A stretch of DNA of 64,000 bases, from contig JAWPMV010000001.1 of the NCBI GenBank assembly GCA_033391075.1, positions 6,262,001 through 6,326,000 of the forward strand. The letters run 5' to 3'. The translations under genes were made by a program, and so were the position numbers. The notes under the pieces are model-generated. The model ran no database searches. It was not told the origin of the DNA and saw nothing but the letters and a program-made list of their open reading frames with translations. Origin of the DNA: Bacteroidia bacterium (lineage in GTDB: Bacteria > Bacteroidota > Bacteroidia > J057). Positions 1 to 64,000 of the stretch are shown in pieces; positions within the stretch are counted from its first letter, which is position 1, and each line of letters begins with the position of its first letter.

Positions 1-520
1 CGAGGAGTAAGGCAACGATGAACAAAGCTGCGATCAGCGTAAGCAATCCATAGTAGATCGTAGGATCTGCAAACGGATCAGTAGGCTGTCCAGCTACATT
101 ATTAACTGTATTTACAGGAGCTTTTGGCTCAGACTCCACCTTGATGTAGGCAAGAAGGTTTGAGATATCCTGATCCGTAAAAGTAGGAAAGGCATTCATG
201 GCAGCTTTATTATTAGCTTCCCATAATGCGATCGCCTTGGCGTCTTTGTCAACAAAGATCATCTTGGGCGAATTACGAATCCAGCTTCCCAACCATTCCT
301 CATCACCCGCATACTTGGTATGAATGTCTTTCAACATCGGTCCAGTGCCCTTACGGGTCACGGCGGGGTGGCAGGTCGTACAGTTAGCTTTGAAAAGGGT
401 CTCTCCTTGAGTAGCATCTCCACTAGCGACTGAGATTTGAGCTGAAATCGGTGTCGCAGTAGCGAGAAGAAAGAAGAGGGTCAAACTTGTGAGTATGTTA
501 ACCCAGGGTTTGCATCTCAT
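1..520 (-). CDS. Membrane-anchored cytochrome c, N-terminal part (probable ActA of alternative complex III), truncated by window edge
   Basis: Translating the minus strand from the ATG at 520 gives a signal peptide ending in ISAQ, a class I cytochrome c domain with a CTTCH haem site and a downstream Met (GPML, NAFPTF), then a linker and a hydrophobic segment that runs off the window. Signal, monohaem domain and transmembrane helix in this order match the N-terminus of the Bacteroidota ActA cytochrome of alternative complex III (quinol:cytochrome c oxidoreductase). In that family a pentahaem domain follows; it would lie left of base 1, so I cannot confirm it. A stand-alone membrane monohaem cytochrome is the alternative. 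The protein would face the periplasm and act in respiration. Confidence 0.75.
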   Translation of the reverse strand, partial: MRCKPWVNILTSLTLFFLLATATPISAQISVASGDATQGETLFKANCTTCHPAVTRKGTGPMLKDIHTKYAGDEEWLGSWIRNSPKMIFVDKDAKAIALWEANNKAAMNAFPTFTDQDISNLLAYIKVESEPKAPVNTVNNVAGQPTDPFADPTIYYGLLTLIAALFIVALLL

Positions 521-667
521 AGGTATGTCGTGTTAATGACGCTCGTGTGTGAGTTAAATCCACAATTTGAATGACGTAATGGGTCAATTCAAATTTCGGC
601 TCGCAAGTTAATACAGCTATTATTTAGGTCAAAGTTGTTTAGAGGAAAGAAATCGTGTTTTTCCTAC

Positions 668-686
668 ATTTAGAACCGTTCTAAAT
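668..686. promoter_or_regulatory. 19-bp palindrome ATTTA-N9-TAAAT (Fur-box-like)
   Basis: The arms TTTAGAAC and GTTCTAAA are perfectly complementary around one central base; the outer frame is ATTTA-N9-TAAAT. The same frame recurs at 46232-46250 in the promoter of the imelysin iron locus. A 19-bp AT-rich palindrome fits a Fur-family or similar dimeric regulator, but which gene it controls is unclear because it lies about 150 bp from the cytochrome start and 370 bp from ypdA. Confidence 0.4.
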
Positions 687-1011
687 AACATTTTCTGATT
701 TTCTACGTTTAGGGCCTTCTTTTCAATGAAAGCAAGTCTCTCTTTTTTGAGGAAATATCCGTCACAAGGGCATTTTTCCTGTACAGTTCGGGCCTTTTGT
801 TCTATGCCAAATCTTCGGTGTTTCAACAACAATTTCAGGCAATGATTTTTATCATTTATCTCCAAAAACATCCATTTATTATAAGGGTTTAAGAAAAATA
901 TATCGTATGAATAAGTTGAAAGGATTTTCAATCAAAAAAGGAAGAAAGAAGAATTCTGGCATGGGAAGGATCAGGAATTTCATCAAATACACTCATCGCT
1001 GATTTTTTAGC

Positions 1012-1019
1012 TAATTTTG
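1012..1019 (+). promoter_or_regulatory. Bacteroidota -7 box upstream of ypdA
   Basis: TAATTTTG matches the TAnnTTTG consensus. Transcription would begin near 1026 and leave a leader of about 30 nt before the ATG at 1058. No clear -33 TTG is present at the expected distance, so the call rests on the -7 box only. Confidence 0.45.
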
Positions 1020-1057
1020 CAGCAGATACAAGACAGAGCCAGTTTTTAACAATTGCT

Positions 1058-2029
1058 ATGAATACAGAAATGCTGGATGTATTGATTGTAGGCGGAGGCC
1101 CAATCGGGCTTGCCTGTGGAATAGAAGCCCAGAGAAGAAAACTATCTTATCTGATCATTGAAAAGGGTTGCCTGGTAAATTCGATTTATCATTACCCTAC
1201 CAATATGACCTTTTTTTCTACCTCCCAGAAAATCGAGATCGGAGGGGTACCTTTTGTTTCTCATCAAGACAAACCCAATCGGAGAGAAGCCTTGGAATAT
1301 TACCGCAGAGTTTATGATACCTATGAACTAGATATTCATACTTATGAACGGGTATTAAATGTGGAACAGGAAGGGGAGCATTATAAAGTAGAAAGTACAA
1401 AGGGGATCTATCGAAGTAAAAGTATTGTCATAGCGACCGGTTTTTTTGATCATCCCAATTTGATGGATGTTCCGGGGGAGGATTTGCCGAAAGTAAAGCA
1501 TTATTTTGACGATCCTCACCCTTATATAGGACATAAGGTCCTCGTAGTCGGAGGTGCAAATTCAGCCATAGATGTGGCTCTAGAATGCTGGCGAAAAGGG
1601 GCAGAGGTTAGCTTGGTTCATAGAGGAGAAGGAGTCGGTAGGCGGGTGAAATACTGGGTAAAACCGGATATAGAAAACAGAATCAAAGAGGGTTCTATCA
1701 AGGCCTATTTTGAAAGTACAGTAAAAGAGGTTTCTGAAGATCATGTCACTCTCAATACCCCTGAAGGGGAAGTCGAAGTAGAAAATGACTTTGTACTGGC
1801 TATGACAGGATTTAAACCGGACTATAGTTTTCTAGGAAAGATTGGTCTGGAGTTTAGTTCGGATGACCTAAAGATGCCTGTAAGAGACGAAGAGACCTTT
1901 GAGAGCAATCTTCCCAATGTATTTCTGGCCGGAACGGTCTGCGGAGGCATGCAAACCAATAAGTGGTTTATTGAGAATTCGATTGAGCATGCGAGTACCG
2001 TTATGGAGGAAATCAGAAAAAGAATATAG
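1058..2029 (+). CDS. ypdA: YpdA/Bdr-family FAD-dependent bacillithiol disulfide reductase homologue
   Basis: The 323-aa protein has the two-Rossmann fold of the YpdA family: an FAD-binding GGGPIG at residues 12-17, the family signature around NSIYHYPTNMTFFS, and a second NADPH site VLVVGGANSAIDVA near residue 165. YpdA/Bdr reduces oxidised bacillithiol with NADPH in the cytosol. In Firmicutes homologues the position after GGGP is a cysteine (GGGPCG); here it is Ile16, and the nearest cysteine is Cys20. The stop codon sits inside a hairpin (2028-2052). It is monocistronic between a divergent cytochrome and a convergent gene. Confidence 0.8.
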   Translation: MNTEMLDVLIVGGGPIGLACGIEAQRRKLSYLIIEKGCLVNSIYHYPTNMTFFSTSQKIEIGGVPFVSHQDKPNRREALEYYRRVYDTYELDIHTYERVLNVEQEGEHYKVESTKGIYRSKSIVIATGFFDHPNLMDVPGEDLPKVKHYFDDPHPYIGHKVLVVGGANSAIDVALECWRKGAEVSLVHRGEGVGRRVKYWVKPDIENRIKEGSIKAYFESTVKEVSEDHVTLNTPEGEVEVENDFVLAMTGFKPDYSFLGKIGLEFSSDDLKMPVRDEETFESNLPNVFLAGTVCGGMQTNKWFIENSIEHASTVMEEIRKRI

Positions 2030-2052
2030 GCGCTGATGGGTATCAGCGCCTT
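2028..2052 (+). terminator. Hairpin at the 3' end of ypdA
   Basis: GGCGCTGAT and ATCAGCGCC form a 9-bp GC-rich stem with a 4-nt loop that begins in the stop codon. There is no U-tract behind it, so it may protect the 3' end rather than act as an intrinsic terminator. Confidence 0.4.
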
Positions 2053-2105
2053 GAAAAAAGAATATTTTTAGGTTATCTGCCGAGGGAGTAATCATCGCTT
2101 AGGAA

Positions 2106-2957
2106 TTATTCTTCCAATACTTCCATAAAAATTCTGAAGCCAAGCTGAGCAGAAGGCTCCTCATAGCTTTCCTGACTATTGATCCGTAGGTAGTATCCTG
2201 TACTATTCCAGCTCCCTCCTTTGGCGATACCCGGACGATCTATCATTTCAGATACATTTCCTGCCATATGATAAATTCCCCAGGGATTAGGGGTAAAAGA
2301 TCGAACGGGAGCTGTGAGCATATACCCATCTGCAGTATAATCGATTCCTTTCCCTACAATAATACTCTCCCCTGTATTGATATCTTGTTGGATAAAGCTT
2401 TGGTCAATGACTTTAAAATTCGCCCTGGGCAGTCCTTTCTTGTCAAAAGCCCAACCGGGTTTTCCCACTCCTTTCAGTACATCCCAGGGAAATTTGGTAT
2501 CTACCAGATCAGCTGTTGCCGCTTTTTCCCATTCTTCCTCTGTAGGCAAACGAAATAATACCTTATTAAAAGGAACATAAGAATCATCTTGATTATTGAT
2601 TACTTCTGTCAGCCATTCGCAATAGGCTTTTGCTCCCTCATGACTTAGTCCCACAGCCGGATATTCATAAAATGCGGGATGGCTGGTATAGTTTTCTTTA
2701 ACCGGGTCAAAATTTTTGAAGCCTTTTGACCAAACGGTGGTATCCAGGGCATACTTTTCTGCCATTTCCTGGGGAATGTCATGGAGAAACTCTTTGTAAT
2801 TGATTACAGAAACTTCTGTTGCATGGGCATAGAGCTTTTCATCGATCTGTTTCCATTGGTTTTTGAATTTGGCTTTGGCGCCGGGGTAGAAAGCACTGGA
2901 AATAAATAGGAGTGCACAGAGTAGGGCTGGGCTGCTGATCTGGAGTAGTTTTTTCAT
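2106..2957 (-). CDS. Secreted formylglycine-generating-enzyme-like (SUMF1/GldK-type) protein, probably non-catalytic
   Basis: The 283-aa product has a signal peptide and a sulfatase-modifying-factor (FGE) fold seen from LPTEEEWEKAA in the middle, GIYHMAGNVSEM, GGSWNS and a final LGFRIFME. Family enzymes use two cysteines between the GGS and GFR motifs to make formylglycine; here that stretch has none, so catalysis by the usual route is excluded. In Bacteroidota such proteins often serve as structural lipoproteins, for example GldJ/GldK of the gliding and type IX machinery, but this one is shorter, lacks a lipobox and stands alone. A binding or structural role is inferred. Confidence 0.7.
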   Translation of the reverse strand: MKKLLQISSPALLCALLFISSAFYPGAKAKFKNQWKQIDEKLYAHATEVSVINYKEFLHDIPQEMAEKYALDTTVWSKGFKNFDPVKENYTSHPAFYEYPAVGLSHEGAKAYCEWLTEVINNQDDSYVPFNKVLFRLPTEEEWEKAATADLVDTKFPWDVLKGVGKPGWAFDKKGLPRANFKVIDQSFIQQDINTGESIIVGKGIDYTADGYMLTAPVRSFTPNPWGIYHMAGNVSEMIDRPGIAKGGSWNSTGYYLRINSQESYEEPSAQLGFRIFMEVLEE

Positions 2958-3016
2958 GTTGAGTGAATTTTTTATTCATAATAGCGGGAGGCTGAAAAGT
3001 TACAGGCTCTTCCGGG

Positions 3017-3191
3017 ACCCTTCCGCCACAAGCCCGTTTCCCTCAAGAAGGAAACGACCCGCATATGGCAGTTCCGAGCAGTTTGGAGATATCATAGGGG
3101 GCAGATTGTCGGCTGCCCCTACGATAGATGGCTCCCAGCGCACTCCATTGTTTTCCCAAAACAAGGGAGTGTGGGCCTGAAGCGGTGGGTT
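3017..3191. repeat. R element copy 1: 175-bp multi-hairpin repeat
   Basis: Bounded by ACCCTTCCGCC at the left and GGCGGTGGGTT at the right, which form imperfect terminal inverted repeats. Inside are three hairpins in series: GTTTCC/GGAAAC, GGGGCAG/CTGCCCC, and a CACTCC...GGAGTG stem. It is followed six bases later by copy 2. Open frames crossing it have no independent support. Confidence 0.75.
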
Positions 3192-3197
3192 CTCAAG

Positions 3198-3374
3198 ACC
3201 CTTCCGCCGCATGCCCATTTCCCTCAAGAAGGAAACGACCGGCATATGGCAGCTTGGTGATATCATAGGGGGCAGATTGTAAGCTGCCCCTACAGTGAAT
3301 CACTTTTAACTAACTGGCCTGCGTGCACTCTCTTGTTTGCACAAACAAGGGAGTGGGGCCTGAGGCGGTGGGTT
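3198..3374. repeat. R element copy 2: tandem second copy
   Basis: The same ends and the same three hairpins as copy 1, at about the same length (177 bp). The CACTC...GAGTG stem has compensating-looking changes on both arms. Together the two copies fill most of the 426-bp gap 2958-3383, which otherwise holds nothing I recognise. Confidence 0.75.
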
Positions 3375-3383
3375 CTCGGTGGG

Positions 3384-4298
3384 TCAAGGATTCAACAGCT
3401 GCTTAACTATTCGACTTTGCCTTGAATAATCCGGTAAAGCCTTCCTCGCCATTTTCGGATAATCAATCGTCCAGATGTCAATGCCATTTTCTGCCAGTTT
3501 TCGATAAGAGTTTTGCAGGGACTTATCCCCATCACCTCCAAAGCGCCCAAAAATAACAGGGATTCCCTCAGCTTGTAGTTTTCTGATCAACTCTATGGGA
3601 GGCTCATAGGGATCTTTAGTCGCATAACCTGTAAAAGCCAGAATTCGATTTGCCGGGATTCCTGAAGCGGGCCAATGTATATCAATGTCCTCCATCTTTC
3701 GCATGCCGATGGATATCATCAGATTTGGATTGAGCCGATGTACGTGCTGAGCATCTTTCCAATTGTAGGTGATGATAGCTGCATAATTTTCCGCTTCCAT
3801 TTCCTCTACTAAATCCACCACTTTCTCAAAAGGAATTCCTCTTTTTACATCCAGGGTAAAAATCACTTTGCCCCGTCCCCAATTCAAAGCATGCCTGAGG
3901 CTAGGTATGTGATAAGTCGTTTCCTTTCCAAAGTCATCTAACAAATTCAAACTCCTAAGTTCTTTCCAATTTTTCTCTTTCAAAGGACCTTTTCCTGTAG
4001 TCGTTCTATCCAGATCATCGTCGTGCAGAAGAACAAGCACAGAGTCTTTACTCAAGCGTACATCACATTCTATAATAGCAGGTAGATGATAGGCGGTATA
4101 TGCAAAAGCCTGGATTGAATTTTCTGGATAGCCCGGATATCCACGACCTCCTCTATGCGCACTAACCAGAATGGGACTGCCGCTTTTATGATTGAGAAAG
4201 GAGGAAAGATTATTGGCCCCCAGCTCAATCCTATGTTCATACAATTGTGGAGTGCAGGAGCATGAAATTAAGAGGAAAAGGAAGGCAAGTTTTTTCAT
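3384..4298 (-). CDS. Glycerophosphodiester phosphodiesterase-family lipoprotein
   Basis: A 304-aa protein with a lipoprotein signal (LLISCSC) and a GDPD TIM barrel. The family's metal and catalytic motifs are visible: HRGGRG near residue 50, ENS, ECDVRLSKD and LLHDDDLDRTTTG. The usual reaction is hydrolysis of glycerophosphodiesters to glycerol-3-phosphate and an alcohol; membrane anchoring suggests a periplasmic or outer-membrane-facing scavenging role. It is single-gene, with a TAnnTTTG box at 4356-4363 on its own strand. Confidence 0.85.
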   Translation of the reverse strand: MKKLAFLFLLISCSCTPQLYEHRIELGANNLSSFLNHKSGSPILVSAHRGGRGYPGYPENSIQAFAYTAYHLPAIIECDVRLSKDSVLVLLHDDDLDRTTTGKGPLKEKNWKELRSLNLLDDFGKETTYHIPSLRHALNWGRGKVIFTLDVKRGIPFEKVVDLVEEMEAENYAAIITYNWKDAQHVHRLNPNLMISIGMRKMEDIDIHWPASGIPANRILAFTGYATKDPYEPPIELIRKLQAEGIPVIFGRFGGDGDKSLQNSYRKLAENGIDIWTIDYPKMARKALPDYSRQSRIVKQLLNP

Positions 4299-4355
4299 CT
4301 GGGTTAATTAGCTGTTGAAAGGATAAAAATAATAGCAATTCTCATGATTCGACTA

Positions 4356-4363
4356 CAAAGCTA
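4356..4363 (-). promoter_or_regulatory. -7 box for the GDPD gene
   Basis: On the minus strand this reads TAGCTTTG, a full TAnnTTTG match 58 bp upstream of the ATG at 4298. No good -33 element was seen. Confidence 0.4.
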
Positions 4364-4510
4364 GAAAGTCCTCATTATGAATGCGTAAAGAACTGCCAGA
4401 AAATTCCAATAATCAGAAATGATACTTTTTTTAGCATTTTTATCTCAAAAGGCTTGCTTTACCCAAAATTATTAGCGTAATTGCTATCATAGTTACCAAA
4501 ATAACCAATT

Positions 4511-5167
4511 ATGTTAGCCAGTTACACATTCAACTCCAATTATAAGCCCGGCCACACACAGCATCAGCCTTTGCCCAGCCTTCGTTTATTGGAAGGTGGA
4601 AAGTTTCGCCCGGGTCAATTCAGTCCTGTCTTAGTAAAAGAGTACAACCAGATCAGATTAAAATATTTTCAGTGGGGAATGGTTCCAGCCTGGACCAAGG
4701 GTAGCAAAAAAGAAAAGTCTCGTCGCTTTGTAGCTTCAGATCATCTTGTTCGCCAACCCGGATTCCAGATTGCCCTTCGCAGACAGAGATGTCTCATACC
4801 TGCTGATGGCTACTATCTCTCGACCGGAAAAACTTACAACAAACAAAACTTTAAAATCCATGCTGATGGAGGCGATACATTCTGCTTTGCAGGGATCTAT
4901 GATACCTGGCGTAATGCCGACGGGTCCCTGCTGCAGAGCTTCGCTATCCTCACCACGGAAGCTGATGCGGATATGCGTCAGTTTGGCTTACAGATGCCGC
5001 TAATACTCCCTAAAAAATGGGAAGGGCTTTGGCTAAACCCCAATGCCAATATGCAGAAAATTAATGACGTACTTAAGCAACCCTACCCCCTTAGTCTACA
5101 AATTTATCCCATTCAAGAACTCAAAGAAATGGACTTAATTGGATTTTATGAACATGTTGCTGCGTAG
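4511..5167 (+). CDS. SRAP-domain (YedK/HMCES-like) protein lacking all catalytic residues
   Basis: The 218-aa fold follows the SRAP family: RPGQFSPVL, FQWGMVPAWTKG, RRFVASDHL, RRQRCLIPADGYYLS, FCFAGIYDTW, FAILTTEAD and MPLIL. Active SRAP proteins start MCGR and use Cys2 to cap abasic sites, together with Asn in the NARAE motif, Glu in GFYEW and His in HxRMP. Here the start is MLASY, NARAE is replaced, GFYEW reads GYYLS and the His position is Phe/Gly. No upstream in-frame MCG start exists. A DNA-binding or scaffold role without crosslinking is the inference. Confidence 0.8.
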   Translation: MLASYTFNSNYKPGHTQHQPLPSLRLLEGGKFRPGQFSPVLVKEYNQIRLKYFQWGMVPAWTKGSKKEKSRRFVASDHLVRQPGFQIALRRQRCLIPADGYYLSTGKTYNKQNFKIHADGGDTFCFAGIYDTWRNADGSLLQSFAILTTEADADMRQFGLQMPLILPKKWEGLWLNPNANMQKINDVLKQPYPLSLQIYPIQELKEMDLIGFYEHVAA

Positions 5168-5197
5168 ATGCTAAGCGGGGTTGGTACATTTGGTTGA

Positions 5198-5223
5198 AAG
5201 GGTAGCCTATGGCTACCCTTTTC
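5198..5223 (+). terminator. Intrinsic terminator after the SRAP gene
   Basis: AAGGGTAGCC and GGCTACCCTT form a perfect 10-bp stem with a TAT loop, followed by TTCTTTTTATTTT. This is a classic rho-independent layout 31 bp after the stop codon. Confidence 0.85.
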
Positions 5224-5319
5224 TTTTTATTTTATCTTTTCCATGCCAACTCTAGACTGAGCTTGTCTGTCTTTATGTATAATAACAACACAGCTCAAAG
5301 AATTTCGTAGATTGAGACA

Positions 5320-5961
5320 ATGCGACAGAGCAAAACATACGCACTGCTTTTCTTAACCCTAGGCCTGCTTTTATTCTCTTCCTGCAAACCTAAAGAGGTA
5401 GAAGAGAATGAGAACTGGAAGAAAATGAGGCTCATGCACCAAATACAGGGAGCCTCGCAAATTGCTACGGTAGAGTATGTAATTAGTAAAGTGGTAATAG
5501 GGAAGAAAGAGCAAAAATTGCTTGGCTATTCTTTAAGTGAAGCTGAGTATTTGGCTGAAGCAGAAGCCCGGGTAAAAGCAGGAATTGATTTAGCCAAAAT
5601 AAGCGAAGAGAATATTCGCATTCAGGATAATTTCATTCAGCTCAGTTTGCCTCCCGTTGAGATCATCAATTTTTCTTTTCCCGCTGGAGAGGCAAAAGTC
5701 AATGAAGATTATACAGAAGATGGTTGGCTGGCAATTATTGAAGGATCAGATATAGATCGCTTTTATCAGGAAGCCGAGTTATCTGTTCGAAAAGACATTG
5801 TAAATATGGGCCTAGAGGAAGCTGCGCAGGATAAAACAAAGAAATTTCTGATGAAGTTTCTGATACAAGCGGGTTATGATTCCATCCAAATCGACTTTGA
5901 AAAATTCCGCTGGGAACCCAATCCCCTGAATACCGGCAACATTCCCCAGGCAAATGGATAA
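5320..5961 (+). CDS. DUF4230 lipoprotein
   Basis: A 213-aa protein with a lipobox (LFSSCKP) and a DUF4230 domain: an early TVEYVISKVV strand, a central A-rich helix with LAEAEARVKAGIDLAKI, IQLSLPPVEI, and a C-terminal helix ending GYDSIQIDFE. The domain is common in Bacteroidota and its function is unknown. The gene overlaps the next one by 8 bp, so the two are translationally coupled, and the partner is a second DUF4230-type protein. Confidence 0.75.
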   Translation: MRQSKTYALLFLTLGLLLFSSCKPKEVEENENWKKMRLMHQIQGASQIATVEYVISKVVIGKKEQKLLGYSLSEAEYLAEAEARVKAGIDLAKISEENIRIQDNFIQLSLPPVEIINFSFPAGEAKVNEDYTEDGWLAIIEGSDIDRFYQEAELSVRKDIVNMGLEEAAQDKTKKFLMKFLIQAGYDSIQIDFEKFRWEPNPLNTGNIPQANG

Positions 5962-6991
5962 AAAGACCTCCATATTTTCTCGCATCCTGGGATTCTTTCT
6001 GGCCATCCCTAAACGCATCCTGGGATTCTTTTCCATGCTGGGAGTGATTCCTATGATACTTGTGATCATTGCCTTATTGGTTGGATTATTTTTCGGATAC
6101 AAATGGGTGATCGGAGATTTTAGTTCTATAGTCGAGACGAAAGTCAGCATAATTGAAACTCCTAGCATATTAGAAGAAGTAAAAGCCATAGGAGAATTGG
6201 TAGGTGCGGAATATTTCGGTGAGGAAGTCCATTCTTTGAGTGAAAGCTATGAGGAGGAGGATTTAAAGAATATGGCTGAGTCTTATTTAGAAATTCGCGA
6301 TTCCTATACGCGTATTTATGAACGCATCGAAAAAATGCGAGATATCAATGGAAATTTGATAGGGCATGAAAGACATCTTCAAAAGGCTTATGAAGACTTC
6401 ATGAGCGCCCATGCAACTGCCACCAATTATGACAAAGCCTGGTTTGCTGCTTTTAAGCGCATTCACAATGAATCAGCCAGGAATATGTTGGAGTATCTCC
6501 GAACCAATGACTGGAAATCTTATTACTCCCGTTATAAAGACCGCCTTAATAGAGAAAGAAGATATCTCAGAAAAATAAAGAACAATGGTCGGGTACTCAT
6601 TTATTTGGGAAGAGGTACAGTAAAGGCCGGATATAATCTGGATGCGCTGACCGATGAATCCGTAGAGAAGCAAGGAGATACCCTTTTACTCAAAAACCTG
6701 AAAGCTCAAATACTCAATGCCGATATAAATCCCTGGTATGTACTGCCGGAAGAAACAGAGGATGGAAAAGGAGTGCCAGGTTTTGAGCTATTAAAAGAAT
6801 ATGGTTCCCCTACACATAAAGATCATGGAAGGGTAAAAGAAGGCTGCGAAAAAGATCTGGAGAAATCAGCGATTGAACAGGGAATATTGAAAACGGCGGA
6901 AAAGAGGGCAGAGGAGACTTTGCTGAACTTCCTTAATCTATTGGCAAGAGATTCTACTCAGGTGTTGAGTGTTGTGGATATACAAGAATAG
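5954..6991 (+). CDS. Membrane-anchored DUF4230-like protein with a long helical insertion
   Basis: This 345-aa product has an amphipathic start, one transmembrane helix (about residues 28-50), then a first DUF4230-like half (SIIETPSILEEVKAIGELVG), a Glu/Arg-rich helical insertion of about 120 residues, and a second half (VLIYLGRGTVKAGYNLDAL and a C-terminal helix). It overlaps the DUF4230 lipoprotein upstream and precedes a small cytosolic protein by 6 bp, giving a three-gene operon. An in-frame 18-bp direct repeat duplicates RILGFF near the N-terminus. Function unknown. Confidence 0.65.
   Translation: MDKKTSIFSRILGFFLAIPKRILGFFSMLGVIPMILVIIALLVGLFFGYKWVIGDFSSIVETKVSIIETPSILEEVKAIGELVGAEYFGEEVHSLSESYEEEDLKNMAESYLEIRDSYTRIYERIEKMRDINGNLIGHERHLQKAYEDFMSAHATATNYDKAWFAAFKRIHNESARNMLEYLRTNDWKSYYSRYKDRLNRERRYLRKIKNNGRVLIYLGRGTVKAGYNLDALTDESVEKQGDTLLLKNLKAQILNADINPWYVLPEETEDGKGVPGFELLKEYGSPTHKDHGRVKEGCEKDLEKSAIEQGILKTAEKRAEETLLNFLNLLARDSTQVLSVVDIQE
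5981..6031 (+). repeat. 18-bp direct repeat inside the DUF4230-like gene
   Basis: CGCATCCTGGGATTCTTT occurs at 5981-5998 and again at 6014-6031. The 33-bp period is in frame and duplicates an 11-residue unit just before the membrane helix. Confidence 0.85.
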
Positions 6992-6997
6992 TATCGC

Positions 6998-7291
6998 ATG
7001 GCTGATTTACCGATAGATATAGAAAAGAGGATTAAAAGAGATTTTCCCAAAAAGAAAGATTACGAAAAGGCAGAAAAATTGCTTTCAGGAATTAAGCAAT
7101 CCTATATAAATGTGGGCAAGGACCAATTGATCCGATCTATCTTATTGATAGCAGCAGGAGACGCAGCTAAAATTCAGGAAATCATCGATAGCAATTTCTA
7201 CCATGATCCACGAGATGTGATCATGATGGGCATGGGAGTCAGTGATAATACGTCTAATTATGGAATTGATCCTTTTGAAGACTTAGCCTAA
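6998..7291 (+). CDS. Small conserved-looking cytosolic protein, function unknown
   Basis: A 97-aa protein without signal peptide or membrane segment; mostly helical (KRDFPKKKDYEKAEKLL, DQLIRSILLIAAGDAAKIQE) with a C-terminal Asp-rich tail. It lies 6 bp behind the DUF4230 pair and is probably the last gene of that operon. I do not recognise a family. Its 3' end overlaps the convergent XdhC gene by 4 bp, so transcription from both sides must end inside coding sequence. Confidence 0.65.
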   Translation: MADLPIDIEKRIKRDFPKKKDYEKAEKLLSGIKQSYINVGKDQLIRSILLIAAGDAAKIQEIIDSNFYHDPRDVIMMGMGVSDNTSNYGIDPFEDLA

Positions 7292-8259
7292 GCCTTTTTC
7301 ATATACTTCTCAGGCTCCTTCTCAAAACTCACTTTACATCCATCGCAGCAAAAGTAAACGGATTCTCCTTCGAATTCGAGTACATGTTTGGCAGCGCTTT
7401 TTTGCACAGGAACCCCGCAAACCGGATTGATGTAAAGATCCTCACTTAAGGTTGATGCGGCAGCAGACTCATCATCATTTACATTGTCTTCCGAACGAAT
7501 AAATGAAATCACCTCTGCAATGATGCTAATAGCTACTTCTTCCGGAAGCTTTGCACCAATATCTAATCCTGCAGGTGTTTTGATTCGTTTGAGTTGGTCG
7601 AAAGAAATACCTCGCTGACGAAGGTTATTGAAAACGGCATTGGCCTTTCTCCTACTCGCCACAAAACTCACATAAGGAACGCCTGAATTTAAGGCTTGTT
7701 CTAATGCGTCTTCATCATTCTCCCCTTGTGTACACACCACAATACAGGTATTGGGGTGTATGAATTTATCTGTAAGGACCTCATCACTTATGGAATCAGC
7801 CGTCACAAAGGCATTAGGATCTGCCTCTCTCGCCAAAACCGTAACCGAATAATCCATGGCTTTTCCGATCCTCGAAAGCGCCATCGCTACATGGGATTTC
7901 CCCATGATCAGCAATTGAGGCCGAGGGAGGACAGGCTCGATATATACTTCCACAGAACCTCCGCTATGACAAGTCATTTTATATTCTTTTACCCCCTTAC
8001 TCACCAGACCCTCTCCATCCGGACTGATCCGGATCAAGCGAGGCTTCCCTTCTTGCATGGACTCAACCGCCTCTTTCAAGATAATTCCACGGGTACAGCC
8101 TCCCCCTATCCATCCAATCAATTTCCCATCCTTTTGGATGATGGCTTTATCTCCCGGCTTACCTGAAGAAGGAATCTGTCGATTCACAACCATCGCAATC
8201 GCAAAGGTTTCTTTATCCTGATACAGCTGATCTGCTGTTTTTAAAAATTCGTTGAACAT
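7288..8259 (-). CDS. XdhC/CoxI-family molybdoenzyme maturation factor fused to a YHS domain
   Basis: The start chosen is the ATG at 8259 (MFNEFLKTADQ); the 18 codons upstream are hairpin-repeat sequence. The 323-aa protein has XdhC N-terminal motifs (WIGGGCTRG, CHSGGSVEVY) and the C-terminal Rossmann part (LLIMGKSHVAMAL to GLDIGAKLPEEVAISI). After a linker comes a YHS domain of about 50 residues with NPVCGVPV and YFCCDGCKVSFEKEP. XdhC proteins deliver sulfurated molybdenum cofactor; YHS domains bind metals through these cysteines. It ends the CO dehydrogenase cluster, whose enzyme needs both sulfur and copper at molybdenum, so a role for the YHS part in copper handling is an attractive inference. 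Confidence 0.85.
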   Translation of the reverse strand: MFNEFLKTADQLYQDKETFAIAMVVNRQIPSSGKPGDKAIIQKDGKLIGWIGGGCTRGIILKEAVESMQEGKPRLIRISPDGEGLVSKGVKEYKMTCHSGGSVEVYIEPVLPRPQLLIMGKSHVAMALSRIGKAMDYSVTVLAREADPNAFVTADSISDEVLTDKFIHPNTCIVVCTQGENDEDALEQALNSGVPYVSFVASRRKANAVFNNLRQRGISFDQLKRIKTPAGLDIGAKLPEEVAISIIAEVISFIRSEDNVNDDESAAASTLSEDLYINPVCGVPVQKSAAKHVLEFEGESVYFCCDGCKVSFEKEPEKYMKKA

Positions 8260-8265
8260 AAAAAA

Positions 8266-8339
8266 TGTGTTGGGGTGTTTTAGTGTTGTTGTGCGCTTGT
8301 TCTTTTCAATCAACTATAACACTACCGCACTAAAACACG
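8266..8339 (-). repeat. Family C hairpin between coxE and xdhC
   Basis: GTGTTTTAGTG (8275-8285) and CACTAAAACAC (8328-8338) are perfect 11-bp arms, extended by further partial pairing. In the transcribed (minus) strand the GU-rich arm comes first. The hairpin starts 2 bp after the coxE stop and ends just before the XdhC start. Confidence 0.7.
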
Positions 8340-8340
8340 T

Positions 8341-9429
8341 TTAAACTTCCTCCAAATACCTCTCTAGCTCCAATAAGCTATTCAAATTATGCGCAGACTG
8401 AAATACATCCAGTTCTGGTAAAGCGGCGGCCATGCCTCTTTGTATCGGTTCGTAGCCTTGCATGCCTTTCAAAGGGTTGAGCCAAATGAGCTTACGTGTT
8501 CGCCGTTTAATTTTATTTAATTCTGTAGCCAGATCTTCCGGTTCCCCCGTATCCAGGCCATCACTTAAAATGATGGTGGTGGAACGACCAGCCAGGACCT
8601 GCTTGGCATATTGTTCATTAAAGGTACGAAAACAGTCTCCGATTTGTGTACCGCTGGACCAGTTATTTGCTTTCATCGATAGGACTGTAAGGGTCCACTC
8701 GAGGTCTTTGGCATCCAAATAGTCTGTGATTCGAATCAGGGAAGTACTAAAGATAAAGGCTTCAACCGTTTCAAAATGTGCCCGAAGCGACCAAATGAAA
8801 CGTAGCAAAAAGAAACTGTATTTATCCATACTTCCACTCACATCCAATAGGATGATGAGCCGCTGTTTCTTGGGAACCTGCTTCCGCCTATGCAATTCTA
8901 TCGGATCTCCACCATGCGAGAGGCTGTTACGAATCGTTTGCCTCAGGTCAACCCTGCCTTGCTTGGTAGAGTTTTTCATCTTGCGTTTGATCCGTTTACT
9001 CATTTGCTGAAAAAGTTTCAAAGCCAATTCTTCCAACATCTGGCTATCTATAGCATTGAGTTTGGAGAAATCGGTCTTACGGATACGCTCCGTTTCATTA
9101 GCTCCGGAAACATTGCGAGCTTCTTCTCCCTCTTCATTGGGCTCCGTTTTTCCGCTACCCATCATGACCAAAGAAGCCGGGGCTTTCTTTTGGATATTAG
9201 ATTGGTTTTGATAGGTAGTTGTGCCAGAAAGCTGTCCCCTTTCATTTCCCCAAAACTGCTCATACAGCTGATCAAAAAGCTCTCCCTCATCCGGTTCACA
9301 GCAAAACAAAGATTTCAAGCCATAGCGAAATTGGGTCTTGTCTTCTAAAAGTCCCGAATCAGCCGCCAATACAGCTTCTTTGGACTCCTGTATGCCTACA
9401 TTGAGTCCATTAAATCTCGCAAATCGCAC
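8341..9429 (-). CDS. coxE: CoxE-like von Willebrand factor A protein
   Basis: The 362-aa protein has a CoxE N-terminal region and a C-terminal VWA domain with an intact MIDAS: LLDVSGSM, a Thr/Ser loop near SSGTQIGDC and ILSDGLDTGEP. CoxE works with the CoxD AAA+ ATPase in maturing the Mo/Cu site of CO dehydrogenase. The first usable codon is GTG at 9429, but the in-frame codons upstream read SEGIISF, which looks like the normal family N-terminus (SFVRFARFNGLNVG). No AUG, GUG or UUG lies in that extension before the stop at 9517-9519, so a rare AUC/AUU start is possible. Confidence 0.85.
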   Translation of the reverse strand: MRFARFNGLNVGIQESKEAVLAADSGLLEDKTQFRYGLKSLFCCEPDEGELFDQLYEQFWGNERGQLSGTTTYQNQSNIQKKAPASLVMMGSGKTEPNEEGEEARNVSGANETERIRKTDFSKLNAIDSQMLEELALKLFQQMSKRIKRKMKNSTKQGRVDLRQTIRNSLSHGGDPIELHRRKQVPKKQRLIILLDVSGSMDKYSFFLLRFIWSLRAHFETVEAFIFSTSLIRITDYLDAKDLEWTLTVLSMKANNWSSGTQIGDCFRTFNEQYAKQVLAGRSTTIILSDGLDTGEPEDLATELNKIKRRTRKLIWLNPLKGMQGYEPIQRGMAAALPELDVFQSAHNLNSLLELERYLEEV

Positions 9430-9499
9430 GAAAGAAATGATCCCTTCGCTGATCGAGCCATGATTAGATATGTGAGGGTAAGTGGGGATGGGGACAATT

Positions 9500-9580
9500 G
9501 TTAGAGTGTTAGAGTGTTAGAGTGTTAGAGTGTTAGAGTGTTTGGGTCGCTAATACCCTAACACACTAAAACTCTACAAC
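9500..9580 (-). repeat. Family C hairpin containing five tandem GTTAGAGT octamers
   Basis: Five perfect copies of GTTAGAGT run from 9500 to 9539, followed by the degenerate GTTTGGGT. A complementary arm (CCCTAACACACTAAAACTC) follows at 9556-9574. It fills the coxD-coxE gap and begins within about 10 bp of the coxD stop in the direction of transcription. Confidence 0.75.
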
Positions 9581-9585
9581 TGCAT

Positions 9586-10467
9586 TTAAGCTTCTATTTC
9601 CGTCAACAACTGCTGAATACCCGTACTTTTGACCCGCTGAATATCATCCACTGATTTCAACAGACAGCCCAGGCTTTTCTCAATACCTGCTTCATCCAAA
9701 TCTGCAAACCCCAAAGCCAGTAGTCCTCTGGCCCAGTCCAGGCTTTCTGCAATTCCCGGAGCTTTATCCAGTTTTTGGGTACGGAGATATTGTACCAATT
9801 TCACCATACGGTTCACCAGGGAAACTTCCATATTTGGCAGATGCTTCTGGATGATTTCCATTTCCTTTTCGAGGCTGGGGAAGTTCACCCAATGGTAAAG
9901 GCAGCGCCTTTTGAGGGCATCTCCCAATTCTCGGGTACGATTAGACGTAAGAATCACCCAGGGTCGATGGCTAGCCTGAACGGTTCCCATTTCCGGGATA
10001 CTGATCTGGAAAGCAGAAAGGAGTTCCAGCAGGAAAGCTTCGAATTCTTCGTCTGCACGATCGATTTCATCAATCAAAAGTACCGGAGGCTTTTCACTGG
10101 CCGTAATGGCTTTTAAGAGTGGTCTCTTCAATAGAAATTCAGAACCAAAGATGTGCTCTTCCTTTTCCTCATCGGACTTCTCACTTTGCTCCTGGATTTT
10201 GATGCTCAACAGCTGCTTCTGGTAGTTCCACTCATAAATAGTTGAGTGGACATCCAATCCTTCATAGCATTGGAGTCTGATCAATTCAGTATCCAAAACT
10301 TTGGATAGAACATTCGCAACTTCGGTTTTACCTACTCCAGGATTTCCCTCCAATAAAACGGGTTTCCCTAATTGAAGCATGAGGAACAGGATAGTACCCA
10401 GTTCCTCATCTGCAATATATTTTTGCTGCTCAAAGCTGTCAATGAGCGCATGTATGTTATTAAACAT
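9586..10467 (-). CDS. coxD: CoxD-like MoxR-family AAA+ ATPase
   Basis: The 293-aa ATPase shows Walker A (GNPGVGKTEVAN near residue 41), Walker B (VLLIDEIDRADEEF), sensor 1 (ILTSNRTRELGDALKRRC with the arginine finger) and a C-terminal lid. In Oligotropha-type clusters CoxD is the membrane-associated AAA+ protein needed to place the bridging sulfur in the CODH active site; its VWA partner CoxE is the next gene. It follows coxG by 13 bp and is cotranscribed with it. Confidence 0.9.
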   Translation of the reverse strand: MFNNIHALIDSFEQQKYIADEELGTILFLMLQLGKPVLLEGNPGVGKTEVANVLSKVLDTELIRLQCYEGLDVHSTIYEWNYQKQLLSIKIQEQSEKSDEEKEEHIFGSEFLLKRPLLKAITASEKPPVLLIDEIDRADEEFEAFLLELLSAFQISIPEMGTVQASHRPWVILTSNRTRELGDALKRRCLYHWVNFPSLEKEMEIIQKHLPNMEVSLVNRMVKLVQYLRTQKLDKAPGIAESLDWARGLLALGFADLDEAGIEKSLGCLLKSVDDIQRVKSTGIQQLLTEIEA

Positions 10468-10480
10468 AGGAGAGCCCTAT

Positions 10481-10996
10481 TTATTTCTTCTTACCAAACA
10501 TGCCTTTGATCATAGATCCGGCACTAATACTATTATCAACTTCTCTTCCTGCCAACAGATCCTGAAAATTACCTACAAACTGATCGAAAACAGTATCCGT
10601 AACATCATTGATGAGGCGGGCACCAAATTGGGCCAGCATCCCTGTAATGGTAACTTCCATGGTACAGTTAACTTCTGTTTTGCCATCCACCTCAGATACA
10701 ATTCCATTCATCAACATATCGGCACTTCCTTTTCCTTTAGAATCGAGCCCTTTCCCTTGCATAACCATTTTCCTGGCAGCATTATCTCTTTCCTGAAAAT
10801 GAATTTCACCTGAATATTTAGCCTTAACAGGACCAAATTTCAGACTCACTTCTCCTTTATAATTGTCATCATCTACCTGTTCGGTAAGAGAAGCACCCGG
10901 AACACAAGGAACAATTTTATGAGGATCACTCAGGTGTTCCCAAACTCTGTCCGCAGTATCTTCAATTGTAAAAACTTTATTGATGGTAGTCTTCAT
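10481..10996 (-). CDS. coxG: CoxG-like SRPBCC protein, CO dehydrogenase membrane anchor
   Basis: A 171-aa SRPBCC (START-like) protein with the CoxG pattern: DRVWEHLSDPHKIVPCVPGA, VSLKFGPVKAKYSG, and GMLAQFGARLINDVTD. CoxG binds quinone/lipid and tethers soluble CO dehydrogenase to the cytoplasmic membrane, so that electrons from CO reach the respiratory chain. It ends in a short basic tail (GMFGKKK). Its position between coxL and coxD supports the assignment. Confidence 0.9.
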   Translation of the reverse strand: MKTTINKVFTIEDTADRVWEHLSDPHKIVPCVPGASLTEQVDDDNYKGEVSLKFGPVKAKYSGEIHFQERDNAARKMVMQGKGLDSKGKGSADMLMNGIVSEVDGKTEVNCTMEVTITGMLAQFGARLINDVTDTVFDQFVGNFQDLLAGREVDNSISAGSMIKGMFGKKK

Positions 10997-11052
10997 ATCT
11001 CTTTTCTTTTGGGAGCATAGAAATCCCCCGTTGATCTGAATAAATTTAAATT

Positions 11053-11111
11053 GATAGGGTATAGAAAATCAGGGTTCTTATACAAGAGATTCCCAACTCT
11101 CTATACCCTAT
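11053..11111 (-). repeat. Intercistronic hairpin between coxL and coxG
   Basis: ATAGGGTATAGA (11054-11065) and TCTATACCCTAT (11100-11111) are perfect 12-bp arms with a 34-nt loop. It begins 21 bp after the coxL stop on the minus strand. The 136-bp gap holds nothing else. Confidence 0.65.
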
Positions 11112-11132
11112 ACCCGTATCGATCTACTTTGT

Positions 11133-13499
11133 TTAGATCGCTCCTTTTTCTTTCAAAGTCTTCCAGACTTTAAATGGAGTAATTGGAATTTCCATATGGG
11201 TAACTCCCAGGTGAGACATCGCATCTACAATTGCATTGGCAATCGCAGGAGGTGCACCAACCGTTGGAGATTCCCCTACGCCTTTTGCACCTATTGGGTG
11301 GTGAGGAGAAGGAGTTACGGTATGACCCGTTTCCCAACTTGGAGACTCTACTGCAGTAGGTACCAGGTAGTCCATGAATGTACCATTGAGGATGTTTCCA
11401 TCATCATCATAAATAAGCGACTCATACATTGCCGGAGCAATCCCCTGAGTCAAGCCTCCATGTACCTGTCCCTGTACAATCATCGGATTGATGATATTAC
11501 CACAGTCATCAATTGCTACAAAGCGACGAACATCGATCTGGCCCGTTTCCTTATCTATGTCAACTACACAGATATATGCACCTGAAGGGAAAGTCAGGTT
11601 GGGTGGATCATAATAATGTGTGGTTTCGAAACCAGCTTCCATGCCCTGAGGATGGTTGGTATAGGCTGCGAAAACCAGTTCCTGTATCGTCTTGGACTTC
11701 TCAGGAGCACCTTTCACAAAGAATTTACCAGGCTCCCACTCCAGGTCTTCTTCACTAACTTCTAATAGATATGCAGCGATTTTTTTCGCCTTGTCGCGAA
11801 GCTTCCTCGCAGCAACAGCAGCAGCAGCTCCTGCAGTCGGGGTAGATCTACTTGCATAGGTTCCCAATCCATAAGGAGCGGTATCTGTATCACCTTCTTC
11901 GACCTGGATGTGTTCCATAGGAATACCCAGTTCCTGAGCGATGATCTGTGCATAAGTAGTTTCATGCCCTTGTCCCTGAGATTTTGTACCAAAGCGGGCA
12001 ATGGCTTTACCTGTCGGGTGCACACGAATCTCAGCAGAGTCAAACATTTTGATTCCAAGAATGTCAAAGTCTTTAGAGGGTCCTGCACCTACAATTTCTG
12101 TGAAAGTAGATATGCCGATTCCCATCAATTCGCCTTTGGCTCTTTTCTCAGCCTGCTCTTTTCTCAATTCATCATAACCGACTGCATCCATAGCCTTCTG
12201 AAGGCCTGCATGGTAGTCTCCAGAGTCATATTCCCAACCTGTAGGAGATTTCCAGGGGAAGTCTTCTTTTTTGATGAAGTTCTCCATACGGAGCTGAGCG
12301 GGATCTTTACCGATCTCAAGTGCAAGACGATCGGTGATACGCTCAATGGCATGTACGGCTTCCGTTACACGGAAAGAACAACGGTAGGCAACACCACCTG
12401 GGGGTTTATTGGTATAAACCGCATCTGCTTCCATATATGAAGCGCCATAATCATACGATCCCGTACCAATTGAATACAATCCCGTAGGGAACTTGGAAGG
12501 ATTCGCTGAAGCATCTGTATATCCGTGGTCAGCCAGGATTTTGAAACGAGTCGCGAGGATTTTTCCTTCTTTGGTAGCGGCCATCTCAGCGGTGATGTGA
12601 TAATCACGTGCAAAAGAGTCTGCCTGGAGGTTTTCGCTTCTATCTTCGATCCATTTAACGGGCTTACCTACGAGGAAAGAAACTGCAATAGCAATCACAT
12701 AGCCGGGATAGACCGGTACTTTTCCTCCGAAACCTCCTCCAATATCTGGAGAGATCACGCGGATTTTTTCTTCTGTCAATCCTACATGTCCTGCAACAAG
12801 TGCAATCACTGTACGAATGGCGTGAGGAGCCTGTGTAGTCATATACATGGTCAGATGATTATTGACCTTGTCATAATCTGCTACACAGCCACAAGTTTCA
12901 ATAGAAGCAACGTGGATACGAGGAATGTGCATCTGCTCTTTAACGGTCACATCTGCTTCTTCAAAAACCTTATCGGTTTTTTCTTTATCTCCAGCTTTCC
13001 AATTCCAGATATGGTTATCTGTTTTTCCTTCCTTATCCGGGCGGAGTAGGGGAGCATCATCATTCAGCGCTTTATATGGATCCATCAAAGGCTTCATCGG
13101 TTCGTATTCGACGATGACAGCTTCCTTTCCATCACGAGCTGCATAACGGCTGGTGGCGATCACCGCACAAACTTCCTGAGCCTGATACATTACCGTATCG
13201 GTAGGCAGTACCATTTGGGTATCCGACATAAGGGTAGGCATCCAGTGGAGATTGTATTGCTCCAAAGCCTTACCATCTACAACTGCAACAACCCCATCGA
13301 TTGCCATGGCGGCATCGGTATTGATCTTTTTTATTTTTGCGTAGGCATAGGGACTTCTAACGATGTCCATGTAGAGCATGCCTGGCAATTTGATATCATC
13401 TACGTAATTCCCTTTTCCCTGGATGAAACGGTCGTCCTCTTTTCTCTTCATAGAGTGCCCCATTCCTCCAATTTCCTTGGGAGTATCACATTTTATCAT
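11133..13499 (-). CDS. coxL: Form I aerobic carbon monoxide dehydrogenase, large (Mo/Cu) subunit
   Basis: The 788-aa protein belongs to the xanthine-oxidase family. The active-site loop reads AYRCSFR at residues 371-377 (12369-12389), the signature that separates true form I CoxL from form II proteins; Cys374 would be the copper ligand. Other cofactor motifs are IGGGFGGKVP near 253, TKSQGQGHETTYAQI, and GVGESPTVGAPPAI with the catalytic Glu near the C-terminus. The enzyme oxidises CO to CO2 in the cytosol and passes electrons through CoxS and CoxM. Length is close to the family norm of about 800. Confidence 0.97.
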   Translation of the reverse strand: MIKCDTPKEIGGMGHSMKRKEDDRFIQGKGNYVDDIKLPGMLYMDIVRSPYAYAKIKKINTDAAMAIDGVVAVVDGKALEQYNLHWMPTLMSDTQMVLPTDTVMYQAQEVCAVIATSRYAARDGKEAVIVEYEPMKPLMDPYKALNDDAPLLRPDKEGKTDNHIWNWKAGDKEKTDKVFEEADVTVKEQMHIPRIHVASIETCGCVADYDKVNNHLTMYMTTQAPHAIRTVIALVAGHVGLTEEKIRVISPDIGGGFGGKVPVYPGYVIAIAVSFLVGKPVKWIEDRSENLQADSFARDYHITAEMAATKEGKILATRFKILADHGYTDASANPSKFPTGLYSIGTGSYDYGASYMEADAVYTNKPPGGVAYRCSFRVTEAVHAIERITDRLALEIGKDPAQLRMENFIKKEDFPWKSPTGWEYDSGDYHAGLQKAMDAVGYDELRKEQAEKRAKGELMGIGISTFTEIVGAGPSKDFDILGIKMFDSAEIRVHPTGKAIARFGTKSQGQGHETTYAQIIAQELGIPMEHIQVEEGDTDTAPYGLGTYASRSTPTAGAAAAVAARKLRDKAKKIAAYLLEVSEEDLEWEPGKFFVKGAPEKSKTIQELVFAAYTNHPQGMEAGFETTHYYDPPNLTFPSGAYICVVDIDKETGQIDVRRFVAIDDCGNIINPMIVQGQVHGGLTQGIAPAMYESLIYDDDGNILNGTFMDYLVPTAVESPSWETGHTVTPSPHHPIGAKGVGESPTVGAPPAIANAIVDAMSHLGVTHMEIPITPFKVWKTLKEKGAI

Positions 13500-13530
13500 T
13501 TTTTTTCAAATTAAATTCGGTGAAAGAAGC

Positions 13531-14034
13531 TTAAACGAACTCTGGTTCAGTGGATGGCAATTCGTCTCCACGGATCTTTGCTCCAGCATACTGGATCGCT
13601 TTCACGATATTATTGTAGCCAGTGCAACGGCAAAGGTTTCCGGAAATACCCCAGCGAATTTCTTCTTCAGTCGGGTTGGGATTATTTTCCAAAAGTTCTA
13701 CTGCACGCATCATCATACCAGGGGTACAAAATCCACAGTGAAGACCATGATTTTCTTTAAAGCCTTCTTGAATTGGATGAAGGCCTTCTGTAGTAGCCAG
13801 ACCTTCTACGGTGATAATCTCTTTACCATCTGCCTGAATAGCCAGCATAGTACAAGACTTTATCGATTTGCCATCAACCAAAATAGTACAAGCTCCACAG
13901 CTACTGGTATCGCAGCCAATGTGAGTACCTGTTTGGTTGAGGTTTTCCCGGATCAAGTGAACCAAAAGGAGTCGGGGTTCCACTTCCAGGCTTTGTTTTT
14001 CTCCATTAAGGGTAATGGTTATTTCCTTTGTCAT
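13531..14034 (-). CDS. coxS: CO dehydrogenase small subunit, two [2Fe-2S] clusters
   Basis: A 167-aa ferredoxin-type subunit. The plant-type cluster is bound by Cys41, Cys46, Cys49 and Cys61, and the C-terminal cluster by Cys100, Cys103, Cys135 and Cys137 (HCGFCTPG and GNLCRCTGY), all present. It carries electrons from the CoxL molybdenum site to the FAD of CoxM. Spacing is 26 bp to coxM and 31 bp to coxL, which indicates one transcript. Confidence 0.96.
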
Positions 14035-14060
14035 AATAGTCTAAAATTTAGAAGTGAAAC

Positions 14061-14927
14061 TTATTGTGCTCTTTCCATTGCTTTGTGGATCATACGCTTG
14101 GTGAGCACTCCCACCATTGCTCTTTTGTATTCCTCGTCTCCCCGTAGGTCATCAGAAGGATTACAATCTTCAGATGCGAATTGAGCGGCCTGAGCAATAA
14201 CTTCTTCCGTAAGTTTGTTGCCCAAAAGTGCTTGCTCAGATCTCTCTGCACGAAGAGGAGTAGGATTCACATTGGTAAGTCCGATGCCTGCATAGGTACA
14301 AACACCCTCACTATCCAACGTGAGTTGAACAGCAACTCCAGCAGTCGCATAATCCCCTACTTTTCTTTCGAGCTTATGATAAGCATTGCCTGTTCCGGCA
14401 GCGGGGATCGGGATACGAATTTCTGTCAGGATATCAGTCTCGCCTAAAGCAGTCATGTAAAATCCATAAAAGAATTCGTCAATAGGAATGGTTCTCTGGC
14501 CTTCGGGGCCGGTAGCTACGACTTCCGCACGCATCGCCAGCATCACTGCCGGATGGTCATTAGCCGCATCGCCATGTGCAAGGTTTCCCCCGATAGTACC
14601 CATATTTCTTACCTGAGGATCTGCAATCAATTTCGTTGCATCCAGGAAGATGGGATACTTGCCGGGAATAGTGTCCGAGTGTTCCAATTCCGCTTCTTTG
14701 GTAAGCGCCCCTATTTTCAGGAAACCATCTTCTTCCTTGATATAAGAAAGACCCGGAATATTGTTAATGTCAATCAATTGTTCCGGAGAGGCAAACCGCA
14801 ATTTCATCATCGGCAACAGGCTATGGCCTCCTGCGAGAATCTTTGCTTCGTCCCCAAGTTCCTGCAATAAGGAAATCGCTTCATCTAGCGTCGTCGGAGC
14901 ATAGTAGTCAAACGGGGCTGGTATCAT
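14061..14927 (-). CDS. coxM: CO dehydrogenase medium subunit, FAD-binding
   Basis: A 288-aa subunit of the CO dehydrogenase FAD family, with AGGHSLLPMMKLR near residue 37 and TIGGNLAHGDAANDHPA near 110 as flavin-binding loops and a CoxM C-terminal domain with GLTNVNPTPLRA. It is the first gene of the cox cluster in the order M-S-L, the arrangement typical of form I enzymes. In the 77 bp upstream I see only an imperfect -7-like CAAAGGTTA, so the promoter is not assigned. Confidence 0.96.
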   Translation of the reverse strand: MIPAPFDYYAPTTLDEAISLLQELGDEAKILAGGHSLLPMMKLRFASPEQLIDINNIPGLSYIKEEDGFLKIGALTKEAELEHSDTIPGKYPIFLDATKLIADPQVRNMGTIGGNLAHGDAANDHPAVMLAMRAEVVATGPEGQRTIPIDEFFYGFYMTALGETDILTEIRIPIPAAGTGNAYHKLERKVGDYATAGVAVQLTLDSEGVCTYAGIGLTNVNPTPLRAERSEQALLGNKLTEEVIAQAAQFASEDCNPSDDLRGDEEYKRAMVGVLTKRMIHKAMERAQ

Positions 14928-15004
14928 GTTTAAAGAGTTTAGAGATGAAGGATATATTGTTAAATAGTATTCGTACTCAAAGGTTATAGGTCAACTTTCC
15001 TAAA

Positions 15005-15481
15005 TTATTGAAGCTGCTTTCGCCCAAATAAATAGGCCCCCAGAGGCTTGAGGTATTGATGGAAGAAATACAAAAAATTTGCATTGATCCATACGCCCAG
15101 CATCAAAATGCCTGCTCCCAGAAAATAATGTAGCTTTTCGCCCGTATAAAGTTCGCTGGTAGCAACCAGCAAAATCCCACCTATTACTAGCGCTGATGCA
15201 TACCAGGTTCTTTTGCCCCTTCGATTGATCAGGACAAACAACAGGGTCAGCAATCCAAGACCTATAGAGATAAAGGAAGTCCATTCCGGACTGTGATCAT
15301 AATAGGTCCCTTTGCCACACACCGTAACGGCACTGGAATAAGCGAGAATGCAAAAATGACACTTAGGTAAAAGCGCCAAACCAATCCCACCGAGTATGGA
15401 AAAAGAGCTTTTTTTAGCCTCTTTTTTCGCACGGGAATTGCACTTGCAAGAAGGTATTACACGAGGTGCAGTAGGAGTCAT
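15005..15481 (-). CDS. Small polytopic membrane protein with a cysteine-rich N-terminus, function unknown
   Basis: The ATG at 15481 gives 158 aa; a TTG seven codons upstream is less likely. The N-terminus has SCKCNSRAKKEAKK, then a first membrane segment with LLPKCHFCILAY, and further hydrophobic segments, about four helices in all. The CKC and CHFC pairs could bind metal or form a thiol pair, as in mercury-transport-like proteins, but I do not recognise a family. It sits between the sugar porter and coxM on the same strand; no functional link to CODH can be claimed. Confidence 0.6.
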   Translation of the reverse strand: MTPTAPRVIPSCKCNSRAKKEAKKSSFSILGGIGLALLPKCHFCILAYSSAVTVCGKGTYYDHSPEWTSFISIGLGLLTLLFVLINRRGKRTWYASALVIGGILLVATSELYTGEKLHYFLGAGILMLGVWINANFLYFFHQYLKPLGAYLFGRKQLQ

Positions 15482-15495
15482 CGTAAAAGAGCTAA

Positions 15496-15564
15496 CAAGC
15501 AAAAGGGAAAAAGGTTTTGAATAATTTAAAAATTAATCAGGTATTTAATTTTCCCTTTTACTTG
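15496..15564 (-). repeat. Intercistronic hairpin between the sugar porter and the small membrane protein
   Basis: CAAG-C-AAAAGGGAAAA pairs with TTTTCCCTTTT-A-CTTG, giving a 16-position stem with one mismatch and a loop of 37 nt. It begins 8 bp after the transporter stop on the minus strand and has the same position and strand polarity as the family C hairpins. Confidence 0.65.
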
Positions 15565-15571
15565 TGTAAGA

Positions 15572-17092
15572 TTAGTTGACAAGCATTTCTTCCAGTTCTT
15601 CCAGGCTCTTACCCTTGGTTTCTGGCAGGCTTCTTAGAATCAGGGCAAGTCCAATGATCCCAAATATTCCATAGATTAAGAAGGTGAGGGAAGTCCCCAA
15701 ATTCGCCAACTCCCAGGGGAAAATTAATTGAACCAGGAAGCTCACAACTGAATTTATTCCTGCTGCTACCGATATAGCAATTCCTCTTATTCTATTGGGA
15801 AATAATTCTGACAACAAGACCCACATAACCGGCCCAAGAGAAATCGCAAAAGAAGCAACAAAGCTTAGTATTCCCATTAATACCAAAATGGGATTGATAC
15901 TAATTGCGGCTGATATAAGGGAAGATTCCTTCTCTTGCATGACATCTTCTCCCAAAAGTGCAAGCATGGAATTTTTGAAATCGACATCATCTTCAAAGCT
16001 CTGTCCTAAAACCGGCTGAAGCTTTTCCTGAATTTCCGTATCCAAAGTACTGATGGATTCGCTTGTTAAATTGTATCCTGCCTGGCCAAATTGATAGGAA
16101 AGAAAAAACATACTTACCACAATTCCAGCCACTCCTATAATCATAAGAGGTCTTCTCCCGAGACGATCGATCACTGCCATCGCAACCAGGGTAAATACCA
16201 AATTGATGATCCCTACAAATACTGCCTGGGTAAATGCGGCGTCTGTTCCTATTCCCGATTGCTCAAAGATCATATTTGCATAAAAGAATACAGAATTTAT
16301 ACCCGTAATCTGTTGAAGAACTGCAATAACAATCCCGATAAACATCACCTTTTTCATTGCCGGAGCAAAAACATCGCGGAGACTTGATTTGGGTTTATTC
16401 GCTTCTTCTGCTATGCTATCTTTAATATTTTTCATCTCTGTTTCCCCCTCCGAATCTCCATTCGCTTTTTTCAGAATATCCAGGGCTTCATCATCTCGAT
16501 TTTGCATCAATAGCCAACGGGGACTTTCCGGTACAAAAAACAAGGCGAAGAAAAAGAGAACAGCTGGTACTACTTCCAGTCCTAACATCCATCGCCAGGC
16601 CGAATCATCCACAATCATATTGCGAATCATAAGGTTAGTGAAATAGGCGACGGTAAAAGCTATTACAATATTGAGCTGATTAAAAGAGACCATTCGACCT
16701 CTCAAATTGCCGGGAGATATTTCTGCTATATAAAGTGGGCCTATCACCAAAGCGGCTCCTACTCCTACTCCGCCCAGCATTCTGAACATGACGAATATCA
16801 GGTAGTTGGGTGCCAATGCCGAACCCAAGGCAGAAATGGCAAAAGCAACGGCTCCAATAGCCAAAACCTTTTTTCGACCAATCCGATCACTCAAAGGTCC
16901 CACTAAAAACATGGTAACACTTGCTATAAGTGTAAGACTGGCAACCGCCCAACCTAATTCAAGATCCCCCAATCCCCATTGAGATATGATATAGCTATTG
17001 ACACCGGAAATAACCACAGCATCAAAGCCAAAAAGGAAGCCGCCAAGAGCTACCGTTAAGGCAGTTCTAATGATGTAACTTGTATTTTTCAT
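15572..17092 (-). CDS. MFS sugar porter (SP family)
   Basis: A 506-aa, 12-helix transporter with every SP-family signature: DRIGRKK after helix 2, RMLGGVGVGAAL and PLYIAEISPGNLRGR, PESPRWLL before the central loop, DRLGRRP in the second half, and PETKGKSLEELEE at the end. It resembles XylE/AraE-type proton symporters for pentoses and hexoses. It is divergent from a GH43 xylosidase, so xylose or a related pentose is the probable substrate. About 60 extra residues lie between helices 9 and 10, longer than usual. Confidence 0.85.
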   Translation of the reverse strand: MKNTSYIIRTALTVALGGFLFGFDAVVISGVNSYIISQWGLGDLELGWAVASLTLIASVTMFLVGPLSDRIGRKKVLAIGAVAFAISALGSALAPNYLIFVMFRMLGGVGVGAALVIGPLYIAEISPGNLRGRMVSFNQLNIVIAFTVAYFTNLMIRNMIVDDSAWRWMLGLEVVPAVLFFFALFFVPESPRWLLMQNRDDEALDILKKANGDSEGETEMKNIKDSIAEEANKPKSSLRDVFAPAMKKVMFIGIVIAVLQQITGINSVFFYANMIFEQSGIGTDAAFTQAVFVGIINLVFTLVAMAVIDRLGRRPLMIIGVAGIVVSMFFLSYQFGQAGYNLTSESISTLDTEIQEKLQPVLGQSFEDDVDFKNSMLALLGEDVMQEKESSLISAAISINPILVLMGILSFVASFAISLGPVMWVLLSELFPNRIRGIAISVAAGINSVVSFLVQLIFPWELANLGTSLTFLIYGIFGIIGLALILRSLPETKGKSLEELEEMLVN

Positions 17093-17129
17093 TTAGATAG
17101 TAGAATTAATAGATAGATCAAATTAGGAA

Positions 17130-17137
17130 TAATTTTG
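17130..17137 (+). promoter_or_regulatory. -7 box upstream of the GH43 gene
   Basis: TAATTTTG matches TAnnTTTG in the 131-bp divergent gap between the sugar porter and the GH43 gene. It implies an 80-nt leader. No -33 TTG at the right distance was seen. Confidence 0.35.
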
Positions 17138-17223
17138 CATTGGATGCTAATTTCTCTATACTTATGGTACAATTGAACATAAGTCCCTTCGGAATTATTT
17201 CAGCTTTTAAATCATGCTTTTAG

Positions 17224-18822
17224 ATGCCTAAAGTTAATAATCCTATCCTCAGAGGCTTCAATCCCGATCCTTCAATTATTCGTGTAGGTCAGGATTACTA
17301 TATCGCAACCTCTACGTTCGAATGGTTTCCAGGGGTACAGATCCATCATAGCCGAGACCTGAAAAACTGGCAATTGATTTCTCGTCCCCTCAATCGCCTA
17401 TCACAGCTAGATCTTCTGGGCAATCCGGATTCCTGCGGAGTCTGGGCTCCTTGTCTGAGCTATGATAAGGGGACCTTTTATTTGGCTTATACCAATGTAA
17501 GAAGCTTTGACGGCCCCTGGAAAGATACCCCCAATTACCTGCTAACTACAGAGGATATCCATTCCGATCATTGGTCAGATCCTATTTATATGAACTCTTC
17601 GGGCTTTGATCCTTCTTTGTTTCATGACGAAGATGGGCGAAAGTGGTGGACAAATATGATTGTGGATCATAGGAACAATAAACTTTTTGGGGGCATTGTC
17701 TTGCAAGAGTATGATGAGCAGGCGAAAAAACTGACAGGGCCTATCAGACATATTTTTGAAGGAACAGAACTCGGCGGTACAGAGGCGCCCCATTTTTATA
17801 AAAGAAATGGCTACTACTATCTGATAACCGCAGAAGGAGGCACCGAATACAATCATGCAATTTCCCTTGCAAGATCCCGACACATAGAAGGTCCATATGA
17901 ACTTCATCCTCACAATCCTATTATTTCTGCTAAAGAAGATCCGGACAATTATTTGCAAAAGGCAGGACATGGAGATTGGGTAGAAACGGAAAACGGAAGG
18001 ATCTACATTGTCTTTTTAGTTGGCCGTCCACTGAGCAAGAGAGGCAGATGTATTACAGGTAGAGAAACAGCCATTGAAGAATTAGAATGGAGAGAAGATG
18101 ATTGGTTGTATGCCAAAGCCGGAAGGCTTCCAAGGAAAGAAGTGGAACTGCCCGATTTACCCGAACATCCTTTTCCAGCAGAAGCTAAGCGAGATGATTT
18201 TGATTCCTCAACATTGAGCATCCATTTCCAATCCCTTCGTGTACCCATGACAGAAGATTGGCTCAGTCTGAAAGCCCGGCCCGGTTTTATGCGATTGACA
18301 GGAAGAGAATCTTTGAGTTCCTTTCATCGTCAAAGCCTGATCGCCAGAAGGGTTCAGGAAAAACATATACGTGCATCTACCTTAGTTGAATTTGAACCGA
18401 AAAATTACCAACAAATGGCTGGTCTGGTTTGCTATTACAACAGCTATCATTGGCATTACCTATATATCTATGGAGAAGGAGGGGAGAAACGCCTGAACAT
18501 CATCAGCTGTGATAAATATCAAAGTACTGAACCACTTGAGACTCCTCTATTTCTTGGCAATCAGGAAAGGGTAGTGCTAGGGCTGGACTTCGATGGCCCC
18601 AATCTCCAGTTTTTTTGTCGGGAAGAGGAAGGACTTTGGGAAAAAGTAGGTCCGCTCCTGGATGGGAGCATCTTATCTGATGACTATGTACAGGATGCAG
18701 AGAATCGCTATCGTCCTGCTTTCACCGGAGCATTTGTGGGAATTTGCTGCCAGGATCTTTCCGGGAGGAAGTTACATGCCGATTTTGACTGGTTCGAATA
18801 TGAAGAATTATCCAAAGACTAA
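17224..18822 (+). CDS. GH43 beta-xylosidase-type glycoside hydrolase
   Basis: A 532-aa protein without signal peptide: an N-terminal five-bladed propeller with the catalytic base Asp15 (FNPDPS), the pKa-modulating Asp129 (GFDPSLF) and the acid Glu187 (GTEAPHFY), then a C-terminal beta-sandwich domain from about residue 315. This two-domain plan and the CGVWAPCLSYD motif match XynB-type beta-xylosidases. The enzyme would split xylo-oligosaccharides in the cytosol after import. It precedes a secreted GH26-like lipoprotein by 11 bp. Confidence 0.9.
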   Translation: MPKVNNPILRGFNPDPSIIRVGQDYYIATSTFEWFPGVQIHHSRDLKNWQLISRPLNRLSQLDLLGNPDSCGVWAPCLSYDKGTFYLAYTNVRSFDGPWKDTPNYLLTTEDIHSDHWSDPIYMNSSGFDPSLFHDEDGRKWWTNMIVDHRNNKLFGGIVLQEYDEQAKKLTGPIRHIFEGTELGGTEAPHFYKRNGYYYLITAEGGTEYNHAISLARSRHIEGPYELHPHNPIISAKEDPDNYLQKAGHGDWVETENGRIYIVFLVGRPLSKRGRCITGRETAIEELEWREDDWLYAKAGRLPRKEVELPDLPEHPFPAEAKRDDFDSSTLSIHFQSLRVPMTEDWLSLKARPGFMRLTGRESLSSFHRQSLIARRVQEKHIRASTLVEFEPKNYQQMAGLVCYYNSYHWHYLYIYGEGGEKRLNIISCDKYQSTEPLETPLFLGNQERVVLGLDFDGPNLQFFCREEEGLWEKVGPLLDGSILSDDYVQDAENRYRPAFTGAFVGICCQDLSGRKLHADFDWFEYEELSKD

Positions 18823-18833
18823 TCTGCTATAAA

Positions 18834-19952
18834 ATGAATACAAAACTCAGTTGGGTTATTATAGGCCTGTTGTGCTCTGCACTCCTTTTCGCCTGCAATG
18901 CTCCTAAACAACAAACAATAGAAGTAGCGACTTCAACACGGGCTAAATTTGAACCGGAAGATGGGCAGGTGCTCTTATTTATTGGCCAGGAAATGGATGC
19001 GATCGGTGGGCTGGAAGATTTTAATGATGGCTATTTAGATCATTTCGATACGCCCGGAGGATTTACCATGTATACCAATTTCAGTCCCGGCGGCAATTCC
19101 TTTGGGCATATAAGAAAAGGACTCGATGGAATATGGAGTGATGATAATTGGGGAGACAGCATCAGCAATATGTCAAGGCAATTGGCTGATCCTGACTTTC
19201 AACATCTGGCATTGGCCATCGGACTTGAATTCGTTGACCATGATGCTCAAGTTGCAAAGGGTGCACATGATGAACTCATCATAAAGTTGGGAGAATTTAT
19301 CAAGAGTCTGGGCAGGCGACCTGTCTTTCTGAGAATAGGCTATGAATTTAGCGGAGCCTGGAATCATTATGATCAGAAAAACTACCTCAAAGCTTTCAAG
19401 AGAATCAGAGATACATATGAAGAAATGGGCATCGAAAACATTGCCTATGTCTGGCAGTCTCATGGTTGGGACGAGCCCATGGATCATCTGGAAGCCTGGT
19501 ATCCGGGAGATGAGTATGTGGATTGGGTAGGCTATTCTTTCTTTTCCAGATTTGATGAAACGAACATGATCGAATTTGCCCGCAAACATAAGAAACCTCT
19601 TTTCATTGCAGAAGCCACAGCCAATGTTTCTAGCGGAACCACCAAAGTCGATGGCAAAACCAAAGAAATAAGACTCGACAATCCGGAACAGGCAGCAGAA
19701 GCTAAAGAGAAATGGTTCAAGCCTTTTTTCAAAACCATAGATGAAAATCCGGATGTTGTAAAGGCAATCAGCTATATCAACTGCAACTGGAGAAGCCATG
19801 CCATGTGGGAACAAAATCCGACCTTTCAAGGAGTAGATGCCCGCTTGCAGTTGAGCGAAGATCTCAGTGCCTTTTGGATGGAAGAGACAAGCAAAGCCAA
19901 ATATCTGAAATCTGATCCTAAACTCTGGGATCATTTGTGGAGGAAAGAATAG
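18834..19952 (+). CDS. GH26-like endo-glycanase lipoprotein (possible beta-1,3-xylanase or mannanase)
   Basis: A 372-aa lipoprotein (lipobox Cys21) with a (beta/alpha)8 barrel of clan GH-A. FLRIGYEFSGAWNHY places the acid/base at Glu171 and PLFIAEAT the nucleophile at Glu260. Other features, including an early LLFIGQEMD and the YPGDEYVDWVGYSFF strand, resemble GH26 enzymes, with beta-1,3-xylanases the closest I can recall; that sub-assignment is tentative. It is translationally close to the GH43 gene, so together they could degrade xylan outside and xylo-oligomers inside the cell. No SusCD pair accompanies them. Confidence 0.7.
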   Translation: MNTKLSWVIIGLLCSALLFACNAPKQQTIEVATSTRAKFEPEDGQVLLFIGQEMDAIGGLEDFNDGYLDHFDTPGGFTMYTNFSPGGNSFGHIRKGLDGIWSDDNWGDSISNMSRQLADPDFQHLALAIGLEFVDHDAQVAKGAHDELIIKLGEFIKSLGRRPVFLRIGYEFSGAWNHYDQKNYLKAFKRIRDTYEEMGIENIAYVWQSHGWDEPMDHLEAWYPGDEYVDWVGYSFFSRFDETNMIEFARKHKKPLFIAEATANVSSGTTKVDGKTKEIRLDNPEQAAEAKEKWFKPFFKTIDENPDVVKAISYINCNWRSHAMWEQNPTFQGVDARLQLSEDLSAFWMEETSKAKYLKSDPKLWDHLWRKE

Positions 19953-19968
19953 CCTTCAAATCTTCGAC

Positions 19969-20001
19969 CCCTCAGGCAAATTTCGCCCTTCTTGCTGAGG
20001 G
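19969..20001 (+). terminator. Hairpin after the GH26-like gene
   Basis: CCCTCAG-G-CAA pairs with TTGCTGAGGG with one bulged base, 17 bp past the stop. It lacks a U-tract, so it is a probable 3'-end hairpin and not a proven terminator. Confidence 0.4.
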
Positions 20002-20205
20002 AAAAGCAGGAAAACCAAACAAAAAAATGATCGTCAAATAAAAATTTCGTTTAGCAAAAAAAACCAGACTCCAAAAAGCTGGAAAAAACTCCTTGAAAAA
20101 ATCAACTCACAAGTCCCTAATAACGAATCGCTTGCAGGCTTTTGTTTGAAGTTTTGCTTAATCTGAATATTTGTACTAATTTCATACTCGGAGCACGATA
20201 AAATC

Positions 20206-20493
20206 ATGGATGAATTACTCCGAAGGCTGCAGGAAACAAATCGCAAAGCTATAAAGCTTGAGCGCCTAATCCTGCGCATGAAAGAAGAAAAAGATAAACT
20301 GCGCAACAATTTTGATGCGCTAAAGACCGAGATGGCTTCTCGGGATGTAGAGTTGAATGATATGCAGGAGAAATATGAAGCCGTCAAACTTGCTAAACAG
20401 ATCAGTCCTGATACTGATCGAAAAGCAGTTCAAGAAAAGATTGATTTGTATATTAAAGAAATAGATGCTTGTTTAAAGCGTTTTGGTGAATAG
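20206..20493 (+). CDS. Small coiled-coil protein upstream of ZapA
   Basis: A 95-aa, almost wholly helical protein with heptad character from residue 4 to 65 (LLRRLQETNRKAIKLERLI, MKEEKDKLRNNFDALKTEM) and a second short helix at the end. It has no signal peptide. It overlaps the start of zapA, so the two are coupled. A role as a ZapB-like coiled-coil partner at the division ring is an inference from size, structure and position only; sequence alone does not identify a family. Confidence 0.7.
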   Translation: MDELLRRLQETNRKAIKLERLILRMKEEKDKLRNNFDALKTEMASRDVELNDMQEKYEAVKLAKQISPDTDRKAVQEKIDLYIKEIDACLKRFGE

Positions 20494-20812
20494 ATTGGCC
20501 GCGAAGAAGAATTTGGAAAAGCTCTCTATCAATATAAACATATTTGGTCGTCAATTTCCTGCTAAGGTTAATGAGGAAGAGGCATTGGTTATCGAGGAGG
20601 CAGCGAAAGCGATCAACGCAAAAATTAAGGCTTTCAAAAGACAGTATAAAACTCAGGATGATCTGAATATAGCTATAATGTGTTGTCTGGATATTATGAC
20701 CGAGCATCTTGGTTATAAGAATAAAGAAGCAGATGCAGCAAAGGAAATCTTGAATGAACTGTCGGTTTTGGAAGAAAAACTGGACTATAATATTCAACTA
20801 TCAGGAGAATAG
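20486..20812 (+). CDS. zapA: Cell division protein ZapA
   Basis: The conserved ZapA core is clear: LSINIFGRQFPAKVNEEEALVIEEAAKAIN followed by a C-terminal coiled coil. ZapA binds and bundles FtsZ filaments. No ATG exists near the start; possible starts are TTG 20483, GTG 20486, TTG 20495 or TTG 20513, and I use GTG 20486. The family normally begins just before the first strand, so the TTG at 20513 (LEKLSI) is equally credible. It overlaps the coiled-coil gene and lies upstream of rny. Confidence 0.85.
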   Translation: MNRLAAKKNLEKLSININIFGRQFPAKVNEEEALVIEEAAKAINAKIKAFKRQYKTQDDLNIAIMCCLDIMTEHLGYKNKEADAAKEILNELSVLEEKLDYNIQLSGE

Positions 20813-20896
20813 TTATACCCCGGAGTACCTTTCCCCACATATCTTTTTCGCCACCTGTCTTCTCTTCCTTTGAAGAGTATTCGCCTTTTGTATAAC
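20812..20896 (+). ncRNA. Possible structured RNA between zapA and rny (6S-like layout)
   Basis: In the 100-bp gap, GTTATAC (20812-20818) and GTATAAC (20890-20896) form a closing stem, and CTCTTC/GAAGAG (20862-20877) a terminal hairpin with a CTTT loop; between them lies a large unpaired pyrimidine-rich region. A long stem with a central bulge beside zapA recalls 6S RNA, which neighbours zapA in gammaproteobacteria. I could not confirm a 6S consensus, and it may equally be a leader of rny. Confidence 0.3.
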
Positions 20897-20912
20897 CCAT
20901 TAACTTAGCACA

Positions 20913-22505
20913 ATGGACCCGATTACAATTGGAATCGCAATAGGAGGCCTGCTGATAGGGATTGTTGTAGGATACCTCATCAATCGATCTATCCTTTCTT
21001 CCGCAAATAATAAGATGATTGAAACAGCCAAAGTTAAAGCTGAAAACATCATCCAACAGGCAGAATTGAAAGGAGAAAACATCAAGCAAGAAAGAATTAG
21101 CAAGGCGAACGAGAAGTACCAGCAATTGAAAGGGAAGTTTGAACACAACGCCAAAAAGCAAAAAGAGAAGCTTGACGTTCTTCAAAACAAACTGAAACAA
21201 AGAGAGTCAAACCTTCAATCCCGAGAAGATAAGACCAAAAGAGAAGCTCAGCGCATCAAGAACAGTCAGGACCAGGTAGACTCGATTCGCGAAAACCTGG
21301 AAAAGCAAATGAATATTCTGTCTAAGAAACAGGATGAAGTTGAAACGCTGAGACAAAAACAGGTGAAAGACCTGGAAAAGATCGCTGGCCTTTCCGCTGA
21401 AGAAGCGAAAGCCAATATGATCGAAGCCCTTAAGCAAGAAGCTGCAACAGAAGCTTCTGCACATATCAAAGAGATCGTAGAGGAAGCCAAACTGACTGCT
21501 ACCAAGCAAGCCAAAAAGATCGTGATTGAAACGATTCAGCGGACTGCAGCAGAACAGGCAATTGAAAATACGGTTACGGTTTTCCCGCTCGAAAATGATG
21601 AGATCAAAGGTCGTATCATTGGTAGAGAAGGACGGAACATCCGCGCACTGGAAATGGCTACAGGAATTGAAATCATCGTGGATGATACCCCTGAAGCTAT
21701 CATCCTTTCCGGTTTTGATCCGGTCAGAAGAGAGATTGCTCGTCTGTCTTTGCACAAACTGGTTACAGACGGAAGGATTCACCCCGCTCGTATCGAAGAG
21801 GTAGTAAACAAAACCCGCAAGAAGATCGAAGAAGAAATCATCGAAACGGGCGAAAGAACTGTCATCGACCTCAACATTCACGGACTCAAGCCAGAGCTGA
21901 TCCGAATGGTAGGTAGAATGAAATACCGTTCTTCTTACGGACAAAACCTCTTAAAGCACTCACGCGAAGTAGCCAACCTTTGTGCCATCATGGCAGCAGA
22001 ATTGGGACTGGATGTGAAGAAAGCAAAACGTGCCGGTCTCCTGCATGATATTGGTAAAGTGGCTGAGGATCATTCGGATTTACCTCACGCATTATTGGGG
22101 ATGGAAATCGCCAAGAAAGCCGGGGAAAATGCACAGGTCTGCAATGCGATCGGTGCTCACCACGACGAAATCGAAATGACTTCCCTCATCTCACCTATCA
22201 TCCAGGCTTGTGATGCCATCAGTGGTTCACGTCCGGGAGCAAGGAGAGAGATTGTGGAAAGCTATATCAAGCGACTCAAAGACCTTGAGGAACTTGGCTT
22301 GTCTTATCCAGGTGTACTTAAAACCTACGCCATTCAGGCAGGTAGAGAGTTGCGCGTGATCGTAGAAAGTGAAAAAGTCAGCGATGAAAAAGCAGATAAA
22401 CTCGCTTTCGACATTTCCCAGAAGATCATGAAGGATATGCAATATCCAGGACACATCAAGATCACCGTGATCAGAGAAAAAAGAGCAATTGCTTACGCCA
22501 AGTAA
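20913..22505 (+). CDS. rny: Ribonuclease Y
   Basis: A 530-aa endoribonuclease with full RNase Y architecture: an N-terminal membrane anchor ([20 protein letters not shown]), a long charged coiled coil to about residue 215, a KH domain with [15 protein letters not shown], and an HD domain with LLHDIGK, AHHDE and [15 protein letters not shown]. It starts mRNA decay at the membrane. It is the last gene of the zapA cluster and ends at a strong terminator. Confidence 0.97.
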
Positions 22506-22530
22506 TTGATACCTATATAAAACAGTAGAA

Positions 22531-22559
22531 AAAGGGCAGCTTAATAAGCTGCCCTTTTT
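22531..22559. terminator. Bidirectional intrinsic terminator between rny and the CMD gene
   Basis: GGGCAGCTTA and TAAGCTGCCC form a 10-bp stem around one base, flanked by AAAA on the left and TTTTT on the right. It can end rny on the plus strand and the convergent 22583-23182 gene on the minus strand. Confidence 0.9.
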
Positions 22560-22582
22560 CATTTATATGCTTCTTCTTTCCA

Positions 22583-23182
22583 TCAATACTGATGTTTTCC
22601 TCTGCTCCAGCCTTTCTTGGAAAGGTATTGATTTCCGGAATCAGCAGCAGGCTCTTCCAATTGAGTCCCCATGCTATCATTCCAGCGATTGAGGTAACCA
22701 AATAGAGCGATCACGCCCAGAATCTCCACAATCTCTCCTTCATCCCAATGCTTACGCATTTCTTCAGCTAACTCATCTGAAACCGCATTGGGAACCTGAG
22801 AAGCAGCAATCGCCAAATCAAAAGCTGCACGCTCTCCATCTGTAAAAGCAGGATGACTTTTATAGTCCCAGATATTATCCATCTTTTCCTGATCAGCACC
22901 ATAACGCTCGGCAGCACGAATCGCATGTGCCTCACAATAGCGGCAGCCGGTAGTCATACTGGAAATATAGGCAATCAACCTTTTCAGGGCACTGGTAACT
23001 CGGCCTTTATTCTCCATTACCGCACGGTTCATTTCCAAAAAAGCTTCAGAAATCCGTGGACGATGGGCCATGGTAAATAAACTATTGGGGGTAAATCCCA
23101 GGGTCTCCTGGTAAAAATCTGCCATCTCAGCCATTTCTGGATTGGCATTTCTGTCCAGGGGGGATACTAAGGGTTTTTTCAT
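22583..23182 (-). CDS. Carboxymuconolactone decarboxylase/AhpD-type peroxidase-related protein
   Basis: A 199-aa all-helical protein with the AhpD-like active-site motif GCRYCEAHAIRAAERYG (CxxC followed three residues later by His), preceded by LKRLIAYISSM. Such proteins reduce peroxides through the vicinal cysteine pair or serve in alkylhydroperoxide defence. The length fits the uncharacterised peroxidase-related subgroup. It is monocistronic, with repeats upstream. Confidence 0.85.
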   Translation of the reverse strand: MKKPLVSPLDRNANPEMAEMADFYQETLGFTPNSLFTMAHRPRISEAFLEMNRAVMENKGRVTSALKRLIAYISSMTTGCRYCEAHAIRAAERYGADQEKMDNIWDYKSHPAFTDGERAAFDLAIAASQVPNAVSDELAEEMRKHWDEGEIVEILGVIALFGYLNRWNDSMGTQLEEPAADSGNQYLSKKGWSRGKHQY

Positions 23183-23312
23183 ATATCAATTTTTTATCTG
23201 TGCAAAATTCCCGGCAATATACTAGCCTCCTCAAAATATTTGCTACTCTATTACATATTGTCCTAACTTATTAAGCAGCATTTCTCTATCCTCGAATAGG
23301 CGCGCAGGAGAT

Positions 23313-23402
23313 GCAACGAGAACCTAGGGGATGGAAGGTGGATAGGCCGGCTCTTCTCGTTGCGATTTTTTCCTCCACTTTTTTCTAAAAAAAGTGGAAA
23401 AA
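23313..23402 (+). repeat. Family D repeat copy 1
   Basis: GCAACGAGAA (23313-23322) pairs with TTCTCGTTGC (23354-23363), followed by GATTTTTTCCTCCACTTTTTT and a hairpin of CCACTTTTTT with AAAAAAGTGG. The right half recurs at 35443-35485. It lies just before the reductive-dehalogenase-like gene and supplies a false 20-codon extension to it. Confidence 0.6.
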
Positions 23403-23419
23403 CTCCCAAGACAAGAAAC

Positions 23420-24586
23420 ATGAAACCTAAAATTATAGAAACAAACTCAAAGGAGTATTTAAATAAGCGCTTCAACATACAACCCCAATTCAAACGCTTT
23501 CGTCAGCGCTTTGACATATTCAATCGCGCCATCTGGGACGAGAAAGTAAATCCTAAAAACTTCTTCATCAGTTACGACATCACTAATTATGCTCCCAAAA
23601 AAGCTAAAGGCTTTGACCATTGGGATTATGCTTTTCGAAATGCGAGTTGGCATTTGACAGATGTAGTAGGAGAAAGAAAGTTCGAAGCAGAAGGTAGAGT
23701 AGAAGGATTTACAGATTATTATACCACCCAGACACAGCCTCCTACTTCCAAAGCGCCATTGGTTTCAGCCGAAGAAAGTACCAATCGCATCAAACAAGCG
23801 GCACTCATGTTTGGGGCAGGAGCAGTAGGTATATGTGAATTGGATGAAAGATGGGTGTACGAAGATACCTTTCGGAGAAAGACGGAAGAAAGTCCGAAGA
23901 TGGATCTTTCCAAAACATATACTCACGCCATTCTGCTCATCATTCCCATGGATTACAAACTGAGCAAAACCTATCCAGCTGCTTTGAGTGGAGCTGCTAC
24001 AGGCCTGGGATATAGTGTTGGATTAAATGCTGCCAATTCTCTGGCTCAATTTATCACCAATTTGGGCTATGGAGCGACTGCCTCTCTCAATGATACTGCC
24101 CTCAACATTCCGATGGCTATAGAAGCAGGTTTAGGGGAATACGGCCGACACGGCCTTCTCATTACTCCAAAATTTGGCCCTAATATTCGCATTGCTAAAG
24201 TCTTCACAGATCTCCCGCTCATAGCAGATAAACCTATTGAATTTGGGGTAAAACAATTTTGTGAGGCATGTAATAAATGTGCGAGCAGCTGCCCAGTCAA
24301 AGCCATCCCACATGGAGAACCTCAAGACAAAGCCCCCAATATTTCCAGTCTGGAAGGAATCAGCAAATGGACCGTCAATGCCGAAAAATGTTTCAAATTT
24401 TGGGTAGGAATGAATACTGATTGCGCCATCTGTATCCGGGTCTGTCCCTACAATAAAGACTACAGCAAATGGTGGAACCGCCTCGGCATCCGATTAGCCA
24501 ATAGTCCTTTGCGTAAATTCATGCTCTGGTTGGATGATAAACTCGGCTTTGGAAAGAGACAGTTGCCGGAGGCCTGGTGGAGATAA
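23420..24586 (+). CDS. Cytosolic reductive-dehalogenase-like protein (RdhA domain, two [4Fe-4S])
   Basis: The start chosen is the ATG at 23420, since upstream codons are repeat DNA. The 388-aa protein has the corrinoid-enzyme core of the reductive dehalogenase/QueG superfamily (ALMFGAGAVGICELDERWVY, AALSGAATGLGYSVGLNAAN, LGEYGRHGLLITPKFGPNIR) and a C-terminal ferredoxin part: CEACNKCASSCP, and CFKFW plus CAICIRVCP. It has no Tat signal and no membrane-anchor partner, unlike respiratory RdhA, so it is probably soluble and cobalamin-dependent. Whether it removes halogen is not shown; epoxyqueuosine reductase (QueG) is a relative but differs in motifs and order. Confidence 0.8.
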   Translation: MKPKIIETNSKEYLNKRFNIQPQFKRFRQRFDIFNRAIWDEKVNPKNFFISYDITNYAPKKAKGFDHWDYAFRNASWHLTDVVGERKFEAEGRVEGFTDYYTTQTQPPTSKAPLVSAEESTNRIKQAALMFGAGAVGICELDERWVYEDTFRRKTEESPKMDLSKTYTHAILLIIPMDYKLSKTYPAALSGAATGLGYSVGLNAANSLAQFITNLGYGATASLNDTALNIPMAIEAGLGEYGRHGLLITPKFGPNIRIAKVFTDLPLIADKPIEFGVKQFCEACNKCASSCPVKAIPHGEPQDKAPNISSLEGISKWTVNAEKCFKFWVGMNTDCAICIRVCPYNKDYSKWWNRLGIRLANSPLRKFMLWLDDKLGFGKRQLPEAWWR

Positions 24587-24672
24587 AGTGCGGTAGTGTT
24601 TTAGTGTTGTAGTTTGAGAATTGTTGGTTCACGAGATTTAACTATAACCCTGCAGACCTAAAACACATTCAA
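24587..24672 (+). repeat. Family C hairpin after the reductive-dehalogenase-like gene
   Basis: GTGTTTTAG (24596-24604) pairs with CTAAAACAC (24658-24666); a second inner match involves TAGTTT and TTTAACTA. The GU-rich arm is first in the transcribed (plus) strand. The left part AGTGCGGTAGTGTTTTAGTGT closely matches the reverse complement of the 8311-8338 arm. Confidence 0.65.
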
Positions 24673-24689
24673 ATCAAAAAAGCTAAATA

Positions 24690-25436
24690 ATGAATAATAA
24701 CACATACATGCGCCTCCCCATAGGCACCTTTATAGACATGGCCGCCATTGTTTTAGGGAGTCTCATCGGGCTCATGCTTCAGCAGGCCTTCCCCGAAAAT
24801 CTCAATGCTATCATCTTTCAGGGCATCGGACTGACCGTAATTCTCATTGGAATCCGCATGGGAATGAAATTTCCGGGAGAATATCTCCTCGTCCTGGTTT
24901 TTTCCATGATCCTCGGAGGCGTCATAGGTGAACTCATCGGGGTAGATGCTTTCTTCAATAGCTTTGGGGATTCGATCAAGTCCACCTTCAATATCGAAAG
25001 TGCCTCTTTTACAGAAGGGATGATCACCACCTTCATTGTTTGCTGCATCGGCCCGATGACCATCATTGGATCGATAGAGGAGGGGATTAGTGGAAACCGC
25101 GATCTCTTGGGCGTAAAGACCTTACTGGATTTTGTAACTGCCATAGCTCTGGCTACGACTTTTGGGATAGGCGTAATGTTTTCTATCATCCTCATGCTTA
25201 TTTTCCAGGGAGGCATTACGCTCACTGCTGCTCGGGCGAAAGACCTTTTTACAGAGGAAATGATCATCATTCTGAGTACAGCAGGAGGTTTACTCTTGAT
25301 TGGACTTGCATTTAATGTGATGGAAATGGGACAGATCAATGTCAGCAATTTGCTGCCTTCTTTGGTTGTGGTGGTCATTTTCAGCTGGGCCTATCAGAAG
25401 TATTATTTGAAGGGGAAGAAGACAAAAGAAGATTAA
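24690..25436 (+). CDS. DUF554 family (YqgA/YdfK-like) membrane protein
   Basis: A 248-aa protein with about six or seven membrane segments and DUF554 signatures: an N-terminal GTFIDMAAIVLGSLIGLML, GMKFPGEYLL, a central CIGPMTIIGSIEEGISG and LLLIGLAFNVM. The family is widespread and of uncertain transport function. The start could be the ATG at 24690 or at 24708 (MRLPIG). A family A repeat follows it directly. Confidence 0.85.
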   Translation: MNNNTYMRLPIGTFIDMAAIVLGSLIGLMLQQAFPENLNAIIFQGIGLTVILIGIRMGMKFPGEYLLVLVFSMILGGVIGELIGVDAFFNSFGDSIKSTFNIESASFTEGMITTFIVCCIGPMTIIGSIEEGISGNRDLLGVKTLLDFVTAIALATTFGIGVMFSIILMLIFQGGITLTAARAKDLFTEEMIIILSTAGGLLLIGLAFNVMEMGQINVSNLLPSLVVVVIFSWAYQKYYLKGKKTKED

Positions 25437-25440
25437 ATAT

Positions 25441-25564
25441 TGTCATCCTGAGGCTGGCTCGCGAAATGGCTCCTCTGCGCCGAAGGGTATTGTATTTCAA
25501 GAAGATCTAATAATACATGATCTCTCAGCACTCCATCCGCCGCGCAAGCAAACTTCGAGATGAC
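25441..25564 (+). repeat. Family A repeat copy 1 (about 124 bp)
   Basis: It begins TGTCATCCTGAGG and ends CTTCGAGATGA, imperfect terminal inverted repeats. Its interior (GGCTGGC, CTGCG, AATACATGATCTCTCAGC) is nearly the same as an inverted copy at 44748-44872. It fills the gap between the convergent DUF554 and proA genes. Confidence 0.75.
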
Positions 25565-25597
25565 CTTAGAGCTGGCAATGGTGCTAATAGAGAACAC

Positions 25598-26854
25598 TCA
25601 CCTCACCTGCCCATCACCACGGACCACCCATTTCTCAGTAGTCAATTTCTCCAATGCAAAAGGTCCTCTTGCATGCAGTTTTTGAGTAGAAATACCAATC
25701 TCTGCTCCCAGCCCAAATACTCCTCCATCCGTGAAACGGGTCGAGGCATTGGTATAAACAGCAGCAGCGTCAACCGCTTTGAGGAAATTCTCGCAGAGAG
25801 CCTTGTCCTCTGAAATAATAGCCTCAGAATGCTTGGAAGAATACTTCGCTATATGCGACAAGGCCTCTCTATATCCCTTCACCACTTTCACCGAACATTT
25901 GTAGCTCAAGAATTCCTGACCAAAATCTGCTTCTTCTGCGACTTGCAAATGAGGATAAGCGGAAGCATCCAGAATTGGATGGGCTATTTCATCCGCAAAA
26001 ATTTCTACCTCATATGCGTTCATCCCCTCAATAATCATAGGAAGAAAATCCGCTGCAATTTTTTCATCCACCACAATCGTATCCAATGAATTGCAAACAG
26101 AGGGACGTGATACCTTTGCATTTACAACTATATCTGCGGCCTTTTGAAGATCGGCTGTATCTGTAACATAGGTATGGCAAACGCCGGCACCTGTTTCGAT
26201 GGTAGGAACTGTTGCATTCGCCCGAACAAAATCAATCAAGGCTTGCGATCCCCTGGGAATAATAATATCGATATAGCCATCCGCAGTTAACATATCCTGA
26301 ACGAAAGCCCTGTCGGTGGGCAAGAGTTGAACAATCTGTGGACTTAGTCGATGGTCTAATAAAGCCTTATGGATGATGTCAACCAAAACAGTATTGCTAT
26401 GAAAAGCATCTGAGCCTCCTCTTAAGACCGCCCCATTGCCAGAGCGAAGGCAAAGGGCAGCCACATCGATGGTAACATTAGGGCGCGATTCATAGATCAT
26501 CCCAACTACACCCAGCGGTACACTGAGCTTTTGAACCAAGAGTCCATTATCCAACTGTTTTTCAGAAAGTAAATTCCCAATGGGATCAGGCAACTTGGCT
26601 ACTTCCCACACGCTATCCACCAATCCCTTAATTCGCTCTGGCGTTAAACGCAGGCGATCCTTCTTGGGATTACTATCTTCCATCTTGACAAGATCTTTCT
26701 CATTTTCAGCAATGATCTCTTCTTTCCTCTGATCAATCATCCCAGCCAGAGACAATAAAAGGGATTGCCTTTTTGAATTGCTGAGCATGCGGATTTCTAT
26801 AGATGCGGTCCGTGCATCTTCCAGAAGTTTCTGTATACCGGATAGGGTTTGCAT
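25598..26854 (-). CDS. proA: Gamma-glutamyl phosphate reductase
   Basis: A 418-aa ALDH-like enzyme with ProA hallmarks: VPLGVVGMIYESRPNVT, ALCLRSGNGAVLRGG, IIPRGSQALIDFV, and the catalytic cysteine in VSRPSVCNSLDT. It reduces L-glutamyl-5-phosphate with NADPH to glutamate semialdehyde, the second step of proline synthesis. proB is the next gene upstream on the same strand, separated by a family C hairpin. Confidence 0.95.
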   Translation of the reverse strand: MQTLSGIQKLLEDARTASIEIRMLSNSKRQSLLLSLAGMIDQRKEEIIAENEKDLVKMEDSNPKKDRLRLTPERIKGLVDSVWEVAKLPDPIGNLLSEKQLDNGLLVQKLSVPLGVVGMIYESRPNVTIDVAALCLRSGNGAVLRGGSDAFHSNTVLVDIIHKALLDHRLSPQIVQLLPTDRAFVQDMLTADGYIDIIIPRGSQALIDFVRANATVPTIETGAGVCHTYVTDTADLQKAADIVVNAKVSRPSVCNSLDTIVVDEKIAADFLPMIIEGMNAYEVEIFADEIAHPILDASAYPHLQVAEEADFGQEFLSYKCSVKVVKGYREALSHIAKYSSKHSEAIISEDKALCENFLKAVDAAAVYTNASTRFTDGGVFGLGAEIGISTQKLHARGPFALEKLTTEKWVVRGDGQVR

Positions 26855-26864
26855 GTGGATAAAA

Positions 26865-26950
26865 GTGTTAGCGTGTTTGGGTATTAGGGTGTTTGCGTTT
26901 GTTAATGTGAATGGACTCTAACACACAAAAACACTAACACCCTAACACGT
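26865..26950 (-). repeat. Family C hairpin between proB and proA
   Basis: The minus strand reads GTGTTAGGGTGTTAGTG first and ends with ACACGCTAACAC; the arms match over most of their length with a loop near 26910. It begins 2 bp after the proB stop. Confidence 0.7.
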
Positions 26951-26951
26951 C

Positions 26952-27986
26952 TTATAATAAAACTATCTCATCTGCATGAGCGATTTCCATATTCTTTGTA
27001 CGGGCCTGGTGGGAAATTTGATCTGAAGAAAATCTGGCTCGGGCTACGGCGAAGGGGGCTTCCCCTTCTAATGCCAATTCGCAGACTTCTCCTTTGGCAA
27101 AACTTCCCTCTACTTTTCTGACTCCCACCGCAAGCAGGCTCTTTCTTTTTAGCAAGGCCGCTTTGGCCCCTTCGTCTACGAGCAAACGCCCCATCACCAG
27201 GCTTCCACTGGCCAGCCATTTATTCCTTGCCGGAATATTAGCTTCCTTAGGCATGCATTGGGTTCCCCCTTTGCCTTGCTCTGCCATTAGGATTCCTTTG
27301 GCTTCCTTCGCCCCAAAAATAACGACTTTGATCCCCATACGGGTGGCCAGGCGAGCAAAAGTAAGTTTGGAAATCATTCCCCCAAGACCTGCGGCCGACT
27401 TATCCTGCCGAGCAAGTCCCATGACTGATGCATCAAATTCATCTATCTCGGGAACCAGCTCTCCTTTTTCATCCAAAACTCCTGGCACAGAGGTTCCTAA
27501 TAATAAAAGTTGAGCTCCAAACCCTACGGCAATCAGAGTTGCCAATTCATCATTGTCAGAAAAACGAAGTTCCAGATTGCTCACTACATCATTTTCATTA
27601 GCAATAGGGATAATCCCGTTTTCCCACAACATTTCGAAAGTATCCCGAAGCTGAAGAAACTGCGCTCGATTGGAAAAATGGCTACGCTCACAGAGACTTT
27701 GCGCGATAGAGATCCCGTGTTGCTTGAAAAGCTGCGCATACATATTGAGCAAAAGGGGATTGCCGATAGCCGCCGCAGCCTTTCTCTCAGCGAGTTTGCC
27801 GGAATAGGAATTGAGGTAGCGCTTGCCGGTTCCCACTGCCCCTGAAGAAACCATCACAATCCGATAAGCTTTGTGGAGGCTGGCAATTTGTTCCACTATG
27901 CTTTTCATGGCATCGGTATCTATACTACCATCTTCCAGGGTGATAGATGCGGTCCCAAATTTTAGTATAAGCACTGGTTTTTCCAT
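26952..27986 (-). CDS. proB: Glutamate 5-kinase with C-terminal PUA domain
   Basis: A 344-aa kinase with amino-acid-kinase motifs ILKFGTASIT, VSSGAVGTGKRYL, IPIANENDVVS and AGLGGMISKL, followed by a PUA domain from about residue 250. It phosphorylates glutamate to start proline synthesis and is normally inhibited by proline. A TAnnTTTG box lies 9 bases upstream of the ATG, so the mRNA may have almost no leader. Confidence 0.94.
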   Translation of the reverse strand: MEKPVLILKFGTASITLEDGSIDTDAMKSIVEQIASLHKAYRIVMVSSGAVGTGKRYLNSYSGKLAERKAAAAIGNPLLLNMYAQLFKQHGISIAQSLCERSHFSNRAQFLQLRDTFEMLWENGIIPIANENDVVSNLELRFSDNDELATLIAVGFGAQLLLLGTSVPGVLDEKGELVPEIDEFDASVMGLARQDKSAAGLGGMISKLTFARLATRMGIKVVIFGAKEAKGILMAEQGKGGTQCMPKEANIPARNKWLASGSLVMGRLLVDEGAKAALLKRKSLLAVGVRKVEGSFAKGEVCELALEGEAPFAVARARFSSDQISHQARTKNMEIAHADEIVLL

Positions 27987-27994
27987 AGCAGCGG

Positions 27995-28002
27995 CAAAGA
28001 TA
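27995..28002 (-). promoter_or_regulatory. -7 box immediately upstream of proB
   Basis: The minus strand reads TATCTTTG, matching TAnnTTTG. The expected transcription start falls at about 27988-27990, two to four bases before the ATG at 27986. Confidence 0.4.
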
Positions 28003-28040
28003 AAAATTGTTGAGACATTTGGGTTTTGTTTTTAAAAGCT

Positions 28041-28133
28041 TGTCATCCCGGCCTTAACCCAAGAGCCGGGATCTCTTGCTAGCTGTTTGAGTTGGCTAGA
28101 GGTCCCGGATATCTGATAGATTCCGGGATGGCA
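28041..28133. repeat. Family B repeat: ATCCCGG/CCGGGAT hairpins
   Basis: TGTCATCCCGG at the left pairs with CCGGGATGGCA at the right, and an inner CCGGGATC/GTCCCGG pair can also form. It occupies the middle of the 342-bp gap between proB and the YceI-like gene, which otherwise shows nothing clear. Confidence 0.65.
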
Positions 28134-28328
28134 GCAGTTTACTGTTTTTTTCAGCAGCCATCTAAACATAGCCTTGAAGCATTTTGCGTAATTCACAATT
28201 TTATTCTGCAAAGAAATCCCGTACTTTTATTCGTGGGAATTTCATCCAATAACATGCGAAATCTGCACTTGCTACGTTGGATAGATACGGATATATTCAG
28301 CAAGTGATTGCGTTTAAATAGAATCAAA

Positions 28329-28883
28329 ATGAAAATACGTACGACATTCTTTACTATTCTCCTTTTACTTTCATTTTACAGCCTCTCCGCTCAGCAATTT
28401 CATGGCGTAAATACGGCTTCGATCTCTGCAAATGGAACGCAGGGAAGCACACAGCTCAATACGCCTCAATGGATCTGTGAATATGATGCAGGAAACAGCA
28501 TTTTGAGTATGAAGGCAAAAATGGCCGCTTTTGGATTTTCAGCTGATGCAAATGGAAAGTCTATACTTAATGAAGTATTCTTTGTAGAAGCTAATCCCCT
28601 GATCCGAGTAGATGTTGATTTTTCTCAACTTATGCTACAAGCCGGATCTTCGCGGGAGGAAAGCAATCTTAGCTTACCCGTAGAAATCCGTTTCAATAAT
28701 AGAGAAATACGAACCCAGGCTAATATCTCAAATTTTAGAATGAATCCTCAGGGTATTCAAATGGGTATAGATATTCCCCTGAATCTTCAGGAATTTGGTT
28801 TAGATACAACTTCCAAGCACGCAGCTAATTTTTCAAATAGCTTCAATCTGAGAGTTGACCAAATGAACATGAAAGCCAGATAA
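28329..28883 (+). CDS. Secreted YceI-like protein
   Basis: The ATG at 28329 gives a clear signal peptide (FFTILLLLSFYSLSAQ); the track-type start seven codons earlier is a TTG. The 184-aa mature sequence is beta-rich with FGFSADANGKSILNEVFFVEANP, resembling YceI lipocalin-like barrels that bind isoprenoid lipids. The match is by overall pattern rather than by a diagnostic motif, so it is moderate. It ends at a strong terminator and stands alone. Confidence 0.55.
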   Translation: MKIRTTFFTILLLLSFYSLSAQQFHGVNTASISANGTQGSTQLNTPQWICEYDAGNSILSMKAKMAAFGFSADANGKSILNEVFFVEANPLIRVDVDFSQLMLQAGSSREESNLSLPVEIRFNNREIRTQANISNFRMNPQGIQMGIDIPLNLQEFGLDTTSKHAANFSNSFNLRVDQMNMKAR

Positions 28884-28903
28884 AAGTCCTTTTTCAGGAA
28901 AAA

Positions 28904-28932
28904 AGAGCGAAGCTTTTGGCTTCGCTCTTTTT
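28904..28932 (+). terminator. Intrinsic terminator after the YceI-like gene
   Basis: AGAGCGAAGC and GCTTCGCTCT form a perfect 10-bp stem with a 5-nt loop, followed by TTTTTG. Confidence 0.9.
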
Positions 28933-29036
28933 GTTTCTTGATCCTTCATATTTAATTAACGTATAATTACTAGTTAGCACAATTTGTATATCCCTACAGG
29001 ATTCTTTTTTTTAGGATATAAAGTCTTTGAATACAC

Positions 29037-29879
29037 ATGCGTTCTCACTTATCACACAATTCGAGAAGGACTCCGAAAATCACTTATGTTTCCCCTTATG
29101 ATCCCTGGGCCAAGCGTGTACTTATGGCCCTGATTGAAAGAATTTGCGGGGGAAAAAAGATAGATAAATTATATACAGAAATTCGGCATACAGAAATGGA
29201 GCCCGAACAGATCTGGGAAAAATCCATCAAAAAGCTGGAACTCCAACTCCGCTATAATGAAGAGAAACTTCTGGCAGCCCCGAAAGAAGGCCCTTTGGTA
29301 TTTATCTCTAATCATCCCTTTGGCGTCGTAGACGGACTTATCCTTGGCTATTTTGCTTCTCGTATTCGGAAAGATTTTGTCGTAATTGTAAATGAAGTGC
29401 TCTTAGGGCAGGATGAAAGAATTGACAGTTTTCTTTTACCTATAGACTTTCGAGATACAAAGTCTGCCATGAAAGCCAATATCCAAACGAAAAATGAAAC
29501 CCTGAATCGTCTGGCAAATGGAGAAGCTTTGGTGATCTTTCCCTCAGGCGGTGTGGCAACCTCTCCGAAAGGCTTTGGTAAAGCAGAAGACCTCGAATGG
29601 AAACGCTTTGTAGCAAAGGTTATCCAGCAATCCAAAGCAACCGTTATTCCCATTTTTGTGCATGGACAAAATAGCAGACTCTTTCAATTGGTGAGTCAGG
29701 TGAGTGCGACCCTCCGCCTCGGCATGCTCTTGCATGAAGTCAGAAATAAAATCGGCAAACCTATCTACCTCGAAATTGGTGATCCTATTCCCTATGAAGA
29801 AATGGCGCATATCAGAGATCGCCAGAAATTACTGGATCATTTGTGGAAGGTAACCCATGACCTGGGCAAATCAGCCTGA
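29037..29879 (+). CDS. PlsC-type lysophospholipid/ornithine-lipid acyltransferase family protein
   Basis: A 280-aa protein with acyltransferase motif I as SNHPFGVVDG (H-x4-D), a later FRDTKSAM, and motif III FPSGGVATS in place of the usual EGT. This set is found in hemolysin-like and OlsA/OlsF-like branches that acylate ornithine or lyso-lipids rather than standard PlsC. It has no clear membrane helix and would act at the inner face of the membrane. It is monocistronic. Confidence 0.75.
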   Translation: MRSHLSHNSRRTPKITYVSPYDPWAKRVLMALIERICGGKKIDKLYTEIRHTEMEPEQIWEKSIKKLELQLRYNEEKLLAAPKEGPLVFISNHPFGVVDGLILGYFASRIRKDFVVIVNEVLLGQDERIDSFLLPIDFRDTKSAMKANIQTKNETLNRLANGEALVIFPSGGVATSPKGFGKAEDLEWKRFVAKVIQQSKATVIPIFVHGQNSRLFQLVSQVSATLRLGMLLHEVRNKIGKPIYLEIGDPIPYEEMAHIRDRQKLLDHLWKVTHDLGKSA

Positions 29880-29970
29880 CATTAACTCATTCATATATTT
29901 TGATACGCCTTTTCGCTTGAAAGGCGGCTATTTTTTCAATTTTTCCCTCTTTTGTTAAACATTTTAATCT

Positions 29971-29992
29971 GTCTCAAATTAATATTTGAGAC
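29971..29992. promoter_or_regulatory. Perfect palindrome GTCTCAAAT-TAAT-ATTTGAGAC upstream of the DUF2807 gene
   Basis: Nine-base arms are fully complementary around TAAT, an operator-like or hairpin-forming layout 66 bp before the ATG at 30058. A second inverted repeat, TTTTGAGGC (30005-30013) with GCCTCAAAA (30041-30049), lies between it and the start codon. Confidence 0.5.
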
Positions 29993-30057
29993 CCGTATCA
30001 TCTTTTTTGAGGCGATATTGTAAACTGAGACAGCCTATTTGCCTCAAAATCAATTTT

Positions 30058-30957
30058 ATGAATATCAGCAGAATCATATCCTTTCTATGTATCCTCTTTT
30101 TTCTGGGTGAAATTTCTGCCCAGATCAAAGGTAATGGGATCATGGAAACCCGCATACGCTCCCTTTCCCTCTTTACAGAACTTGAAGTCGATTTCCCTGC
30201 ACATGTCACCGTCAATTGTCAGGAGCTGGCAAAACTGGAGATTACAGCTGACGAAAATGTATTCGAAGGCATTGCCATTAAACATGAAGGAGGCAAGCTT
30301 CGCATTTTACAGGAAAAGTGGATCCAGCCCACAAAGAATGTACAGATAACCATAGGTGCTCCTTTCCTCCATAAACTCAGCACCAGCGGCTATGGCGAAT
30401 TTTTCATCAATAATCTGGATGGGCCCTTTTTCTCTGTAAATAATCCCGTAGGCACCGTGCATCTCGCCGGTAAAATCGAACAGCTGGAAGTCAATATGCG
30501 AAATGGAAAACTGGAGGCCCTTCAATTGCATAGCAAGAAGGCAACAGTAAACATTGAAGGCTATGGAGAAGCGAAAATACATGCCATTGAGTATCTAAAA
30601 GCAAGGGTAGGGGAGCATAAAGCTGACAAATGGTTGGATAAAGGAGTCAATATCCGTCTGATTAAAGATGATGCTGAAAACTGGATCACCTATGGATCAT
30701 GGGAAGAAAAAAAGCCCGATGCTCCTCAACGCATTGATCTCAAACTGAAAAATAATTCCGGAACGAAGGCAGACTTTATTGTCGAGGGTCCCCGAGGCAA
30801 TCGTTTTGGCTACGGTTTTCCCATAAAAGCCGGAGCAATTAGAAAAGAAAACTTTCCCATAGGGAGTAGAATATACCTGGACAAACTACTGGGCCGAAAA
30901 CTTATCCATACGGTTTCTGCCGTAGACGCAAACCAAACTGTTTCCCTTTTCAAATAA
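30058..30957 (+). CDS. Secreted DUF2807 (GIN domain) protein
   Basis: The ATG at 30058 begins a signal peptide (ISRIISFLCILFFLGEISAQ); codons upstream overlap the palindromes and are untranslated. The 299-aa product has the DUF2807/GIN beta-helix: LSLFTELEVDFPAHVTV, ITADENVFEGI, KLSTSGYGEF and repeated short strands, then a C-terminal domain of about 90 residues. GIN domains are predicted adhesin-like or surface proteins. The next gene, a membrane AraC regulator, starts 8 bp later, so the two are coexpressed. Confidence 0.75.
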   Translation: MNISRIISFLCILFFLGEISAQIKGNGIMETRIRSLSLFTELEVDFPAHVTVNCQELAKLEITADENVFEGIAIKHEGGKLRILQEKWIQPTKNVQITIGAPFLHKLSTSGYGEFFINNLDGPFFSVNNPVGTVHLAGKIEQLEVNMRNGKLEALQLHSKKATVNIEGYGEAKIHAIEYLKARVGEHKADKWLDKGVNIRLIKDDAENWITYGSWEEKKPDAPQRIDLKLKNNSGTKADFIVEGPRGNRFGYGFPIKAGAIRKENFPIGSRIYLDKLLGRKLIHTVSAVDANQTVSLFK

Positions 30958-30965
30958 GAACAACC

Positions 30966-32147
30966 GTGGCTAACGAAATCAATATACGCGCACTGATACT
31001 TTTCCTGGCCTGTTTCCAGGGGATTCTATTTGCGCTTCTATTTTTCTTCAGATCTGCAAAAAGAGAAATACTTTCTGATCTGCTTATGGGAGTATTCCTC
31101 ATCGAAGGTACATTATTGATCCTACCCTATATGCTGGGTTTTCTGGGAATACAAATTTTATGGGATGAACTCCTCTTCTTTCCCCTGAATCCCGGACTAC
31201 TCATCGGTCCGACCCTATATTTTTATCTGATCACACTTACCAATACAGATTTCAAATTCCAGAGAAAAGACCTGCTTCACCTTCTTCCTTTTGTTCTGTA
31301 TATCATTTATCACCTTTCTATTTATGTACAGGGGAAACTCTTTGTGCAAAGCTGGATGGCAGAAGTAGACCTGCCTTATATTGCCACACCTTTGAGTCTT
31401 TTGACCCTTATCAGTAATTATGTTTACATCTATTTCACCATAAAATATTATTACAGATACAAAGCATGGGTAGAAAAAGAATTCAGTAATCCCGAGGATA
31501 TCAATTTTAGTTGGTACAGAAACTATCTTTTTCTTATCGTAAGCGGCATAACCATGTCCTGGGTTTTCACAGCACTTAATGACCTTGGCTTTCAACTGGA
31601 TTATACCCAAAACTGGTGGGAGTACTTTTTCATCGGCATTATCCTCTATATCCTCAGTATCAGTGCCTATACCCGTGCACAGGTGATCTACCTACACTTC
31701 CAACCTGAAGAAAAAACCAATCCGGAGACGAGCAAAAACTGCCTGGAAACGACAGAACTCAATGTATGGAAAGAAAAAGTCTCAAAACTTATGAAGGAAG
31801 AAAAGGCTTTCCTCAGTCCGCAATTAAGCTTGAGTCAAATGGCAGGACAAATCGGAATCCCTTCCCCTACGCTTTCTCAGGTAATCAATGAAGGCTTTGG
31901 AAAAAACTTCAATGATTTTGTAAATGAGTTCCGGGTTGAAGAAGTTAAGCGTTTGATCAGCGACCCATCCAAGGCCCATTTATCACTGCTTGGAATCGCT
32001 TATGAGAGCGGTTTTAACAGTAAAGCGACCTTCAATAGAACCTTCAAAAAGTTCGCCGGAATGACGCCTTCTGCATTCCTTTCCTCCCGAGATAGTAAAA
32101 AGCCCGAAAATAAGCGTACCTTTGCCCCTCGATTAGAAGTATTATAA
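30966..32147 (+). CDS. Membrane-bound AraC-family transcriptional regulator
   Basis: The 393-aa protein starts with GTG, 8 bp after the DUF2807 gene. Residues 1-240 form about seven transmembrane segments; a C-terminal AraC DNA-binding domain follows with two helix-turn-helix units (LSLSQMAGQIGIPSPTLSQVI and LLGIAYESGFNSKATFNRTFK) and the closing GMTPSAF. Such Bacteroidota regulators sense a membrane or extracellular signal. The partner DUF2807 gene and its upstream palindromes are the natural first targets, by position only. Confidence 0.85.
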   Translation: MANEINIRALILFLACFQGILFALLFFFRSAKREILSDLLMGVFLIEGTLLILPYMLGFLGIQILWDELLFFPLNPGLLIGPTLYFYLITLTNTDFKFQRKDLLHLLPFVLYIIYHLSIYVQGKLFVQSWMAEVDLPYIATPLSLLTLISNYVYIYFTIKYYYRYKAWVEKEFSNPEDINFSWYRNYLFLIVSGITMSWVFTALNDLGFQLDYTQNWWEYFFIGIILYILSISAYTRAQVIYLHFQPEEKTNPETSKNCLETTELNVWKEKVSKLMKEEKAFLSPQLSLSQMAGQIGIPSPTLSQVINEGFGKNFNDFVNEFRVEEVKRLISDPSKAHLSLLGIAYESGFNSKATFNRTFKKFAGMTPSAFLSSRDSKKPENKRTFAPRLEVL

Positions 32148-32204
32148 TTGAGACCTGGCAGAATATCGGATCGTATTTTGGCGGGAGGATATGAGGAGAA
32201 TTTT

Positions 32205-33938
32205 ATGATAGAAACATTTGCAGAAACAGGATTAGACGAAAATATCCTGGCGGGAGTAGAAGCACTCGGCTTTGTCAATCCTACGGAAGTACAGAGTCTT
32301 GCTATCCCAACCATCCTGGAATCAGACCGTGATTTGATTGCATTGGCGCAAACAGGTACCGGAAAAACCGCGGCCTTTGGCCTGCCGATTATCCAGAAAG
32401 TAGATACGAAATCCAAAGCTGTTCAGGCCATTATCCTGAGTCCCACCCGGGAACTAGCTATACAGATCGTCAATGATCTTAAAGACTTTAGCAAAAAGGT
32501 TCGGGGCCTACACGTCACAGCTGTTTATGGGGGAGCTAATATTGGCACCCAAATCCGTGAACTAAAAAAAGGGAGCCAGATTGTCGTTGGGACACCTGGT
32601 AGAACTCTTGACCTAATCAGACGTAAAGAGCTGGCCTTGGGGAAAGTTGAGTTCCTCGTACTCGATGAAGCTGACGAAATGCTCAATATGGGCTTTCAGA
32701 AGGACCTTGATGCCATTTTCGCAGAAACTCCCAAAGAAAAGCAAAGCCTGCTTTTCTCGGCAACCATGCCTAAGGAGATTCAGCGCATCAGCCGGAAATA
32801 CATGAATGATCCCGCAGAGATTTCTGTTGGTCAAAGAAATTCCGGGGCAAAAAATGTAAGCCATGAATTTTACATGGTTCATGCTCGTGAGCGCTACAGA
32901 GCCCTTATGCGCATCCTGGATATGGTCCCTAATGTGTATGGGATCGTTTTCTGCCGTACTCGAAGAGATACCCGTGATGTTGCCCGCAAACTCTCTCAGG
33001 ACGGATACAATGCTGACGCTATTTATGGAGACCTGACCCAGGCTCAACGAGACCAGGTCATGACTGCTTTCCGTAATAAACATATTCAAATCCTGGTAGC
33101 AACAGATGTTGCGGCTAGGGGAATCGATGTTGATGAGTTGACACATGTGATCAACTATGAACTCCCTGATGATCTTGAAGTCTATGTTCACCGTAGTGGA
33201 AGAACCGGGCGAGCAGGAAATTCCGGTATTTCTGTTTCCATTATACATACCCGCGAAACAAGAAAGATCTCTTCTCTGGAGAGGATGATCGGGAAACAGT
33301 TTCAAAAGAAATTGGTTCCCAGTGGATTGGAAATCTGTCAAAACCGTATTTTCAATTTCATAGATCACGTTGAAAAAACGGAGGTCAAAGAAGAGCAATT
33401 GGCTGAGTTCTTACCTGAGATTGAGAAAAAACTGGAATGGATGAGTCGGGAAGAATTGATCAAACACTTCATTTCTGTGGAGTTCAATCGCTTTCTCAAT
33501 ATGTACCGCAATGCTCCTGATCTCAATGTCAGTTCTTCAAGAGACCGCAAATCTGATCGTGATTCTGGGAGTAGAAAGAAAGTGGAATTTGTGCGCTATC
33601 ACATCAATGTAGGGTCCCGTCAGGGACTTAATCCTCATAGATTGATGGGATTAGTCAATGAAAAACTACGTAATCGTAAGGTTAGAATTGGTAAGATTGA
33701 GATTCTCCGTAAATTTTCCTTTTTCGAAATCGATAGCCAGGTAGATAAAAACATGGCTCCTGCATTTGAAGGCGCTGTATTTGAAGGAGTCGAATTGGAG
33801 TTATCTAAAGCAAAAATGACCTCTTATGCTCCCAAAATCTCCCGTGAGAAGGAGTTCGGGGGAAAATTTGGGGGGAAATTTGCGGGAAAAAAGAAAAAAC
33901 ATAAGCGTAGACAGAAGAAGAAAAGGTTTGATGATTAA
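32205..33938 (+). CDS. deaD: DEAD-box RNA helicase (DeaD/CsdA type)
   Basis: The ATG at 32205 (MIETFAETGL) fits the family start. The 577-aa protein has the Q motif, AQTGTGKTAAF, PTRELAIQ, VLDEADEML, FSATMP, ATDVAARGIDVD and HRSGRTGRAG, then a DbpA-type RNA-binding domain (RYHINVGSRQGLNPHRLMG) and a Lys/Arg-rich tail. It unwinds structured RNA in ribosome assembly and cold adaptation. Confidence 0.94.
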   Translation: MIETFAETGLDENILAGVEALGFVNPTEVQSLAIPTILESDRDLIALAQTGTGKTAAFGLPIIQKVDTKSKAVQAIILSPTRELAIQIVNDLKDFSKKVRGLHVTAVYGGANIGTQIRELKKGSQIVVGTPGRTLDLIRRKELALGKVEFLVLDEADEMLNMGFQKDLDAIFAETPKEKQSLLFSATMPKEIQRISRKYMNDPAEISVGQRNSGAKNVSHEFYMVHARERYRALMRILDMVPNVYGIVFCRTRRDTRDVARKLSQDGYNADAIYGDLTQAQRDQVMTAFRNKHIQILVATDVAARGIDVDELTHVINYELPDDLEVYVHRSGRTGRAGNSGISVSIIHTRETRKISSLERMIGKQFQKKLVPSGLEICQNRIFNFIDHVEKTEVKEEQLAEFLPEIEKKLEWMSREELIKHFISVEFNRFLNMYRNAPDLNVSSSRDRKSDRDSGSRKKVEFVRYHINVGSRQGLNPHRLMGLVNEKLRNRKVRIGKIEILRKFSFFEIDSQVDKNMAPAFEGAVFEGVELELSKAKMTSYAPKISREKEFGGKFGGKFAGKKKKHKRRQKKKRFDD

Positions 33939-34067
33939 TTTCTCTTCTATTCTGTAGGCTATTGGTCCAAAACGGCTCATTTCAATCTCCTGAAAGTGGG
34001 AGAGACTTAGCATTTCTGGAGAAAACAAATACCTGAGCTCTCGGGGCTTTAGGCATTTTTATAAGTC

Positions 34068-34601
34068 ATGAATAGAAAAGATCCAGGCCGCCTCCTTAGA
34101 GAAATCACACTGAGCGTTAAACCCCAGCTCTTAGCTTTTACTGATACTGAAGCTTTTCAAAAGCCCGCAGCTGATAAATGGTCCCCTAAAGAGATCATCG
34201 GTCATCTCATAGATTCTGCCTCCAATAATCATCAGAGATTTGTGAGAGCCCAGTTTAAACGGGATATGATCTTTGAAGGCTATAAACAGGAGAAGTGGGT
34301 GATCATACAGCACTACCAAAAAAGGAGCTGGAATGAACTGGTGGAAATGTGGGTGCAATACAACCTGCAACTTTCCCATTTGATGATCTACACTCCCAGG
34401 GAGCTTTCCTGGCGACCAGTAAGTGAGCATAACCTTCACCAAATTGCCTTTAAAAGGATTCCCGCGGGAGAAGTAACTTCACTTGCCTACTTTATGGTCG
34501 ATTATGTCGCCCATCTGGAACACCATCTTTGCCAGATCCTGCCTGACTACCAGGCAGTTTTGGAAGCCTATGAAAATAATTTCTATATCAAATCTATCTG
34601 A
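34068..34601 (+). CDS. DinB-family (DinB_2) protein
   Basis: A 177-aa four-helix protein with DinB metal-site histidines: GHLIDSASNNHQRF in helix 2 and YVAHLEHHL in helix 4. KWSPKEIIGHL is the usual family opening. These cytosolic proteins bind a divalent metal and often act as thiol-dependent transferases; the substrate here is unknown. A small DUF2007-type gene follows after 69 bp on the same strand. Confidence 0.8.
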   Translation: MNRKDPGRLLREITLSVKPQLLAFTDTEAFQKPAADKWSPKEIIGHLIDSASNNHQRFVRAQFKRDMIFEGYKQEKWVIIQHYQKRSWNELVEMWVQYNLQLSHLMIYTPRELSWRPVSEHNLHQIAFKRIPAGEVTSLAYFMVDYVAHLEHHLCQILPDYQAVLEAYENNFYIKSI

Positions 34602-34670
34602 TTGAGCGTTAGCCTGTCCAAGTGTTTAGTTCATGACAAAGGCTTTCCGAGGATTTTCCTATATTCTTCT

Positions 34671-35336
34671 ATGAATTCCGAACTCCGCACCCTCGCCAAA
34701 TACCGTGATCCGGAATTGGCGCGCCCCATCTCAGAATTATTGGACCGAAGAGGCATCCCTTTCGTATTGGAGGATGCATCTGTTGCGCTGGATGTAACCT
34801 TTACAGGAAGTCCTTATATCAAGGAATTTCTTCTGAGGGTTCCCGAGCAGTATTTTCGAAAGGCACAAAAGATATGGGAAGAAGATAGTGAGGAATTGAT
34901 CCAGGGAATAGATGAGGATCATTATTTATACTCATTTTCCGATGAAGAACTATGGGAGGTTTTAGAGAAAGCGGATGAATGGAGCAAACTGGATTTTGTC
35001 CTGGCGAAAAAAATTCTGAAAGATCGGGGACAGGAAGTAGAGGAAAAGAAGATTAGACAATTTGAAGAAGACCGACTTCAGGAACTCGGGAAACAGGCCA
35101 CGGCAAGCTTTCAATGGTTACTGATCGGATTTATGTTCTCCTTAGTCGGAGGATTTATAGGAATGATGATCGGCTATAATTTTCAATTCAAAAAGACCCT
35201 GCCTAATGGAACACAAATCTATGCCTATGATGAAGCTTCCCGCAAAAAGGGAATGGCGATCTTTTATCTGGGATTGATTGTATTTGTTCTATTGGGGATG
35301 TATATCACTTACACCTATACTACCTTATTTAAGTAA
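34671..35336 (+). CDS. DUF2007-like N-terminal domain plus two membrane helices
   Basis: The ATG at 34671 (MNSELRTLAKY) is the likely start. The 221-aa protein opens with a DUF2007-like ferredoxin fold (RDPELARPISELLDRRGIPFVLED), then a Glu-rich helical part containing a repeated SDEELWEVLEKADEW motif, and two C-terminal membrane segments (FQWLLIGFMFSLVGGFIGMM and a last one near the end). The family is called signal-transducing but has no proven role. Confidence 0.65.
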   Translation: MNSELRTLAKYRDPELARPISELLDRRGIPFVLEDASVALDVTFTGSPYIKEFLLRVPEQYFRKAQKIWEEDSEELIQGIDEDHYLYSFSDEELWEVLEKADEWSKLDFVLAKKILKDRGQEVEEKKIRQFEEDRLQELGKQATASFQWLLIGFMFSLVGGFIGMMIGYNFQFKKTLPNGTQIYAYDEASRKKGMAIFYLGLIVFVLLGMYITYTYTTLFK

Positions 35337-35442
35337 TCCAGAGCTGTGTTAGTCTAGGTAATTTTGGATGGAAATATACCCGGGTTTGATGGCCCTGCAG
35401 AACTCATCGGAAAAAGGGGCGGCTTGTAGACCAGGTTCTGGG

Positions 35443-35485
35443 CTCTACGATTTTTGCCTCCATCTATTTCTAAAAAAGATGGAAA
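35443..35485 (+). repeat. Family D repeat copy 2
   Basis: CTACGATTTTTGCCTCCATCT and the CCATCTATTTCT...AAAAAAGATGG hairpin align with 23356-23402 of copy 1 with about three mismatches in four bases retained; both arms of the hairpin changed together (CCACTT/AAGTGG versus CCATCT/AGATGG). It lies in the convergent gap 35337-35543. Confidence 0.55.
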
Positions 35486-35543
35486 GATATATAAAGCCAT
35501 CCGCCTATATTTTAACAAGAAAACTTAATAAAAAAATAAAGCT

Positions 35544-36959
35544 TTATTTCGCGTTTTCAGCTTTGGGGATAAGCATTTCCGGGGCTAAAGCTTCCTTTTC
35601 AGGTGCAACTTCTTCTGCAGCTATCTCCAGCTTCAATTTTTTCATATTCCGCTGAATGTAATAATAAGAGATAGCGGCCGCTCCGATATCAGCAATCGGA
35701 AAGGAATACCAAATCCCATTTAACCCAAAAAAGAGGGGTAAAATGAGCACTAAAGGAATGAGAAAAAACCCTTGTTTAGTCAGGGCGAGCAATAAGGCAG
35801 GAAGCGCTTTCCCTATCGCCTGAAAATAGGCACTCCCCAAGAGGCTAATAGCTAAAAGTGGAGTAGCCAAAAAGGTCAAACGCATAGCTGGAGCTGTACG
35901 AGCAATTAGCTCTGCGTCCTCTGTAAAAATAGCTGCAATTTTAGGGGCGAGGATCATGATCATGATGAAAATCCCGAAGGCGATCATACTCGCTGTTTTC
36001 ATCGAAAGATTGGTGATACCTGCCACTCGATCCCATAATTTGGCTCCATAGTTGAAACCTACAATGGGTACAAAGCCTTGTGTGATACCCAATACCGGGA
36101 AGTTTATGAAGAGCATCAGACGGTTTATGATGCCATAAATCGAAAGTCCCATTTCCCCTCCATAAAAGAAAAGAGAATTATTCAGAACCATAGCCAGTAC
36201 ACTGATGGTTCCCTGACGGGCCAGTGTTACTGACCCAATGGAAGCGATTTCTCTGATAATCGGCCAGTTTAAAACCAGGTCCTTCACTTTTAACTTTAGG
36301 TCAGATTTACCAAAGAGAAAGAACCAGGCAGCATAGGAAGCACTCGCTATATAGGAGAGCGTAGTCGCCCATGCGGCTCCTTTAATCCCCATATCAAAGC
36401 CCACAATCAAAATGGGATCCAGGATAATATTGGCAACAGCCGGGACAATAAGGATGAACATGGCCACTTTCGGAAAGCCTTCGGCCCGAATGACATTATT
36501 ACTCATCATGGCCCAGGCAAGGAAAGGAATCCCAAACAGGATCACTTCAAAATAATCCCGGGCATATTGTTTTATCTCTCCCTTTCCTCCAAATGCGAAG
36601 AGGACATAATCAATAAAGACATAACAAAGGGAAACGATAAGAATGGCCAGAACCAGGGTAAGAATTACCTGATTCGCAAAAGTCTTATGTGCTTTTTCCG
36701 GATTTTTATCTCCCAGTGCACGGGAAATGATAGAGGCACCACCTACTCCTATTGACATGCCAATACTCGCAATCAGATAGGTAATCGGCAATACAACTGT
36801 AATGGCTCCAATCCCATTAGCTCCAACCCACCTTCCAACAAAGAAGGTATCTACAATCCCATAAATAGACATGATCAGGATGCCAATTGAGGCAGGAATG
36901 GCCTGTTGTTGCAGTAGTTTTCCCAACCCCTCTGTAGCGAACTGATTTCTATTACTCAT
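35544..36959 (-). CDS. MATE-family multidrug/sodium antiporter
   Basis: A 471-aa, 12-helix transporter with MATE features: an N-terminal QQAIPASIGILIMSIYGIVDTFFVG, repeated halves with GQxG-like positions (GVGGASIISRALGD), and VNPMF-like NIILDPILIVGFDMGIKGAAWAT. It exports cationic drugs or toxins against sodium or protons. The C-terminal tail of about 25 residues is Ala/Glu-rich. It lies downstream of the ALDH gene on the same strand. Confidence 0.88.
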   Translation of the reverse strand: MSNRNQFATEGLGKLLQQQAIPASIGILIMSIYGIVDTFFVGRWVGANGIGAITVVLPITYLIASIGMSIGVGGASIISRALGDKNPEKAHKTFANQVILTLVLAILIVSLCYVFIDYVLFAFGGKGEIKQYARDYFEVILFGIPFLAWAMMSNNVIRAEGFPKVAMFILIVPAVANIILDPILIVGFDMGIKGAAWATTLSYIASASYAAWFFLFGKSDLKLKVKDLVLNWPIIREIASIGSVTLARQGTISVLAMVLNNSLFFYGGEMGLSIYGIINRLMLFINFPVLGITQGFVPIVGFNYGAKLWDRVAGITNLSMKTASMIAFGIFIMIMILAPKIAAIFTEDAELIARTAPAMRLTFLATPLLAISLLGSAYFQAIGKALPALLLALTKQGFFLIPLVLILPLFFGLNGIWYSFPIADIGAAAISYYYIQRNMKKLKLEIAAEEVAPEKEALAPEMLIPKAENAK

Positions 36960-37020
36960 CTTATGGCTTGGTGGTGTACCCGTGGAAATTCTGATTTACG
37001 TAAATAAGCTCCTTAAGTTG

Positions 37021-37054
37021 GAAGCTCAGGGTTGCTTTCCAAACCCTGAGCTTC
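37021..37054 (-). terminator. 13-bp perfect hairpin between ALDH and MATE genes
   Basis: GAAGCTCAGGGTT and AACCCTGAGCTTC are fully complementary with an 8-nt loop. It begins 31 bp after the ALDH stop on the minus strand. No U-tract follows, so it resembles the intercistronic hairpins found elsewhere in this window more than an intrinsic terminator. Confidence 0.55.
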
Positions 37055-37084
37055 ACTATTCTTCCAACAGAGGATAATTCTCTG

Positions 37085-38632
37085 CTAAATATCAAATTTG
37101 ATTCCCTGTGCCAAAGGCAGTTCTTCAGACCAGTTGATGGTGTTGGTTTGACGGCGCATATAGGCTTTCCAGGAGTCAGAACCAGACTCACGCCCGCCTC
37201 CGGTTTCCTTTTCCCCTCCAAATGCTCCTCCAATCTCAGCTCCGGAAGTTCCAATATTTACATTGGCAATTCCGCAATCAGATCCCATCATGCTGAGGAA
37301 TCTCTCGCTTTCCTTCATACTCTCTGTAAAAATGGCAGAAGAAAGTCCCTGTGGAACCGCATTGTTGATTTCAACGGCCTCTTCCAGGCTACTGTATTTC
37401 ATGAGGTAAAGGATGGGGGCGAAAGTTTCTTTCTGAACAGTCTTGTATTCATTTTTCGCCTCTACCAAAGCAGGTTTCACATAGGTTCCGGTTTCAAAGC
37501 CTTCTCCTGAGAGTACTTCTCCTCCATAGATATGATTTCCACCTTCTGCTTTAATGGCTTCTATAGACGCCTGCATGCCTGCTACGGCATCCTGATCGAT
37601 CAGGGGACCGATAAGGGTATTAGCATCCAGAGGATGTCCGATTTTGGCTTCCAGTGAATCGTATGCTTTGGTCAGGGTCTCTTTAAATTCATCGTAGATG
37701 GCTTCGTCGATAATCAGGCGACGCGTAGATGTACATCTCTGTCCACAGGTACCAACGGCTCCAAAAACGATAGCTGGAATGGCCAGTTTGAGGTTGGCGT
37801 GGCGGGAAATAATAATGGCATTATTTCCTCCCAATTCGAGGATGCTTTTTCCCAGACGTTTTCCGACTGTTTCTCCAACTGCTTTCCCCATGCGCGTAGA
37901 ACCGGTAGCTGAAATCAAGGGCAAACGTTTATCTTCGGCCATTGCTTTCCCAATCTCGCGATCTCCGATAACGAGGTTAAAGATGCCTTCCGGCAATCCA
38001 TTCTCCTTCATAACCTCCGCTACGATATTCATACACGCGACTCCGGTCAAAGGCGTTTTTTCACTCGGCTTCCAGATGCTAACGTTTCCACAAACAGCAG
38101 CAATCATGGAATTCCAGGCCCATACAGCAACCGGAAAATTAAAGGCAGAGATAATGCCTACAATTCCCAGGGGATGCCATTGCTCGTACATACGGTGATG
38201 CTTACGCTCAGAATGCATGGAAAGACCGTACAACTGTCGACTCAAGCCTACCGCAAAATCGCAGATATCAATCATTTCCTGAACCTCTCCAAGTCCTTCC
38301 TGGTAAATTTTACCCATCTCCAGGCTGACCAGTTTGCCAAGGTTTTCTTTATGCTTGCGAAGGGCGTCTCCGATCTGTCTTACGATTTCTCCTCGCTTGG
38401 GAGCAGGAATCTCTCTCCAGGTCAGAAAAGCTTCTTCAGCAACTTTTACTACATCTTCATAATCCGATTCTGTAGCATAACGAACTTTTCCCAATAGGGC
38501 TCCATCAGCCGCAGAATGAATGGAATGTAAATCTCCACTTGATGCGCTTTGGGATTGGGTACCTGTATGAATGGATGGATTTTCAGTTTCCAATCCAAGA
38601 GCAGCCAGAATAGCTGAATAATCTTTATTCAT
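37085..38632 (-). CDS. ALDH7-type aldehyde dehydrogenase (alpha-aminoadipic semialdehyde dehydrogenase/antiquitin)
   Basis: A 515-aa NAD-dependent ALDH. The catalytic Glu lies in LELGGNN and the Cys in CGQRCTSTRRL; FNFPVAVWAWNSM and the ending GGAFGGEKETGGGRESGSD are typical of the ALDH7 branch, which oxidises aminoadipate semialdehyde or piperideine-6-carboxylate in lysine breakdown and other small aldehydes. No other lysine-catabolic gene is near, so the substrate is unproven. Confidence 0.88.
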   Translation of the reverse strand: MNKDYSAILAALGLETENPSIHTGTQSQSASSGDLHSIHSAADGALLGKVRYATESDYEDVVKVAEEAFLTWREIPAPKRGEIVRQIGDALRKHKENLGKLVSLEMGKIYQEGLGEVQEMIDICDFAVGLSRQLYGLSMHSERKHHRMYEQWHPLGIVGIISAFNFPVAVWAWNSMIAAVCGNVSIWKPSEKTPLTGVACMNIVAEVMKENGLPEGIFNLVIGDREIGKAMAEDKRLPLISATGSTRMGKAVGETVGKRLGKSILELGGNNAIIISRHANLKLAIPAIVFGAVGTCGQRCTSTRRLIIDEAIYDEFKETLTKAYDSLEAKIGHPLDANTLIGPLIDQDAVAGMQASIEAIKAEGGNHIYGGEVLSGEGFETGTYVKPALVEAKNEYKTVQKETFAPILYLMKYSSLEEAVEINNAVPQGLSSAIFTESMKESERFLSMMGSDCGIANVNIGTSGAEIGGAFGGEKETGGGRESGSDSWKAYMRRQTNTINWSEELPLAQGIKFDI

Positions 38633-38750
38633 GTGAATTGATAGAGGTATTTATATATAGGTTAGGATAATAATAGCTTGTAAACTTGACCTAAAAGACT
38701 TCCTCGGGGCGAGATTAGCCTCTTTTATCAATTGAAATCTATTGCAAGCA

Positions 38751-38789
38751 ATCCCGGAGACCTGCAAAGCAGATTCCGGGATGTATTTT
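38751..38789. repeat. Family B hairpin copy 2
   Basis: ATCCCGGA (38751-38758) pairs with TCCGGGAT (38775-38782) and is followed by TATTTTTTT. The core matches the ends of the 28041-28133 element. It lies between the DUF4920 and ALDH genes, both on the minus strand; the T-run is on the plus strand, opposite to both, so it is not their terminator. Confidence 0.5.
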
Positions 38790-38811
38790 TTTAATTGGCA
38801 GGAAGTAGGAA

Positions 38812-39324
38812 TTATTTTCCTTCGTCCTGAATGATTACACCTGTAGCTTCGAAAGCCAGGCTGTACTTGGGCTCAGTGATGGTTTTTTCAGCTTCTTCTT
38901 CTGACATACCCCCATCTACTGCATAATGACGGAGCGTCGCTACATCTGTAGTGTCATAGTACGCTTTGCCTTCGAAGATGGCTTTCTTACCTGCAGCATC
39001 GGTTGGGACAAAGAAACCATAGTCTTTGAAAGTAATGTGGAGGCTTTGATCCCCATCCATCACTGTTTTCATCCAGCAGCCTTTGTTTTTGCATACCGCA
39101 CTCAGGTCGCCTTCCAACTTAATGCCTTCCTTCATTTTCTCATCCCCCATAAGTTCTGGAAGCTGAGCAACGGAGACAGCATTTTCAGCATCGATCTTTT
39201 CTCCATGGTAAGACATGTTCATAGAAGTTGCTGATGTCTTTTCCTGGCTTTCTTCTTTTTGTGTTTCGGCCTGGCAAGCCCAAAGCAAGCTAAGGCTCAT
39301 TAGTAAGATGAATCTGAATTTCAT
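38812..39324 (-). CDS. DUF4920 lipoprotein
   Basis: A 170-aa lipoprotein (LLWACQA) with the DUF4920 core: HGEKIDAENAVSVAQL, a CKNKGCWM motif and a C-terminal amphipathic part. The two cysteines of CxxxGCW together with nearby Met residues make metal binding plausible, and the gene lies 160 bp downstream of a SCO copper chaperone on the same strand, but no function is established. Confidence 0.8.
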   Translation of the reverse strand: MKFRFILLMSLSLLWACQAETQKEESQEKTSATSMNMSYHGEKIDAENAVSVAQLPELMGDEKMKEGIKLEGDLSAVCKNKGCWMKTVMDGDQSLHITFKDYGFFVPTDAAGKKAIFEGKAYYDTTDVATLRHYAVDGGMSEEEAEKTITEPKYSLAFEATGVIIQDEGK

Positions 39325-39343
39325 ATAGCGCTTATTTTTAGCG

Positions 39344-39351
39344 CAAAGGTA
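39344..39351 (-). promoter_or_regulatory. -7 box upstream of the DUF4920 gene
   Basis: The minus strand reads TACCTTTG, the same octamer as the imelysin-locus promoter at 46213-46220. It implies a leader of about 13 nt. Confidence 0.45.
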
Positions 39352-39360
39352 GGGAATTTT

Positions 39361-39450
39361 GCGTGTTATTGTGCTAGTGTGTTAAAGTGTTATAGTTGAA
39401 AGGCCTATAAAACCCGAACTACAACACTAAAACACAATAACACACACAAA
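39361..39450 (-). repeat. Family C hairpin between the SCO and DUF4920 genes (longest copy)
   Basis: GTGTTATTGTG (39363-39373) and CACAATAACAC (39433-39443) are perfect; pairing continues inward through TAGTGT/ACACTA and AGTTGAAAG/CGAACT with few mismatches, for about 27 positions. In the transcribed strand the GU-rich arm is first. It ends 33 bp from the SCO stop. Confidence 0.7.
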
Positions 39451-39483
39451 ATCTTGAATAATTCAATCTAAAAATCCACGGTC

Positions 39484-40167
39484 TTAAAATTCTTCTTTCA
39501 AGGTTTTTATATCTGTGATAAGTTGGCGAACGGCTGTTTTATTCAGTCCATTATAAATGCCTCTGATGTGGCGATTCTTGTCTACCAGGACAAAGTTTTC
39601 TGTATGGAGAAAGTCATCGGCAGTTTTTTCCAAACCCAAATCCTCTTCCACGAAATATTGATTGCGGCCCAGATCATAGATGAGCTCTCTATCACCAGTA
39701 AGCAATTGCCACTTTCCGCTAATCACTCCTTTTTCCTCAGCATATCTTTGCAATACCTCCACAGAGTCCAGTTCAGGAGTCACGGAATGGGATAGCAGTA
39801 CAATCTCAGGATCATCCATGAATGCTTCCTGTAAGACAGACATATTTGCTGTCATTTTGGGGCAAATACCCGGACAGGTGGTGAAAAAAAAATCCGCGAC
39901 ATAGATCTTTGCCTCCAGCTCTGCATCCGTGAATACTTCTCCTTCCTGATTTATCAGACTGAAGGGAGGAATTTGATGAAGATCCTGAACGGCTTCCGTT
40001 CCAGGATATAGCCATTTCGGAGTAAAAGTGGCCTCATCATAATAAGGAAGAAAAGTAGTTCTGCTTTCTGCCTTTGCTTCTTCCATACAGCTATATATGC
40101 ATAGACTGAATAGGCTAGAGAAACAGGACAGAAAAAAGAGGAAAAGTTTTGGTTGGGAATTCATCAT
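39484..40167 (-). CDS. SCO1/SenC/PrrC family copper-binding thioredoxin-fold lipoprotein
   Basis: A 227-aa protein with an N-terminal lipobox (Cys27), a thioredoxin fold and the SCO copper site: Cys98 and Cys102 in TCPGICPKM plus His188 in FLHTENF. SCO proteins deliver copper to, or reduce, the CuA site of cytochrome oxidase in the periplasm. The 12-bp gap to the MORN gene and the overlap of that gene with a YHYH gene form a three-gene operon. Confidence 0.92.
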   Translation of the reverse strand: MMNSQPKLFLFFLSCFSSLFSLCIYSCMEEAKAESRTTFLPYYDEATFTPKWLYPGTEAVQDLHQIPPFSLINQEGEVFTDAELEAKIYVADFFFTTCPGICPKMTANMSVLQEAFMDDPEIVLLSHSVTPELDSVEVLQRYAEEKGVISGKWQLLTGDRELIYDLGRNQYFVEEDLGLEKTADDFLHTENFVLVDKNRHIRGIYNGLNKTAVRQLITDIKTLKEEF

Positions 40168-40179
40168 AAGAATCGCTGA

Positions 40180-40803
40180 TCAGAATTGAATAATTTCTTC
40201 TTTAAGTTCGTAACAGGCATTGGCTCTTTTCATGCCGAAAAAGCGACCATTTTTTGCCTCATAATTGATAAACAGAGCTCCATTCTTCCTCCAGGCAGAT
40301 TGCAAGCCTTCTTCCTGCCCCATATTGTAATTCATCACTTTGAATGGCTGTCCATCGTCGTACCAGAGTTTTTGGACTCCATGCGTATATCCATTCACAT
40401 AGTGCGCCGCTTTCACCATTACTCCCTCTGAAGTCCATGCATATGCCAGCCCGTCGAGTCGATTGGATATATAGAAAGCTTTGTATCTCTGCTGCCCATT
40501 GTTATACCATTTTCGTGCATGTCCTTCCTTTTTCCCTTCCCAATACCCCAATCGGGATTCAAGTGAACCATCCGCAAAGCGAGCGACTGCATATCCACTA
40601 TAAGGCTCATTGCCCAGGTACCACTTACCTTCCTTCGGGTGGAGGACCAACTCTGCCTTCTCTACCTCCCGGTCTGGGAGTTCTTTCGCCTCCAAATAAG
40701 CGCCTAAAGAAAAGCCCGAGAGCAGAAAGAGGGCCAGGATGCTTTCAGTTAATACGACTAGGAGTCCCCTGATAGTCGCCGGGGAAAATGATGTAATACT
40801 CAT
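40180..40803 (-). CDS. MORN-repeat (YwqK-like) membrane-anchored protein
   Basis: A 207-aa protein with one N-terminal hydrophobic segment (residues 13-35) and at least five MORN-like units (GYWEGKKEGHARKWYNNGQ, AYAWTSEGVMVKAAHYVNG, LWYDDGQPFKVMNYNMGQ). It starts inside the 3' end of the YHYH gene, overlapping by 59 bp in another frame. Automatic annotation often calls this family an antitoxin, but nothing here suggests a toxin partner; a periplasmic scaffold in the SCO operon is more likely. Confidence 0.75.
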   Translation of the reverse strand: MSITSFSPATIRGLLVVLTESILALFLLSGFSLGAYLEAKELPDREVEKAELVLHPKEGKWYLGNEPYSGYAVARFADGSLESRLGYWEGKKEGHARKWYNNGQQRYKAFYISNRLDGLAYAWTSEGVMVKAAHYVNGYTHGVQKLWYDDGQPFKVMNYNMGQEEGLQSAWRKNGALFINYEAKNGRFFGMKRANACYELKEEIIQF

Positions 40804-41500
40804 TGATGTATAATTCGTTTTCTATATGGTAGTGATATTCTTCTCCATCACTGTGCTGGGTAGTTGCTACATGTCCACCAGATGCATCCAGATCAGTAGG
40901 ATAGCTGCCTGTAGAATTGCATTTTCTTCCGTAGATAAAAAATCCATCTGCCAGAATTCCCACCAGGTTCTCATCATCCTGAGAAAATGCTGCTGGCTCC
41001 AAATGATAGTGATAAAGATCGGGACCGATATGTCCTCCACTATAGTCCAGACTTACGATAGCGCTACTCAAGGCTCCTCCTCCTTCCTGGTCATTGTAGA
41101 TATAGGCACCACTTACTGCTATACCAATGGCTCCAAGACTTGTAGATGTTGGGGAACTTGCCAATTCAGGACTGGAGGTAACTCTCAAAGTTCCGGAAAG
41201 GTCTGCCCGGTCGGTAATGACAGTAGGCGTCATATTCGTAGCAACCGTCGGATCTACATACAGCGAATGTCCTTGTCCCCAATATGGAGTAGTATGATTG
41301 GGAAGCCCATTTGTTTCTACAACCACATCCGAACCGTCCAGATAAATTGTGGTATTGTCCTCGTCGAAGTCTGCAAATGCACTGTGTAGGGTTCCGCTTC
41401 CTTGAGTAGGATCTTCTGGTTCTTCGCTCTCTTCACAAGCCACAAAGGCAGGGATCGAAAAAAGTAGAAAAAGCGTGAGAATGCTGGAATAAATCTTCAT
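40745..41500 (-). CDS. YHYH-domain lipoprotein
   Basis: Starting at the ATG at 41500 gives a lipoprotein signal (SIPAFVACEES) and 251 aa; the first 18 codons of the longer frame lack a start context. The domain has two His/Tyr motifs, DLYHYHLEP and EEYHYHIEN, and a Cys in GRKCNSTGSYPTDLDASGGH. YHYH proteins are secreted, with histidine clusters suited to metal binding. Being first in an operon with a SCO copper chaperone, a copper-related role is inferred. Confidence 0.85.
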   Translation of the reverse strand: MKIYSSILTLFLLFSIPAFVACEESEEPEDPTQGSGTLHSAFADFDEDNTTIYLDGSDVVVETNGLPNHTTPYWGQGHSLYVDPTVATNMTPTVITDRADLSGTLRVTSSPELASSPTSTSLGAIGIAVSGAYIYNDQEGGGALSSAIVSLDYSGGHIGPDLYHYHLEPAAFSQDDENLVGILADGFFIYGRKCNSTGSYPTDLDASGGHVATTQHSDGEEYHYHIENELYINEYYIIFPGDYQGTPSRIN

Positions 41501-41972
41501 GATTATAAAAAAAATTAGAATGTCTTGTTCGGGAGTTTTGACTCCGGCTGTCAAGAAATCCTTCTCTCTTCATGAAAATTTATTACAGAAAAGTCCAAAA
41601 ACACAAAATCGTCCAATACGAGCGTAAAGGACGATTCTACTTAGATTAGGAAAGCCTAACCTACCATAAATACCCAACTATCTGTTTTGCAAGCGATTTT
41701 ACAATAGAGCATACATGTGATCAAATAGATGCGAAAGATGGGGTAGGCGAGATTTTTGAAAGGCAAGGAAGCTTTCCATCGTGAAAGGTGATAATACATA
41801 GGATTACAAAGGGGCTATGGTGTTTGATGTTTGGATTAAAAGAGTATATCCAAGTACGGAAAGAGGAGATGATTTTGGAAGCTAAATCGTTGGTTGCGCG
41901 GGAATTAGCGGATGAATGGAATATTTCGCCGGATGAATTGCGTTAAATATCAAAATCACGCAAAATGCGAAT
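41501..41972. other. Intergenic region with one short open frame
   Basis: This 472-bp gap separates the YHYH operon from the ABC importer, whose genes end here, both on the minus strand. Apart from a 39-codon frame at 41827-41946 I see no promoter match, hairpin or known repeat. Confidence 0.5.
41827..41946 (+). pseudogene. 39-aa open frame, possible remnant or small protein
   Basis: The ATG at 41827 opens a frame coding 39 residues, charged and helical, with MILEAKSLVARELADEW and a final NISPDELR. Codon use looks protein-like rather than random, and the end resembles a helix-turn-helix or toxin-family C-terminus. No ribosome-binding site or neighbour supports expression, so a decayed gene end is as likely as a small protein. 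Confidence 0.25.
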
Positions 41973-42965
41973 TCAGGATTTTTCGAGATATCCTAACAAG
42001 GCAGGAAGGGAAGTAAATTCCTGCTCATTTTGGTGCCGAATTAATCTCCACAGGTATTGCTGGTTTTTCGACTCAAGGGAAATTTTGAAGAGGGCATCAT
42101 CCGCATTTTCTGTCAGCTCATAGCCCAGGCGTAAAAAAGCCCGAGTTGTCCAGATTTTTCCTACCCCTTCACCCTCTATAAAAACTTTGGAACGAGTAGA
42201 TTGAAGTAAGCGAAAGCTCCCTACTTCCATGTCAAATTCAAGGTCTTTAGTGGCAAAAATCTTCTGAACTTTCCCCTGCAAAATAAGATCTTCTGGAATT
42301 CCTGCTTCAATCTTAGCTTTGCCATCCATCAGCCATATCCGATCCGCAATCTGCAGGGCCGCTTCCAAATCATGGATCGAAAGCAGAATGGTTTTGCCTT
42401 CCTCCCGGGTCAATCTTCGAAGGAGAGAAAGTAGCTCCATCCGATTGGGAATATCGAGATGAGCAGTAGGTTCGTCCAGTAAAATCAAAGGCGTATCCTG
42501 AGCCAAAGCTTTCGCGATCATTGCTTTCTGTCTTTCTCCATCACTCAATTGGTATAAAGGTCGATCAGCCAATTCTGTCAATCCGGTTTGCACAATAGCT
42601 CTTTGGATAAAGGCCTTATCTTCTTCCTTCATTTTTCCTGTCCAGCCTGTATAGGGATAACGCCCCATACTTACCAAACTATACACATTGAGGTTGCTAT
42701 CTACCCGCTCTGTCAGGACCAGGCTGATTTTTCGAGCCAATTCCCTTGTAGACATTTTCTCCACCTCTTCCCCATTCAGAAGCACACTTCCTCCCAATTT
42801 TTTCTGTAGGGAAGCTATGCTTTTGAGCAAGGTCGATTTTCCAGCTCCATTTGGACCGATAAGACAGAGCAGTTCTCCTTTTTCCACATGCAAATTGAGT
42901 TCTTTGGCTATGAACTTACTTCCATAGCCGATACTCAGGTTTTCTATGTGGAGGGGATGCTTCAA
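41973..42965 (-). CDS. FecE/BtuD-type ABC importer ATPase with extra C-terminal domain
   Basis: A 330-aa ATPase with Walker A (LIGPNGAGKSTLL), signature LSDGERQKAMIAKAL, Walker B (PLILLDEPTAHLD) and the H-loop SIHD. Family members are about 255 aa; here about 85 residues follow (DMEVGSFRLLQSTRSKVFIEG to the end) and look like a separate alpha/beta domain. It starts with TTG at 42965, in a TTGA overlap with the permease stop. It powers uptake of an iron chelate or cobalamin. Confidence 0.88.
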   Translation of the reverse strand: MKHPLHIENLSIGYGSKFIAKELNLHVEKGELLCLIGPNGAGKSTLLKSIASLQKKLGGSVLLNGEEVEKMSTRELARKISLVLTERVDSNLNVYSLVSMGRYPYTGWTGKMKEEDKAFIQRAIVQTGLTELADRPLYQLSDGERQKAMIAKALAQDTPLILLDEPTAHLDIPNRMELLSLLRRLTREEGKTILLSIHDLEAALQIADRIWLMDGKAKIEAGIPEDLILQGKVQKIFATKDLEFDMEVGSFRLLQSTRSKVFIEGEGVGKIWTTRAFLRLGYELTENADDALFKISLESKNQQYLWRLIRHQNEQEFTSLPALLGYLEKS

Positions 42966-44032
42966 AATGATCGTTGGAGGTTTCTTCGTTTTAAAATAAC
43001 AGCGATAACCACCGGGGCTCCAATCAGGGCCGTTACGGCATTGATGGGCAAAGCAATACTATAACCCGGTAATTGGGCAATGAGGTCGCAGCCAAGCATG
43101 ATGATGGCTCCAATGAGGCAAGAGGTCGGAATCAATATGCGGTGATCAGAAGTATTGAATAAAGAGCGGGTCAGGTGAGGAACCGCAATTCCCACAAATC
43201 CAATCGGGCCACAAAAACCTACTATCGAACCTGTAAGCAAACTTGTACTCAGAATGATCCAGATGCGGGTTTGTTGAATATGCAAACCTAGTCCCCTCGC
43301 ATAGTTTTCACCAAGTAGTAACATATTCAGGGCCTTGGACAGTAGAAAGGCAATGAGGATACCTATTCCCACACAAATACTCAGAAGCATCAGTTGTTCA
43401 TTTCTCACTCCCCCTAAACTCCCAAAGGTCCAGATCAGATAATCCTGAATCAGGCCTGGATCAGAAAAATATTGCCAGATGCTGACCAGTGAACTGGTAA
43501 TGAAACCCATCATGATCCCCAGAATGAGTAGAACTACATTATCTCTTATCCGATATGAGAGGAGTAAGATGAGGAAAAAGATTAAAGCAGCTCCCAGACT
43601 TGCTGCCAATACTAATAAGCTGCTCCCACTGATCTCCAGGTTTGCGAATCCCCAGATGGCTCCACTTCCCCCCAACACAAACATCAGCAAGGCTACGCCC
43701 AAACTCGCCCCGGAACTAATTCCTAATACCGAAGGTCCCGCCAGGGGATTTCGAAAGAGTGTTTGCATCTGTAATCCTCCTACAGACAGACCCGCGCCTA
43801 CCAAAATGGCGGTCAAGGCTTTGGGTAATCTGATTTTCTGGATAATGTTGCGCTCGACCTTGGGGGCAGATTCAGCTCCCCATAAAGAGGCCCAAACATC
43901 TCCGAAGGATATTGGGACAGAGCCTAGTAGGAGATCAAGGATGAAAAAGACAAAGAGTAAAAGAAATAAAGCCAGGATCAGGCCCCATTTTGGACCCAAT
44001 CCCGGCCAGGTATTAGCATCTGTTTTACTCAT
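42962..44032 (-). CDS. FecCD/BtuC-type ABC importer permease
   Basis: A 356-aa, ten-helix permease with FecCD motifs RLPKALTAILVGAGLSVGG, NPLAGPSVLGISSGASLG, GFVGIAVPHLTR and LPINAVTALIGAPVVI. It forms the inner-membrane channel for siderophore or vitamin B12 import. No periplasmic binding protein is beside it. The TonB receptor locus with a palindromic operator begins about 2.1 kb downstream; a functional link is possible but not shown. Confidence 0.92.
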   Translation of the reverse strand: MSKTDANTWPGLGPKWGLILALFLLLFVFFILDLLLGSVPISFGDVWASLWGAESAPKVERNIIQKIRLPKALTAILVGAGLSVGGLQMQTLFRNPLAGPSVLGISSGASLGVALLMFVLGGSGAIWGFANLEISGSSLLVLAASLGAALIFFLILLLSYRIRDNVVLLILGIMMGFITSSLVSIWQYFSDPGLIQDYLIWTFGSLGGVRNEQLMLLSICVGIGILIAFLLSKALNMLLLGENYARGLGLHIQQTRIWIILSTSLLTGSIVGFCGPIGFVGIAVPHLTRSLFNTSDHRILIPTSCLIGAIIMLGCDLIAQLPGYSIALPINAVTALIGAPVVIAVILKRRNLQRSF

Positions 44033-44087
44033 TTGGACAGCAAAGGAACAAAAGATGCACCTATAGGCCCAAATTATAAGAGATTAT

Positions 44088-44624
44088 TTATTTCAACTTA
44101 TCCGCAAATACCTGTTTGAACTTCTCCACCTTGGGGCGAACAACAAAGTTGCAATAAGGCTGCGAACTATTATCATTGAAATAATTCTGATGATAATCTT
44201 CTGCTACGTAGAATTCTACGGCAGGAGAGATCTCCGTTACAATAGGATCTGGATAATAGCCGGAGGCATCCAGTTCTTTCTTATAATGCTCCGCTAACTC
44301 CTTCTGCTCATCATTATGGTAGAAAACTGCTGAGCGATATTGCGTTCCAACATCATTTCCCTGACGGTTAAGGGTTGTGGGATCATGTGTTTTCCAGAAT
44401 ACTTCCAACAATTCTTTGAAAGTCAGCTGCTCAGGATCGTATTTGATCTGGGCAACTTCCGCATGTCCGGTCAGGCCACTACAAACCTCCTTATAGGTAG
44501 GATTCTTGACCTTGCCTCCCATGTAACCGGAAACAACTGACTCTACTCCTTTAAGATTTTGGAAAACAGCTTCAATACACCAAAAACATCCGGCACCTAA
44601 AGTGGCCGTTGCTAGATTACTCAT
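44088..44624 (-). CDS. msrA: Peptide methionine sulfoxide reductase MsrA
   Basis: The ATG at 44624 starts MSNLATATLGAGCFWC; the 26 codons upstream come from repeat-bordering DNA. The 178-aa enzyme has the GAGCFWCIE active site (Cys13), SGYMGGKVKNPTYKEVCSGLTGHAE, and the DYHQNYF C-terminal motif. It reduces S-methionine sulfoxide in proteins using thioredoxin. Confidence 0.95.
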   Translation of the reverse strand: MSNLATATLGAGCFWCIEAVFQNLKGVESVVSGYMGGKVKNPTYKEVCSGLTGHAEVAQIKYDPEQLTFKELLEVFWKTHDPTTLNRQGNDVGTQYRSAVFYHNDEQKELAEHYKKELDASGYYPDPIVTEISPAVEFYVAEDYHQNYFNDNSSQPYCNFVVRPKVEKFKQVFADKLK

Positions 44625-44687
44625 AGTGATTTTTTTTACAAATATACTGGCTTTTAGAAAAAATGTTTGTCGGCGAGATGGCAATTT

Positions 44688-44946
44688 ACCCTTCCGCTGC
44701 AAGCCCCGTTTCCCTCAAGAAGGAAACGTCCCCCTAGCCTGACCACAGGTCATCTCGAAGTTTGCCCCTGCGATGGATTGCGGGCTGAGAGATCATGTAT
44801 TATTTGACTTGTTTTAAATACAAGATCCCTCGGCACGCAGAAGCCCTTTCGCAAGCCAGCCTCGAGATGACACCAGTCGTTTATTGGCTCCGTGCACACT
44901 CCATTGTTCCACAGGTCAAGGGAGTGTGGGCCTGAGGCGGTGGGTT
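44688..44946. repeat. R element copy 3, interrupted by a family A repeat
   Basis: It begins ACCCTTCCGCTGCAAGCCCC, holds the GTTTCC...GGAAAC hairpin, and ends CACTCCATTG...AGGGAGTG and GGCGGTGGGTT as in copies 1 and 2. The middle is replaced by a complete family A element at 44748-44872. This accounts for nearly all of the gap 44625-44972. Confidence 0.7.
44748..44872 (-). repeat. Family A repeat copy 2, nested in an R element
   Basis: GGTCATCTCGAAG at the left and CTCGAGATGACA at the right form the ends. Read on the minus strand it aligns end to end with the 25441-25564 copy, including GGCTGGCTTGCGAAA and AATACATGATCTCTCAGC. Its location inside R copy 3 implies later insertion. Confidence 0.75.
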
Positions 44947-44972
44947 AAATTTAATTGTCTCGCAAAGCGATA

Positions 44973-46064
44973 ATGTGGAAATTACAACATAGCCAAATCC
45001 TTATGTATAACACGCCATCCAAAGTCCTCGTCTTTTTTCTAAGAAATTATGTAGTCTGGACACTCGCCGGCTTTATCTTCAATTTCTTTCGCTTTTTTGG
45101 GATACCGGAAAACTTTACTACTGTAAATTTTGAAGAATTTATTCCTCTGTGGACCAACTTCCTCCTGGGTTTTATGGCAGCTTTCTTTTATACAGGGATC
45201 GAATTGCTGTTTGAATCACAAAAACTGAAACGATGGAGTTTTAGAACTCATATGATTGGCAAGTTTGTGCTGTCTTTCTTTGCCGTCAAGTTCATGATGT
45301 TGATCGCCTACTATACCCTCACTTTTTATCATGGAACAATCTCATTAAATGAAATGGGGATCGTCGAGTTTCTTTGGAGTAAAATGTATTGGGTAGTACT
45401 GCTCTTCTTCCTCCTGACTGCAGGATTGATTAGTTTCATTCGCCAAGTGGATCAAAAATTTGGGCCGGGTATCATATGGAATATGCTGAGAGGGAAATAC
45501 CATAAACCTCGCGAAGAGGAACGTATCTTTATGTTTATCGATTTGAAATCCTCTACTACCATAGCCGAAGAGTTGGGTAACATCCGCTACAGCAAATTCA
45601 TACAGGACTGTTTTTATGACCTCAATGATATTTTCCCAAAATATGATGCGAGAGTATACCAATATGTAGGGGATGAAGCTGTACTGACCTGGCATCCTCA
45701 AAAAGGCCTGGAGAAACATAGATGTATAGAATGCTTTGAGGCTTTCAGGGAACGCCTGGAAGAAAAGAGGGACTATTATATCTCAACCTACGGTCATGCC
45801 CCAAAATTTAAAGCTGGTGCCCATGCAGGGACTATCGTAATTACAGAAGTTGGAATTGTTAAAAAAGAACTCGCCTATCACGGAGATGTGATCAATACAA
45901 CCGCACGTATTCAGTCCATGTGCAATACCTTTGATCAACAGCTACTCATTTCTCAGGAATTGCTGGATAAACTCCTGGAAAAGGAAAAGCTGCAATATGC
46001 TTTTCAAAGCAAACTCCAATTGAAGGGAAAGCATGAAGAGACAGCTATTTATTCGGTTTCTTAA
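44973..46064 (+). CDS. Class III adenylate/guanylate cyclase with membrane N-terminus
   Basis: The ATG at 44973 is taken; a later ATG at 45003 also fits. The 363-aa protein has four hydrophobic segments (about residues 20-155) and a C-terminal cyclase domain with both metal Asp positions (FMFIDLKSSTTIAEELG and YVGDEAVLTW) and the transition-state pair in NTTARIQ. It should make cyclic nucleotide at the inner membrane. The purine-selective residues cannot be read with certainty. It stands alone after a repeat-filled gap. Confidence 0.87.
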   Translation: MWKLQHSQILMYNTPSKVLVFFLRNYVVWTLAGFIFNFFRFFGIPENFTTVNFEEFIPLWTNFLLGFMAAFFYTGIELLFESQKLKRWSFRTHMIGKFVLSFFAVKFMMLIAYYTLTFYHGTISLNEMGIVEFLWSKMYWVVLLFFLLTAGLISFIRQVDQKFGPGIIWNMLRGKYHKPREEERIFMFIDLKSSTTIAEELGNIRYSKFIQDCFYDLNDIFPKYDARVYQYVGDEAVLTWHPQKGLEKHRCIECFEAFRERLEEKRDYYISTYGHAPKFKAGAHAGTIVITEVGIVKKELAYHGDVINTTARIQSMCNTFDQQLLISQELLDKLLEKEKLQYAFQSKLQLKGKHEETAIYSVS

Positions 46065-46124
46065 ACTCATGCCCTCCCCCCCTTTCATGAGGAGAGAAAG
46101 GGAATGCTTAGTGAGTTCCCCAAT

Positions 46125-46138
46125 ATTAGGTACCTAAT
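46125..46138. promoter_or_regulatory. Palindrome ATTAGGTACCTAAT with further TTAGGTA repeats
   Basis: A perfect 14-bp palindrome, followed by direct TTAGGTA copies at 46140-46146 and 46183-46189. They lie upstream of the -33 element of the imelysin-locus promoter, where an activator would bind. Confidence 0.45.
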
Positions 46139-46189
46139 TTTAGGTAGTCAGGTATATGTGACTCACAGAATTTTCACAAGATTTAGGTA

Positions 46190-46220
46190 TTGTAGGACAG
46201 CAGGCACCCGCATACCTTTG
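46190..46220 (+). promoter_or_regulatory. Promoter of the DUF4856-imelysin-HTTM-FecA operon
   Basis: TTG at 46190-46192, a 20-bp spacer and TACCTTTG at 46213-46220 match the Bacteroidota -33/-7 consensus well. Transcription should start near 46227, leaving a leader of about 40 nt before the ATG at 46266. Confidence 0.65.
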
Positions 46221-46229
46221 TTGCGTTAC

Positions 46230-46252
46230 TTATTTATAATTAGTCTAAATAA
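46230..46252. promoter_or_regulatory. Operator-like palindrome at the transcription start (Fur-box-like)
   Basis: TTATTTA and TAAATAA are complementary 7-bp arms around a 9-bp centre. The site lies directly at the predicted +1, where a bound repressor would block initiation. Its ATTTA-N9-TAAAT frame equals that of the 668-686 palindrome. Iron repression by Fur is inferred from the type of genes controlled. Confidence 0.55.
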
Positions 46253-46265
46253 AGAAGTTCGTAGC

Positions 46266-47492
46266 ATGAACATCAAACCCATATTTTACACGCTATTTAT
46301 TTTCATCATTTCTCTCGGGATGATTGGCTGTGAGGAGGAGCCTCTTGAGCCGAACATCAACGAGCCTGCTACCTATACTTTCAGTAGGGATGGGCAATCT
46401 ACTGTTTCCTTTGACGGTCAAACGACTCGTATTCAGATGGCCACAGAATTGATCAATGCCCTCAAGGATTTCAACAATTCAACTGCCGCTGGTATGTTGG
46501 AAATGTATAGAAATGAAACCGAGTCCGGTGGAGATGCCAATCCTTTTGCAAATGCTGACCTCAATGCTTCTACCAAAAGTATAAAATCCAAAGTAGCTGC
46601 TTCTGCTGACTATTTTTCTGCCAATACAGCAACAGCAGCTCTGATTAAAGCCGACTTCGAAAGCTGGATCAATAGTCAGGCAAGTGAAGTCTTCCCTGCA
46701 GAAAACACCCTGGCTACTGCTGGTCAAGCCGGACAAATTGCCGATGGTTCAGATGCACGCTTTGTCAGCGCACAAGGATTAGAATACAACCAGGCTGTAA
46801 ATAAATCCCTGATCGGTGCACTTATGGTCGATCAAATGCTCAACAATTATCTGAGTCCTGCTGTATTGGATGTAGCTGATAATATTGCAAATAATGATAA
46901 TGGAGTAGTGGAAGAAGGAAAAAGCTATACGACAATGGAGCATAAATGGGATGAAGCCTACGGCTACCTTTATGGTACTTCTGCAGATCTTGCAGATCCC
47001 AATGCGACAATCGGAAATGACGATGCTTTCCTCAATAAATATATTGGTAGAGTAGAAGGAGATTCAGACTTTGCTGGAATAGCTGCTGATATCTACAATG
47101 CTTTTAAGAAAGGAAGAGCTGCATTGGTTGCCGGGGAATATGAAATCAGAGATGAACAAGCAGCCATTATCCAGGAGAAAGTATCTACCATAATAGGAGT
47201 TCGTGCGGTTTACTATCTGCAGCAGGGAAAGACAGCCATTGAGCAATCAAACTTTGGGACCGCTTTCCATGATCTTTCTGAAGGGTATGGATTTATCTAC
47301 AGCCTTCAATTTACCCGAGAGCCCAATTCCAATAGTCCTTATCTAACAAAATCTGAAGTGGATAGTATCCTGGCCGATTTATTTGGAGATGGAGCAAATG
47401 GACTTTGGGACCTTAGTCCGTCAACCCTCGACCAGCTTTCTGAAACGATTGCGGATAAATTTGATTTTACAGTAGCTCAAGCTGCTAACTGA
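46266..47492 (+). CDS. DUF4856 lipoprotein
   Basis: The ATG at 46266 begins a lipoprotein signal (FIISLGMIGCEEE); the 54 codons upstream overlap promoter and operator. The 408-aa protein shows the DUF4856 pattern: TYTFSRDGQSTVSFDGQTTR, MEHKWDEAYGYLYG and GRAALVAGEYEIRDEQA. The family is nearly always beside imelysins and is thought to belong to iron-responsive surface systems. It is the first gene of a four-gene operon. Confidence 0.87.
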   Translation: MNIKPIFYTLFIFIISLGMIGCEEEPLEPNINEPATYTFSRDGQSTVSFDGQTTRIQMATELINALKDFNNSTAAGMLEMYRNETESGGDANPFANADLNASTKSIKSKVAASADYFSANTATAALIKADFESWINSQASEVFPAENTLATAGQAGQIADGSDARFVSAQGLEYNQAVNKSLIGALMVDQMLNNYLSPAVLDVADNIANNDNGVVEEGKSYTTMEHKWDEAYGYLYGTSADLADPNATIGNDDAFLNKYIGRVEGDSDFAGIAADIYNAFKKGRAALVAGEYEIRDEQAAIIQEKVSTIIGVRAVYYLQQGKTAIEQSNFGTAFHDLSEGYGFIYSLQFTREPNSNSPYLTKSEVDSILADLFGDGANGLWDLSPSTLDQLSETIADKFDFTVAQAAN

Positions 47493-47588
47493 TATGAAAT
47501 ATAGAATCTGTTCTGATTAATGATAGGCTGATTGGTTCGTTGAACTGATCAGTCTATTTCAGGCTTAAAAATGACAAGAAACCTCTAG

Positions 47589-48710
47589 ATGAAAAAGCTT
47601 TTTTCCGTATTACTACTCTTTATCCTGCTGGCCTGCGAAGGAGAAGGCCCTACAGGTCCCAATCCCCCGGATAGCACTGCTTTCGATAGAAAAGCTATGC
47701 TCACAAATTGGGCGGATAATATCATCATACCGGGCTATACGGCATTTGCAGAAAAAACTGCTGAACTGAAAAATGCAGTCGAATTATTCACCAATGATGC
47801 GAATCTCAGGAGCTTCTATACCCTCCAATCCGCCTGGGAAGAAGCCTACAAGCTTTGGCAAAGAGTTTCCATGTTCAATATTGGGAAAGCGGATGAACTG
47901 CGCTATCGCGACAATATGAACATATATCCCACCAATGTTGTGGAGATAGAAGAAAACATCGCGCTGGGAGGATATAATCTGGCGCTTCCTTCACAAAACG
48001 ATAGGCAAGGGTTTCCAGCTTTAGACTACCTGCTTTATGGATTGGCGGATACCGATATAGGCATTTTGGATTTTTACACCAATAATGCTCAGGCTGCCAA
48101 TTACAAGCAGTATATCCTGGATCTCGTAAATCGCATGGATATGCTCACTCAGCAAGTCCTGGAGGATTGGACAAATGAAGGTTATAGGGAAAGTTTCATC
48201 AACAATGACGGTAATTCATCCACTGCTTCAGTAGATCTCTTGGTTAATGATTTTGTTTTCTACTATGAAAAACATTTGAGAGCCGGGAAGGTGGGAATTC
48301 CAGCAGGGGTATTTTCTGGAAATCCTTTGAGTACTCATGTTGAGGCTTTTTATAATAAAAACCTGAGCAAAGAATTATTACAAATTGCTTTAACTGCTGT
48401 TCAGAATTTTTTTAACGGAAAGTATATCAATCAGACATCTGTTGAAGGGGAAAGTTTGAAGAGCTATCTGGATTTTCTCAATACCATGAAAGGGAGTGAG
48501 GATTTAAGTCTGCTAATCAATACCCAATTCAATATAAGCAGAGACAGAATACAAGATTTAAGCGATGATTTTGTTGCACAAGTCGAAACCGATAACATTG
48601 CCATGCTCTCCGCTTACGATCAGCTCCAATTGAATGTTGTTCTGCTAAAAGTGGATATGCTTCAGGCCCTCAATATCAATGTTGATTATGTTGATGCTGA
48701 TGGGGATTGA
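47589..48710 (+). CDS. Imelysin-family (IrpA-like, M75) lipoprotein
   Basis: A 373-aa lipoprotein (ILLACEGE) with the imelysin two-bundle helical fold: WADNIIIPGYTAFAEKT, LQSAWEEAYKLWQRV, GFPALDYLLYG and YYEKHLRAGKVGIPAG. Imelysins are iron-regulated and bind or process iron ligands in the periplasm; peptidase activity is doubtful for many members. It lies 96 bp after the DUF4856 gene. Confidence 0.92.
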   Translation: MKKLFSVLLLFILLACEGEGPTGPNPPDSTAFDRKAMLTNWADNIIIPGYTAFAEKTAELKNAVELFTNDANLRSFYTLQSAWEEAYKLWQRVSMFNIGKADELRYRDNMNIYPTNVVEIEENIALGGYNLALPSQNDRQGFPALDYLLYGLADTDIGILDFYTNNAQAANYKQYILDLVNRMDMLTQQVLEDWTNEGYRESFINNDGNSSTASVDLLVNDFVFYYEKHLRAGKVGIPAGVFSGNPLSTHVEAFYNKNLSKELLQIALTAVQNFFNGKYINQTSVEGESLKSYLDFLNTMKGSEDLSLLINTQFNISRDRIQDLSDDFVAQVETDNIAMLSAYDQLQLNVVLLKVDMLQALNINVDYVDADGD

Positions 48711-48729
48711 TGGACATAAAAAACCTCAG

Positions 48730-48834
48730 GTGTCATTCCGAGGATTGGCAGCGAATGGGACTGCGTGCCGAGGAATCTTGTATGCAAGATTTCTCAGCAC
48801 TACAAGCCTCCTCTCAAGCTAACTTCGAAATGAC
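48730..48834 (+). repeat. Family A repeat copy 3 (105 bp)
   Basis: It starts TGTCATTCCGAGG and ends AACTTCGAAATGACA, complementary ends of 12-13 bp with few mismatches. The interior CTGCGTGCCGAGG, ATCTTGTAT and TCTCAGCAC aligns with copies 1 and 2. It fills the gap between imelysin and HTTM genes without disrupting them. Confidence 0.75.
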
Positions 48835-48851
48835 AGAACCTCTCTCCCCAC

Positions 48852-50237
48852 ATGAAAAATAATCCTCTGACATCCATTTTTTCCAATCATACGGAAGCTG
48901 CTCCTTTGGCAGTCTTCCGTATGTTTTTTGGAATTTTGATGTTGGGAAGTATCATCCGTTTTTGGGCAAATGGCTGGATCGAGAAACTATACATTAAGCC
49001 AGGCTTTTCTTTCTCTTATTATGGATTTGAATGGGCAAAACCTTTAGGAGACTTGACCTATTTGCTCTTTTTGATTTGTGCAATTTCTGCCATAGGAGTT
49101 GCTCTGGGCTATAAATACCGTGTTTCGATCCTCACTTTCTTCCTGAGCTTTACCTACATCGAGCTCATGGATAAGACCACATATCTCAACCACTACTACT
49201 TCATCAGCATCCTGAGTTTTCTGATGATTTTTTTACCCGCTCATGCTTATTTCTCAGTAGATGCCTGGCGAAAGGAAAGTCTGCGCTTTGAGTATGTGCC
49301 TCGATGGAGCATTGATAGCATCAAACTGCTCTTGGCCATTGTTTACTTCTATGCAGGTTTGGCTAAGCTCAATTCTGATTGGCTCTTTTCGGCTATGCCT
49401 TTGAGCATTTGGTTACCAGCCAAATATAGTTTACCCATACTCGGCGATCTCTTTCAGCAAAGCTGGACGCATTATGCCTTTAGTTGGGCGGGGGCGATTT
49501 ATGACCTCTTCATTCCTTTCCTCCTCCTGTATAAACCGACTCGCATATTCGCTTTTGTATTGGTGGTCATTTTTCATGTATTGACGAGGGTGCTTTTTCC
49601 CATAGGAATGTTCCCCTTTATCATGATCTCCAGTGCCATGATATTTTTTGATGCAAAGCTTCATATAAGGATTTTGCAGAAAGGCTTGAATCTTTTCAGC
49701 CAGCAAAAAAGCGCTACGATCCTTGGGAAGTTTAACAATAAGAAAACCTATCAGATAGCACATCCTCTATACAAAAAACTTAGCTTTGCCCTCCTTTTGA
49801 GCTTCTTTACAATTCAGCTTTTATTTCCTTTTCGATATCTACTGTATCCAGGGGAATTATTCTGGACAGAAGAAGGATATCGTTTTTCCTGGCGGGTGAT
49901 GTTGATGGAAAAAGCCGGATATGCAAACTTCAAAGTAGTAGATCCGGAAAGTGGAAAACGCTTTTATGTGGACAATTCTCAGTTCCTCACAAGCTTTCAG
50001 GAAAAGCAAATGGCAACACAAGCGGATTTCATATTAGAATACGCACATTACCTCGAAAAACACTATCAGGATCAGGGAATCAAAGATCCTGAGATATATG
50101 TCGAAAGCTATGTCGCACTCAATGGACGCAGGAGTCAACCTTATATCGATCCATTAGTAGACTTGACCCAAATAAAAGATTCCTTTCGACACAAAGACTG
50201 GATTTTAAACTTTACAGATGAGATTAAAGGCTTATAG
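48852..50237 (+). CDS. HTTM/vitamin K-dependent gamma-carboxylase-like membrane protein
   Basis: A 461-aa protein with a long multi-helix N-terminal domain (HTTM) and a soluble C-terminal part. The segment ELMDKTTYLNHYYF matches the region around the catalytic lysine of gamma-glutamyl carboxylase, and YFYAGLAKLNSDWL is a further family motif. Bacterial members are often next to imelysin and TonB receptor genes, as here. Substrate and activity are unknown. Its end overlaps the receptor gene by 20 bp. Confidence 0.83.
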   Translation: MKNNPLTSIFSNHTEAAPLAVFRMFFGILMLGSIIRFWANGWIEKLYIKPGFSFSYYGFEWAKPLGDLTYLLFLICAISAIGVALGYKYRVSILTFFLSFTYIELMDKTTYLNHYYFISILSFLMIFLPAHAYFSVDAWRKESLRFEYVPRWSIDSIKLLLAIVYFYAGLAKLNSDWLFSAMPLSIWLPAKYSLPILGDLFQQSWTHYAFSWAGAIYDLFIPFLLLYKPTRIFAFVLVVIFHVLTRVLFPIGMFPFIMISSAMIFFDAKLHIRILQKGLNLFSQQKSATILGKFNNKKTYQIAHPLYKKLSFALLLSFFTIQLLFPFRYLLYPGELFWTEEGYRFSWRVMLMEKAGYANFKVVDPESGKRFYVDNSQFLTSFQEKQMATQADFILEYAHYLEKHYQDQGIKDPEIYVESYVALNGRRSQPYIDPLVDLTQIKDSFRHKDWILNFTDEIKGL

Positions 50238-52704
50238 CTTTATACTGATATTATTCCTGGGCTATGGCAGCCTGATGGCGCAGATGAGCCTTAGCGGGCT
50301 TGTACGGGATAGTTTGAGCCAAAATCCGCTCACTGAGGTGGAGGTATACTTAAGTAAGCTGGATAAAAGAACGAAGACCAATCAAGAGGGAAAATTCTCT
50401 TTTGAAGACTTGGCAGCAGGAAGCTATGAGGTACTTTTCTTTTCGCCCAGTTATGAGCTAAGGAAAGAGCAAGTTGTGCTGAAAGATCAGGCTGTGTTTT
50501 TGGAAATCAATCTGAGGGAAATCACCTATCAGATGTCTGAAGTAGTCATCGCACAAAGAAGGGAAGAACTCTTTGCCCTGAAGCGACTCAAGGAAGTGGA
50601 AGGAACGGCCATCTATGCAGGAAAGAAAACCGAGGTGGTTTTATTGGAGCAGCTCACTGCCAATATCTCGGGCAACAATCCTCGCCAAATCTATAGCCAG
50701 GTAGCCGGTTTGAATATCTATGAGAATAATGATGCAGGGCTTCAATTGAATATCGGAGGTCGCGGACTCGATCCCAATCGTTCGGCCAATTTCAATACCC
50801 GTCAGAATGGCTATGACATCAGTGCAGATGTGCTGGGTTATCCGGAAAGTTATTACACACCACCTGCAGAAGCCCTGAGTGAAATCCAGGTAATCCGTGG
50901 AGCTGCTTCTTTGCAATATGGCACCCAGTTTGGCGGACTTATCAATTTCAAATTCAAGCAGCCAGTGGAGGATAAAAAGATCGAATGGGTCTCTCGCCAA
51001 AGTACCGGTTCCAATAATCTCTTCACCTCTTTTAATAGCGTATCCGGTACTCTCGGGAAATTTAGCTATTACACCTATTTCAATTATAAAAGAGGAGATG
51101 GCTTTCGGCCAAATTCTGACTTCGAATCCAAAAATTTCTATACCGATCTTCATTATCAATTGAGCGATAAAACCCTGCTTGATGCAGAGTTTACCTACCT
51201 CAGTTATCTCGCTCAGCAGCCGGGGGGATTGACCGATGCTCAATTCTACAATGATCCGACTTTCAGCAATCGGGAGCGCAACTGGTTTAGCATTGATTGG
51301 CGCCTACTTTCTCTTCGACTGATCCATGAATTCTCGGAGAAAGCAGAATTGAGTGTCAACTGGTTTGGACTGGATGCTTCAAGAAAAGCTGTAGGCTTCC
51401 GCACCAATAGAGTTTCTCAGACTGATGATCCGGAGGCTCCGCGCGACCTCATAATCGGCGATTTTAATAACTGGGGGCTTGAAACGCGCTTCCTCAAGAG
51501 ATATGATCTGGGGAAAAGGAAGGGTATTTTCCTTCTAGGTCAAAAGTACTATACTTCAGACAATCTTGCGATGCAGGGGCCTGGAAGCGCTGCAGCAAAT
51601 GCTGACTTTCAACTCTACTCCAATGATTTCAGTTCCTATCCCAATCAGTCCGATTTCCGTTTCCCCAACCGAAACATAGCCCTCTTCGGAGAAAACATAT
51701 TTTACCTTTCAGACAACTTCACCCTGACTCCGGGGTTCCGCTTCGAGAACATCAAAACCGAAAGTGAAGGAACTTTCAAAAAGATCAATTTCGATCTGGC
51801 TGGAAATCCCATTCAGGATACGACTTTCGAGGACAATCGCGTGCTCAATCGAACTTTCATATTGTTGGGAATTGGAGCCAGTTACAAACCCAATTCCGCT
51901 TTCGAAGCTTATGCAAATTTCTCCCAGAATTATCGTTCGGTTACTTTCAGTGATATCCGAATTGTGAATCCTTCTTTTCAGATCGATCCCAATATTTCGG
52001 ATGAAAAAGGATTTACTGCAGACTTTGGAATCAGAGGTAGGTTAAAGAATTTTCTTTCCTACGATATAGGAGGATTTGGGCTCCTGTATAATGATCGTTT
52101 GGGAGAAGTTTTGCGTGCCGAAACTCGCCTCGATGCTAATGGTCAATTAAGAGAAACAGGAAGGGTGATTAGATTCAGGGGAAATATCGGCTCCGCCTTT
52201 TTATTTGGCCTGGAGAGCCTGATTGACTGGAACATCCGCAAGACCTTTTTCAAATACCAGGAGAACTATCGCCTCGGCATTTTCTTCAATACCTCCCTCA
52301 CACACTCCAACTACTTTCAATCTGAAATCCCCGGAGTCGAAGGTAATGAAGTCGAATTCATCCCTTTCCTCAACTTTAAGTCAGGCCTCAAATTTGGCTA
52401 CAAAAACCTTCTCGGCACCCTTCAATACTCATATCTGTCTGAGCAGTTTACGGATGCCTCCAATGCTCCACAGAACGTACAAGACAATCAAAGCGGCATT
52501 CAAGGCGCTATTCCCGCATATAGTATCCTTGACCTAAGTCTTTCTTACAAATTCAGGATGTTTCAGATTGAAGCCGGTGCTAATAATTTGCTGAATCAAT
52601 GGTATTTCACCAGGAGAGCAACGGGTTATCCGGGACCGGGCATTATTCCTTCTGCTCCACGCACCTGGTATATTGCACTCCAGGTGAAGTTGGAGAAGAA
52701 GTAA
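50218..52704 (+). CDS. FecA-type TonB-dependent outer-membrane receptor
   Basis: An 828-aa receptor: signal peptide, N-terminal carboxypeptidase-like regulatory domain (SLSGLVRDSLSQNPLTEVEV), plug with EGTAIYAGKKTEVV and IQVIRGAASLQYGTQFGG, and a 22-strand barrel ending in an aromatic strand (WYIALQVKLEKK). The RLKEVEGTAIYAGKK stretch is the hallmark of the FecA (ferric dicitrate) branch. It imports an iron chelate using TonB energy. No FecR/FecI signalling pair is present. Confidence 0.92.
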   Translation: MRLKAYSFILILFLGYGSLMAQMSLSGLVRDSLSQNPLTEVEVYLSKLDKRTKTNQEGKFSFEDLAAGSYEVLFFSPSYELRKEQVVLKDQAVFLEINLREITYQMSEVVIAQRREELFALKRLKEVEGTAIYAGKKTEVVLLEQLTANISGNNPRQIYSQVAGLNIYENNDAGLQLNIGGRGLDPNRSANFNTRQNGYDISADVLGYPESYYTPPAEALSEIQVIRGAASLQYGTQFGGLINFKFKQPVEDKKIEWVSRQSTGSNNLFTSFNSVSGTLGKFSYYTYFNYKRGDGFRPNSDFESKNFYTDLHYQLSDKTLLDAEFTYLSYLAQQPGGLTDAQFYNDPTFSNRERNWFSIDWRLLSLRLIHEFSEKAELSVNWFGLDASRKAVGFRTNRVSQTDDPEAPRDLIIGDFNNWGLETRFLKRYDLGKRKGIFLLGQKYYTSDNLAMQGPGSAAANADFQLYSNDFSSYPNQSDFRFPNRNIALFGENIFYLSDNFTLTPGFRFENIKTESEGTFKKINFDLAGNPIQDTTFEDNRVLNRTFILLGIGASYKPNSAFEAYANFSQNYRSVTFSDIRIVNPSFQIDPNISDEKGFTADFGIRGRLKNFLSYDIGGFGLLYNDRLGEVLRAETRLDANGQLRETGRVIRFRGNIGSAFLFGLESLIDWNIRKTFFKYQENYRLGIFFNTSLTHSNYFQSEIPGVEGNEVEFIPFLNFKSGLKFGYKNLLGTLQYSYLSEQFTDASNAPQNVQDNQSGIQGAIPAYSILDLSLSYKFRMFQIEAGANNLLNQWYFTRRATGYPGPGIIPSAPRTWYIALQVKLEKK

Positions 52705-52748
52705 TAGGAAATTCGGAAAAGGATTTTCAAGAAGCTTTGGATATACTC

Positions 52749-53468
52749 TTATTCCAATTTTGATACAGCCTTACTTACGCCAGCTTCCAATAAAGGGCGA
52801 AGTTCCTCGATCAGGATATCTATAAATTCTCTCCGACTTTTGTCAAAAAGTACTTCCCCTTTCTTTGCAGTCAATCCTTTTTTCGATTCCAATACCATTC
52901 CTGACAAATGAGGATTATCTCTTGTAACATAGGCGAGCATAGCTTCAGAAGCTTTCTGCTTTTCTATGATACGCTTTACAACTTTACCTGAAGCATCAAA
53001 TTGCCTCAGATTGATTTCAACTTGAGGCTTGATCCCTTTAGCCATAAGTTGAATTCCCCCAGGAGCAATCTTTAGGCTGACCGCAAAATAGGTATCTCCT
53101 TTATAGCCTTTTTTCCCCAGGTTTTTAATCGCGCTCTTCAGGTTCAGGGCCAAAGGACTATTATCCATTCCAAACTTGATAAAGTCTCGCAATACTTCAT
53201 TGGAGCTTATCGGATAATTTTTCTGCTCCAATTCCTGATCAAAAGCATTTCTTGCAAGGGTATCCAATTGATGTTTGAGGTATAAACGATTGTTTGCGAC
53301 TTGCATCTTTTTGCCTTGCTTATCATAAACTCTGCTATCCAGTTTATTGAGCAGGGTATCTGCAATTTCAAATTCAAACTTCAGAATGTGATTGACCGAA
53401 GTGCCCGATTCCTGGGCGATCCCTATTTGTGTAAAAAACAGGATAGCGAGAGAGAGAAAATATTTCAT
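52749..53468 (-). CDS. Secreted protein of unknown function
   Basis: A 239-aa protein with a signal peptide (LAILFFTQIGIAQ) and an alternating strand/helix pattern; notable are NYPISSNEVLRDFIKFGMDNS and a Lys-rich C-terminal third. No lipobox, membrane segment or known motif. It is convergent with the TonB receptor gene and monocistronic. Confidence 0.6.
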   Translation of the reverse strand: MKYFLSLAILFFTQIGIAQESGTSVNHILKFEFEIADTLLNKLDSRVYDKQGKKMQVANNRLYLKHQLDTLARNAFDQELEQKNYPISSNEVLRDFIKFGMDNSPLALNLKSAIKNLGKKGYKGDTYFAVSLKIAPGGIQLMAKGIKPQVEINLRQFDASGKVVKRIIEKQKASEAMLAYVTRDNPHLSGMVLESKKGLTAKKGEVLFDKSRREFIDILIEELRPLLEAGVSKAVSKLE

Positions 53469-53646
53469 GGGTTAATGTTTAGGATTAGTAGCCTGATACC
53501 TCCGAAGTGTAATTCCTTCCTGAACCCTAACTCTAATTCAGAGAGATTATTCTATCCTTTATAATTGAGAATCCGCAAATAGGCCTTCATGAAATTACAC
53601 CCAATTTGTTCGGGGGAAGAAAAAAGCCCTAATTATTCTCTATTTT

Positions 53647-54945
53647 ATGAACATGGAGAAAGGAAAAATAGGATTTTGGGAAACTACATCCCTGGTATTA
53701 GGAAACATGATTGGATCGGGGATTTTCCTCCTGCCGGCGTCTCTGGCCTTTTATGGAGGGATAAGTCTTTGGGGCTGGATCCTTTCTTCTTTAGGTGCCT
53801 TATTGCTGGCGAAAGTATTTTCCAAATTATCCAGAGTTTATCCCAAAACCGGAGGGCCCTATGTATATGCACGTGAAGGCATGGGTGATTTTGCCGGCTT
53901 TCTGGTTGCCTGGGGCTATTGGATTTCGGTTTGCGTAACCAATGCAGCCATAGCGGTAGCCATGCTCAGTTATCTGACCGTTTTTCTTCCTGTATTGGGG
54001 GAATCACCTTTCTTGTCAATCGCATTAGGTTTGACAGTAATATGGGGACTGAGTTTTCTGAATATGCAGGGGGTGAAAGCAGCGGGCAAGCTTCAATTGG
54101 TTACTACCATTCTGAAAGTAGCTCCCTTGATGCTTATAGCGATTGTCGGACTTTTCTATATGGATTGGAGTCATTTCACTCCCTTTAATCTAAGCGGTAA
54201 ATCAGCCCTTCAAGCAATCACTGAAACAGCTACCTTGACGCTCTTTGCATTTCTGGGAATCGAATGTGCCAGTATTCCAGCTGACAACATCAAAGATCCG
54301 AAAAAAACCATTCCTGCTGCGACACAATGGGGAACCTATATCGCCATTGCGGTTTATATCTTGAGCTCTATGGTGCTAATGGGAGTTCTTTCTCCCACTG
54401 AATTACAAAATTCTGAAGCACCTTTTGCAGATGCAGCTGCTTTGATGTGGGGAGATTCTGCTCGCTTTATTGTGGCCATTGCTGCTATCATTTCGACTTT
54501 TGGGGCCTTAAATGGATGGATTCTTATACAAGGCCAAATTCCGCTGGCCGCAGCCCGAGATAAGATGTTTCACCAGGCTTTCGCCAAAACCAATAGCAAA
54601 GGAAGTCCTGTCATCGGTATCACGGTATCGAGTATCTTTATTTCTGTGATTATGATGCTCAATTTTTCGAAAGGCTTTGTCAAAGCCTTTGAGTTCATGA
54701 TTCTGCTTGGCACCCTTACGGTATTGATTCCTTATCTCTTTTCTTCCGCAACCCATATTCTCATCTCTTATGAAAAATCCCGTCCCTGGTCCTGGTTATT
54801 AGGGCTATTGGCTTTTATATTTTCTTTATGGGCCGTGATCGGATCGGGAGAGGAAGTTGTATTTTGGGGCTTTGTCCTCTTGATGGCGGGAATTCCGATT
54901 TATATCTTTATCAAGTTGAAGCAAAAAGAAGAAGCCAAAGATTAA
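53647..54945 (+). CDS. APC-superfamily amino acid permease (AdiC/basic amino acid type)
   Basis: A 432-aa, 12-helix permease with GNMIGSGIFLLPASLA in helix 1 and TLFAFLGIECASIPADNIKDPKKTIPAA in helix 6, both typical of arginine/agmatine and cationic amino-acid exchangers. The gene lies 21 bp upstream of a dimethylarginine dimethylaminohydrolase homologue, so arginine, methylarginine or citrulline are the likely substrates. Confidence 0.87.
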   Translation: MNMEKGKIGFWETTSLVLGNMIGSGIFLLPASLAFYGGISLWGWILSSLGALLLAKVFSKLSRVYPKTGGPYVYAREGMGDFAGFLVAWGYWISVCVTNAAIAVAMLSYLTVFLPVLGESPFLSIALGLTVIWGLSFLNMQGVKAAGKLQLVTTILKVAPLMLIAIVGLFYMDWSHFTPFNLSGKSALQAITETATLTLFAFLGIECASIPADNIKDPKKTIPAATQWGTYIAIAVYILSSMVLMGVLSPTELQNSEAPFADAAALMWGDSARFIVAIAAIISTFGALNGWILIQGQIPLAAARDKMFHQAFAKTNSKGSPVIGITVSSIFISVIMMLNFSKGFVKAFEFMILLGTLTVLIPYLFSSATHILISYEKSRPWSWLLGLLAFIFSLWAVIGSGEEVVFWGFVLLMAGIPIYIFIKLKQKEEAKD

Positions 54946-54966
54946 TCATCCCATCTCCTATCATAT

Positions 54967-55836
54967 ATGTCTATCCATTCAGAATTTGCCAAACTGGAGC
55001 AAGTCTTTATCAAATCCGTTTCTGATGCTTTCGAAAATCAAGCCCAGCTTGATCAGCAATGGGAAGATCTCAATTATCTTTCCCGACCCGATTTTGTGAA
55101 AGCCAAAGAAGAATATCATGCCTTTGAAGCCTTATTGAAAAAAGGCGGGACAGAAATCAAATATTTCAGTTCCAATGATAGCGTTTCTATTGATTCTATT
55201 TATTGTCGGGATGCTTCGATCGTAACAGATCATGGGGTTATCCTTTGTCATATGGGAAAAGGTCAGCGACTTCCAGAACCGGCAGCTTGTGAAAAAGACT
55301 ATACAGCTCAGGGAATTCCGATTCTGGGACGGATTGAAGCGCCCGGATGCATAGAAGGAGGAGATGTGGCCTGGCTGGATACAAAGACCCTCGCGCTTGC
55401 ACATGGCTATCGCAGCAATGATGCCGGTTTCGACCAATTGAAAGCCCTCCTGAATCCTTTTGGGATTGAAGTTATGCAAGTAGATCTCCCCCATTATAAA
55501 GGAGCTGGAGATGTTTTTCATTTGATGTCAATATTTAGCCCGGTAGATGCCGATAAAGCGGTCGTATATTCTCCTTTGATGCCTGTTAGATTCAGGGAGG
55601 AATTGCTTAGACGAAAGTATCAATTGATTGAAGTGCCTGAAGAAGAATTTGAATCGATGGGCTGCAATGTCCTGGCTATCGCTCCGAGTCTTTGTCTGAT
55701 GGTGAAAGGTAATCCCATTACTAAATCCCGCCTTGAGGCAGCTGGCTGTGAGGTTTGGGAATACGAAGGGCAGGAGATCAGTGTGAAAGGTGGGGGAGGC
55801 CCTACTTGTTTAACCAGGCCTTCTAAAAGATCATAA
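54967..55836 (+). CDS. DDAH-like guanidino-modifying hydrolase (amidinotransferase superfamily)
   Basis: A 289-aa protein of the arginine-deiminase fold. Substrate-binding and catalytic positions are visible: DSIYCRDAS, CIEGGDVAWLD, the His in GAGDVFHLMS and Cys281 in GGPTCLTRP. DDAH splits methylated arginine into citrulline and methylamine; bacterial relatives can have other guanidino substrates. It is coexpressed with the permease upstream. Confidence 0.87.
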   Translation: MSIHSEFAKLEQVFIKSVSDAFENQAQLDQQWEDLNYLSRPDFVKAKEEYHAFEALLKKGGTEIKYFSSNDSVSIDSIYCRDASIVTDHGVILCHMGKGQRLPEPAACEKDYTAQGIPILGRIEAPGCIEGGDVAWLDTKTLALAHGYRSNDAGFDQLKALLNPFGIEVMQVDLPHYKGAGDVFHLMSIFSPVDADKAVVYSPLMPVRFREELLRRKYQLIEVPEEEFESMGCNVLAIAPSLCLMVKGNPITKSRLEAAGCEVWEYEGQEISVKGGGGPTCLTRPSKRS

Positions 55837-56057
55837 AATTCTTTTTACTATAGATTCTTTATGCATCTTTTTAGAAAAGTTGCTGATCCTTCCTTTCATT
55901 TCGGGCTAAAGAATCGGAACAAAAAGAGGTAAGCAAGACAGGATTCCATACCCAAAGTTCTCCTTCCATCTCCCTTGCACATTTTTTCAGCAATTTTAAC
56001 CTTCAATTAAGCAAAACTCCCCTTATATTAGCTTTTAGGCCTAAGTCCCCTTGAGAA

Positions 56058-57101
56058 ATGCAGAAGATCGATTTTCTATCAATTGTAACGGATGCCTGGA
56101 AGGCTTATGATTCCTCCAGACCTATAAAGGCCGTTGCAGATATAAGTGCCATGGTTTCCACCAATCATGTGTACAAGGTAGATTTGGAGTTCAAAAGTTT
56201 TGTGATCGCCAAACTGTCTTATTTTGGTCGCTATGAGCATTTTGTTGAGGATCACAGCATCATCAATGTTCTGGCCAATAACCTCCCGGCTCCCTTCGAA
56301 AATTTTCTCGCTCGTTCTCTGATCAAAGCCAATGAACTCTTCTTTTACAGACATCAGGATCGGGAAGTGGATGCCTGGGTTGTATTTTATCGACCGATCA
56401 AAATCGAAGAGATGCTGCCAAAGCGTTTGGAGAAATCCCATATCCAAAGTTTGGGCAGGCAGTTTGCCCTCTTTCACCATGCTTGCCGACAGGTAAAAAA
56501 CACACTGCCTCCTTCTTCAAAAACCCTAAAAACAGATTTAGATCATTTATTGGAGATCATAAAAACGGATGTAGGAAAATATGAGCACAGAGGAAATATC
56601 GACACCATCAAATCCCATATTGCTGCTTTCCATGAGGAAATGGCAAAGTGGCCCTTAAATGATGCGGAGAAAATTCCGGTCTTCGTAGACTGGAACATTG
56701 GCAATTTCTCGATCGACAAAGAGAACCGACTATCTTCCCGTTGGGATTATGACTGGTTCCGAATGAGTTATCGAATCATGGATTTTTATTTCCTAAGCCG
56801 TATCTGTTCGGATGTGGGAGATCGAACGGTCTTTAGCTATAATATTGGCACTTTTAATGAAGATCGTTTTCTGCTTTTCCTCAAAAGTTATCATGAGGTT
56901 TATCCTTTGACTGAAGCAGACATTCGCCAGCTCAAGGAAGTGTATCGTTTTTTCATCCTCAATTATGTGATCAAGGATGGTCGATATTTTTTCCATGAAG
57001 TCTATGCGACCAAGCTACAACAAGAAGCCTATATGCAGTATTTGCCATCTATTGCAAAGGGATTTAAGCCAGAGCGGATTTTGAGGGAGTTGGGGATATA
57101 A
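56058..57101 (+). CDS. APH/choline-kinase-like phosphotransferase
   Basis: A 347-aa protein-kinase-like fold. The catalytic loop reads VFVDWNIGNFSID, keeping the base Asp and the metal Asn of the HxDxxxxN motif but with the His position changed, and the metal Asp follows in RWDYDWFRMSYRIMDFYF. An N-terminal lobe with VVFYRPI is present. The substrate may be a sugar, choline or an antibiotic-like compound. A HAD-type protein lies downstream beyond a toxin-antitoxin pair. Confidence 0.72.
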   Translation: MQKIDFLSIVTDAWKAYDSSRPIKAVADISAMVSTNHVYKVDLEFKSFVIAKLSYFGRYEHFVEDHSIINVLANNLPAPFENFLARSLIKANELFFYRHQDREVDAWVVFYRPIKIEEMLPKRLEKSHIQSLGRQFALFHHACRQVKNTLPPSSKTLKTDLDHLLEIIKTDVGKYEHRGNIDTIKSHIAAFHEEMAKWPLNDAEKIPVFVDWNIGNFSIDKENRLSSRWDYDWFRMSYRIMDFYFLSRICSDVGDRTVFSYNIGTFNEDRFLLFLKSYHEVYPLTEADIRQLKEVYRFFILNYVIKDGRYFFHEVYATKLQQEAYMQYLPSIAKGFKPERILRELGI

Positions 57102-57181
57102 GGCTAAATCAAGACATTTATCGAATCATTTGGAATAGTTTTTCCGTTAAAAAGCTAGTACCTTTATCTAAATTCTAGTCA

Positions 57182-57427
57182 ATGGATTTAAAGTTATATA
57201 AGTCTGTTCTTCAAAAACTTATCTCACTTCCTGTGGAGTATCTTCCTCAGGTAAATGACTTTTTATCCAGCTTAGGGCAGAAACATAGTCGCAAAGAAAA
57301 AAATCGAGAATCCATCCTTGCGCTTGCAGGTTCCTGGACAGATATGCTCGAAGAAGATTTCGAAGAATACCTTACCCATACCAAAAAAACTGGAGACGAT
57401 CTATTCGGACGTGAGGTAGAACTATGA
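57182..57427 (+). CDS. Antitoxin of a VapBC-type pair (DUF2281-like)
   Basis: An 81-aa acidic protein: an N-terminal helical segment (LQKLISLPVEYLPQVNDFLSSL) like DUF2281 antitoxins, a basic middle, and a C-terminal acidic tail (MLEEDFEEYLTHTKKTGDDLFGREVEL) of the type that wraps PIN toxins. It overlaps the PIN gene by 4 bp (ATGA). Confidence 0.8.
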   Translation: MDLKLYKSVLQKLISLPVEYLPQVNDFLSSLGQKHSRKEKNRESILALAGSWTDMLEEDFEEYLTHTKKTGDDLFGREVEL

Positions 57428-57834
57428 AACAAGCCTTACTAGACACAGATACTATTTCCTATTATTTCCGGAATCAAACTGCTGTAATAGAAAAAGTAGA
57501 TAAATATCTACAAGAGTATGGTTTCATAAATCTCAGTGTAGTCACTTATTATGAAATCATGAATGGTTTACTTTTCAAAGATGCAAAAAGACAATTGATA
57601 GTCTTTGAAACATTCGCAGAATTAAATTCCATTTTACCCTTACATAAGTCAACAGCAAAGTTAGCTGCTGAGATTTTTTCGGACCTAAGAAAAAAAGGGA
57701 TTACCATTGGACATAATGACATTATGATTGCAGCTTGCGCTTTAGAGAATAATTTGACGCTTGTAAGCAATAACACAAATCACTTCCAACATATAGAAAA
57801 TCTAGAGATAGACAATTGGAGTCTATACGCTTAA
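57424..57834 (+). CDS. vapC: VapC-type PIN-domain ribonuclease toxin
   Basis: A 136-aa PIN protein with the acidic active site: Asp7 (LLDTDTISYYF), Glu44 (TYYEIMNGLL), Asp99 (IGHNDIMIAACAL) and the SNNTNHFQHI strand. VapC toxins cut tRNA or rRNA and are neutralised by the partner encoded just before. The following HAD gene starts 6 bp later. Confidence 0.9.
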   Translation: MKQALLDTDTISYYFRNQTAVIEKVDKYLQEYGFINLSVVTYYEIMNGLLFKDAKRQLIVFETFAELNSILPLHKSTAKLAAEIFSDLRKKGITIGHNDIMIAACALENNLTLVSNNTNHFQHIENLEIDNWSLYA

Positions 57835-57840
57835 TTTACC

Positions 57841-58677
57841 ATGCAGATCCAATCCTTTCACAGCATTTGCTCCCAATACAAAGTCATCTTTTTCGACTCC
57901 TATGGCGTTCTCAAAAACTATCAGGGCCTGATAGAAGGAGTCCCTGAGATGCTGGATGCTTTAAATAATATCGGGATCGACTATTACGTACTTACCAATG
58001 ATGCTTCTCGGGGGCCAGAATTGATGAAGCAAAATTTCAAAAAGATTGGTTTGCGGAATCTGGCCATGGAAAAGGTTGTTACCTCCGGGATGATGGCCAA
58101 AGAATATTTGCGCTATAAGGTTCCTGAAGGAAAAGTTGCCTATCTCGGTCCCCATCGCTCTGCCTTTTATATCGAGTCTCTGGGACTGGAATCTGTTCAT
58201 ATCGAAGACTTGCCCAAACATGATCCGGAAGATATCAAAGCTTTCCTCTTTCTTGATGATGAGGGCTTTGAATACAATTCGGCCATCAATCTCTGCCTAA
58301 ATCTCCTGCGTAAACATAACATACCTGCTATAGTCGCCAACACAGATAAAGTCTATCCGGCGAGTCGTGATGAAGTCGCCCTGGCTATCGGAGGTATAGC
58401 CAAACTGGTAGAAAATATTGTCCAGAAGAAATTCATCTACTTCGGCAAACCCGATTCGCAGATGTTTATGTATGCCTATCAAAAACTGGAAGGCATCAGC
58501 AAAAACGAAATTCTGATGGTTGGGGATACGCTTCAGACGGATATCCTGGGAGGTAATAAATTTGGGATTGATACGGCTCTGGTCTTGAGTGGAAATACTT
58601 CTGCCAGAAAGGTGAAGTCCCGAATTCGCAGTACGGGGATTATTCCCACTTATGTGTGCGAGAGTGTGGGGAAGTAG
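57841..58677 (+). CDS. HAD-superfamily class IIA protein (NagD-like) with altered nucleophile motif
   Basis: A 278-aa HAD IIA protein: motif I FFDSYGVLKN, motif II YYVLTNDASRG, motif III lysine in FGKPDSQMFMYA, motif IV MVGDTLQTDILGG. In active phosphatases motif I is DxD; here the second Asp is Tyr (D-S-Y), the general acid, so classical phosphatase activity is doubtful. The stop codon abuts the stop of the convergent esterase with no gap. Confidence 0.8.
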   Translation: MQIQSFHSICSQYKVIFFDSYGVLKNYQGLIEGVPEMLDALNNIGIDYYVLTNDASRGPELMKQNFKKIGLRNLAMEKVVTSGMMAKEYLRYKVPEGKVAYLGPHRSAFYIESLGLESVHIEDLPKHDPEDIKAFLFLDDEGFEYNSAINLCLNLLRKHNIPAIVANTDKVYPASRDEVALAIGGIAKLVENIVQKKFIYFGKPDSQMFMYAYQKLEGISKNEILMVGDTLQTDILGGNKFGIDTALVLSGNTSARKVKSRIRSTGIIPTYVCESVGK

Positions 58678-59523
58678 TTACTTTTCTTTCTCCTCTTTTT
58701 TATACAACTCCCGAAACGCCTCATAAATCGCATTGTGCAAGATGGTGCCATGATCCTCTCGGGGCAGATGTTTGTAGATCAATTCAAATTTCTCATTGCC
58801 TGAATCCCTAATGGCAGCGGCCAGCTTTTCAGCTACCTCTATCATAACCGGATGTTCCTTTCCGACAGAAATATAAACACGCCTGGGAGAGCCTTTATAA
58901 GATTTGAAGTATTGACCTAAAGTGGGCATTAGACTCTGTTTATCCCACCAAAGCGAAGGACTAACAATGAGATAGGTATCAAAGAGATCGGCTTTCTTTA
59001 GGAGAATCTCAGTCGCCAATAGCCCGCCCATCGATTGCCCGATGATGGTTTTTCCTTCTGTTACCGGATAGTTTTTTTGGATAAAGGGCTGCAGTTCTTT
59101 TTCGAGGAAAGCCATGAATCTTGAAGAGCCCCCACTTTGCGGAAGATGTTTCAAGTCAACTGTATCCTGACTGGGAAAGGTAAAATCCCGATAGCGATCT
59201 ACATTGGCGATCCCCACCAAAATGGAAGTAGGCAGCAAGCCGTACATATGGGCAAACTGCATCAGACCTGCGACATGGGGATAGTCTTCATGAGCCGAAC
59301 CATCGAGGAGATAAATGACAGGATACGTCTTTCCTGAATCCGGATGATAGCCCTGAGGCATATAAATATTGAGAATTCGTTTTTCTCCCAGTTCCTCGGA
59401 ATTGATTTCTTCTACAATTCCGAATGGGACGGTTTTCTTTCCTTCGTATCGATAGTCTTTTTCTTGTGCTTGAAGGGGAAGTAGAACCAGGAGAATTATA
59501 ATGGAGATGAAAAGTTTTTTCAT
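58678..59523 (-). CDS. Secreted esterase of the Fes/IroE-like alpha/beta-hydrolase family
   Basis: A 281-aa protein with a signal peptide (LLVLLPLQAQ) and an esterase fold: YPVIYLLDGSAHEDYPHV, nucleophile elbow GQSMGGLLA, and the late acid/His part (SVGKEHPVM, EDHGTI). The family contains siderophore esterases and various carbohydrate or protein esterases; the substrate is unknown. It is downstream of a T9SS glycoside-hydrolase-like gene on the same strand. Confidence 0.8.
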   Translation of the reverse strand: MKKLFISIIILLVLLPLQAQEKDYRYEGKKTVPFGIVEEINSEELGEKRILNIYMPQGYHPDSGKTYPVIYLLDGSAHEDYPHVAGLMQFAHMYGLLPTSILVGIANVDRYRDFTFPSQDTVDLKHLPQSGGSSRFMAFLEKELQPFIQKNYPVTEGKTIIGQSMGGLLATEILLKKADLFDTYLIVSPSLWWDKQSLMPTLGQYFKSYKGSPRRVYISVGKEHPVMIEVAEKLAAAIRDSGNEKFELIYKHLPREDHGTILHNAIYEAFRELYKKEEKEK

Positions 59524-59534
59524 ACAAATTTGGG

Positions 59535-61031
59535 CTAGGGTATTAAGAACTTGCGTTGAGTTCTCCGATTAGCATCCCGGATTTCGAGTATGTACATCCC
59601 CGAGCTCAAGGAAGAAATATCCCATTCCATCCTTCCTGATGAAGCAGAATGAGGGATTTCAATCCTTCTTCCACTTAGGTCAAGTATCCTAAATTCATAG
59701 GTATTCATTTCCTCCGCTTCCAGAATCAGCAGCTGAGAAGTGGGATTGGGATAAAGTCTCAGGTCGATATCCAATTCGCCACCTATACTGGTGGCTGAGT
59801 CAAAAAAATCATTGTAGGTAGAAAAGAAATCTGTGCCCAGATATTCTGGAAGGCTTGCCAAGCCAAAAAGCATAGAAGAGTAATCAATGCCCTGCACCTC
59901 ATTTGCAGTCCAGGAAGGACTGCTTACACTGTACCTCCAAAGTATCAAGTAAAAGGCTCCAAGCGGCAATTGATAACGCCCCTTGGCAGAACGATACATA
60001 TCCAATAGATGTCCTTTGCCAGCAGGATTGACAGGGAGGAAACCTGCGATGATATGGGGAGAAACTACTTTGGAACTATTGTCATTGATCTTATCGGCAT
60101 GATAGCCAGATCCATTGTTATAACTACCGGCTCCCAGGCCCCACTCATATTCATTGAAACCGCTATTATTTTTCCACCAGGCTGAATCGGCTTTATAGGC
60201 ATTTCGGTAGAAATCCATGTAGGAATCATTTTGAGCAAAGTAGTGGCAGAGGTAATAGTTGAATTGATGGGTAAAAGAGGAAAGGAATGCACTTGCATTA
60301 TCAGAGAGTACATTGATGCCTCGATAGCCAGGCTTGGGAAGATTGCTGGTGGTCGAATAGAAATTGTTCCACAATTGATTGCCAGCAGTATTGGGATCAT
60401 CCGAGGCATTCTTTGCCAGCCAGGCAACAATCATGTATTCATTGTAGGGGAGGGTATAGGAACCACTTTTACCGCTTCCATTTGCTTCCATTTCCAAATA
60501 AATTCTCCCCAAAGCAGGATCAGCTATAGCCGCATTAAAATCAATGGAATTCCATAATTCATCTACATATTTGCTGATGCTATCGTCCTGAAAATAATTT
60601 TTACAAAAAAGAGCCCCACTCACCAGAATATCGGTATCGATCGTACTGTATTCTGAATTCCAGGCATTGAGACCTGTATTGATATCCATGAAATGCCGGA
60701 AGTATCCGCTGGCATTTCGATCCGGGCGAAAGGAAGCATCATGGCCTGTCACAGTCTTGAGAGTCGTCAAGGCCAAGTCTTTCGCATTGAACTCCCAATC
60801 CATAGTATCTGCGATACAAAGCGATATTAAACCTATGCCTGTATTGGCAATGGAAACCGGATGGAAATCTAATCCATTGAAAAGTTTAGAATCTCTGTAC
60901 ATGCCATCTCCACTTCTTTGCAATTGGTAGACCCGGTAGGCATTGGCAAAGAGTTCGGTGATGGTATCATTGACTTGTGCCTGGGATTGCAGGCACATCG
61001 TAGTAAGGATAAGTAGAATCAATTTTTTCAT
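59535..61031 (-). CDS. Secreted GH144/glucoamylase-like protein with type IX secretion sorting domain
   Basis: A 498-aa protein: signal peptide (LILTTMCLQSQAQ), an (alpha/alpha)6-type catalytic region rich in aromatic helices with WGLGAGSYNNGSGYHA and KVVSPHIIAGFLP, and a C-terminal type A T9SS sorting domain (LRLYPNPTS, LDLSGRRIE, GMYILEIRD, RKFLIP). The middle resembles GH144 and related glucan hydrolases, where GLTA...GTIAPTAA motifs occur; that assignment is tentative. It should be exported through the type IX system and fixed to the cell surface. Confidence 0.7.
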   Translation of the reverse strand: MKKLILLILTTMCLQSQAQVNDTITELFANAYRVYQLQRSGDGMYRDSKLFNGLDFHPVSIANTGIGLISLCIADTMDWEFNAKDLALTTLKTVTGHDASFRPDRNASGYFRHFMDINTGLNAWNSEYSTIDTDILVSGALFCKNYFQDDSISKYVDELWNSIDFNAAIADPALGRIYLEMEANGSGKSGSYTLPYNEYMIVAWLAKNASDDPNTAGNQLWNNFYSTTSNLPKPGYRGINVLSDNASAFLSSFTHQFNYYLCHYFAQNDSYMDFYRNAYKADSAWWKNNSGFNEYEWGLGAGSYNNGSGYHADKINDNSSKVVSPHIIAGFLPVNPAGKGHLLDMYRSAKGRYQLPLGAFYLILWRYSVSSPSWTANEVQGIDYSSMLFGLASLPEYLGTDFFSTYNDFFDSATSIGGELDIDLRLYPNPTSQLLILEAEEMNTYEFRILDLSGRRIEIPHSASSGRMEWDISSLSSGMYILEIRDANRRTQRKFLIP

Positions 61032-61041
61032 GGGCTAGCGT

Positions 61042-61839
61042 CTATAATTGTTGGCCAAAGAAGATAAGGCTTTTTTCTACATGTTCCTCCCAATATTCCC
61101 AGGAATGCCCGCCTTTAAATTCCTGGTAGACATGACCTATACCAGCCTTGAGTAGTCGATTATGAAGGTTTCGATTGGCATTTATGAGGTCGTCCTCTAT
61201 CCCGCAATCAAATCGAAGGGGCGGCAAGCTATCCCGATGTACGATACAGCTTTCAAGCACAGAACTTTCAACTTCCGGAAATTGATACTCCTTCCAATCA
61301 TCACTCACAAAGGCTGTCAGGTAGTGAAGTTTGGTTACGGATGAATGAGCAGCGATGCCTTTAAACTGCTTACCATATTTTGCTCCCAATCGTATGGCTC
61401 CATATCCGCCCATGGAAAGTCCTCCTATGAACTGTGGCGATTTTTCACTGACTTGATCGATACCTTCCCAAAGGGCATGAGGAACATCTTTTATAATCCA
61501 ATTTTCATAATCCGCCCACTTATGCTTGAGGTATCCACTCCCATCTCCCCATAGCCCATCCGAAGGCATAGCTAGAATCATGGGCGGCACTTCCCCTTCA
61601 TCTATCAATCTTTGCAAAGTATTATGAACGCCTCCTTTCATACACCATGCCCAATGACTTCCATAAACACCATGCAAAAGCATGGCAAACGGCAGGTCTC
61701 TTTTTTCCTCAAGCCCCTTTGGGATAAAGACCGTAATATCAGCTCTTCCATTAAGATGTTTACTCTTGGCTGTAATATGCCTGAGTCCCTGAGTTTCAAA
61801 ACGGGGATCGGAAATTTCGAGGGTATAGAAATAGGACAT
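61042..61839 (-). CDS. Alpha/beta-hydrolase esterase (esterase D/antigen 85-like)
   Basis: A 265-aa esterase without clear signal: FAMLLHGVYGSHWAW forms the oxyanion region, GGLSMGGYGAIRLG the nucleophile elbow, CGIEDDLI the acid and GGHSWEYWEEH the catalytic His. The family includes S-formylglutathione hydrolase and feruloyl/acetyl xylan esterases. It lies 10 bp upstream of the T9SS glycoside-hydrolase-like gene, which makes a carbohydrate ester a reasonable substrate. Confidence 0.82.
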   Translation of the reverse strand: MSYFYTLEISDPRFETQGLRHITAKSKHLNGRADITVFIPKGLEEKRDLPFAMLLHGVYGSHWAWCMKGGVHNTLQRLIDEGEVPPMILAMPSDGLWGDGSGYLKHKWADYENWIIKDVPHALWEGIDQVSEKSPQFIGGLSMGGYGAIRLGAKYGKQFKGIAAHSSVTKLHYLTAFVSDDWKEYQFPEVESSVLESCIVHRDSLPPLRFDCGIEDDLINANRNLHNRLLKAGIGHVYQEFKGGHSWEYWEEHVEKSLIFFGQQL

Positions 61840-62040
61840 GAATGTATGTGTTGGACTTGATTAGCTCAGAAAGCAAGCATTTTCTTTATGAATGAGAAAT
61901 CAGCAGTAAAGATACGAGCTGCTTTAGCTAAAATCACCTGGACCGGGAGCATATTTAATTGCCCTAACATGAGAAAAGAGATTACGTTTTCGTCCAGGTA
62001 TAGAACTAAGAAGTAGCATTCAATTTAAACAAATCTTACT

Positions 62041-62616
62041 ATGAACTTTTCCCAATTCCTGAAAATTGCCAGTGTACAATTTGTCCTCTTAGCTATGTTA
62101 AGCATTTCTGGATTTGCCTATTCCTCTATTCAGGGCTGGGAGGAAGGAGTCGCTGCTTTCAAAAGTAAAAATTATCAGCTGGCAGCTAGAGAGTTCAAAG
62201 CCTACACAGCTTCTAATCCCAATTCTGACAAAGGCCATTATATGTTAGGACTTTCACTTGAACAATTGAAAAATTCCAAACAAAGTTTGCATCATTTAAG
62301 AAAAGCCTATGACCTAAACCCTAATGATGTGAGTATAAAATTAGCCTTAGGTCGTGTACATGTAAATCTGGGGCAGTATAAAGCAGCCTTTCTGGTTCTT
62401 GGAGATGGAAATGCCCTCCACAATGTCCATGGTCTAAGTGCTGAATTAGGAGTCGGTTTGATCTATAATGAAGGAGTAGCAGCTCTTTATTATTATGGAA
62501 CAGCAGCCTTAAAACTCGGTAAAAAGAAAGAAGGACTGGCAGCTCTCAAAAAAGCAGCCGAGAGTGAACCAGGTAATAAAACTTATCAAAGGGCTTACCA
62601 GGCAGCACAACAATAA
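62041..62616 (+). CDS. Periplasmic TPR-repeat protein
   Basis: A 191-aa protein with a signal peptide (VLLAMLSISGFAYS) and four to five TPR-like helical hairpins (AFKSKNYQLAAREFKAY, HYMLGLSLEQLKNSKQSLHHLRKAYDLNPNDVSIKLALGRVHVNLG). It would act as a protein-interaction module in the periplasm. It stands alone before a very strong hairpin. Confidence 0.8.
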   Translation: MNFSQFLKIASVQFVLLAMLSISGFAYSSIQGWEEGVAAFKSKNYQLAAREFKAYTASNPNSDKGHYMLGLSLEQLKNSKQSLHHLRKAYDLNPNDVSIKLALGRVHVNLGQYKAAFLVLGDGNALHNVHGLSAELGVGLIYNEGVAALYYYGTAALKLGKKKEGLAALKKAAESEPGNKTYQRAYQAAQQ

Positions 62617-62647
62617 TTACCATCCTGGTAGTTTTATCTACTTTTTA

Positions 62648-62701
62648 AAACAAGATGAGTCATCATGACCTATTAGAGGTACAGGATGACTCATCTTGTT
62701 T
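62648..62701. terminator. 17-bp perfect hairpin between convergent TPR and comA genes
   Basis: AAACAAGATGAGTCATC and GATGACTCATCTTGTTT are fully complementary with a 20-nt loop. Lying between two converging stop codons it can serve as a bidirectional terminator. Confidence 0.75.
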
Positions 62702-62719
62702 ATGTCTATTTCGATTTGT

Positions 62720-63481
62720 TTAGGAAAGGAAAGTATGGAAGGTATCTCCTCTCAATCCCAGACGCAGCGTTTCCAAAGGAATCGCATCAACAGGAGCTAT
62801 ATTCCCCAAATTTACATTGGTTCCCAAGAGCTTGATAAACCATACCTGCTGACTTTTCTGTGGAGCTTCCCAAAGAATCTTCTCAGATGGAATAGTTTCC
62901 AGAATCACATCAATCAAATCCCCTCTTACGCCTCCATCCTGGTTGAACATTCCCACAGTTCCACTTTCTCTTGCTTCTGCGATCACTTTCCAGGAACCGG
63001 CATCCAATTCACCCTGAATCATTTCAATCCACTGAGAGGGCTTCAGGACAACAGAGGGGTTTTTACTCCCAACTTCAGACAATACCGTAAAATCTTTGGC
63101 GAACAAAGAAATCATCTTGCGCTTATCTTCGGTAGAAATATCAATAGAACCATCGGAAACCTCCATATGACGGGCGCCGTATTTATCCAGGGTCTTGCGG
63201 TAGTCATCTACCTGATTTCTTATGTAAAATGCTTCAAACAAGGTCCCACCAAAATAATAAGGCATCCCTGCTTCCCGATACATAGCCAACTTCTTTTCCA
63301 AATTTTGGGTTACACCGGAAGTGGCCCAACCTAATTTTATGATATCGACATGATCTATAGCTACTTCCAGTAAATCCTCAGCTTGACGAAGGCTCATACC
63401 TTTGTCCATAATCATAGTTAATCCTTTTTCTCTGGGCTTATCTGAACGCTCGGGAAGTTGCTTTAATGGGTAGTTGAACAT
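62720..63481 (-). CDS. comA: Phosphosulfolactate synthase (ComA family)
   Basis: The ATG at 63481 (MFNYPLKQLPERSDKP) is chosen because the upstream codons lie in a palindromic regulatory region. The 253-aa TIM barrel shows ComA motifs: GLTMIMDKGMSLRQAEDLL, DIIKLGWATSG, GGTLFEAF, VSDGSIDIS and VLSEVGSK. The enzyme adds sulfite to phosphoenolpyruvate. In archaea this begins coenzyme M synthesis; in Bacteroidota a role in making sulfonates such as sulfonolipid precursors is an inference. No other gene of that pathway is in view. Confidence 0.92.
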   Translation of the reverse strand: MFNYPLKQLPERSDKPREKGLTMIMDKGMSLRQAEDLLEVAIDHVDIIKLGWATSGVTQNLEKKLAMYREAGMPYYFGGTLFEAFYIRNQVDDYRKTLDKYGARHMEVSDGSIDISTEDKRKMISLFAKDFTVLSEVGSKNPSVVLKPSQWIEMIQGELDAGSWKVIAEARESGTVGMFNQDGGVRGDLIDVILETIPSEKILWEAPQKSQQVWFIKLLGTNVNLGNIAPVDAIPLETLRLGLRGDTFHTFLS

Positions 63482-63504
63482 AATAATTTTGGTGTGATAA
63501 AAAT

Positions 63505-63535
63505 TCAGCTTGCAAACTAATAGCTTGCAAGCTGA
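63505..63535. promoter_or_regulatory. Palindrome upstream of comA
   Basis: TCAGCTTGCAA and TTGCAAGCTGA are perfect 11-bp arms 24 bp before the comA ATG; AGCTTGCAA also occurs as a direct repeat. A second inverted repeat, ATATAGAT/ATCTATAT, lies at 63551-63574. The pair looks like an operator region controlling comA. Confidence 0.5.
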
Positions 63536-63581
63536 TTTCAAAGTTTCGAAATATAGATATATCTCGATCTATATATGCTTT

Positions 63582-64000
63582 TTAGTATTCGAGATCCTGA
63601 TAGTCCTCGATGAATTTTTTGTCGTATCTGAGAATGAAGTAGGTGAAAGCCATGAGTACTATCATCCCGGCCAATCCTTTCACACTGGAGAGGTACATAT
63701 TTCCTCCAATCAGGAAGAACATCGGAATGACAGAGACATTATTTAATACTCCCACAAAAGTAGCCGGAGCATAAACGCTGCGTGTCTTTAAACTGAAATA
63801 GGCGAGGGGGAAAGAAATACTTATCGCAAATCCCACAGTTGTCCAGGCCAGCCACATCACTTCTGTATCCCATTCAGGAATAAAGAAAAGCAACATCGGC
63901 AGTTGCCAAAGACCGTATAAAACTCCTGTAACCAGATTACTTCCTAAAAAGCCCAGGCTTTTGGTTTCCGTTACCATGAATCCTCTCCATCCAATTTCTT
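63582..64000 (-). CDS. CPBP/Abi-family intramembrane protein, C-terminal part, runs off the window
   Basis: The frame continues upstream of the ATG at 63977 to the window edge and reads EIGWRGFMV there, the CPBP motif 1 (EExGWRG). Four membrane segments follow. Motif 2 is LYGLWQLPML, where active CPBP proteases have WH at the Trp-Gln position, and motif 3 lacks the usual His before LNN. The protein is thus a CPBP relative that may be non-catalytic. The full length cannot be seen. Confidence 0.7.
   Translation of the reverse strand, partial: EIGWRGFMVTETKSLGFLGSNLVTGVLYGLWQLPMLLFFIPEWDTEVMWLAWTTVGFAISISFPLAYFSLKTRSVYAPATFVGVLNNVSVIPMFFLIGGNMYLSSVKGLAGMIVLMAFTYFILRYDKKFIEDYQDLEY

Follow-up and report, generated by a model that had tools for sequence, protein, structure and literature searches.

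A C-terminal YHS tail on CoxF of form I CO dehydrogenase operons is a candidate copper-docking module

Introduction

CoxF has been studied in Oligotropha (Afipia) carboxidovorans, where Pelzmann et al. inserted cassettes in coxE and coxF of pHCG3 in 2014 (PMC4240915). CO dehydrogenase from the coxF mutant, F::km, contained 0.043 Cu per mol and that from the coxE mutant, E::km, 0.00, versus approximately 1.5 in the wild type; Mo, FAD, Fe and sulfane sulfur were kept in both mutant enzymes (PMC4240915). In the model proposed there, CoxF supplies copper by means of M107CPSHGTM as a suspected site, RHGxRxP as a phytase motif and RGD for contact with CoxE; a protective role of CoxF towards the sulfur ligand of Mo was also suggested (PMC4240915). 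The published F::km phenotype is not that of CoxF alone, because the mutant is also without the CoxE protein. The O. carboxidovorans protein has an XdhC body with the signature CxSxG and is encoded in an operon with coxMSL, coxD, coxE and coxG.

The Moco chaperones XdhC, CoxI, PaoD and YqeB have the same PF02625 plus PF13478 architecture and the same fold as CoxF. Unlike CoxF, they have the motif CGG, carry no metal-binding tail and are found beside copper-free or form II enzymes. A cysteine conserved in almost all XdhC proteins is Cys82 in XdhC of R. capsulatus (PMC2997495).

YHS domains (PF04945) are found in the adenylyl cyclase of Mycobacterium phlei and in Cu-transporting P-type ATPases, with the spacing D/N-x-x-C ... 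C-x-x-x-C (PMC4626032). In the cyclase, the proposed ligands are D178, C181, C204 and C208, and the YHS domain mediates an activation of the enzyme that is specific to Cu2+ (PMC4626032). The YHS domain of toluene hydroxylase had no metal in the crystal, and the TRASH-type fold of ribosomal protein L24e can hold Cd (PMC4626032). While a copper donor of the XdhC family is prior art, no description of a YHS tail on an XdhC protein or CO dehydrogenase factor was found in the open-access literature that was searched, and within that scope the CoxF tail appears to be undescribed.

Results

The cox operon and CoxF of the window

The window is the whole stretch of DNA that was analysed, 64,000 nucleotides from a Bacteroidia bacterium (contig JAWPMV010000001.1, positions 6,262,001 to 6,326,000). 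It contains a seven-gene run on the minus strand, coxM, coxS, coxL, coxG, coxD, coxE and coxF, with coxF last (Table 1). The active-site loop of CoxL and its TIGR02416 score above the cut-off identify the enzyme as form I, the copper-containing type, which bears out the CO dehydrogenase operon of the earlier note.

Table 1. Features of the cox locus in the window
Feature	Position	Strand	Description
Uncharacterised membrane protein	15005..15481	(-)	approximately four helices; LPKCHFC; 77 bp upstream of coxM, first gene of cox operon
coxM	14061..14927	(-)	FAD subunit; PF00941/PF03450
coxS	13531..14034	(-)	2Fe-2S subunit; PF01799/PF00111
coxL	11133..13499	(-)	form I (Mo-Cu) CO dehydrogenase large subunit; TIGR02416, 1217 versus cut-off 991 bits
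CoxL active-site loop	12369..12389	(-)	AYRCSFR, residues 371-377; sequence
coxG	10481..10996	(-)	PF06240 COXG, E 6e-22
coxD	9586..10467	(-)	MoxR-like AAA+ ATPase; AAA_5, E 1e-12; MadB-like, E 4e-79 but under its own cut-off
coxE	8341..9429	(-)	VWA-domain protein; PF05762 VWA_CoxE, E 5e-58
coxF	7288..8259	(-)	XdhC family with C-terminal YHS tail; 323 aa, ATG at 8259
CoxF signature	7957..7971	(-)	C97-H-S99-G-G101 (CxSxG), in place of the CGG of other XdhC proteins
CoxF YHS domain	7297..7431	(-)	residues 277-321; PF04945, E 4e-12; N278, C281, C304, C305, C308

The last gene of the run is coxF with very high confidence. Its product matches PF02625 (XdhC_CoxI) over residues 14-78 with an E of 4e-15 and PF13478 (XdhC_C) over residues 116-250 with an E of 1e-30, both above the gathering cut-off, and the YHS profile PF04945 at 46.3 bits versus a curated cut-off of 30.3. 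NPVCGVPV and YFCCDGC are both found in the tail. Thus the Pfam profiles and the sequence agree with the earlier note, which had described an XdhC body followed by a YHS domain with NPVCGVPV and CCDGC. A domain of metal-binding type is indeed fused to an XdhC-family protein of a form I operon. The protein is below two equivalog cut-offs, TIGR02964 for XdhC of xanthine dehydrogenase (45 versus 161.6 bits) and NF045664 (143 versus 350 bits).

An AF2 model built with 72 homologues (mean pLDDT 92.5, pTM 0.84) shows the two XdhC domains and, beyond a weaker linker, a tail that folds separately. Residues 1-256 resemble the solved XdhC-like structures 2we8, 2we7 and 3on5 with Z of 18-20 (2we8, Z 19.7). 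The Foldseek and VIA structure matches span the XdhC body only and are uninformative on the YHS part. On the plus strand, a convergent ORF of 97 aa without a Pfam match (window 6998-7291) shares its last four bases with the end of coxF.

Spread of the fusion

The XdhC-YHS fusion is found in Bacteroidota, Chloroflexota, Acidobacteriota, Gemmatimonadota, Rokubacteria, SAR324, some Proteobacteria and a haloarchaeon. Because the same domain order and gene order recur in tens of independent genomes, the fusion is not due to chance or to an assembly artefact. Full-length forms are carried on plasmids of Thermomicrobium roseum, Paraburkholderia, Caballeronia, Deinococcus and the haloarchaeon Natronorubrum, and the loop of CoxL reads VAYRCSFR in T. 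roseum, Paraburkholderia, Deinococcus and Natronorubrum alike. In CoxF of Deinococcus sp. AJ005 (L019:10001-11059), the YHS domain is degenerate (PVDGEEI ... FTCANC), has lost two of the usual cysteines and falls just under the Pfam cut-off; it may be decaying.

A pattern scan with the XdhC body in 84,980 species genomes gave at least 519 relatives. The scan used a six-sequence alignment, as the first nine CoxF sequences were together too diverse. YHS is present in nearly all of the best 80 loci, a share that is overstated because these were ranked by likeness to a YHS-bearing query. These loci come from Bacteroidota, Acidobacteriota, Chloroflexota, Gemmatimonadota, Rokubacteria, Calditrichota, SAR324 and KSB1, with a few from Proteobacteria. 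Wherever the active-site loop of an adjacent coxL could be read, it was AYRCSFR. One Calditrichia MAG encodes a CoxF with two tandem YHS domains (L062:1248-2390; PF04945, E 4e-25, two stretches). Actinobacteriota are represented by a single CoxF record, the tail-less protein of Nonomuraea. In viral contigs there were three pattern matches and no relative. The fusion is not peculiar to the operon of the window; among the CoxF lineages covered here, no other architecture is as common.

Association of the tail with form I coxL

A survey was made of every XdhC_C match in 120 Pseudomonadota and 61 Chloroflexota genomes (181), for which the surroundings were fetched, and it comprised 160 distinct XdhC ORFs. 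YHS was present on 10 of these, all 10 within 3 kb of a form I coxL; a further 10 had a form I coxL within 3 kb and no YHS, and 140 had neither. Accordingly, YHS was on 0 of the 140 surveyed ORFs that lack a form I coxL neighbour (Fisher p 8e-11, a value that is optimistic given the related genomes). Those beside form II enzymes (AYRGAGR) or other members of the xanthine-oxidase family were never YHS-tailed in this set of 160. The earlier note had named fusions occurring equally beside copper-free xanthine dehydrogenases as one observation that would speak against it, and in the survey none was found away from form I coxL. When all loci are taken together, CoxF-type proteins carry 97 YHS and 6 HMA tails, and none is on the 176 other XdhC ORFs.

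The survey also separates CoxF from its relatives by the signature in the XdhC body. ORFs with CxSxG were all in form I operons where the neighbourhood was readable. In the other XdhC ORFs the motif, when it could be located, was CGG, CCGG or a similar form. Among CxSxG-type proteins, YHS was present on 9 of 9 in Chloroflexota and on 1 of 8 in Pseudomonadota. In loci of YHS-less CoxF, no standalone YHS or HMA gene was found that could be a split version of the fusion.

CxSxG of the window CoxF is at the same place as the suspected copper motif of the O. carboxidovorans protein, and its cysteine appears to align with Cys82 of R. capsulatus XdhC. Since that cysteine is in almost all XdhC proteins, it is by itself no evidence for copper; its CoxF-specific surroundings may be. 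The other published motifs are rare. RHGxR is present in 1 of 111 collected CoxF entries (in a few cases a gene was entered twice), namely O. carboxidovorans itself, and RGD in 16 of the 111; therefore, these parts of the published model are not general.

Ligands and subtype of the tail

In 91 distinct CoxF tails, Cys281 and Cys304 are each present in 90, Cys308 in all 91 and Cys305 in 82, and the linker from the XdhC body to the YHS domain is usually 14-37 residues long. Positions 278, 281, 304 and 308 correspond, with the same spacing, to D178, C181, C204 and C208 of the M. phlei cyclase. Compared with the pattern D-x-x-C...C-x-x-x-C, the window tail has the three cysteines, and Asn278 at the first position. 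All 40 Bacteroidota tails have Asn at residue 278; among the others Asp predominates, and it accounts for about half of the CoxF tails overall.

Position 305 sets these tails apart. In 33 background YHS domains from Pseudomonadota, mostly of P-type ATPases, nearly all that keep the cysteines have Ser there (FCS), and Cys occurs only in the single XdhC-YHS among the 33. With FCC in 82 of 91 versus FCS in the sampled background, CoxF tails look like a YHS subtype of their own. The tail is highly likely to bind a metal; whether this is Cu, Zn or Fe is beyond what the sequence of the tail can tell.

Exchange and history of the tail

In five genomes of the phylum Bacteroidota, CoxF has an HMA domain (PF00403, E of approximately 3e-10) in the place of YHS, with the motif GMSCAHC or AMSCAHC. 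The operons are full form I operons and their CoxL proteins are 76-87% identical to that of the window. By kinship these genomes are probably Rhodothermus-like, and one of them (L070) matches Roseithermus sacchariphilus. The nearest solved relatives of the CoxF HMA domain are ATP7B, CopA and CopZ, whose HMA domains resemble the GMSCAHC tail; their fold is unrelated to YHS, and the window CoxF has no HMA domain. Two unrelated folds at one position, with metal binding common to both, argue that the tail holds a metal and that the metal is copper, and this is the strongest argument that the sequences provide.

A tree was built from 53 CoxF bodies, with the tails left out, and 11 other XdhC proteins. 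Here, the window CoxF groups with that of O. carboxidovorans and not with other XdhC proteins (support for the CoxF side, 87/93). Three changes of tail state are needed. The YHS-less Proteobacteria, O. carboxidovorans included, are nested next to YHS-bearing Chromatiaceae and SAR324, and the tail-less Nonomuraea protein pairs with a single YHS-bearing CoxF of Chloroflexota. The HMA group (support 97/86) is inside the YHS-bearing part of the tree, and the row nearest to it is the tandem-YHS protein of Calditrichia. A placement of YHS-less CoxF outside all tail-bearing CoxF is rejected by the AU test (p 0.0007). Most likely, YHS was present early and was lost at least twice, with moderate support for the root (87/93) and varying backbone values. 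Oligotropha CoxF, which has no YHS and is the sole CoxF to have been studied, most likely represents such a loss inside a YHS-bearing clade.

A membrane protein upstream of coxM

The membrane protein upstream of coxM has a conserved PKC(P/H)xC and a Cys-rich N-terminus and is modelled with a pLDDT of 75. Of the 30 Bacteroidota cox loci with upstream sequence, 26 have it, either adjoining coxM or one or two genes upstream of it. It is in no cox locus assigned to another phylum, except for one MAG labelled Thalassobius, and elsewhere in Bacteroidota it is rare, with a strong match in 1 of 292 genomes, which is the window's own. In some Bacteroidota cox loci (for example L050:2059-3404), a ThiS/MoaD-like sulfur-carrier gene and a BNR/sortilin-like beta-propeller gene lie between it and coxM. 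Likeness to MerC is weak and an identity as MerC is unsupported: PF03203 gave an E of 0.3 for the window protein and 0.003-0.02 for its relatives, all under the cut-off, and a profile comparison gave 30% probability. A distant, weak relative with FPKCPMC (L342:26-1887, Bacteroidota genome G017) lies 44 bp downstream of a gene for a copper enzyme of the tyrosinase family (PF00264, E 5e-33). As a lead, the membrane protein is a candidate copper importer.

Discussion

The reading that we favour, at a probability of about two in three, is that the YHS tail is a copper-docking module on the delivery path of CoxF, from which Cu would go to the CxSxG site and then to CoxL; the binding of copper and the order of transfer are inferred. 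Here, CoxD would drive sulfuration of the Mo site of form I CO dehydrogenase, and once this is complete CoxF, with CoxE, would insert Cu(I) there. With the cytosolic pool or a membrane importer as the source, the tail would load copper on Cys281, Cys304 and Cys308 (plus Cys305 and residue 278) and pass it to the C97-x-S-x-G site of the XdhC body, and from C97 the copper would go to the Mo-SH of CoxL. The earlier note had envisaged both sulfur and copper placement in one protein. This is unlikely, as CoxD is credited with sulfuration and the folded apoenzyme already contains the Mo cofactor (PMC4240915). The idea of copper delivery itself gains from the finding that a CopZ-like HMA domain can replace YHS, but it is not new, as an earlier proposal of CoxF as the donor came with data from mutants (PMC4240915).

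Several points stand against copper docking. CoxF of O. carboxidovorans, to which the genetic evidence for copper insertion belongs, is unlike the window protein in having 280 aa and neither a YHS nor an HMA tail, and it still supports Cu insertion, so that the tail is not a requirement throughout the family. The proposed fourth ligand at 278 is Asn rather than Asp in all of the Bacteroidota tails, and the YHS domain of toluene hydroxylase is metal-free in the crystal (PMC4626032). The F::km phenotype also reflects the loss of CoxE, and sequence does not distinguish Cu from Zn or Fe.

The tail could instead be a copper sensor on the model of the M. phlei adenylyl cyclase: metal binding would shift CoxF from one docking state to another, and the tail itself would be off the transfer path. 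The only YHS domain with functional data that was found is regulatory (PMC4626032), and the length of the linker fits a tethered regulator or an arm. Sequence does little to separate a sensor from a carrier, but the HMA replacement fits delivery better, and we consider the sensor unlikely. HMA relatives mostly pass Cu(I) on by direct contact. Alternatively, the cysteines of the tail could be a persulfide or thiol relay that carries sulfane sulfur to Mo-SH or protects it, with copper entering otherwise. The vicinal pair in FCC suits thiol chemistry, NifS4, a cysteine desulfurase, is the partner of R. capsulatus XdhC in the sulfuration of Moco (PMC2997495), and CoxF has been suggested as the protector of the Mo sulfur ligand (PMC4240915). 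Such a relay is improbable given that the tail is on 0 of 143 non-CoxF XdhC ORFs of the survey, although sulfurated copper-free enzymes need the same sulfur step, that sulfur was kept in F::km CO dehydrogenase (PMC4240915), and that a Cu(I) domain type, HMA, occupies the same place.

It is very improbable that the tail has no role in copper and is instead a structural zinc module or a surface on which CoxE or CoxL docks. Cd in L24e (PMC4626032) makes other metals possible in this fold; on the other side are the strict link to a copper enzyme, the near-invariant ligands and the swap with an unrelated fold in which metal binding is the sole common feature.

Returning to copper docking, a wider picture can be offered tentatively, at somewhat less than even odds: CoxF would be modular, its early form having a tethered copper-docking tail that was exchanged among unrelated folds for copper binding (YHS, tandem YHS, HMA) and was lost in Proteobacteria, and the Bacteroidota operon would add a dedicated copper importer with LPKC(P/H)FC. 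If this is true, the one CoxF that has been studied by experiment is a derived form stripped of its tail, and the copper route would be complete from the membrane to the Mo-S-Cu site.

Aerobic CO dehydrogenase is the enzyme responsible for aerobic CO oxidation, and the published model of how Cu(I) reaches its Mo-S-Cu centre is built on short motifs in one species. Across lineages, the phytase motif is not conserved; what is conserved is a CoxF-specific cysteine site together with an exchangeable metal-binding tail. That HMA can take the position of YHS specifically implicates copper and tells which residues to mutate. The tail makes the older idea of copper delivery directly testable, and the organisms of choice for its study would be those with a tail-bearing CoxF, rather than Oligotropha.
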